DNA of 32,083 nucleotides from Methanosarcinaceae archaeon (lineage in GTDB: Archaea > Halobacteriota > Methanosarcinia > Methanosarcinales > Methanosarcinaceae): NCBI GenBank assembly GCA_020055655.1, contig JAIPUR010000029.1:1-32083 (forward strand), given 5' to 3'. This document shows, one piece after another, positions 1 to 32,083 of this stretch (positions are counted from its first letter, which is position 1; the number at the start of each line of letters is the position of its first letter). Made by a program: the position numbers and the translations under genes. Below the pieces are notes generated by a model, which had not been told where the DNA came from, searched no databases, and worked only from the letters and a program-made list of their open reading frames with translations.

Positions 1-425
1 GAAAGAATATTGTAGATAACCTTTCCACTGAAATCTGCTATCTCTTTTAACTCCGGAATTGCCTGAAGGATATCATCTGCTGAGAATTGAGAACTTACAG
101 CACCTGTTCTGTAATCGATCTTACTGGCAATGGTTCCACCAGTTGAAAGAATGGAGACTTTAGGAAGATCGGATTTTCGCTTTACCTTTGTCTCAGTTTT
201 TTCAGCTGCTTTCACGGAAACTTGCATATCCTCTTTTAGCTGTACTACTGAAACTTTGGCACCTCGTGGATCAATGCCAGCATTATAACCACTTACCATC
301 TTGATCACAATGTGTCCGGTGCTGCTGGGCATTGCTATGCCTTCATATTCAACACCATCTTTCTCGACTTTTATCTGGTCGCCTTCTTCAAATCTTCTGC
401 TATTCAACATACAATTCTTTGCCAT
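1..425 (-). CDS. gatD: Glu-tRNA(Gln) amidotransferase subunit D, N-terminal part (partial)
   Basis: Reading the minus strand from an ATG at 425 gives about 141 residues that run off the left edge. GatD is the asparaginase-like subunit of the archaeal GatDE enzyme. It releases ammonia from Gln so that GatE can convert Glu-tRNA(Gln) to Gln-tRNA(Gln). The N-terminus ([20 protein letters not shown]) has the small beta-barrel that precedes the asparaginase domain in GatD. The asparaginase threonine motif STGGTIAS follows at about residue 95. A GAAGG six bases upstream favours ATG 425 over the internal ATG at 410. The gene lies 29 bases downstream of argH on the same strand, so the two are probably cotranscribed. 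The catalytic domain beyond the first motif is outside the window. Confidence 0.93.
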
Positions 426-454
426 GATATCCCTTCAATGAATGATAATAATAA

Positions 455-1939
455 TTAATTGTCCTTCAGATCAATGCATTCCTGTGCTGTAGCAAATAGT
501 CTGCTAAGAGAGTTCTCGATCATATTGTTCAACTCATCTATGGCAAATTTCTCTTCTTCAAGAGTGTCTTCGCGTTCATCCAGTGCTCTGATCGTCTCAT
601 CCGGAGCCGGACCACCGATAACATTCCTTTTATTGATATTTAATACCGGATCCAGAGCTTCAGTTATCATTTCTGCAGTCAGGCCTCTGGAACTTAGAGT
701 TTCACCAAGAACGTCTTTAGCGACCTCATCAACTTCAGCAAGAGAAGGATTTCCATTACCCTTTGCAAGAACACCGACTATCTGGTGTGCGGTCCTGAAA
801 GGAATATCAGCTGATCTGACCATCGTATCAGCCAGTTCTGTAGCTGTTGTGAATCCTGTGTTTGATTGTGCTGCCATGGCCTCAGCATTCACTTTCATGG
901 TTTTGATCATTCCTGACATGATACGAACAGCGCTTCTGGTCGTTTCAACAGAGCGCCATACATTTGGAGTGGCTTCCTGAAGGTCACGATTGTAGCTTAA
1001 TGGAAGACCCTTACATATTGTAAGAAGTGTCATAAGGGAACCAACTGCAACACCGGACTTACCACGCATTAGTTCAGCGGTATCAGGGTTCTTCTTCTGG
1101 GGCATTATGGAAGATGTGGATGCATACATGTCATCCAGTTCTATGAAATTGAATTCCGTGCTGGACCATATAACAATCTCCTCTGCCATCCTACTGAGAT
1201 CGATCATTATGTTTGCCATAACGGCAGCAGATTCAATGAGAAAATCCCGGCTGCTCACAGCGTCCATTGAATTTTCCAGAATTCCTCCAAAACCAAGGAG
1301 AGAGCATGTCCTTCCCCTGTTCAGGTCAAAACCGGTTGATGCAAAAGCAGCTGCTCCAAGAGGGCTTTTGTTTACTCTTGAAAAAGCATCTGAAACACGA
1401 GCCGTGTCCCTTGAGAGTGCATCAGAATGTGCTATCAGATGATGGGCCAGGGTTGTTGGCTGTGCATGCTGCAAATGTGTAAAACCTGGCATCAGGGTAT
1501 TGATATTCTCTGCAGCCTTAGTAATAAGGGAGCTACGCAAAGAGGTCAATTCTTCCATAAGGGAAAGGAGTTCATCCCTGAGCCTTATCCTCATACAGGT
1601 TGCAACTTCATCATTTCGAGAACGTCCGGAGTGCATCCTTCCTCCTACTTCTTCACCGACCATATCAATAAGTCTGGCCTCCAGTGAAATATGGATATCC
1701 TCATAACTATAGTCAAGAGATTCAATTCCTTCATCTTTTATTTTAAAAAGGCCCTGAAGAATAGCACTACAATCTTCTGATCTAATTATTTCCTGCTCTT
1801 TCAGCATGATGGTATGTGCCATATCCACCAGAACATCAGCCTCGAATATCCATTTGTCAGCTGCCATTGAAGATGAAAAATCCATTATATCCTTATCAGG
1901 AGTGGAGGACAGGCGCCCCCTGCGTAAAATATCGCTCAT
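455..1939 (-). CDS. argH: Argininosuccinate lyase
   Basis: This enzyme splits argininosuccinate into arginine and fumarate, the last step of arginine synthesis, in the cytosol. The 494-residue protein has the usual family length. Visible motifs are HSGRSRNDE (103-111), THLQHAQPT (154-162) and the fumarase/lyase signature SSIMPQKKNPD (276-286), whose flexible loop carries the catalytic Ser. The start at 1939 is supported by TGAGG just upstream. A TATA-like stretch on the minus strand lies near 1966-1975. gatD follows after 29 bases. The pairing of an arginine gene with a tRNA amidotransferase gene has no obvious pathway logic and may only reflect shared housekeeping expression. Confidence 0.97.
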   Translation of the reverse strand: MSDILRRGRLSSTPDKDIMDFSSSMAADKWIFEADVLVDMAHTIMLKEQEIIRSEDCSAILQGLFKIKDEGIESLDYSYEDIHISLEARLIDMVGEEVGGRMHSGRSRNDEVATCMRIRLRDELLSLMEELTSLRSSLITKAAENINTLMPGFTHLQHAQPTTLAHHLIAHSDALSRDTARVSDAFSRVNKSPLGAAAFASTGFDLNRGRTCSLLGFGGILENSMDAVSSRDFLIESAAVMANIMIDLSRMAEEIVIWSSTEFNFIELDDMYASTSSIMPQKKNPDTAELMRGKSGVAVGSLMTLLTICKGLPLSYNRDLQEATPNVWRSVETTRSAVRIMSGMIKTMKVNAEAMAAQSNTGFTTATELADTMVRSADIPFRTAHQIVGVLAKGNGNPSLAEVDEVAKDVLGETLSSRGLTAEMITEALDPVLNINKRNVIGGPAPDETIRALDEREDTLEEEKFAIDELNNMIENSLSRLFATAQECIDLKDN

Positions 1940-2192
1940 GTGAACCTCAGTAACCTCATATTTTAGTTATAAAAATGACTTTGATCTTGCAGCGTGCTAT
2001 GGTCTGAACGCTTAAATAAGAATCGGTTTTCAAAATATGAATAGCTTGCAGCTGCCTTTGATAAAGATTTCCAGACCAATTGATGCTGAATATATTAACA
2101 AATTATATATATAATATAATACTATATTTATGCATATATTAATTATACTTTACATTGATATAGTTCATAATTGACCTATTGTGAGGCAGATA

Positions 2193-2666
2193 ATGACTGA
2201 AGAAGTAACACAATTTCAGGATAGTAATGCAAAAGACCTCCTTCAACTTGTTATATTTAAGCTGGGAACTGAAGAATTTGCTGTCGACATTATGCAAGTT
2301 CAGGAAATAATCCGAATTCCTGAAATAACCCGTATTCCGAAATCTCCAGAATACATTAAAGGTGTTATTAATATACGTGGAAAGATAATTGTGGTAATGG
2401 ATCTGGACAGTCGCTTCAACATGAATAAGAATGAAATTACCGACGAGTCACGCATTATAGTTGTCGACATCGATGGAACTGTGGCAGGAATAGTAGTAGA
2501 CTCAGTAAGTGAAGTAATCAGAATGGATGGAGAGAACGTAGATGATACACCTGAGGTAATTGCTCAGAAGATCAATGCTGATTACCTTAAAGGTGTTGGA
2601 AAAATAGATGACAGAATGTTAATTCTCCTAAATCTGGAACACATACTAAGTGAAGCAGCAGCATAA
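2193..2666 (+). CDS. cheW: CheW-like chemotaxis adaptor protein
   Basis: This is a single CheW domain of 157 residues, the SH3-like adaptor that couples chemoreceptors to the CheA kinase. The family pattern is clear: an N-terminal LVIFKLGTEEFAVDI strand pair, the signature YIKGVINIRGKIIVVMDL in the middle, then GIVVDSVSEV. The frame also allows a GTG start at 2181. I prefer ATG 2193 because GAGG at 2183-2186 sits seven bases upstream of it. No cheA, receptor, cheY or other taxis gene is in the window, so its partner must be elsewhere or it serves another signalling complex. The upstream gap (1940-2192) is very AT rich with several TATA-like runs around 2101-2135. Confidence 0.93.
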   Translation: MTEEVTQFQDSNAKDLLQLVIFKLGTEEFAVDIMQVQEIIRIPEITRIPKSPEYIKGVINIRGKIIVVMDLDSRFNMNKNEITDESRIIVVDIDGTVAGIVVDSVSEVIRMDGENVDDTPEVIAQKINADYLKGVGKIDDRMLILLNLEHILSEAAA

Positions 2667-2718
2667 TACTATAATATATAAAGAGAATCAAAATCGCTAG
2701 AATTCAAATTTCCTTCCA

Positions 2719-2767
2719 TTTTTTTAGAGATTTGTGGGCTGCATACTGCCATATTATTATTTTTTTT
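2719..2767 (+). terminator. U-rich terminator behind cheW
   Basis: Two T runs on the plus strand (seven T at 2719-2725, eight T at 2760-2767) lie in the gap after cheW and before the convergent sensor kinase. Archaeal transcription commonly ends at such T tracts without a strong hairpin, and no hairpin is evident here. Confidence 0.45.
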
Positions 2768-2779
2768 ATAAATTTATTT

Positions 2780-4714
2780 TTATGTTTTGCTGACTTTTGG
2801 GAGTTCAACATGGACTTTTGTACCAAGACCCTCTTCACTTTCCACCCAGATATTCCCGCCATGATCCTCGATTATCACTTTACTTATGTAAAGCCCCAAC
2901 CCATTACCACCATAGCTCCTTGTTGATGAACTATCGATCTGATAGAATTTCTGGAAAAGATTTTGTATATATTCCTGTGAAATACCAATTCCGTTATCTT
3001 CCACACTTATACAAACATTTTCACCATTACAGGATGCAACTATTTTCACACGGCCATCATTTGGAGTGAATTTGATAGCATTATCCAGAAGGTTCAAAAA
3101 TACACGTGGAAGATAATCAGAATCTCCAGCCACAGTAATAGTGTCATCAGTGATCTCAGTGGAGATTGAAAGATCCTTATCTATGGCTTTTGAGGCCATT
3201 TGTTGCAAAGAAGAGCTTAGAATATCATTTAATAAGAGATCTTCAAAATGATACTTAACAGTACCACCCTGAGAACTGCTTGCAAATAAAAGAGAGTCAA
3301 TAAGTGACTGTAAACTATTGGATTTGGTGACAACCTTTTCTATCGCATTTAGCTGAGCATCGGTGAGGCTACCAAGCGTCCCGTCATATAACAATTCACT
3401 GAAGCCTTTTATTGAAGTAAGAGGAGTATTAAGTTCATGTCTTAGATTTGAAAGGAACTCATCTTTCAATTTATCAAGAGACTGAAGTTCCTCATATGCT
3501 TTTTCAAGTTCTTTTGTTGAACTTTTCAATGCTGTTTCAGTTGTCTTGAGCTCAGTTATATCACGTATGTGTTCAACCGCCATCACAACATCATTGTCTT
3601 TACCAAAAACAGGAAAAGCACGGTATTCCATTATTTTTCCATCTTCAGGATTTACCTGCTCAAAATCAGCAACATCACCTGTTGAGAATACCTCTTTTAT
3701 ATAACAGGGATCACATGGAGTGTCCCGTTGCATAAAACAATTATAACAATGGGGATGTCCCTGCTTTTCTTCAATTGATACAGGCATATCGCTTTTCCAG
3801 TTACTTGTAACTACCCTCATATCCCTGTCAACCACCACTATCAGATCCTGAAGTGCATTGAAAGTGCTTGAAAGTAACTCTTTTTGCTGTTGCAGTGCAT
3901 CCTCTGAGACCTTATCTTTAGTGATATCAGCAATAAGGCAAACTCCGCCTTCTATCCTGTTATCTGAGGATCTACGAGGAACATAATATGATTTAAAATA
4001 AGCTGTGCCTCCAGGAAGGTCAAAAGAATACTCACTTTCATAATACGGAAAAGTATCATTTCTTGTGGTGCTGTAAAGCGATTTCTCTAGCATTTCGTCA
4101 TTTACAAAATCAGAAACATCCGCTCCAATAACATGCTCTCTGCTTGTCCGGAATATTTTCATAAAACTTCTATTACAATGGGTGATCATACCATCCCGGT
4201 CTACAAAAATACCAAGGGGAGATGAATCAAAAATAACCCTGTACCTTTTCTCAGAATCGAGTAATGCATCCTCAATAGTCTTTCTTTCTACTGTTTTCCC
4301 AAGGCGTGAAACGATGATATCCAATAACTTTTTTTCTTCTTTTGAAAATGGACCTATATCAGAATCAGGCTTTTCATCCAGATAGACAGCCTGTAATTTG
4401 CCTCTTACTTTTCCATGTACTATTATCTCGGCTGTTAATTTCCATGGAGTATCCTGATAGTTTTCAGAATGATAGAACTCACCATCAAGCATAATACATG
4501 CTGCGGCATCTTTAGAGAACTTGCATGCGTCAGGAATACGTTTAACGATACCCCTGAGAAGAGACTTCAATGGAATATGCATATCAAAGAGATTGGTAAT
4601 ACTATAGATACACTCCAGTTCTTTTTCTCGTTGTGTCAATAACGATATTTCATTCCCACTGTTGATAGTCACACCTATGTCCAAAATTATATAATCTAAA
4701 TTTATATTATTCAT
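2780..4714 (-). CDS. PAS/GAF sensor histidine kinase with a Cys cluster
   Basis: This is a soluble sensor kinase of 644 residues with no membrane segment. Domains in order: a GAF-like region (about 30-145), PAS 1 (155-265), PAS 2 (285-390), a coiled linker, HisKA and HATPase_c. The H box LRHELNTPLTSIKGF puts the phospho-accepting His near 426. The N box NLLDNAIKF is at about 541-549, G1 DNGIGI at 573-578 and G2 GGNGLGL at 602-608. PAS 2 contains HPHCYNC followed by CDPC (Cys 323, 326, 334, 337), which could hold zinc, iron-sulfur or a redox switch. The reading frame extends to a TTG at 4762, but that would sit at the predicted transcription start, so I chose ATG 4714. No response regulator is adjacent. 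The ligand is unknown. Confidence 0.88.
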   Translation of the reverse strand: MNNINLDYIILDIGVTINSGNEISLLTQREKELECIYSITNLFDMHIPLKSLLRGIVKRIPDACKFSKDAAACIMLDGEFYHSENYQDTPWKLTAEIIVHGKVRGKLQAVYLDEKPDSDIGPFSKEEKKLLDIIVSRLGKTVERKTIEDALLDSEKRYRVIFDSSPLGIFVDRDGMITHCNRSFMKIFRTSREHVIGADVSDFVNDEMLEKSLYSTTRNDTFPYYESEYSFDLPGGTAYFKSYYVPRRSSDNRIEGGVCLIADITKDKVSEDALQQQKELLSSTFNALQDLIVVVDRDMRVVTSNWKSDMPVSIEEKQGHPHCYNCFMQRDTPCDPCYIKEVFSTGDVADFEQVNPEDGKIMEYRAFPVFGKDNDVVMAVEHIRDITELKTTETALKSSTKELEKAYEELQSLDKLKDEFLSNLRHELNTPLTSIKGFSELLYDGTLGSLTDAQLNAIEKVVTKSNSLQSLIDSLLFASSSQGGTVKYHFEDLLLNDILSSSLQQMASKAIDKDLSISTEITDDTITVAGDSDYLPRVFLNLLDNAIKFTPNDGRVKIVASCNGENVCISVEDNGIGISQEYIQNLFQKFYQIDSSSTRSYGGNGLGLYISKVIIEDHGGNIWVESEEGLGTKVHVELPKVSKT

Positions 4715-4783
4715 ATTAATAGATTTCGAATGATTTCTAAAAATAGATGAGAAATAAAGCAAATGGATTTTTTAACGCATGTT

Positions 4784-4794
4784 TTTAAATATAT
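4784..4794 (-). promoter_or_regulatory. TATA box for the sensor kinase
   Basis: The minus strand reads TATATTTAAA here, a good archaeal TATA box. It predicts a start of transcription near 4758, about 45 bases ahead of the ATG at 4714. Confidence 0.4.
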
Positions 4795-4806
4795 GTGCGA
4801 TAATAG

Positions 4807-4825
4807 AAGAGCTAAATTAGCTCTT
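4807..4825. promoter_or_regulatory. Palindromic operator candidate between kinase and dapL promoters
   Basis: The sequence AAGAGCTAA, one central A, then TTAGCTCTT forms perfect nine-base arms. It lies between the divergent TATA boxes of the sensor kinase (4784-4794) and the aminotransferase gene (4841-4849), about 15 bases from the latter. The position and symmetry suit a dimeric repressor or activator. The binding protein is unknown. Confidence 0.45.
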
Positions 4826-4840
4826 TAAAATGAGCACTCA

Positions 4841-4849
4841 AATATATAG
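4841..4849 (+). promoter_or_regulatory. TATA box for the aminotransferase gene
   Basis: AATATATAG lies about 25 bases ahead of the Shine-Dalgarno AGGTGA at 4870-4875. It would give a very short leader to the ATG at 4880. Confidence 0.45.
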
Positions 4850-4879
4850 ATTATAATTATCAAACTAACAGGTGAACAC

Positions 4880-6037
4880 ATGTATTCTGACAGGATTAAC
4901 TCATTACCCCCTTACTTGTTTGCAACCATAGATGAAGCAAAGGCAAAGATGAAAGCAAAAGGTGTGGATGTTATAGATCTCGGAGTAGGAGATCCTGACC
5001 AGCCAACTCCAGACCACATTGTAGATTCGATGTGTGACGCAGTACGTAACCCTTCAACCCACAGTTACCCATCATACACCGGAATGATTAGCTTTAGAGA
5101 AGCTGCATGCGATTGGTGCAAGGAAAGCAGAGGAATTGACCTTGACCCTGCAACAGAAGCACTGACACTTATTGGTTCAAAGGAAGGAGTTGCACATTTG
5201 CCACTCGCTTTTATCAATCCCGGCGACATTTCACTTTGCCCTGATCCTGCATATCCGGTATACAAGATAGGTACCGAGTTCGCAGGTGGTAAAGCTCACA
5301 TCATGCCTCTTCTGGAAGAGAATGATTTCCTCCCTGATCTTGATATAATTCCAAAGGAAGTGCTTGCAAAAACAAAGTTGATGTTCCTCAACTATCCTAA
5401 CAACCCAACATCTGCAACTGCAGACACAAAGTTCTTCGAAGAAGTTGTGCAGTTCGCCAGGGATAACGAGATAGTTGTGATCCACGACAATGCATATTCA
5501 GAAATGTGCTATGATGGTTACAAAGCACCCAGTTTCCTCAGCGTTGATGGAGCAATGGAAGTTGGAATGGAACTCTATTCCCTCTCCAAGACATACAACA
5601 TGACCGGATGGAGACTTGCATTTGCAGTTGGTAATAAGGAAGCTATCCAGGGATTTGGAAAGGTCAAATCAAACATTGATTCCGGAGCATTTGAAGCAGT
5701 TCAGATGGCAGGTATTACAGCACTTTCATCTTCCCAGCAGTGTGTTGCTGACATGAACAAGGTCTACGAAGAAAGAAGAGATGTTCTTCTTAAGGGACTG
5801 AACGGAATCGGACTGGATGTAAAAGCACCAAAGGCAACATTCTACGTATGGATACCTGTTCCAAGCGGATATGACTCAATTGGATTCTCAAAGCTCCTGC
5901 TTGAAGAGGCGGGTATTGTTGCAACACCGGGTGTCGGATTTGGTGAACACGGAGAAGGATACATAAGATTTGCACTTACCAGAAGTGCAGAAAGATTATC
6001 TGAAGCTGTGGCAAGGATGGAAAAACTTACAATTTGA
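4880..6037 (+). CDS. dapL: LL-diaminopimelate aminotransferase-like PLP enzyme
   Basis: This is a fold-type I, class I/II aminotransferase of 385 residues. PLP-binding features are NYPNNPT (171-177), Asp203 with Tyr206 in HDNAYSE, and the Schiff-base lysine K237 in [15 protein letters not shown]-terminal Arg in YIRFALTR should bind the substrate carboxylate. The opening [20 protein letters not shown] and the overall length fit methanogen DapL, which makes LL-diaminopimelate from tetrahydrodipicolinate and glutamate for lysine synthesis. A general aspartate or other amino-acid aminotransferase cannot be excluded from sequence alone. AGGTGA at 4870-4875 supports the ATG start. The gene stands alone, divergent from the sensor kinase. 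Confidence 0.82.
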
Positions 6038-6046
6038 AGTCATCCC

Positions 6047-6066
6047 TTTACTTTTCTTTTTTATTT
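6047..6066 (+). terminator. U-rich terminator behind dapL
   Basis: A T-rich run (TTTACTTTTCTTTTTTATTT) starts ten bases after the dapL stop codon, typical of archaeal intrinsic termination. Confidence 0.45.
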
Positions 6067-6257
6067 CCATTCGGATAATTCGATTTCTCTTTTTACAGTT
6101 TTATTCATTATTTCAATGTCTAAGATCTAATATATATACATTAAGTGAATTATATACATATTCATAATTTAATGCATAATTATAGAGTTTTTTATGAACA
6201 TGCAGAGTTAAAATAAATACATGTCATAGATATACATGAGCAAACTATGCAAGCATT

Positions 6258-6653
6258 ATGTACTTAAATAAATATATAAGCTACAAGCATAGTGCAGAAG
6301 ATATCCTCAATTTCCTCTACGAGATTAAGTATGTTATTTTACTATATGTTATCGGAGATTACTTTACAACATCACATGCACTTGGAACTGGAATCGGATT
6401 TGAAGAAAATGGATTTTTAGCAGGGCTCATGTCCGAATATGGAATATGGTCACTTGCAGCTGTGAAGGTAGGAATTATTGCCATAGTATATTGGAATTAC
6501 AGAACAATAAAATCATCGAATAACCCAGCTAATGATCCACTCTGGTCTTTCTCGAAAACGGGACTCGGTCTTTTGGGGCTTGTACTTGTAGTTAACAACC
6601 TGATGGTAATTGGAATGAGAATTAGTCTTTTCGAATATATAGGATTCTTATGA
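6258..6653 (+). CDS. Small polytopic membrane protein (DUF5658-like)
   Basis: The 131-residue protein has about three or four membrane segments (roughly 23-40, 65-82, 96-115 and a C-terminal one). The first segment contains GDYFTTSHALGTG followed by EENGF, resembling the D-Y-x-T-T ... E-x-N pattern of DUF5658-type membrane proteins. No function is known. There is no Shine-Dalgarno ahead of ATG 6258. A TATA-like TTAAAATAAATA near 6207-6218 suggests a short leader. The 3' end overlaps the convergent phoU-like gene by six bases. A second small polytopic protein lies beside the other phoU-like gene at 19642-20076. Confidence 0.7.
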   Translation: MYLNKYISYKHSAEDILNFLYEIKYVILLYVIGDYFTTSHALGTGIGFEENGFLAGLMSEYGIWSLAAVKVGIIAIVYWNYRTIKSSNNPANDPLWSFSKTGLGLLGLVLVVNNLMVIGMRISLFEYIGFL

Positions 6654-7679
6654 TGCGGAATCCTTCAATCTTTTTGCATGCATATTTATGATGATCTCTG
6701 CAATATCAGCACTATACTCTGAAATACGCTGAAAACTTAGAAGAATATTTCTTTTTTGCTCACCCGGGAAGCTGTTATTATCACTCTGATTATGATAAAT
6801 ACGTGAGATAATATCAACATTCTTGTTCGACCGCTCTATTATGCGGTTTGCAAAATCAGAATCTACATCATACAAAGCATTTACAGAATCACTGAAAATA
6901 TCCAGGGATAGATTTCCAAGTTGAATGATCTCATCACAGCTATCAATTGGAGAATCCATCTCAATAATATTTTGTGCAATTCTCTGTACATGATCACCAA
7001 CCCTTTCCATGCTTTTTGTTACAAGTCGATAACCCAGACAATCTTTTGACGAATCTATACCTATTTTTTGTGCTAGGGAAGAATTATCAACTGAAGCTTT
7101 TAGTTGTCTTACAGTTAACAGATAAAATCTATCTACGTCATCATCACGTTGTATTACATCATAGGCAAGTTCCATGTCATTATCCATCAGTGCTATCAAT
7201 ACATCCTCGTGCATTGAAGAAATAATCCTGAACATGGTATTAATAGACTTTTCAAGGGAAATATCTTTGTAATTCAACAGGCTTTGAAGCACCAATTTAT
7301 TCCTTGATTCTTCAACTATCTCTATTCCTATCAATCTTCTTCTTGCAGATTCCTTTATAAATTTTCGCTCATCAGCTGTAAAACCTTTTGTAGAAACAAT
7401 ACTTATGACATCATACCCAATCAAGTAATTAGATACAAGAACCCTAAAATCATCTCCCGGGTTCCCGGTCAGTGATATCTCAACTTGCGAATGTTGTGGC
7501 GTTAAACAATCAATTGATTCTGCAGCTAACATAAGCGAAGAGTTATCATTTGACGAGAGAACTAAAGCATCTCCTGCAGACAAACCATTTTCCCGTACCC
7601 ATTTTATTGGAAGTGACACTATATACGTAGAACCACCCGTCAACTGGATCTTCCTTTTTTCAGAATTTATAGCAACCAA
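6648..7679 (-). CDS. AbrB-PhoU fusion protein 1
   Basis: This 343-residue protein has an N-terminal SpoVT/AbrB-type DNA-binding or dimerisation domain (RKIQLTGGSTYIVSLPIKW, residues 9-27) and a PhoU-like helical bundle (about 100-340). PhoU metal-binding motifs are visible: RDDDVDR (178-184) and ERVGDH (225-230). Proteins of this build are found beside phosphate transport genes in archaea and are presumed to be regulators. The only sensible start is TTG at 7679 with AAAGG just upstream; no ATG occurs until deep inside. It lies 22 bases behind the pilin-like gene, so the two are probably cotranscribed, which is unusual for a phosphate regulator. Confidence 0.88.
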   Translation of the reverse strand: MVAINSEKRKIQLTGGSTYIVSLPIKWVRENGLSAGDALVLSSNDNSSLMLAAESIDCLTPQHSQVEISLTGNPGDDFRVLVSNYLIGYDVISIVSTKGFTADERKFIKESARRRLIGIEIVEESRNKLVLQSLLNYKDISLEKSINTMFRIISSMHEDVLIALMDNDMELAYDVIQRDDDVDRFYLLTVRQLKASVDNSSLAQKIGIDSSKDCLGYRLVTKSMERVGDHVQRIAQNIIEMDSPIDSCDEIIQLGNLSLDIFSDSVNALYDVDSDFANRIIERSNKNVDIISRIYHNQSDNNSFPGEQKRNILLSFQRISEYSADIAEIIINMHAKRLKDSAS

Positions 7680-7701
7680 ACCTTTGAAATTTTTGAAGCG
7701 A

Positions 7702-8808
7702 TTAAAGAATTCTAATCAGGCCAGAGACCTGACTGAGACTTGAGGTCATACCTGTATCATCCGTGAGATGAAGATCTATAGTAACATTGTTGTGATTAGA
7801 AACATCTATTTTTTCAGCCCTTACAACCATACCTGAGAGATTGGAATTATAGAGATACTGGTTGTCTGCCTGGACAGTCCATTTGTAATCAGTAATAAAT
7901 CCATCAGTATCAATAGAATCTGATGCATCCAATATCACATAGGTTCGAGGTATCAAAGAACCATTTATGTATACCTCTTCAGACCTGAACTGTACTTCTG
8001 CAAGAGGCATCGGCGGTGTAAAAAGATCTTTAAATACATTAATATAAGAGCTTATCAATTCAACCTTAAGAGCATCTTTTTCCCTTAAAGGCTGACCTGC
8101 ATATGACTGAAAATCAAGTTCATATGATATATTGTAATTCGTTGTGTTCGACAAACTGCCGCCTGAATCATTACCAAAGAAGGTGATTTGCTGGTTTTCA
8201 TTGTCAATGCTAAAATTACTGGAATCAAGCAATATTGTTGTGTTTGATACGTTTGTTAGAGCATAAGTGAAATCATAACCATAGTAAGCTTTCCATGGAT
8301 GGTTATCCAATTGATATGTAAAATCAAGGCTATTGTTTAGCCAACCTGAAGTGTCAATCGATTCGTTACCTTGGACAGCTATATCTGACACATTCAGGTG
8401 GAGCTTTTTGCTTTTTGTAGCAGGTATCTTTAGCTTATTTCCTGCATTGTACACTGCAGGGTAATCATTGTAAACATCATAATTTCCAGAATCATCGTAC
8501 GCCTTGAAATTCAAAAAATATCCATCGTTTGTCCTAATTGAAGAAAGGTAAGAATCAGCAATATTCATATTCAATATTGTTATGTCCATTGAAGTCCAGT
8601 TACTACCATCGCCATGTGGTTCTATGGAAACTATTTGCAGTTCTTCGTTTTCAACTATGGCCTGATGACTTTCACGTTCCATTGTGTCCTTTTGAATGCT
8701 GGATATCATAAATGCGACACTTGAGGCTGCAATTATTGTAATTAGAATTAGCAGCAATGTGCCAAAGATTACAGAGACGCCTTCTTCGCTTTTTAGAAAT
8801 CTATTCAA
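7702..8808 (-). CDS. Archaeal type IV pilin-like protein with PKD-like domain
   Basis: The 368-residue secreted protein starts with a class III (prepilin) signal: a short basic head, SEEGVSVIFGTLLLILIT, and a hydrophobic helix to about residue 36. Cleavage is expected near Gly10-Val11 by a prepilin peptidase. Mature residues 40-265 are beta-rich with many N-glycosylation sequons. The C-terminal 100 residues look like a PKD/Ig domain (DASDSIDTDGFITDYKW at 294-310). It may be a minor pilin, an adhesin or a pilus-tip protein. The gene is divergent from the FlaH-like gene and sits near the pilus assembly genes at 9684-14158. Its operon partner is AbrB-PhoU 1. Confidence 0.85.
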   Translation of the reverse strand: MNRFLKSEEGVSVIFGTLLLILITIIAASSVAFMISSIQKDTMERESHQAIVENEELQIVSIEPHGDGSNWTSMDITILNMNIADSYLSSIRTNDGYFLNFKAYDDSGNYDVYNDYPAVYNAGNKLKIPATKSKKLHLNVSDIAVQGNESIDTSGWLNNSLDFTYQLDNHPWKAYYGYDFTYALTNVSNTTILLDSSNFSIDNENQQITFFGNDSGGSLSNTTNYNISYELDFQSYAGQPLREKDALKVELISSYINVFKDLFTPPMPLAEVQFRSEEVYINGSLIPRTYVILDASDSIDTDGFITDYKWTVQADNQYLYNSNLSGMVVRAEKIDVSNHNNVTIDLHLTDDTGMTSSLSQVSGLIRIL

Positions 8809-8846
8809 ATTACCACCCGGAATATCAGACTATTAAAGATACTTGT

Positions 8847-8882
8847 GTGCTATATACTTTACACCCATAATATATATAGCAC
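8847..8882. promoter_or_regulatory. Mirrored divergent promoter with 10-bp inverted repeat
   Basis: GTGCTATATA (8847-8856) and TATATAGCAC (8873-8882) are perfect inverted arms 16 bases apart. They lie midway between the divergent pilin gene (start 8808) and the FlaH-like gene (start 8930). Each arm can act as the TATA box of the gene it faces, giving predicted starts near 8825 and 8903. The symmetry suggests the pair may be fired or repressed together. Confidence 0.45.
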
Positions 8883-8929
8883 TCAATTAACTATTGTTTT
8901 TGTCAAAATATTCCAAAATGATTTAAACA

Positions 8930-9625
8930 ATGATTACTTTTATGTCTTCAATGGTACTGACAAGTTTCGGATTAAAAAACGTACCTCCTAACGTGGTACT
9001 ACTTGTGGAGGAGGATATAGGCGACATTAAGAGCATCTTTTTTCAAAAGATTGCATCTGATGCCTTAAAATCCGGTAAAAAAGTGCACTATATATCAACG
9101 AGAGACTCGAAAATAGCCATTTCGGAGCAACTCAAAAAGTATGGAATCAACGAAAAAGCAGACAACTTTACTGTGCTTGGAAATTTTGTAGATCCCATTA
9201 CTTTGCTTGACATATGCCACAGGAGAAAAAATCTCTGTACCAAGATCTATGCAGGAACGGATTACTCACTACACAATGTTGCTGATGCAGATGTTTGCAT
9301 CATAGACATGTTCTCCTCCCTTTTCATACATGAAGATGTGGATGTTCTGACAGAAGCTCTGAATTCTTTAATGAATATCAGCCGGGAAGCAAATATCACC
9401 TTCCTCCTCTCAGCGGACATGGGAATCCTCCCTGAAAGATCTGAAAAAATTGTTCGATCCATGGTTGATGGAATTATCCAGTTCAGAACAGAATATCTCG
9501 GGGGAAAGATCAACCGTTTCATCAATATTCCTAAAATGAAAGGTAGTATCCCCATGAACAAGATGATAGCCTACAATGTCACAAGCCAGGGAATAATGAT
9601 GGATAACAGAGAAAGGGTTGGCTAG
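8930..9625 (+). CDS. FlaH/KaiC-like RecA-fold protein with degenerate P-loop
   Basis: The 231-residue protein follows the archaeal FlaH pattern: strand, P-loop, helix (28-45), then GKKVHYISTRDS (49-60) and a Walker B-like VCIIDMFSS (122-130). The C-terminal half resembles the FlaH tail (residues 181-222). The P-loop reads EDIGDIKS (28-35), where FlaH has a G-D-x-G-T-G-K-S type loop. Two of the three glycines are lost but Lys34 and Ser35 remain, so nucleotide may be bound without normal turnover. FlaH docks on the FlaI-FlaJ motor in archaella. A matching role with the TadA/TadC proteins next door is plausible but inferred. ATGs at 8942 and 8951 are possible alternative starts. Confidence 0.7.
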   Translation: MITFMSSMVLTSFGLKNVPPNVVLLVEEDIGDIKSIFFQKIASDALKSGKKVHYISTRDSKIAISEQLKKYGINEKADNFTVLGNFVDPITLLDICHRRKNLCTKIYAGTDYSLHNVADADVCIIDMFSSLFIHEDVDVLTEALNSLMNISREANITFLLSADMGILPERSEKIVRSMVDGIIQFRTEYLGGKINRFINIPKMKGSIPMNKMIAYNVTSQGIMMDNRERVG

Positions 9626-9640
9626 ACCCTTCACTCCAGC

Positions 9641-9668
9641 TTTATTATTTATTTTCTTTTTTCTTTTT
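9641..9668 (+). terminator. U-rich terminator behind the FlaH-like gene
   Basis: Almost continuous T with a few A and C follows the stop codon by 15 bases, in the short space before the convergent tadC2 end at 9684. Confidence 0.5.
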
Positions 9669-9683
9669 AAATATATGTTAGAG

Positions 9684-11057
9684 TTACTCATCAAATCCAG
9701 AAACTATTATTGTAGCAGTTCCTGTTGATTCTCCAACATTCGCAGTTACAATATATGTACCGGATTCGGAACCTGGAATTGGAGTTACCACTACAGTTCC
9801 ATCTTCTTCGGTCATAGAACTTGTCACTGTACCTGAAGGAGTGATGGTCAGCTTAACAAAAGCATCTGCTGCCGGATTTCCATCCATATCAGTTACATTG
9901 AAAATAATTGGTTCCTGAAGTGGAATACCGCCAAATACCTCCTGGGAATCACCTGACATGACGCCTATCACGTATTCACCACCTGCACCTGCCGGGAGCA
10001 GTAGTGTCACACATGCAACATAACTCAGAGCAATTAGTATTGAGGAATGCTTAAAACCATGCTTGATCTCACCTTCAGTTATCTGGCCTATGATAAGACC
10101 CCCAAATAGAGCATTGAGTATTATCATATGGAAAAAGCCGCGTTCAAAGTTGATGTCGGAAAGTCCCGCACCTCCGAGCATCTCCATACCCACACCCTGA
10201 ATTAACGGAAGCAGGGATGTTGAGAGAATATAGGTTAACATAATGATGATACCCTGTGCCAGATAGAAGATTACGATATATTGCTTCAGATTCGATTCTT
10301 TCTCTTTTTGCAGATTTATCACAGATCTCATGTCTTCTGAAGTACGAAAGAGAAGATCTGCAACGTTACCACCGGTGTATGCAGCCTGAACAACTATATC
10401 AATATACCTTGCCACCAGCCGGCTTTTCATTGACTGGGACATCCTGTGCATGGATTCCTCAAAGGACTTACCCAGAACCATTGAAGATGCTGCATCCTGT
10501 GAATTCTTAGTTATCACACCCAGATTTGTTTTTGAGAGATTTACAAAGCCTTTTACAGGGTCGATACCACCCCTCATCAGTTCAGAAAGTTTGTACAGTA
10601 ACTCACTGAAAGCCACTTCCCTTTTTTGTAGAAGTTTTTTCTGGATATAAGAATCAATGGAATAGGGAATAAGTGCCACAAGTATAGCAAAGACCATTAT
10701 ATGGTCCAGATCATCCTTGGGTTCCTCATCATCAGGTTCAGGTTCCAGCTCTTCCTCGTCAACAGGAAGAACTTCACCCCTTTCTGCAGCTTCTGCTGCC
10801 TCCATTTCTGCAACAAGAGCTTCATATGCAGCCTGTTTTGCAGCTACCTCATCATTTATAGGTGCACCATCTACCCCTGGATCATCGGTCACAAATGAAT
10901 GACCTGTGAGAACTGCAGCAAGCAGTATCATCAGTGCAAGAAATATCGGAATTCCCAAAGTAAAATACTCACGTTTTATATCATAACGCAAGGTCAATAT
11001 CTGCACATGGCGTTGTAGCTGCAAACGATACTTTTCAAGCTTTCCCGCGATATTCAT
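9684..11057 (-). CDS. tadC2: TadC/FlaJ-like pilus platform protein 2 with C-terminal Ig-like domain
   Basis: This 457-residue membrane protein is a type II/IV secretion F-domain platform. A cytoplasmic T2SSF core (about 140-260) contains AYTGGNVADLLFRTSEDMRS. Membrane helices lie near 33-52, 118-136, 262-288, 308-332 and 343-362. Two additions stand out. A Glu/Ala-rich loop of about 65 residues (53-117) separates the first two helices. The last 90 residues after the final helix form an Ig-like, invasin-type beta domain with DMDGNPAADAFVKLTI. Both are expected outside the cell. The start overlaps the tadC1 stop as ATGA (11054-11057), so translation is coupled. It works with the ATPase encoded at 11972-14158. 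Confidence 0.88.
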   Translation of the reverse strand: MNIAGKLEKYRLQLQRHVQILTLRYDIKREYFTLGIPIFLALMILLAAVLTGHSFVTDDPGVDGAPINDEVAAKQAAYEALVAEMEAAEAAERGEVLPVDEEELEPEPDDEEPKDDLDHIMVFAILVALIPYSIDSYIQKKLLQKREVAFSELLYKLSELMRGGIDPVKGFVNLSKTNLGVITKNSQDAASSMVLGKSFEESMHRMSQSMKSRLVARYIDIVVQAAYTGGNVADLLFRTSEDMRSVINLQKEKESNLKQYIVIFYLAQGIIIMLTYILSTSLLPLIQGVGMEMLGGAGLSDINFERGFFHMIILNALFGGLIIGQITEGEIKHGFKHSSILIALSYVACVTLLLPAGAGGEYVIGVMSGDSQEVFGGIPLQEPIIFNVTDMDGNPAADAFVKLTITPSGTVTSSMTEEDGTVVVTPIPGSESGTYIVTANVGESTGTATIIVSGFDE

Positions 11058-11971
11058 AATGTGCTCCTAGAATATTTCATCCACAACAGAATAAGGAAAA
11101 CAATATTTATGAACGGCAGAGCAAAGTAAACAAAGAACTGGAACATCTGCTTTGCCGTCAATGGCCCTAAGTCAATACCAAGCGCACTTGTAACTACGAT
11201 CATAAGTACAACAAGTACTACGCTCATTACAACACCACTCAGATAACCTTCACCATAAACACCCAGAGAATCCACGAACTCCTGCTGCATCTTTTTTCGC
11301 ATGTCCATGAGTTCATTGGATTTCATTTCAAGATATGTACGCAGACCTCCACCTGACTGCATGGAATTGGCAAGATCAATACATATAGCTCTGAGAGATT
11401 CAGAAGAGGTATTTCGAATAAGATGATTCATGGCGCTGACAGCATCTTCACCCAGAACATCAACACGATACATCACTTTACCAAATTCGATTGAAATGTC
11501 ACCATAATCCTCTATCGAAACTTTCCTGATAACATCTATGGGAGAAGAACCCGCACTCGCAAGAATGGTCATGTAACCCAGTGTGAAAGGAAGATCATGT
11601 TCAATGTTCATGTTCTTATTCGAGATCTTATTGTAGAGCATGAATGGAAAACCACTCACAGTGAGCATAAAGGTCAGAAAGGTCAGGACACTTATGTAAA
11701 CTAATGGACTTGAAGAGTTACGGAAAAAGATAATAGAGAATATAAATACAGCCAATGAGGCAAAAGCTGCCGTCACGACTGCCAGGGAAATGAACATACC
11801 AGAAGTTAAGACCATATCAGCCTGATAAAGAGACTTTGCAACATCATCCTGTGGCTTTTTATCTATATATTTACCAAATACATAGCAAAACATTTTGTAT
11901 TTTTCTATGTATTTGTTAGGTTTTTTTTCATTGAATGCCTCGTGGACATCAATATCCTGAGTCTTTACCAT
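11054..11971 (-). CDS. tadC1: TadC/FlaJ-like pilus platform protein 1
   Basis: The 305-residue membrane protein is of the archaeal FlaJ/TadC type. It has a cytoplasmic N-terminus, paired helices near 57-78 and 88-112, a T2SSF core (about 120-235, with LPFTLGYMTILASAGSSPID and DLANSMQSGGGLRTYLE) and two C-terminal helices (about 243-263 and 275-298). It should form the membrane platform on which pilin-like subunits are assembled, probably as a heteromer with TadC2. The ATG follows the tadA stop with no gap (TAA then ATG), so the two are almost certainly translated from one message. Confidence 0.9.
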   Translation of the reverse strand: MVKTQDIDVHEAFNEKKPNKYIEKYKMFCYVFGKYIDKKPQDDVAKSLYQADMVLTSGMFISLAVVTAAFASLAVFIFSIIFFRNSSSPLVYISVLTFLTFMLTVSGFPFMLYNKISNKNMNIEHDLPFTLGYMTILASAGSSPIDVIRKVSIEDYGDISIEFGKVMYRVDVLGEDAVSAMNHLIRNTSSESLRAICIDLANSMQSGGGLRTYLEMKSNELMDMRKKMQQEFVDSLGVYGEGYLSGVVMSVVLVVLMIVVTSALGIDLGPLTAKQMFQFFVYFALPFINIVFLILLWMKYSRSTL

Positions 11972-14158
11972 TTAGTGCACCGACTCCATAAGTTCGTCTT
12001 TTTGCCTGGAGTATTTCCTGATAGCTTTGGCAACTTCCTCGTATTCCGTTATTCCGTCATTTGCAAGACCTTCAAGATATTTGCCTCTAACATCCATTTC
12101 CCTGATCAGCTCTTCCTGTTCGATACCAAATTCATCATTAATGGCATCAAAAAGTGCGCTACTGCCGCTGAACTCATACTCATCCGTTACAGGATTCCAT
12201 TTGAAGACCGGGTTAGTGATCAGGTCACCACGTTCAGGATCAAGTTCCACCACCTCTACAATCCTCAAAGCACGCCTGAGGAAGTGTTCACCGACCTTGA
12301 TCATGGAATTGAATATGACCATATCCACACTGGCGAAGAGGTTTCTCGGCACATTCATAGGTTCAGATTCGACCCTTGAAAGCAGTTCATGAATTGAACC
12401 TGCGTGAATTGTTCCCATACAGGGGTGACCTACAGAGATAGCCTGGAAAAGAGTGCCTGCTTCAGCACCACGAACCTCACCCACAACTATGTATTCAGGC
12501 CTCTGCCTCAAAGCAGCTTTTAGCAGGTCGAAAAGTTCTATATCTCCTGCAGCCTTGCCACCATCACTTCCACCAAAACCGGCTCTTGTGATAGATTGGG
12601 TCCAGTTGGGGTGCATGAGGTTCATTTCAGCAGTATCTTCGATGGATACGATCTTGTATTCAGGAGGGATGAATGCACCAAGTGCATTGAGAGTGGTTGT
12701 CTTACCGGAAGCTGTTCCACCTGCTGCCAGTACAGAACGCTTGTACTCGATCATCAACCAGAAATAAGCCAGTACCGTTGAGTCGTAGGTCTTGTAATTC
12801 ATCAGGTCGATGCAGGAAACAGGATTGGACTTGAAACGCCTGATGGTGAATGTAGAACCTCTTTTTGTAACTTCCTTACCCAATGTCAGATTTGCACGAC
12901 TCCCATCCACAAGAGTGGCATCCCTGATGGGTTCCAGTACTGATATGTGCCTGCCTGCTGCCTGTGCCATCCTCATGACGAAGTTGTTGAGTTCGATTTC
13001 CCCATAGATCACGTCTGTAGCAATAGAACCATAAACCCTGTGATTCACATAGAGAGGAGTAAAAGGACCGTTACAAGTGACATCCTCTAGATAAGGGTCT
13101 TTCATCAGGATATCCATCCTGTCAAAGCCCATGTATTTTTTATGTAGATAGTAGAAGAATTTATCTTTTTGGGTATCACTTATCTTCAGCCGATAAATAT
13201 CCAATATCAGCTCAAACCTGTCCCTTAAAGCTGCAGGACGATCCTCCTCTTCCACAAGCAATATTTCAGAGTGTGCCATCTTATCAAAAGCGTTCTCTAT
13301 GATTCTCAGAGTCTCTTGTTCAGTTTCACTCATGGGAGGTTCCAGGCACCGATAAAGCAATGATTCTCCGTCAAATTCGATATGAACATACTGGGTTTCT
13401 GGAGTTACTTCATAGGTGATATTGACTTCTTTTTGAGTGACTCCGGGAGCAGGGATTGAAAGTTCACCGACAACGAATTCTATCTCTTCAATGGTTTCAG
13501 GTGCAGGGGTTATTAGTTGTTCTATCTTTTTCAGGAGAGGCGATAATCTGGACTCTTTTTCTAATTCCCCTTCCTGCTCATAATCAGATAAAATGCTAGC
13601 ATCATCAATTATTTCATCAGTGTTTGTCTTCTTTTTCCCCATTTTGAGACAAAATTTTGATTTCTTTTTTGATTTATCTTTTGACTTCTTTTTTGAAGAC
13701 TTGCCATCCGATATTTCATTTTCTTCTGAAAACGTGTCCTGCTTTTCTATGTTTTCTGCAGATTCCTTAGATTTCCCGGATTTCTTTTTCTTTTTAAGAC
13801 CGAGGCTTAATTTTTTCTTTTTAGATGGTTTTTCTTTTTTTTCAATAACATCTATAAGATCCTCATCTAAAGAAAGGTCATCAACAACTGCATTGTCATC
13901 CGTACTTTCTTCAGAGTCTTCCCGCACAGGAAGTGAAATATCCAGATCATCATCCCCGGTGATCTCATCCGGCAGAAGTGGAGAAATGTCTTTACTTGTA
14001 TCTTCACCATCATCCGGCCTGAAAGAAGTTTCAGCTTCAGCCCCAACTAGATGAACAAGTTCTGGCTCTTCAGAAGTACCAGTTTCACCTGATGGTATAG
14101 ATGGTTCTGATGTGGTTTTCTTTCTGCCTAATTTTGGTTTTAATTTAAGTTTAACCAA
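11972..14158 (-). CDS. tadA: Type IV pilus/secretion assembly ATPase (TadA/GspE family) with long charged N-terminus
   Basis: This 728-residue hexameric motor ATPase powers assembly of pilin-like fibres. Walker A GGTASGKTTT is at 480-489, the Asp box IEDTAE at 506-511, Walker B VVGEVRGAEA at 558-567 and the His box GTIHAGS at 582-588. Before the N2 domain lies an extension of about 210 residues rich in Asp/Glu and in Lys runs (KKKKLSLGLKKKKK near 113-126), predicted disordered and absent from plain family members. GGAGG at 14166-14170, inside the end of pstA, is seven bases from TTG 14158, which decides the start. The gene overlaps the pstA stop by eight bases. It is thus translationally coupled to the phosphate transporter genes. 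Confidence 0.93.
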   Translation of the reverse strand: MVKLKLKPKLGRKKTTSEPSIPSGETGTSEEPELVHLVGAEAETSFRPDDGEDTSKDISPLLPDEITGDDDLDISLPVREDSEESTDDNAVVDDLSLDEDLIDVIEKKEKPSKKKKLSLGLKKKKKSGKSKESAENIEKQDTFSEENEISDGKSSKKKSKDKSKKKSKFCLKMGKKKTNTDEIIDDASILSDYEQEGELEKESRLSPLLKKIEQLITPAPETIEEIEFVVGELSIPAPGVTQKEVNITYEVTPETQYVHIEFDGESLLYRCLEPPMSETEQETLRIIENAFDKMAHSEILLVEEEDRPAALRDRFELILDIYRLKISDTQKDKFFYYLHKKYMGFDRMDILMKDPYLEDVTCNGPFTPLYVNHRVYGSIATDVIYGEIELNNFVMRMAQAAGRHISVLEPIRDATLVDGSRANLTLGKEVTKRGSTFTIRRFKSNPVSCIDLMNYKTYDSTVLAYFWLMIEYKRSVLAAGGTASGKTTTLNALGAFIPPEYKIVSIEDTAEMNLMHPNWTQSITRAGFGGSDGGKAAGDIELFDLLKAALRQRPEYIVVGEVRGAEAGTLFQAISVGHPCMGTIHAGSIHELLSRVESEPMNVPRNLFASVDMVIFNSMIKVGEHFLRRALRIVEVVELDPERGDLITNPVFKWNPVTDEYEFSGSSALFDAINDEFGIEQEELIREMDVRGKYLEGLANDGITEYEEVAKAIRKYSRQKDELMESVH

Positions 14159-15044
14159 TTCTACGCCTCCATACAAAAAATCGTGCAAGAGCGTTGAGTA
14201 TCATTACAATAGCTATCAAAACAAATGCTGCAGCAAAACTTTCTGATCTATCCACCATATGTGGAAATTCGAATGCATGATAAACTGTAATAGGGAGAGC
14301 TGCAATCAAATCTTGAAATGGATATACTTTCACACCAAAAATAAGCTTGTCACTCGCTGCAATCTTAAATTCAGGCATAAATTGACTGTATCCTGCAGTC
14401 AAAATGACAACTGCAGATTCTTCGGCAGCTCTGCCAACACTAAGTACAAAACCAGTTAAAATTCCATTTAAAGCATAAGGAATTGTTATGTGTCTAATGG
14501 TCTCCCACTTATTTGCACCAAGCGCATAGCTTGCATGCTCTAATTCATGAGGTACTGTATCAATAGCAACTTCTGTTGCTCTTTCCAGAACAGGCAATAT
14601 TAAAATTGCAAGTGCAATTATTCCCGATATCATGGAAAAACCGCCAGTCACTGTCCTCAAAATGTATACTAGAAACAAAAGGCCAAATATTCCAAGAACT
14701 ATTGAAGGAGTACCAGACATAACATCTAGCATAAAGCTAAAAAAGCTGACTATTCTTCCCTTTTTAGCATATTTTTTAAGGTAGATAGCTGTACCCACAG
14801 CAAATGGAGTTGCTAGTAATGTTGAACCTAATGATAAAATGATTGTGCCTACTATAGCATTTGCAAGTCCTCCACCAAACCCTTTCGACTCTGACTCAGA
14901 AGTAAAAATATTTTCAAGGCTCAAACTTGGAATAGCTTCCCATGTAATACGACCAAGTATAAAGAAGAGAATGACTAAAGTTAAAGTGACTGCTGCGTAA
15001 GAAATATTTTTAAAAATGAATCCTTCCACTTTTCTTCTATTCAT
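14151..15044 (-). CDS. pstA: Phosphate ABC transporter permease PstA
   Basis: The 297-residue inner permease of the Pst importer has about six membrane helices. The EAA loop that contacts the ATPase is ELEHASYALGANKWETIR (about 177-194). GTPSIVLGIFGLLFLVY is the typical PstA/PstC helix segment. The ATG overlaps the pstC stop as ATGA (15041-15044). Its 3' end carries the Shine-Dalgarno and start of tadA, joining the importer genes to the pilus genes. No pstB follows, although pstB normally comes straight after pstA. Confidence 0.95.
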   Translation of the reverse strand: MNRRKVEGFIFKNISYAAVTLTLVILFFILGRITWEAIPSLSLENIFTSESESKGFGGGLANAIVGTIILSLGSTLLATPFAVGTAIYLKKYAKKGRIVSFFSFMLDVMSGTPSIVLGIFGLLFLVYILRTVTGGFSMISGIIALAILILPVLERATEVAIDTVPHELEHASYALGANKWETIRHITIPYALNGILTGFVLSVGRAAEESAVVILTAGYSQFMPEFKIAASDKLIFGVKVYPFQDLIAALPITVYHAFEFPHMVDRSESFAAAFVLIAIVMILNALARFFVWRRRIG

Positions 15045-15949
15045 AATCTACCACCAATTCTGCGTGCAGCCGCAACAAATATTATTTCCATAGTAAACAA
15101 AACTGCAGCAACGGCAAACAGAGCACTACGCGGCTCATCCATTGCAGAGTAGTACCCAATGTCATTGAGTATTTTTGATGTCATAGCGTATCCAGTATCA
15201 AGTATTGAACCTGGAACATGAGCAACATTTCCAAGAAGCATTACTATTGCCATAGTCTCACCCATTGCCCGCATCATACCAAGAATTGTTGCAGAGAGTA
15301 TTCCACCAGATGCGCTTGGTAAAACCACTTTTCTAATTGTTTCCCATTGAGTTGAACCAAGAGCAAATGATGCTTCCCTATACTCAGAAGGAACAGACCT
15401 CATAGCATCTTCAGATAATGAAGCAATTGTTGGTAAAATCATAATAGCCAGAACAGATGATGCCAGAAATACACCATTTCCCCTACTTGGAGTTAAATCA
15501 GCAAATATTGGTATAAAACTAAACATGTTGATTAAGGGATCCAAATAGTATTGAAAAAAATTTTCAAGAACTAAAAGACCAAATATTCCATAAACTACAG
15601 AGGGAATACCTACGAGTAATTCAATAAATGGTCTGATTGCAGATGCTATTTTTTGGGGTGCATATTCTGAAAGGAAAATTGCTGTGAAAACGCTTACAGG
15701 AACGGCTAGAGTTAAGCTCATAGCCGTCATCACAAGAGTGCCTATTATAAAAATACGAACCCCGTAAATTCCATCATTATAGTTCCAGACCGTGCCAGTA
15801 AGAAAGTTTATGAGCCCTTTACCAAAAAGCACAGGTGCTGCTGTGTAAAAAATAAAACCTATAAAGTAAACTGCTATGAATGTAGTTATTAAAGCGCAGA
15901 AAATAAAGAAGTAGTGAGGAAGATTATCGTCTATTGATCTATGATTCAT
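15041..15949 (-). CDS. pstC: Phosphate ABC transporter permease PstC
   Basis: The 302-residue permease partners PstA in phosphate uptake. The EAA loop is EYREASFALGSTQWETIR, and GIPSVVYGIFGLLVL matches the conserved PstC helix. The open frame reaches back to 16024, but that extension would be read through the hairpin at 15990-16013. GGTGA eight bases ahead of ATG 15949 (MNHRSIDDN) marks the true start. It lies 90 bases behind pstS, with a terminator-like hairpin between them, and is coupled to pstA by an ATGA overlap. Confidence 0.95.
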   Translation of the reverse strand: MNHRSIDDNLPHYFFIFCALITTFIAVYFIGFIFYTAAPVLFGKGLINFLTGTVWNYNDGIYGVRIFIIGTLVMTAMSLTLAVPVSVFTAIFLSEYAPQKIASAIRPFIELLVGIPSVVYGIFGLLVLENFFQYYLDPLINMFSFIPIFADLTPSRGNGVFLASSVLAIMILPTIASLSEDAMRSVPSEYREASFALGSTQWETIRKVVLPSASGGILSATILGMMRAMGETMAIVMLLGNVAHVPGSILDTGYAMTSKILNDIGYYSAMDEPRSALFAVAAVLFTMEIIFVAAARRIGGRL

Positions 15950-15981
15950 TTCAGTCTCACCTAAAAAAAAACGTGTTTTCA

Positions 15982-16013
15982 AAAAAAAAGACTTGTACCT
16001 GAAGGTACAAGTC
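15982..16013 (-). terminator. Internal terminator/attenuator between pstS and pstC
   Basis: On the minus strand GACTTGTACC and GGTACAAGTC form a perfect 10-bp stem with a four-base loop (15990-16013), followed at once by a run of nine T. It starts about 27 bases behind the pstS stop. It should stop or pause most transcripts, so pstS is made in excess over the permeases. It may also protect the pstS 3' end. Confidence 0.75.
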
Positions 16014-16039
16014 TGACTTGCCATCTATCAACTATTAAT

Positions 16040-16999
16040 TTAAGCAATCTCGTTGAGAGCGAAGTAACCTACTGCTGTGAAGTGTTCGGTTGCTCCTGGA
16101 GACTGTGCAAAGGTAATGAATGCCTGCTGCATTGCAGTTGGCTCACCATTTGTGAGGTAGTTGAGTGGTCTTGTAAGGTCGTGGATGTAGTAGTCGTTGT
16201 CAGCGTTGAACTCGTCCATGATTGCGTCTGCTGTGATGTCAGCTGATGCAAATGAGTGACCATCTTCATCGTCGATACCCATGACGAATACATCGGATGC
16301 ATCATCTGCGAATCCGTAGTCAACGAATGCAATACCAGTTAAGTCATCCTGTACTGCTGCAAGTACACCTGCATTACCTACTGCGCCTTCTACAGCTGCG
16401 TCGATGTCAGATCCAATGAAGTCTACGAATGTGTCTTCTGTACCGGATGCTTCAGCTCTCTGGATTGGGTTTACTGTAACAGTGTTAACAGTTGTTGAAC
16501 CGTTGACGTAAAGGTCTACAAGGTCAGTCATTGTGATGTTGTAAGTTCCAAGGTCGCCCTTAAGATCGTTGTTTGCAATGATGACTACAGCACTGCCGCC
16601 GATCTGGTGTGTCTGGATGTCTGGGTATTTTGCAAGTTCTTTGTCTTTTACTGCTCTGGAAGCTGCACCAATGTCGCTGATTCCCATTGCAACAGATGAT
16701 ACACCAGCACCGGATCCACCGCCCTGTACTGTTACTTTTATACCCTGGTGGTCTTCCATGTATGCTTCTGCGAGGAGTTCGGAAACTGGCTGAACAGTTG
16801 AGCTACCAGCGATAAGGAGTTCGGTTGATGCTGCACTTGTTGCATCACCTACACTTGCACCGTCAGCTACGTCTGATGAGAATGATCCCATGATTGTTCC
16901 TACTGCTGCTGCACCAGCGATTGCAACTACCACTAAAACGAGGGTTGCAACGATAGGTGAAACACCAGCTTCATCGTTGAATATTTTCTTTAAGTTCAT
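16040..16999 (-). CDS. pstS: Phosphate-binding protein PstS with type IV pilin-like N-terminus
   Basis: The 319-residue phosphate-binding protein feeds the PstCA importer. Phosphate-contact motifs are AGSSTVQPVSE (64-74), GGGSGAG (93-99), DIGAASR (109-115) and Arg181 with SGT (185-187). The N-terminus, MNLKKIFNDEAGVSPIVATL with a helix continuing to about residue 37, is not a lipoprotein or Sec signal. It has the basic head, E-A-G-V-S-P junction and uninterrupted hydrophobic helix of archaeal type IV pilins, with cleavage expected near Gly12-Val13. A Ser/Asp/Ala-rich linker (40-59) then leads to the binding domain. The neighbouring pilin (7702-8808) shares the same head pattern. Expression probably starts at the TATA box at 17079-17087. 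Confidence 0.95.
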   Translation of the reverse strand: MNLKKIFNDEAGVSPIVATLVLVVVAIAGAAAVGTIMGSFSSDVADGASVGDATSAASTELLIAGSSTVQPVSELLAEAYMEDHQGIKVTVQGGGSGAGVSSVAMGISDIGAASRAVKDKELAKYPDIQTHQIGGSAVVIIANNDLKGDLGTYNITMTDLVDLYVNGSTTVNTVTVNPIQRAEASGTEDTFVDFIGSDIDAAVEGAVGNAGVLAAVQDDLTGIAFVDYGFADDASDVFVMGIDDEDGHSFASADITADAIMDEFNADNDYYIHDLTRPLNYLTNGEPTAMQQAFITFAQSPGATEHFTAVGYFALNEIA

Positions 17000-17078
17000 G
17001 TTTATCGTACACCAATTTATTTTATGTTCCTATTTGCGAGCGGGTTTTAATCGCTCTGAGTCTTAGAAGGAATGGTTG

Positions 17079-17087
17079 ATATATAAT
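17079..17087 (-). promoter_or_regulatory. TATA box for the pst-tad operon
   Basis: The minus strand reads ATTATATAT here and predicts transcription from about 17055, leaving a leader of roughly 55 bases to the pstS ATG. A second TATA-like run lies at 17103-17109. The gap 17000-17281 holds no gene. Confidence 0.4.
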
Positions 17088-17140
17088 CGTTGTACAAATG
17101 ACATATATAGCAATGAAAAACTATAGATTTGTGATTTATC

Positions 17141-17158
17141 TATATACCAGTGTATATA
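17141..17158. promoter_or_regulatory. Inverted repeat upstream of pstS
   Basis: TATATAC, four bases CAGT, then GTATATA make seven-base inverted arms about 55 bases upstream of the likely pstS TATA box. It may be an operator for a phosphate-responsive regulator, but AT-rich dyads arise easily by chance in this genome. Confidence 0.25.
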
Positions 17159-17281
17159 CATAATGTTAAAATGAAGAAAGTAAAAAATAGATTCCCTAAT
17201 TTTCAAAATCGGTATCATATAGCTTTATTGCCAGTAATAAAAATGAAAAAATAAGATGAAAGAGAAGGATTGAAATAATAA

Positions 17282-19339
17282 TTACTTTGATATCAGAGTC
17301 GAAACTATAGCAAACACTGCCAGTGCAATTACTATAATTACTACATACAGGTAGTTTTCTACAGCATCTATAGCTGCATTTTCAGCAACACCAAATAATG
17401 ATGCTATGGAATCAAGTGTTTTTCCAAATGTACTACCTACAAACTTATGGATCTTTTCAAATGTCCCACCAATTGAATCGAGTATTTTGCTGAAAAATGA
17501 AGGAGTTGCATCTGCATCTTCTACACCAAGAGAATATTCAGAGCTTACCAGTTCAGATTCATCATCTGTTGAATGTAAGATATCTTCATCATTTTCAAGT
17601 TCCGATTCAGGATCTACGATCGGAATAGGAACTGATACAGTGTCATTTACCCATTTACCAGTTGAAAGGTCGAGATGCTGCTGATGTTCAGCGCCTGCTA
17701 CAAAAAATGATGAGCGAAGCTCACCCTCATAATTTGGTATTGAGCGGAATTCACATGTTGCATAAGGAAGATCAGGAGATTCATCTGAGCTTACCTGATA
17801 ATCAAAAGCAAATGTTTCACCTGGAGCCAGAAGAACACCGTCTACTGAGAAATTCAACGACGAATTTTGCCTTGTAACTGACCAATCCCACTCTGAAAGA
17901 GGTTTTTCCCCAGCAAGACTTTCCTCCAGACTATTACCAACATAAGTTACATACTCGGGCACATGGTCACATACTTTTACCCATGCAGCACGATTACCAT
18001 GGTTTTTAACTTCAAGAGTTATAGTGTAATCATCACCTGTTTGAGAAAGCGATTTCTTTAAGCTGACATCTGCACCGTTTACAGTTAATGATTGAGAGTC
18101 AGACTTCCATGAAAAGTCCTTGCCAAAGAAATTAACATCAACTTTTACAGGCTGAAATGTATATTCACCTTGTCTTATCGGAATCAACCTCTGTCCAAGG
18201 TAATATTGACCTTCGGGAGTTATATGACCATAGTCCCCTGATTCATGAACCTCATTTATCAACAGATTCCTAGGAATCTCGGAAAAGGAAACAACCGGAT
18301 TTGAAATATCATAGAGACCTATGTTGTATATATTGGTCCTGAGAAAAGCAGTTTCCCATGCATTCCATATTTCAAAATCCGAGCTTTGCCACGTCGATGT
18401 CTTGCGGTCCAGAGAACGTGAGAACCAGGAAGTCATATTAATAGTACTGGAACTTGAGCCATCTTCAAGAATCTGGCTGGTAACTAACTCAAGCTCAACT
18501 TTAAGTTCAGGATCAGTACAATGAAAGATCATCGAGTCATCAGATTCGGACTCATAGTATGCACCCTTGATATCATAACCACCGGCCGATGCATTAACTG
18601 CATAATTCAATTCATAAGGAGATGTCCTGCCATCCCACTTAGGAGCTACAACTGTGAAATTCAGTTTTTTGGATTCACCGACCTCCAGACACCCGATGTT
18701 CTTTTTCATGACCTTATCAAAGTATTCGAACTCGCCCTTTTCCCGTAATCTGAAATCATTCAGATCAACATTAATGAGAACACTTTCTACCCAGGCATCT
18801 CCACTGTTCTTCACTTCCAGGAATACCCTTTTTTCTTCCCCGGGAGCGTACTGGTCCTCTGCCACGGATACACCATCAACCTCATCTGACTCTGAAGAAA
18901 AAGTAATCTCAAGTTCGGGTTTTCCCCTCTTGAATATCTCAAAACTTGCAGAAGGTGTGCTATCACCGGCTTGTGTTATGCCAGTTAATACAACCTTTAT
19001 GTCATGGTCCCAATGAAACCATTTATCCTCATCTGCAGCTTCCAGAAAAAGGAATTCACTTCTGACCTCGCCTTCAGCTCTCTGAGAAGAAAGAAGAACC
19101 GACTTAAGGTCATCGTTAAAATCATCCGGCCTGAATTTATATTCAACTTCATCCACTATAATGTAACCCAGTTTTCCCCATTGAGCAGTAACAGTTCCAA
19201 CACTGACCCATTCAACATCATCATCAAGATCGTCACAATCACAAAAACTGCTTGCCGATACAAGGGGCATAAAAATGAGTATGAAAGCAAGAGCGACAAT
19301 AAAGCTCCAACTAAATTTAAAATAAGACGTTTTTATCAT
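17282..19339 (-). CDS. Large membrane-anchored surface protein (S-layer/CARDB-like domains)
   Basis: The 685-residue protein has an N-terminal secretion signal (hydrophobic 13-28, then SASSFCDCDD) and one C-terminal membrane helix (about 661-682). The outside portion is beta-rich, with repeated Ig-like domains resembling COG1361/CARDB modules (LEVKNSGDAWVESVLINVDL and LEVKNHGNRAAWVKVCDHV). A Ser/Asp/Glu-rich stalk lies near 575-615 and many N-glycosylation sequons are present. No enzymatic motif is visible. The Shine-Dalgarno GGGAGTGTGAT fixes the ATG at 19339. It follows the small two-helix gene by 21 bases and ends 282 bases before pstS. A role as receptor, cell-wall stalk or scaffold for the phosphate/pilus system is only inferred from position. 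Confidence 0.75.
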   Translation of the reverse strand: MIKTSYFKFSWSFIVALAFILIFMPLVSASSFCDCDDLDDDVEWVSVGTVTAQWGKLGYIIVDEVEYKFRPDDFNDDLKSVLLSSQRAEGEVRSEFLFLEAADEDKWFHWDHDIKVVLTGITQAGDSTPSASFEIFKRGKPELEITFSSESDEVDGVSVAEDQYAPGEEKRVFLEVKNSGDAWVESVLINVDLNDFRLREKGEFEYFDKVMKKNIGCLEVGESKKLNFTVVAPKWDGRTSPYELNYAVNASAGGYDIKGAYYESESDDSMIFHCTDPELKVELELVTSQILEDGSSSSTINMTSWFSRSLDRKTSTWQSSDFEIWNAWETAFLRTNIYNIGLYDISNPVVSFSEIPRNLLINEVHESGDYGHITPEGQYYLGQRLIPIRQGEYTFQPVKVDVNFFGKDFSWKSDSQSLTVNGADVSLKKSLSQTGDDYTITLEVKNHGNRAAWVKVCDHVPEYVTYVGNSLEESLAGEKPLSEWDWSVTRQNSSLNFSVDGVLLAPGETFAFDYQVSSDESPDLPYATCEFRSIPNYEGELRSSFFVAGAEHQQHLDLSTGKWVNDTVSVPIPIVDPESELENDEDILHSTDDESELVSSEYSLGVEDADATPSFFSKILDSIGGTFEKIHKFVGSTFGKTLDSIASLFGVAENAAIDAVENYLYVVIIVIALAVFAIVSTLISK

Positions 19340-19360
19340 CGATCACACTCCCTAAATAGT

Positions 19361-19540
19361 CTACTTGTTTCCAGCCACACGTTTAAGCGCGAGAAAAGTC
19401 AGTATAATATATGCAAACAGAACAATAAAAACAAGAGGAATTGCCAGATTAAAAAAACTTGATGGCGCAAACCAGCAGGTAGAATAAAACGTATATATTG
19501 ATAGGATCACTGCTGCTAATAAACTGGCAAACCTCTTCAT
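19361..19540 (-). CDS. Small two-helix membrane protein
   Basis: The 59-residue protein has two hydrophobic helices (about 4-24 and 29-50) and a basic C-terminus (LALKRVAGNK). A TAGGA motif five bases ahead of the ATG at 19540 favours this start over the ATG at 19552. It lies 21 bases upstream of the large surface protein gene, and the two are probably cotranscribed, so it may be a membrane partner. No family is recognised. Confidence 0.55.
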   Translation of the reverse strand: MKRFASLLAAVILSIYTFYSTCWFAPSSFFNLAIPLVFIVLFAYIILTFLALKRVAGNK

Positions 19541-19641
19541 ATATCCTAGCATATTCTGGAACTAATAAAGTACTTGCACAAATGAATTACATAGAAGAAA
19601 AATATCAATGATCAGATATAGCCATTATATAGAAATATATA

Positions 19642-20076
19642 TCAATTTTTTTTCAATACCTCGTACCCGAAAACCGAAAGTGCCACTATAACAGATGTCA
19701 TCGATAACATGAATATCATATTCGAATAGGTCTCTTTCAAGACCAGCCAGGATAAACCTCCCAAAACATGTGTGACACTCATCAGCAAAATGATTAAAAC
19801 CCCTATAGGATAGATATCCTCATCTTTCAGCAATTTCAATATTATGTACCCCATCACATAATAGAACAACACAGTCAAAGAAAGATATGGTAGTACCATA
19901 TTGTGCTTGACAGCAAACACAAGAGTTGGACTGAATTCATGAGCAAGAATATTTTCTATGCTTCCCGCAAAATAGAATGTCAGTGAATAGTCAATTATCA
20001 CTGAAAAGCAAAGAAAAAGGGGAATGGCCTTATAATTGCGATAGATCGATCGCATGCTCTGCAATATTTGAAGCAT
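19642..20076 (-). CDS. Four-helix membrane protein next to phoU-like gene 2
   Basis: The 144-residue protein has four membrane helices (about 18-38, 60-82, 88-108 and 116-138). The first contains IDYSLTFYFAGS followed by EFSP, loosely like the D-Y ... E-x pattern of the small membrane protein at 6258-6653. No function is known. The frame overlaps the 3' end of phoU-like gene 2 by 47 bases from ATG 20076, or by 26 bases from ATG 20055, so translational coupling is likely. A link to phosphate sensing is suggested only by position. Confidence 0.68.
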   Translation of the reverse strand: MLQILQSMRSIYRNYKAIPLFLCFSVIIDYSLTFYFAGSIENILAHEFSPTLVFAVKHNMVLPYLSLTVLFYYVMGYIILKLLKDEDIYPIGVLIILLMSVTHVLGGLSWLVLKETYSNMIFMLSMTSVIVALSVFGYEVLKKN

Positions 20077-21004
20077 AATCCCTTATCCTGCTGAAACTAT
20101 CGATTATTATCTCCAGGGAACCATCTGTACTAAGCTGACCTGCAATGACCAATTTACTATTGAATTCTTCGGCCTTGGTGAGAACATCATTAGCAAGAGA
20201 ATTATTGGATTCACGTAGTGATTCCATAGCATCCATGAAAATTGTCTGTAACTCATGGCAGATTTCGGACATTGATGCACGGGCATCATCTGACATTTCA
20301 GTGTACTCCACATGCAAAGCGATTTTGGAAATGTGATCACCTATACGCTCAACATTTCCTGCAGCCAGACGATGGTAAAATGCCTGTATCATACTGAGGT
20401 TATCATTTTTTGATAGTCTTTGAAAATTCAATCTTTCAACATATTGTTTTGAAACAAGCAGGAACATTCGGTCAATATCGTCATCCCTGTTGATTATATC
20501 TTTACAGATAGAAGGATCATTTCCATCAAAGGCCATGATCAGTTCATCAAACATCAGATAAACAAGGGAGGACATACGTTTGAGACCTTTTTGAATAGTG
20601 AATTCATCAGTATCAAGGTAATTTTGGATAACAATGCCTGATTTCATATTCTCAACGATCTCAAAGCCCACCAGATGTTTACAGAGATCTTTTACTTCGT
20701 TCCGTATTTCCTTTGAAATATTCGGACCCTGAATTTCTATGGTATTATACTTCCCAACTATGTACAAACCAATAATATCCCTTTTCAATTGCTCCACATT
20801 TTTATCAGCTTTTATCTTTCGGATATCTTTGCTTATTTTTATAGCAGGTGGCATGATAAGTAAAGAGCCATCCTCATTGTAAAGCATAGAAACAGGAGAA
20901 CCAGATTCCAGTTGAGCCATTGTAGCCCATTTTTTAGGTAATGTTACAATGTATGTAGACTTACCTGTAATTTGCACCTTTCTCGTATCCATTCTATATA
21001 CCAT
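20030..21004 (-). CDS. AbrB-PhoU fusion protein 2
   Basis: This 324-residue paralogue of the protein at 6648-7679 has an N-terminal AbrB/SpoVT domain (RKVQITGKSTYIVTLPKKW, residues 8-26). A PhoU-like bundle follows, with RDDDIDR (173-179) and ERIGDH (219-224) as probable metal sites. It is expected to regulate phosphate transport or pho genes in the cytosol. The start may be ATG 21004 or ATG 20992; neither has a strong Shine-Dalgarno. The upstream gap (21005-21194) is AT rich with several TATA-like runs and dyads. It is followed by an overlapping membrane protein gene and lies about 4 kb upstream of pstS on the same strand. Confidence 0.88.
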   Translation of the reverse strand: MVYRMDTRKVQITGKSTYIVTLPKKWATMAQLESGSPVSMLYNEDGSLLIMPPAIKISKDIRKIKADKNVEQLKRDIIGLYIVGKYNTIEIQGPNISKEIRNEVKDLCKHLVGFEIVENMKSGIVIQNYLDTDEFTIQKGLKRMSSLVYLMFDELIMAFDGNDPSICKDIINRDDDIDRMFLLVSKQYVERLNFQRLSKNDNLSMIQAFYHRLAAGNVERIGDHISKIALHVEYTEMSDDARASMSEICHELQTIFMDAMESLRESNNSLANDVLTKAEEFNSKLVIAGQLSTDGSLEIIIDSFSRIRDYASNIAEHAIDLSQL

Positions 21005-21194
21005 CCAGTTTTATGATATAGAAAAAAAAGCACAATTAATTAAAAAACTTCCTTACATAGATATATATGTGGATAGTAGGTGCACATACACTATATTGAC
21101 ACTATGTATACTATATAGCTATGTCAAAAATTGATATATGTAACAATAAAAAAGAAGATTTAAAAAAGGATTGAAAATTTCCCATTCATAACTT

Positions 21195-22289
21195 TCAATA
21201 TAGCGAATCTGAATTAATACGACCACTTCTTAGCATGTGATCTACAATTACAAGAGCGATCATTGATTCTGCGACAGGTACCATTCTCGGAGGTATAGTA
21301 GGATCATGACGACCATGTATCTCAACATCTGTCTCTTCCATGCTGCTCATATCAACACTCTTCTGGGTTTTGGATATAGAAGGAGTTGGTTTTACAGCTG
21401 CACGACAGATTACTGGCATTCCTGTGGATATTCCACCGATGATACCACCTGCATTGTTGGTATCCTGAACAATAGTGCCATCCTGGAGGATAAATGCGTC
21501 ATTCATCTGACTGCCAGCCATGCCAGCACATTCAAATCCTGCACCTATCTCAACACCTTTCACAGCACCGATCCCCATTATCGCAGCAGCAATATCAGCA
21601 TCCAGTTTATCAAATACCGGTTCACCAAGACCTCTTGGGACACCGGTGGCAATGATCTCCACAATACCACCAATACTGTCACCTTCTTCGCGTAAAAGTC
21701 TTACACGCTGAAGCATCTTTTCAGCTGCATCAAGGTCTGCACATCGGACTTGTGTTGACTCAACATTCTTACATATGTCCTCAATGGAAAGTGGGGTCGC
21801 TCTTATCCCACCAAGCTCAATGACATGAGCAATAATTTCAATACCAGATAAAAGTAATAACTTTTTAGCGATTGCTCCGGCTGCAACCCTGCCTATCGTT
21901 TCCCTGCCGGAGGATCTGCCACCACCCCTATGGTCCCGGATACCATATTTTTCAGCATAGAATAAATCGGCATGACCTGGTCTTGGAATATCTCTGATAT
22001 AGTCATAAGCACCAGGGTTTGCATTCTTATTCCAAACAAGCATAGATATTGGAGTTCCGGTAGTCTTTCCTTCAAAAACTCCAGAGAGTATCTCCACCTT
22101 ATCTGATTCAGAACGTGGAGTAGATACTTCATTTTGTCCTGGTTTACGCCTGTCCAGATCTTTCTGCACATCTGTTTCAGAAAGCTCAAGCCCTGCAGGC
22201 ACACCATCAACAACTACACCTACAGCTTTTCCATGTGATTCGCCCCAGGTTGTGATCCTGAAAGAATGTCCAAAGGTGTTTCCCGGCAT
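21195..22289 (-). CDS. aroC: Chorismate synthase
   Basis: This enzyme converts 5-enolpyruvylshikimate 3-phosphate to chorismate, the branch-point precursor of aromatic amino acids, using reduced flavin without net redox change. The 364-residue protein has the family length and all three signatures: [14 protein letters not shown] (17-30), [19 protein letters not shown] near 116-134, and [16 protein letters not shown] near the C-terminus. It follows the cation efflux gene by 31 bases on the same strand, with no obvious functional tie. Nothing in the sequence is unusual. Confidence 0.97.
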
Positions 22290-22320
22290 ATTCGTATAAA
22301 ATCCCTGATATTATTTATAA

Positions 22321-23244
22321 TTATAATTTATCCTGCTCTTCCAACGGCTCTATATGAACCAGAACTTCCTCAATACCTTCAAATCGCTCTTTGATACGAT
22401 ATTGGACAACATGTGCAAGAGAATGTGATCTACGAGTCGGCATTTCGGGATTCACCTGAATATGGAGATCTACAAAGATGTTACCTTGTGAACCACGGGT
22501 TCGAATATTATGACAGGCCATTACACCATCGATATCATCTATACTGTCGCATATATCGTCAGGATCGATAATTGATTCATCACAAAGTACTGCAACACTA
22601 CTGAAGATTATCCGGACTCCAGCACGCAATATCAAAATTGCTACCACTACGGAGATAAGAGGATCGATCATAGGATAACCTGCTTTTATCATAGCAAGTC
22701 CCAGAATTACAGAGAGAGAAACGTAGATATCGCTTTTTGTATGAGCTGCATCCGCGATAAGAACCTCGCTATTGAGTACCTTACCCATCCTTTGTTCATA
22801 GCTTGTAACTCCAAGGTTTATTCCCATTGTACCAAGCATCACAATGAAACTGAACAAAGTTACCTCAGGAAGAGAGCCATTACCGATCCTATCGAAAGCA
22901 GAATGAACAATATCAAATGCTACCAGACCAAGTAGAACTGCAATGAATATGGATGCTATTGTCTCAAACTTACCATGTCCATAAGGATGGTCTTTGTCAG
23001 GTGGTTTGGAAGCTAATTGTATTCCAACGAGTCCTATAACATTGGAAACCCCGTCGAAAAGAGAGTGATAACCATCCGACTGCATACTAAGTACATTTGT
23101 GAACATACCATAGGCAATTTTAGCAAAAGAGACAGCTAAATTTAAAAATAGCACATAGAGCAGGATCTTCTGTATTTTTCTGAAACGAGGATCCATGCTG
23201 TGCATACAGCCAATTACTACTACCACAAATATAAAAGATATCAT
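22321..23244 (-). CDS. Cation diffusion facilitator (Zn/Fe/Mn efflux)
   Basis: This six-helix proton-coupled divalent cation exporter has a cytosolic C-terminal dimer domain. Metal-site helices are evident: SDGYHSLFDG in helix 2 and ADAAHTKSD in helix 5, both with the H-x3-D or D-x3-D spacing of the family. The C-terminal domain holds HNIRTRGSQGNIFVDLHIQV. The open frame begins at 23322, but that would leave only 14 bases to the divergent lipoprotein gene. A minus-strand TATA-like TATATTTATTA (23281-23291) predicts a start of transcription near 23260. I therefore chose ATG 23244 (307 residues). MDPRFRKIQ at 23196 is a further alternative. The metal cannot be told from sequence. Confidence 0.9.
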   Translation of the reverse strand: MISFIFVVVVIGCMHSMDPRFRKIQKILLYVLFLNLAVSFAKIAYGMFTNVLSMQSDGYHSLFDGVSNVIGLVGIQLASKPPDKDHPYGHGKFETIASIFIAVLLGLVAFDIVHSAFDRIGNGSLPEVTLFSFIVMLGTMGINLGVTSYEQRMGKVLNSEVLIADAAHTKSDIYVSLSVILGLAMIKAGYPMIDPLISVVVAILILRAGVRIIFSSVAVLCDESIIDPDDICDSIDDIDGVMACHNIRTRGSQGNIFVDLHIQVNPEMPTRRSHSLAHVVQYRIKERFEGIEEVLVHIEPLEEQDKL

Positions 23245-23336
23245 TTCACTACCAAAAAAATAAAGGATAACCAATAAGCATAATAAATATAGAAATAAGT
23301 ATAGAAAATGATATATGGACATAAGCCGGTGATAAT

Positions 23337-24053
23337 TTGAAAATCCTATTGAAACGATCTCTCATAATTGTTCTTGCTGTTTTTCTCCTTAGTGCATCTT
23401 CAGGATGCATTGAAACCCCTGCTGCAAGCCCTGCACTCATTGATGAAGATGCTTTGACAAGCTATGGCTGGTCACAGGTAGAAGATATAGAATACAATAC
23501 ATTCGAACAGGAAGTTTCCAATGGAACAAGTCTGACCTTCAACAGCACAAAGGCCACCTATCAAAATGATAGGCTTATAGCTGATATTGAAAAACAGACA
23601 ATGGAATTCAAAGAAGAATACATGCTCCCTTCTGACATGCAGGTTCCAACAATTACAGCACAGATAAGCACCAATCGTATTGCACTACCCGGTAAATTAG
23701 GTATACCAACCAAGATTATCTCGAAGATCGTTGATAGTAGTGTTGAATCTATGAACGGGCAGAACAGCATTGGAGAATTCAATGAAAGCAAGAAGATGCA
23801 ACTTACATCAAATACTGGTGCACCTATCTACTTATCCAGATTTACAGCTGCCATGCCTTTAGAGAACAGCAGTCTGAAAATGCTTGGTTTCATTGCCATC
23901 ATTGAAAGTGAGGAATACAGCACCATTGTTTATGGAACGACACCAAATGGAACACTACCGGTCAAGATAGGACCACTTGAATCTGATATATTCTCCATTG
24001 ATGGTGAGAGAGAACTTGATGAAATGATAGAACTTATTAAAACAATAGAATAA
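23337..24053 (+). CDS. Putative lipoprotein of unknown function
   Basis: The 238-residue protein starts with KILLKRSLIIVLAVFLLSA and SSGC, so Cys24 is a probable lipid-anchored residue. The body is a mixed alpha/beta domain without recognised motifs and with several N-glycosylation sequons. The start is TTG 23337, with GGTGAT at 23328-23333 close upstream; no ATG is near. It is followed after 44 bases by the CooC-like gene, possibly in the same transcript. I do not recognise the family beyond similar-looking methanogen surface lipoproteins. Confidence 0.75.
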   Translation: MKILLKRSLIIVLAVFLLSASSGCIETPAASPALIDEDALTSYGWSQVEDIEYNTFEQEVSNGTSLTFNSTKATYQNDRLIADIEKQTMEFKEEYMLPSDMQVPTITAQISTNRIALPGKLGIPTKIISKIVDSSVESMNGQNSIGEFNESKKMQLTSNTGAPIYLSRFTAAMPLENSSLKMLGFIAIIESEEYSTIVYGTTPNGTLPVKIGPLESDIFSIDGERELDEMIELIKTIE

Positions 24054-24097
24054 CTGCAACCATAAGTTATAATTGCCATAAAGCACGATTTTCTTTT

Positions 24098-24868
24098 ATG
24101 GTAAAGATTGCTATTACAGGAAAAGGCGGTGTCGGAAAGACAACTATTTCAGGCACCCTTGCTCGTATGCTTGCAAGAGATGGTTATGATGTGATCGCCA
24201 TCGATGCAGATGCAGATATGAATCTTGCATCGTCACTGGGAGTTAGCAATCCTCCTGAGCCTCTTACAGATTATCAGGATCTTATAAATGAAAGAGCCGG
24301 CGAGAAAGGCGGAATGTTCAAGTTCAACCCTAAAGTTGATGACATTGTAAATGAATTTGGCATCGTTGGACCGGACAATGTGAAAATGCTTGTTATGGGT
24401 ACCGTCGAGAGAGGTGGAAGTGGTTGCATGTGTCCTGCATCCGCATTCCTTAGAGCTTTTTTGCGCCATGTTGTTCTCAAGGAAAAAAGTGCTGTTATAC
24501 TTGATATGGAAGCAGGTATCGAACACCTTGGAAGAGGCACAACCCGCGGTATCGACCTAATGATAATCGTCGTTGAACCGGGAATGAGGTCCATCGAGAC
24601 AGCACAGAGGATCAAGGACCTTTCCGAAGGTATTGAGATCAAGAACCTCGCGGCCATAATCAACAAAGGAACTTCTTCTAACATTAAACCAAAACTGGAA
24701 GAGCTTGGTATCCCTGTGCTTGGGGAAATGCCATACGACCCGCAGCTCATGGAAGCAGATTTCAGTGGACTTGCACCTATTGATGTAGGTGGAAGCTGGA
24801 TCGACCAGCTCACCGAGATCAAGAAGAACATGCTCGAAATGATAGCAGGTTTTAAAACAGAAGAATAG
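24098..24868 (+). CDS. cooC: CooC-type P-loop ATPase (CO dehydrogenase nickel maturation)
   Basis: This 256-residue MinD/ParA-like ATPase has the deviant Walker A GKGGVGKTT (8-16) and DADADMN (36-42). Cys110 and Cys112 in SGCMCP form the CxC pair that marks the CooC family. CooC dimers bind nickel at this pair and help insert it into CO dehydrogenase. A methanogen would use this for the CODH/acetyl-CoA synthase complex. The CODH genes themselves are not in the window, and other CooC-like paralogues have unknown targets. A TATA-like TTATAATT (24067-24074) suggests its own promoter and a near-leaderless message. The cupin gene follows after 12 bases. Confidence 0.85.
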   Translation: MVKIAITGKGGVGKTTISGTLARMLARDGYDVIAIDADADMNLASSLGVSNPPEPLTDYQDLINERAGEKGGMFKFNPKVDDIVNEFGIVGPDNVKMLVMGTVERGGSGCMCPASAFLRAFLRHVVLKEKSAVILDMEAGIEHLGRGTTRGIDLMIIVVEPGMRSIETAQRIKDLSEGIEIKNLAAIINKGTSSNIKPKLEELGIPVLGEMPYDPQLMEADFSGLAPIDVGGSWIDQLTEIKKNMLEMIAGFKTEE

Positions 24869-24880
24869 AGTATTTAGTCC

Positions 24881-25246
24881 ATGAACATTAGAACATCTTA
24901 TGAGGATATCAGCCCATACATAACAAAGGATGGTTCGTCCATCAAGGAACTGATGCATCCAGAGGTTCATGGAAATTCTGCACAGAGTCTTGCCGAGGCT
25001 ACAGTACCTGCAGGAAATACTACTATTTTACACCGACATGAAATTACAGAAGAAATATACCACATATTGTCGGGTTCTGGTGTCCTCAGTCTCGATGGTA
25101 AAATGATCGATGTAAAAGAAGGGGATTCTGTTTGCATCCTTCCAGGAACTACCCACAAAATCAAAAATACAGGACAAAAAGACCTTAGAATACTTTGTTG
25201 CTGCTCTCCTGCATATTCACATGATGATACAGAGATACTTGACTAA
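24881..25246 (+). CDS. Single-domain cupin metalloprotein
   Basis: The 121-residue protein is a compact cupin barrel. Motif 1 gives His51, His53 and Glu57 or Glu58 (HRHEITEEIYHILSG). Motif 2 gives PGTTHKIKN with His92, so a complete 3-His/1-Glu metal site is present. Near the C-terminus there is an unusual run of three cysteines (LCCCSP). Substrate and reaction are unknown. It lies 12 bases behind the CooC-like gene and is almost surely cotranscribed, so a part in metal delivery or metal sensing is possible but unproven. Confidence 0.85.
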   Translation: MNIRTSYEDISPYITKDGSSIKELMHPEVHGNSAQSLAEATVPAGNTTILHRHEITEEIYHILSGSGVLSLDGKMIDVKEGDSVCILPGTTHKIKNTGQKDLRILCCCSPAYSHDDTEILD

Positions 25247-25276
25247 TGTCAAACACTCATCTCACCTGATATTAAC

Positions 25277-25290
25277 TTTTATTTTTTATA
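25277..25290 (+). terminator. U-rich terminator behind the cupin gene
   Basis: CTTTTATTTTTTATA, 30 bases after the cupin stop, is a typical archaeal T-tract terminator just before the convergent permease gene end at 25297. Confidence 0.4.
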
Positions 25291-25296
25291 ATAGAC

Positions 25297-26643
25297 TCAA
25301 ATGAAATAAAGGATCACTGGCAACAATATTACACCCATTGCATGACTTTTTCTTATATTCAAAAATGGAGCCAGCATACCAACAGGTGTTGCTATCAGGA
25401 ATATCAAAAAACCGAAAATTCCGGTAAATGCCAGAACAATAATGGAAAGAAGTCCAAGCACAATGTAACAAAGAAAAGAATAATTCAGTTTTGAGAGACT
25501 ACGGTGTATATTGTCACCCAGATAAATTGTTGAAAAATAAGAAAGAAGTGCTGTCAAAGCTATGGCAGACAAGAATAGCAGCACTGTGGAAATATCCGGA
25601 CTGATATTACCGAGTAGCTCATTCACTGCGACCATGGCACCACTTCTTGACCTGCCTATGACCACAAGGGCAAATAGACCAAAAATTGCGTTGCATGTAT
25701 TTACACCTGATACCGAAACAATGAATTCTTTTGATGCAGAAATTGATTCTTCTTCATTGCCAGGATCATGGTGATCTGAAGCTGAAAAATCACTTTTTAT
25801 GAAAAGCCTTGCAAAAACCGTTGCGATAGATGAAGATATACCCGGCAGCCAGGCAACAAATGATCCTGATATTCCACCAAGTATAATTCCCCTGAATATT
25901 TTCTTTCTTTCCAGATCGATCCCGGATGCAAACTGCAAGGGAATTACAGGATCTGAAAGCATACTTATGATAAGTTGAGATGAGCCGAAAAGTCCACTGA
26001 GCAGAGGTAGAAGTATAGATGCTTCACCCAAGGATATGAAAGGATGCATCAGATATTCCGTTTCGAATGCAAAAATACCCAGTAAACCGCTCGCAATAAA
26101 AATTATTAGTGCATAGAACCTGCTTTTCCATTGTGCAAGTGAACCCTGTCCAGGAATGAATTCCCCTTTTTCACTCATTAGCATTACAATGACTACCATA
26201 ATAAGAAGCAGAGCCATATTTTCCTGGACGAAAGGATATGCAAAGGCAAAGAACATGGATAGTGGAACTGCTATTATCAAAGCCAGAGCAACGGAACCTG
26301 CACTCCCAAGTGCTGAAAGACGGATAGCTTCCGGACCTTGACCTTCCATCAGCAATGTATGTCCCGGTAGAACCGCCAGAGCCATATCATCATTTGGTGC
26401 TCCAAGAAATATGGCTGGTATTATATCGTGAAATGAATGGGAGATCGAATTTGAGAGAATAATTATGGCAATATATATGCTTATTACTCCGTGATCTGCC
26501 AGTATCGAAGATGTTGCTAGCAGGATCAGAGCAAAATTATTGGTATGTATTCCCGGTACGAGACCCGAAAATACACCAAGGATATATCCTGCCAGAACTG
26601 CCAATATTACTAAAAGAAATGATACTTCAACAAAACCATTCAT
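25297..26643 (-). CDS. TctA-like permease (COG1784 family), stand-alone
   Basis: The 448-residue protein has about ten membrane helices. It carries the duplicated TctA-type signature: GLVPGIHTNNFA near residue 27 and GGISGSFVAWLPGISSSIAT near 255-275. In bacteria TctA works with TctB and a periplasmic TctC to import tricarboxylates. Here no TctB or binding protein is nearby, as is usual for the archaeal branch, whose substrate is unknown. The ATG at 26643 is divergent from ncsA across 143 bases. A hydrophilic acidic loop (about 287-300, ASDHHDPGNEEES) splits the two halves. Confidence 0.8.
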   Translation of the reverse strand: MNGFVEVSFLLVILAVLAGYILGVFSGLVPGIHTNNFALILLATSSILADHGVISIYIAIIILSNSISHSFHDIIPAIFLGAPNDDMALAVLPGHTLLMEGQGPEAIRLSALGSAGSVALALIIAVPLSMFFAFAYPFVQENMALLLIMVVIVMLMSEKGEFIPGQGSLAQWKSRFYALIIFIASGLLGIFAFETEYLMHPFISLGEASILLPLLSGLFGSSQLIISMLSDPVIPLQFASGIDLERKKIFRGIILGGISGSFVAWLPGISSSIATVFARLFIKSDFSASDHHDPGNEEESISASKEFIVSVSGVNTCNAIFGLFALVVIGRSRSGAMVAVNELLGNISPDISTVLLFLSAIALTALLSYFSTIYLGDNIHRSLSKLNYSFLCYIVLGLLSIIVLAFTGIFGFLIFLIATPVGMLAPFLNIRKSHAMGVILLPVILYFI

Positions 26644-26742
26644 TCAAAAATTCCACGTTTTAGCATCAAAATTATTTGATTACTATATAATTTTTTCTTT
26701 TTGATCCTAAATGAAAGAATAAGTTGAACTAAAACCCAGACA

Positions 26743-26754
26743 AGTATATATACT
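26743..26754 (+). promoter_or_regulatory. TATA box for ncsA within a 12-bp palindrome
   Basis: AGTATATATACT is a perfect palindrome 33 bases upstream of the ncsA ATG. It predicts transcription from about 26775, just ahead of the AAAGGT ribosome site at 26774-26779. Confidence 0.4.
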
Positions 26755-26786
26755 AAGGTTCCGTGGTGCAAATAAAGGTATGATTC

Positions 26787-27698
26787 ATGACTATGAAATG
26801 CGATAAATGCAAACATAATGCAATTATTTTCCAGAAGTATTCCGGAATGCATCTGTGTAAAAAACACTTTATTGAAGATGTAGAGCGAAAGATCAAGCTT
26901 ACCATCAGGAAGCATTACACTGTTAAAAGGAATGAAACCATAGTTGTAGGACTAAGTGGCGGAAAAGATAGCAGTACAACATTGTACATACTTGACAAAA
27001 TATTCGGAAAAAGGCCGGATATCAAGATCGTTGGTGTATCCATAGATGAAGGCATTGAAGGCTATCGGCCAAATACTATCCAGTCTGCCAAGGAACTCAC
27101 TGATAGGCTTGGCATTGAACTTATTGTGCGTTCCTTTAAGGATGAATATGATACTACAATGGATGATATCGCACCCCAGAAAAGAGAAAAGGGTGCATGT
27201 AGTTACTGTGGGGTCCTGAGGAAATCGCTCCTGAATAAGATAGCACTTGAACTGGGGGCCAGCAAACTCGCCATTGGTCATAATCTGGATGATGAAGCAC
27301 AGACCATTCTTTTAAACCATCTCAAAGGTGATGTTTCACGCATGGTCAGGCTTGCACCACCAAAGGAGCTGGAAGGACTCGTACTCAGAATGAAACCCCT
27401 GAGAAACATTCCTGAAAAAGAAGTAGCACTTTATGCATATCTCAATGACCTGCCACTTGGTTTTGGCGGATGCCCATATGCTCATGAAGCAATGAGAAAA
27501 GAGATCAGGGTAATGCTCAATGAATTCGAGGTCAGACACCCTGGTACAAAGTACGCACTACTAAGCGGTTTTGATAAAATGTCAGGCATCCTTGGAAAAG
27601 AATTCCCGCAGGTCGGTCTTTCAAAATGCAGCATTTGCGGACAGGCATGCACAGAAGATATTTGTCAGGCATGCAAACTTTTAGGTAGAGATCAGTGA
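26787..27698 (+). CDS. ncsA: tRNA 2-thiolation enzyme (NcsA/TtuA family)
   Basis: This 303-residue PP-loop ATPase adenylates and thiolates a tRNA uridine or thymidine (U34 in the Ctu1 branch, T54 in the TtuA branch). An N-terminal zinc knuckle (Cys5, Cys8, Cys24, His27) and a C-terminal one (Cys281, Cys284, Cys293, Cys296) frame the catalytic domain. The PP-loop is SGGKDSS (57-63). Cys138 and Cys141 in ACSYCG plus Cys229 in GGCPYA are in the positions that hold the 4Fe-4S cluster of TtuA. The start ATG 26787 has AGGT seven bases upstream. Its 3' end overlaps the convergent membrane protein gene by seven bases. Confidence 0.92.
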   Translation: MTMKCDKCKHNAIIFQKYSGMHLCKKHFIEDVERKIKLTIRKHYTVKRNETIVVGLSGGKDSSTTLYILDKIFGKRPDIKIVGVSIDEGIEGYRPNTIQSAKELTDRLGIELIVRSFKDEYDTTMDDIAPQKREKGACSYCGVLRKSLLNKIALELGASKLAIGHNLDDEAQTILLNHLKGDVSRMVRLAPPKELEGLVLRMKPLRNIPEKEVALYAYLNDLPLGFGGCPYAHEAMRKEIRVMLNEFEVRHPGTKYALLSGFDKMSGILGKEFPQVGLSKCSICGQACTEDICQACKLLGRDQ

Positions 27699-28600
27699 CT
27701 GAGAACATACTCTTCAAATGAGTAAAGTTTCCTGCCAGTTCTATTAAGATAGAAACGTGTCCACCATATCGTGACAAGGGGCTGTATCACTGCTATGCTG
27801 ATGGCATAGTTAAAAATATTCCATAGCTCTGCAAGTATCCCCACAGAGTTTAGAGCATTACCAATAATGCTTAAGATAAATGATATGGTGATCAAAATGA
27901 ACCAGAGAGTAAGACTCTGAGCTTTGTTGGAAAGGAAAAAACGAATACCGGTTTCGATCGCTGTGATCGGATCTGTTTCTTCTATGACAAGTGCATGTTC
28001 TACGAAGAGGAATAATACACTGATCATAAGTATATATAAAGACCAGAGCAATAGACCAAATGTTATCACTGACATGCTCGCCATTGAGTTTACAGGGTCA
28101 TTCAGAAAGGTATCAATATTGTCTATTGAAAGTATACCGGGAACTAAAAATATCACACCTGCAAGAGCCAGGAGAGAGATCATGATCCTGGTAAAGAACA
28201 TATTACGAGCATTTTTTGCACCATATGAGAACATATCTGAGATACGAGTGTCGCCTTTTTCAGATGCATTCTTTGACATTCCAATGGCACCGGCCATGAA
28301 GAACGAGCTCATGAACATGTAGAGTAATAAGAATACGAGAACAAGCAAGAAAACTCCTATGATATGGTCCGAAAATGCAAAGCCAATGAGCAAGAGCAGG
28401 GATTCAGGATCCATCTGTTCAGGATCTATGTTGTTTTTGTCCAGAGCAGGGACAACAAAGAATAGGACGAAAGCAAAAATAGCAAGTCCGAATATCACCA
28501 TTGCCATGAAGAATTCTAAGACAAATGGAAAAGCTATGCTCAGATTACGCTTCCATGTACTGAAACCCTTTTCTATTACCATTCCAATAGATTCTTTCAT
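27692..28600 (-). CDS. Polytopic membrane protein (DUF7847-like)
   Basis: The 302-residue protein has about six membrane helices in two similar halves, each containing an amphipathic start like IEKGFSTWKRNLSIAFPF. The segment EHALVIEETDPITAIETGIRFFLSN resembles the conserved loop of archaeal DUF7847/DUF4013-type membrane proteins. Its role is unknown. AGGAG at 28611-28615 serves either ATG 28600 or the TTG just before it. It is followed convergently by ncsA. Confidence 0.75.
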   Translation of the reverse strand: MKESIGMVIEKGFSTWKRNLSIAFPFVLEFFMAMVIFGLAIFAFVLFFVVPALDKNNIDPEQMDPESLLLLIGFAFSDHIIGVFLLVLVFLLLYMFMSSFFMAGAIGMSKNASEKGDTRISDMFSYGAKNARNMFFTRIMISLLALAGVIFLVPGILSIDNIDTFLNDPVNSMASMSVITFGLLLWSLYILMISVLFLFVEHALVIEETDPITAIETGIRFFLSNKAQSLTLWFILITISFILSIIGNALNSVGILAELWNIFNYAISIAVIQPLVTIWWTRFYLNRTGRKLYSFEEYVLSH

Positions 28601-28722
28601 CAATTTTTGCTCCTGATATATTCACTACTAAAGCTTTGCATATATCTATTTGCATTGAAGCTTCACTTAAAATGAAATGATTTTTTGAAATATAATTATA
28701 CTGAATAATAATAAATGAAAAA

Positions 28723-28731
28723 CTATAAATA
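28723..28731 (+). promoter_or_regulatory. TATA box for the candidate small RNA
   Basis: CTATAAATA is a good archaeal TATA box. It predicts transcription from about 28750, just before the GC-rich stem that begins at 28754. Confidence 0.5.
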
Positions 28732-28749
28732 CTGTAATATCCAAGAGAG

Positions 28750-28837
28750 AGTGTTGCGCGGGAACTATTTTACACACTAAACCCCCACTCCCAAAATACA
28801 TTAAACCCCCACTCCCCAACCCGCGCAATTTTCTTCT
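28750..28837 (+). ncRNA. Candidate small RNA with G-free loop and two C-rich repeats
   Basis: TTGCGCGGG (28754-28762) and CCCGCGCAA (28820-28828) form a perfect 9-bp GC-rich stem. The 57-base loop between them has no G, so it cannot fold on itself through G-C pairs. It carries two exact copies of TAAACCCCCACTCCC (28778-28792 and 28802-28816). TTTTCTTCT follows the stem as a termination signal, and a TATA box sits at the right distance upstream. No convincing coding frame covers it. The exposed CACUCCC motifs could pair with G-rich ribosome binding sites. Expression is not shown by the sequence, and strand choice rests on the TATA box and T tract. Confidence 0.6.
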
Positions 28838-29012
28838 AAGTTCTTTAAAGCATACATAACTGATCAAATTGATTGAAAGCGATAGCTTGCGCTCTTTTCA
28901 TCTAATTAACATAAGACCCGTTTAATTATAGAACATCTTAAAACGAGGTTTACATGAATTATAGATATTATTTATTTCAAAAATAACGTGCCGTAAAATC
29001 TACAAAATGCAC

Positions 29013-29056
29013 AAAAAAGAAAAAGATCATTCCCGGCAATTGCCGGAAACAATGAT
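29013..29056 (-). terminator. Intrinsic terminator of hppA
   Basis: On the minus strand, outer arms ATCATT/AATGAT (29051-29056 and 29026-29031) enclose an inner palindrome CCGGCAATTGCCGG (29033-29046). CTTTTTCTTTTTT follows. It lies 24 bases behind the hppA stop. A bacterial-style hairpin plus T run is stronger than most archaeal terminators. Confidence 0.75.
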
Positions 29057-29079
29057 ATTTATTTGTTCTAAGATCAGAT

Positions 29080-31101
29080 CTAGAAGATACCAGCGCTAAT
29101 GAACAGAGATGCGAACAGGATAGCTACCATGTTCACTACTTTGATCAGAGCGTTAAGAGCTGGTCCGGATGTGTCCTTGAAGGGGTCACCGACAGTGTCA
29201 CCAACGATAGCTGCTTTGTGAGCTTCTGAACCCTTTCCACCGTGTTCTCCGTCTTCGATAAGCTTCTTTGCATTATCCCATGCTCCACCACCATTGTCCA
29301 TTGTAAGTGCGAGCAAAAGTCCACATACAATAATACCGATGAGAAGACCACCAAGAGCTGCAGGACCTAGTACAATTCCAACTAAGAGCGGTGTACCAAT
29401 AGCAAGGATACCGGGAATTGCCATTTCACGAATAGCTGCTGCTGTTACAATGTCCACACACTTACCATATTCTGGCTTTCCGGTCCCTTCCATGATACCT
29501 GGAATTTCACGGAACTGACGGCGAACTTCGTTAACTATCTCAAAAGCTGCTTTACCTACAGCACGCATTGTAACTGCACTGAAGAGGAATGGAAGCAGTC
29601 CTCCGATGAAGAGACCTACAAGAACGAGTGGGTCAGCAAGACTAAGGTTTGCATTGCTAAGGTCTACCTTGTGGGTGTAATCAGCGAAGAGTGCCAGAGC
29701 ACCAAGAGCTGCTGAACCTATTGCATATCCTTTTGTGACTGCCTTTGTTGTGTTACCTACTGCATCAAGCGCATCGGTAATACTACGGACGTTTGAAGGC
29801 ATACCTGCCATTTCAGCAATACCACCGGCATTGTCAGTGATAGGACCGTATGAGTCAAGAGCAACTATCATACCTGTGGTTGAGAGCATTGCAGCAGCTG
29901 CAATTGCTATACCATAGATGCCTATTGAAGGATCTGTTGCTCCACCTACAACGAAGTATGAGCTGAGAATACCCATAACAATTATCACTACAGGAAGAGC
30001 TGTACTTTCAAAACCAATCGCAAGACCGGATATCACGTTTGTACCTGCACCTGTTTCAGATGAAGCTGCAATAGTCTTGACCGGACGGAAAGATGTTGAA
30101 GTATAATATTCTGTGAATACAACCATAAGCACCATTATAATGATACCAACTATAGCTGCATAGAAGAACTTGATATCGCCCATAAGGGAATCTGTTACGA
30201 AATAGAAAGCTGCAATACTCAATATAGCAGAAACTGCTACACCTTTGTACAATGCTTTCATGATCTTACCATCGCTTCCGACCTTCACGAAGAAGATGGA
30301 TATGATGGATGCAAAGATAGCCACTGAACCGAGAATGAGTGGGAAAAGAATTGCGTTTGGAAATGTGTCAATAATGAATGAACCAAGAAGCATTGATGCG
30401 AGAACTGTAACTACGTATGTCTCAAAGAGGTCAGCACCCATACCAGCACAGTCACCTACATTATCACCTACGTTGTCAGCAATTACACCGGCATTACGTG
30501 GATCATCTTCTGGAATTCCGGCTTCGATCTTACCTACAAGATCAGCACCGACATCCGCTGCCTTTGTGAAGATACCTCCACCAACCCTTGCGAAAAGACT
30601 GATAAGACTGGCACCAAAACCAAATCCTATTACAAGGTCAACATCACCGTAAAGGATGTAGAAACCACTTGTACCAAGAAGTGCAAGGCCAACCACTGCA
30701 AGACCTGTTACAGCCCCACCACGGAATGCAACGGACATTGCCTTTTGCAATCCTTTGGATGCTGCGTGTGCAGTTCTTACGTTTGCTCTTACAGAAACGT
30801 TCATACCTATGTATCCTGCTGCTGCGGAACTTATAGCACCGACAAGGAAACCGATTGCGATCTTTCCACCTTGTGGTAGGAGAACAAAGATCATTGCAGC
30901 GAGAATAATAGCTACTATTGCGATTGTTTTATACTGACGATTCAAGTACGCCATCGCACCTTCCTGGATAGCGCCTGAAATTTCCTGCATCTTCTCTGAG
31001 CCAGCTCCTTCTTTAAGGACACCGCGCGCGAAAATACCAGCAAATATCAAACTAACTAGACCAGCAAGAGGGGCAAGATAAATTAAAAATTCAGATACCA
31101 T
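29080..31101 (-). CDS. hppA: Membrane-bound pyrophosphatase, K+-independent proton-pumping type
   Basis: This 673-residue integral enzyme with about 16 helices couples pyrophosphate hydrolysis to ion pumping. Catalytic motifs are [11 protein letters not shown] (183-193), DNVGDNVGD (209-217) and [11 protein letters not shown] near the C-terminus. In [10 protein letters not shown] the position that decides potassium dependence is Lys453, with Thr456 three residues on. K+-dependent enzymes have Ala there, so this should be the K+-independent, H+-pumping class. AGAGGAG sits upstream of the ATG at 31101. A TATA box on the minus strand at 31234-31242 gives a leader of about 100 bases. The gene is monocistronic, with its own terminator at 29013-29056. 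Confidence 0.97.
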
Positions 31102-31233
31102 ATTAAACTCCTCTTAAATTAATTCGTAGCAAATATTGTGACTTAATTTATTGATAAATGTTAACAAAGCAACAACCTAACAATTAAGAGATTGTTGTAT
31201 AAATGTAACGATTCGTGTAATAGTATTATGTAC

Positions 31234-31242
31234 TATATAAAA
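31234..31242 (-). promoter_or_regulatory. TATA box for hppA
   Basis: The minus strand reads TTTTATATA here, giving predicted transcription from near 31208. The leader to the hppA ATG would be about 105 bases, long for an archaeal message. A second TATA-like run lies nearer the gene around 31195-31204. Confidence 0.35.
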
Positions 31243-31267
31243 CTAAGCTGTAAAATCAGGCTGGGAT

Positions 31268-31299
31268 TGGCACTACTGCCACGATCATAGCAGGTGCCA
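31268..31299 (-). terminator. Hairpin behind the small gene at 31308
   Basis: Arms TGGCAC/GTGCCA (31268-31273, 31294-31299) with inner TGC/GCA form a GC-rich hairpin nine bases after the stop codon. It has no clear T run behind it. It may be a weak terminator or 3'-end stabiliser before the hppA promoter. Confidence 0.35.
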
Positions 31300-31307
31300 T
31301 AGCTAAG

Positions 31308-31763
31308 TTAACAGCCACCGCCTACCTGCATGAGTTCAAAATCTATTTCATCCGGAACATCAACCCTGAAAATGAAAACATTATAGCGCTCATGTCTGGC
31401 AGCTGAAATTGCTTTCTTCTGCTCTTCAGTGACATTACCATCAAGACTTGCAATACAAACTGATTTTCTCTTATCCATTACAAGGAAATCAAAGTGTGGG
31501 CCATATGCTTTGAGAAAATCCACAAGTCCTTTCAGTTCATCCCACTTCTCACACATATGAATGTGCTTGTTTGCGGAATTACTTACATACCAGTCACGTG
31601 ACATATATTCGTATGCAGCATACTGATCATTTATATCGTCAAGAGCATCAAAGATAGCAGACATATTACTATTAAGATCTATCCATTTCCAGCCCTGCTG
31701 CGTAAAATACCTTGCTGCAGCCACAGCAACTATTTTGTCCATATCCTGCTTTTCAAGTTTCAT
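31308..31763 (-). CDS. Small protein of unknown function, nuclease-fold-like C-terminus
   Basis: The 151-residue soluble protein has a helical N-terminal half (LEKQDMDKIVAVAAARYFTQ). The C-terminal half runs PHFDFLVMDKRKSVCIASLD, then EEQKKAISAARHERYNVFIFRV. This order resembles the PD-(D/E)xK nuclease fold of VRR-NUC type, but the E-x-K catalytic pair is replaced by CIAS. If the fold is right, the protein is probably not a nuclease. It lies eight bases behind the DUF4346 gene with AGGTG as ribosome site, so the two are cotranscribed. I do not recognise a named family. Confidence 0.7.
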   Translation of the reverse strand: MKLEKQDMDKIVAVAAARYFTQQGWKWIDLNSNMSAIFDALDDINDQYAAYEYMSRDWYVSNSANKHIHMCEKWDELKGLVDFLKAYGPHFDFLVMDKRKSVCIASLDGNVTEEQKKAISAARHERYNVFIFRVDVPDEIDFELMQVGGGC

Positions 31764-31771
31764 AATAACAC

Positions 31772-32083
31772 CTAAAAATCATCATCCTGTGAATAACTCC
31801 TGTTGAATTTAAGGGCAATTTCAGCTTTTTTCAGCTCACTGCCAAGATACCCTGCATGTTCAAGTCTTGATATGAGTTCCATTTCAATAATAGTATCCAT
31901 GATCTCACGGGCAGTAGTACCTATAATAGTGGCTTCTTCATGCTCTGCCAGAATATAGCCACCCGGGCCGGAACTATCGGGTATTGGTGCTGGTATTATA
32001 TTTATCCTTATACAACCTTTGGGATCGAGCTTCCACATATTACTTTCATGGGCTTCTGTGAATTTTTCAGGCAAAGTTGCATC
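31772..32083 (-). CDS. DUF4346 domain protein, C-terminal part (probably partial)
   Basis: The frame stays open to the right edge. The visible 103 residues include WKLDPKGCIRINI and end with SRLEHAGYLGSELKKAEIAL and FNRSYSQDDDF, the typical closing block of DUF4346. In methanogens this domain is found at the C-terminus of larger proteins such as thymidylate synthase-like or pterin-related enzymes. The first possible start codons inside the window are TTG 32074 and ATG 32026, neither convincing. The real start is therefore likely outside the window. Confidence 0.75.
   Translation of the reverse strand, partial: DATLPEKFTEAHESNMWKLDPKGCIRINIIPAPIPDSSGPGGYILAEHEEATIIGTTAREIMDTIIEMELISRLEHAGYLGSELKKAEIALKFNRSYSQDDDF

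Follow-up and report, generated by a model that had tools for sequence, protein, structure and literature searches.

Our analysis suggests that the PstS protein of this locus belongs to a dedicated phosphate 'bindosome', in which a phosphate-binding protein with a pilin-type N-terminus would have a type IV pilus-like machine of its own for its assembly and would feed a PstC-PstA permease that draws on PstB in trans for power. We favour this reading with reasonable rather than high confidence. The window (the whole stretch of 32,083 nucleotides that was analysed) derives from a Methanosarcinaceae genome of 2.48 Mb in 48 contigs. From pstS, the gene order is pstC, pstA, a TadA/VirB11-type ATPase, two TadC platform proteins, a divergent KaiC/ArlH-like ATPase, a large pilin and an AbrB-PhoU protein, and upstream of pstS lie a surface protein, a small membrane protein and a second AbrB-PhoU protein (Table 1).

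Table 1. Features of the pstS-Tad locus in the window, parts of the PstS protein by residue, and pilin-type PstS paralogs found in related genomes (a slash marks a predicted cut)
Feature	Position	Strand	Basis or remark
PstS, pilin-type, 319 residues	16040..16999	-	PF12849, alignment, AF2
PstS class III signal	residues 1-12		
PstS H-domain helix	residues 13-38		
PstS disordered linker	residues ~39-57		
PstS periplasmic-binding-protein domain	residues 58-319		
Prepilin-type N-terminus of PstS, first 40 codons	16880..16999	-	predicted cut G12/V13
pstC permease	15041..16024	-	TIGR02138 296.5 bits, cut-off 196.45
pstA permease	14151..15044	-	TIGR00974 256.6 bits, cut-off 193.45
TadA/VirB11-type assembly ATPase	11972..14188	-	long charged N-terminal extension
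TadC1 platform protein (T2SSF)	11054..11971	-	orthologue co-occurs with class III PstS
TadC2 platform protein (T2SSF)	9684..11057	-	C-terminal Ig-like (Big_1-like) domain
KaiC/ArlH-like ATPase	8930..9625	+	PF06745 46 bits; divergent orientation, yet conserved in cluster
Large class III pilin, 368 residues	7702..8808	-	Pilin_N at cut-off
AbrB(MazE-like)-PhoU regulator 1	6648..7679	-	
AbrB(MazE-like)-PhoU regulator 2	20030..21004	-	
Surface protein, CARDB/DUF11-like domains and C-terminal membrane anchor	17282..19339	-	linked in most Methanosarcinales loci
Small membrane protein, no assigned family	19642..20076	-	conserved in cluster, Methanomicrobiales included
Second pilin-type PstS paralogs	L034:17162-18241; L041:736-1809; L058:6684-7805; L064:13787-14911		

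The N-terminal sequence of PstS, as translated from its minus-strand open reading frame, is MNLKKIFNDEAGVSPIVATLVLVVVAIAGAAAVGTIMGSF.... The first-pass annotation had read this region as the start of a type IV pilin, with a short basic head, a cleavage junction followed by an unbroken hydrophobic helix, and neither a lipobox cysteine nor a twin arginine. The first 40 residues indeed contain no Cys and no twin Arg, and residues 13-37 are free of any charge, so that about 20 uninterrupted hydrophobic residues directly follow the predicted cut; a helix is predicted at residues 15-36. The head is short, as described, but it is basic only in part, since K4 and K5 are accompanied by D9 and E10. The cut between G12 and V13 is predicted by alignment to orthologues that have a textbook site, such as ..DTRA/VSP in ANME-2 and ..NDKA/VSP in Methanosarcina. 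Sites in the orthologues read RA/VSP, KA/VSP or QA/VSP, with KRA/VSP in the ANME-1 orthologue, and the window protein has EAG/VSP, in which the -2 residue is an Ala without charge.

The pilin-profile search that had been proposed as a check gave a divided answer. The window PstS itself falls below both cut-offs (Pilin_N, 12 bits against 25.2; TIGR02537, 15.4 bits against 20), but TIGR02537 matches 27 of its 31 relatives, with a best E of 4.4e-7; the best E of Pilin_N among the relatives is 0.0037. When the N-terminal 49 residues alone were used as a query against 60 genomes, nearly all of the proteins retrieved beyond PstS were archaeal pilins, either short or large, such as MDLKKLFNDNKAVSPVVGVVLMVAITVILAAAIG, and six of the seven that were checked in Pfam scored 44-65 bits with Pilin_N; one retrieved protein, L176, is a clear false match. 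The only class III candidates that a rule scan returned for the entire window of 32 kb were PstS, the large pilin and one internal segment of PstA; this result, together with the conservation of the H-domain in the 31 relatives, indicates that the PstS N-terminus is more than a chance hydrophobic stretch. The genome encodes one prepilin peptidase over the cut-off (PF01478, 55.7 bits; G000:C3:49677-49958). The prediction of a class III (prepilin-type) signal on PstS is well supported, the evidence being strong for the family and weak by curated profiles for the window protein taken alone. Those sub-threshold scores would fit an ordinary Sec-secreted or uncleaved PstS whose likeness to pilins and whose neighbourhood are accidental; given the family-wide motif, the retrieval of pilins, and the synteny over several orders and co-occurrence described below, we regard such an accident as highly improbable.

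Conservation of PstS is concentrated in the same region. Among the 31 relatives, mean pairwise identity is 92.5% over residues 13-38 and 90.5% over residues 13-45, against 46.6% in the binding domain and 46% in the linker, and the conserved part reaches residue 45, past the hydrophobic stretch. Where the amino acids agree, synonymous codon differences are equally frequent in the H-domain and in the binding domain (0.49 and 0.49), which rules out recent common ancestry as the cause and indicates that the conservation of the H-domain is selective. The lipobox PstS paralogs display the reverse pattern: across 20 canonical paralogs from the same order, identity is 45% in the signal and 72% in the mature domain, and a ..GC lipobox is present in all 20 as well as in the canonical PstS of this genome. 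As far as sequence can tell, the pilin-type pattern is not what would be expected of a cleaved Sec signal or of a plain anchor, and is what would be expected of a helix packed on other helices. Thus, the family conservation, the pilins retrieved by the N-terminus alone and the contrast with the lipobox paralogs uphold the prepilin-type N-terminus predicted for PstS in the first-pass annotation. Several Methanolobus genomes have, beside a PhoU gene and outside the machine operon, a second PstS paralog of the pilin type whose C-terminal half has diverged strongly.

Beyond the linker, the computations show that PstS has the fold of a phosphate-binding protein, with predicted phosphate-loop residues. 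PF12849 matches it with 71.3 bits (cut-off 27), and the TIGR02136 subfamily model gives 112 bits, below its cut-off of 206.6. The AF2 model consists of a helix at residues 15-36, a low-confidence linker to about residue 55 and a confident binding domain (mean pLDDT 86.9). The best structural matches of this domain are to phosphate-binding proteins, with Z scores of 25.9 (4jwo), 25.3 (1twy) and 24.7 (the phosphate-bound 4gd5). The phosphate-loop elements S/T, S and R..SGT are conserved, and S66, R181, S185 and G186 are among the ligand-loop residues that are invariant in the 31 relatives.

The association between PstS and the pilus-like machine extends well beyond this genome. The core of pstS-pstC-pstA with tadA, tadC1, tadC2, the KaiC-like gene and the pilin recurs in Methanolobus, other Methanosarcinaceae, ANME-2 MAGs and one ANME-1 genome, and also in Methanomicrobiales (Methanoculleus, Methanolinea, Methanofollis and Methanomicrobiaceae) and one Methanocellales-like genome. 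In Methanomicrobiales the order of the genes is rearranged, with the genes still together; a few MAGs have a locus that is split or truncated where a contig ends. Both PstS and TadC1 exist in diverged form in seven genomes that belong to another family of the order. Of 186 genomes of the order, 34 have both a class III PstS and the TadC1 orthologue and 148 have neither, with TadC1 only in two and PstS only in two (Fisher p about 2e-32, a value that ignores relatedness); within the genus the corresponding counts for 27 genomes are 17 with both, eight with neither, two with TadC1 only and none with PstS only. TadC1 without PstS was rejected as a genuine state, both cases being contigs that end inside the locus, and the two genomes with PstS only (G024 and G039) are not counted as exceptions because they are incomplete MAGs.

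The linkage of PstS to the machine is well supported. The first-pass annotation had proposed PstS as a direct client for the co-encoded machine of TadA and TadC, and this proposal gains support, as a genome-based prediction, from the synteny over several orders and from the near-perfect co-occurrence of class III PstS and the orthologous TadC (34 of 36 cases among 186 genomes). The genome encodes seven T2SSE-type ATPases, and a machine other than the linked one could therefore use PstS; co-inheritance favours the linked machine.

The locus pilin is predicted to contain a long helix (residues 8-53) followed by all-beta domains, and it matches the archaellum filament subunit of H. salinarum (Halobacterium) with a Z score of 9.0 and an rmsd of 2.7 over 146 aligned residues, covering residues 8-353. 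In a rule scan of 20 loci, PstS and the pilin of about 370 residues were the recurrent class III candidates, and no small PilA-type pilin was seen at these 20 loci. It is possible, though on the doubtful side, that these archaea make a true extracellular filament with PstS as its major subunit, in effect a pilus that binds phosphate, with a shaft made of the PstS helix bundle that is capped or primed by the large pilin; such filaments would carry arrays of phosphate-binding sites beyond the S-layer and return their catch to PstCA with the shared PstB. In the ANME-2-like MAG G024, one open reading frame (L045:6002-7294) joins residues ~1-125 of PstC in frame to the ectodomain of the locus pilin; it was set aside as evidence, a deletion or an assembly join being likely.

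PstS could also be a tethered binding protein that forms no polymer: its helix would anchor it beside PstCA, the machine would make an ordinary adhesive pilus out of the large pilin, and all the genes would belong to one phosphate regulon. The AbrB-PhoU genes that flank the locus are in keeping with such a regulon, the linker of about 20 residues would suit a tethered binding protein, and the short PstS helix contrasts with that of the pilin, which is long and continuous, as is typical for subunits of filaments. A mere anchor, however, need not be 92.5% identical against 47% elsewhere in the protein, nor need it keep a prepilin site. Moreover, the lone PstS relative (L061) of G154, a genome without the orthologous machine, has lost the A-V-S-P motif and kept the hydrophobic helix, as expected if the motif matters only in the presence of the machine. 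We therefore consider a simple tether unlikely. Genome G148 also contains a PstS relative (L060) that has lost the A-V-S-P motif and kept the hydrophobic helix, and this relative lies away from its machine; both L060 and L061 come from the Methanosarcinaceae genus g13.

The permease genes of the locus are not accompanied by an ATPase gene of the usual kind, since no PstB was found in the window's locus. In this genome a single PstB exceeds the cut-off; it is on contig C34, within a complete canonical pstSCAB-phoU operon. Exactly one PstB is present in 13 of 14 relatives that carry the cluster (the exception has three), and in some genomes the canonical pst operon adjoins the cluster. The cluster PstC keeps the EAA coupling loop and the RAMGET motif, and the cluster PstA keeps an EAA-like loop, with RAAEES replacing R..GET. 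The retention of the EAA loops and of RAMGET in PstC points to transport driven by ATP. ABC importers are known to share ATPases, and the likeliest reading is that the cluster PstC-PstA would borrow PstB in trans. One could instead suppose that PstS-PstC-PstA transports nothing and acts as a sensor, reporting phosphate to the pilus machine or to AbrB-PhoU and so switching adhesion. Such a role would agree with a locus that has PhoU regulators and a KaiC-like ATPase but no PstB, in genomes with one PstB, and with the altered RAAEES motif of PstA. It sits poorly with the conserved coupling loops and RAMGET of PstC and with the known ability of ABC importers to share ATPases, and we judge it improbable.

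In the bindosome reading, PstS would be made with a prepilin-type signal, and the single prepilin peptidase of the genome would remove the 12-residue head. The retained hydrophobic helix would let TadA, TadC1 and TadC2 assemble PstS and the large pilin, and the product would be a surface oligomer or a short pseudopilus outside the membrane. Bound phosphate would then be handed to the co-encoded PstC-PstA permease, which, without an ATPase of its own, would use the single PstB of the canonical operon, and the AbrB-PhoU proteins would control expression of the locus. By analogy with the sugar-binding proteins of Sulfolobus, the pilin-type PstS of Methanolobus and of many related methane-cycling archaea is probably assembled on the surface.

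In the Bas system of Sulfolobus, substrate-binding proteins with class III signals need a type IV pilus (T4P)-type ATPase and a platform protein for surface display and uptake (PMC2910488, PMC4187195). The locus described here has linked and co-inherited genes for a predicted class III binding protein, a T4P-type ATPase and platform proteins, and would thereby resemble the Bas bindosome (GlcS and AraS with BasEF and BasABC). Unlike Bas, its predicted ligand is phosphate, its hosts are methanogens and ANME archaea, its pstS, permease and machine genes lie in one conserved locus, and it has two TadC proteins and a large pilin where Bas has BasABC. Filing the locus under Bas was rejected, as its TadA scores 190.4 bits with the BasE model NF053672, for which the cut-off is 1000. 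The analogy is functional only, because TadA is not a BasE orthologue, and the locus appears to follow the same logic in an independent arrangement.

The canonical PstSCAB-PhoU importer, which this genome also encodes, shares with the locus the PstS fold, the ligand-loop motifs, and PstC and PstA proteins that score over the equivalog cut-offs; it differs in that the locus PstS has a pilin-type N-terminus and no lipobox, and in that the locus has a linked pilus machine and no PstB. The type IV pili of euryarchaeal clade 2 have, like this locus, a VirB11-type ATPase, often two TadC genes, a KaiC-like ATPase and large pilins (PMC4858521), but here a binding protein occupies the place expected of a small major pilin. 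The main text of the archaeal T4P census that describes them (Makarova et al. 2016, PMC4858521) contains no mention of phosphate, Pst or PhoU.

According to reviews, euryarchaea do have class III binding proteins, and bindosomes may occur widely. Our literature search found no paper that joins PstS with a pilin-type signal and no description of a pstSCA-Tad-pilin-AbrB-PhoU locus. Individual proteins of the family may be included in the table of Szabo et al. 2007, which reportedly lists class III substrate-binding proteins. Bindosome studies so far have dealt with sugars in Sulfolobus only. The present locus bears on how a pilus-like machine aids nutrient uptake, and it is a possible addition to the means by which methane-producing and methane-oxidising archaea scavenge phosphate; if PstS is assembled on the surface, this would be a new way of doing so. 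A further question that it poses is that of a pair of ABC permease proteins with a shared ATPase. Genetic tools exist for some of the host organisms (Methanosarcinales), and since the binding protein, permease and machine form one co-inherited unit in these partly tractable hosts, the client and its machine are directly testable.

The region upstream of pstS contains two conserved elements. A hairpin, CAGAGCGATTAAAACCCGCTC, lies between a TATA-like box and the pstS start (17038-17058, minus strand). It occurs as a single copy in the genome, all five of its pairs are kept in 17 sequences (the window and 16 relatives), and one compensatory change, from C-G to U-A, is observed. No match to the hairpin was found in Rfam; it is a possible phosphate-related regulatory element. 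Upstream of the hairpin, at 17060-17110 (minus strand), the pattern CTATATACAT..TTGTA..ATTATATAT is conserved across the genus and could be a promoter together with an AbrB-PhoU operator.

Other features of the window include the two PhoU proteins that flank the locus, each of which has an AbrB/MazE-like N-terminal domain, and the Ig-like domain at the C-terminus of TadC2 (Big_1, 26.9 bits, below the cut-off), which is unusual in a platform protein. A membrane pyrophosphatase (H_PPase, 905 bits) is encoded at 29080-31101 on the minus strand, about 12 kb from pstS; its function is phosphate-related, and its presence there is probably coincidental.
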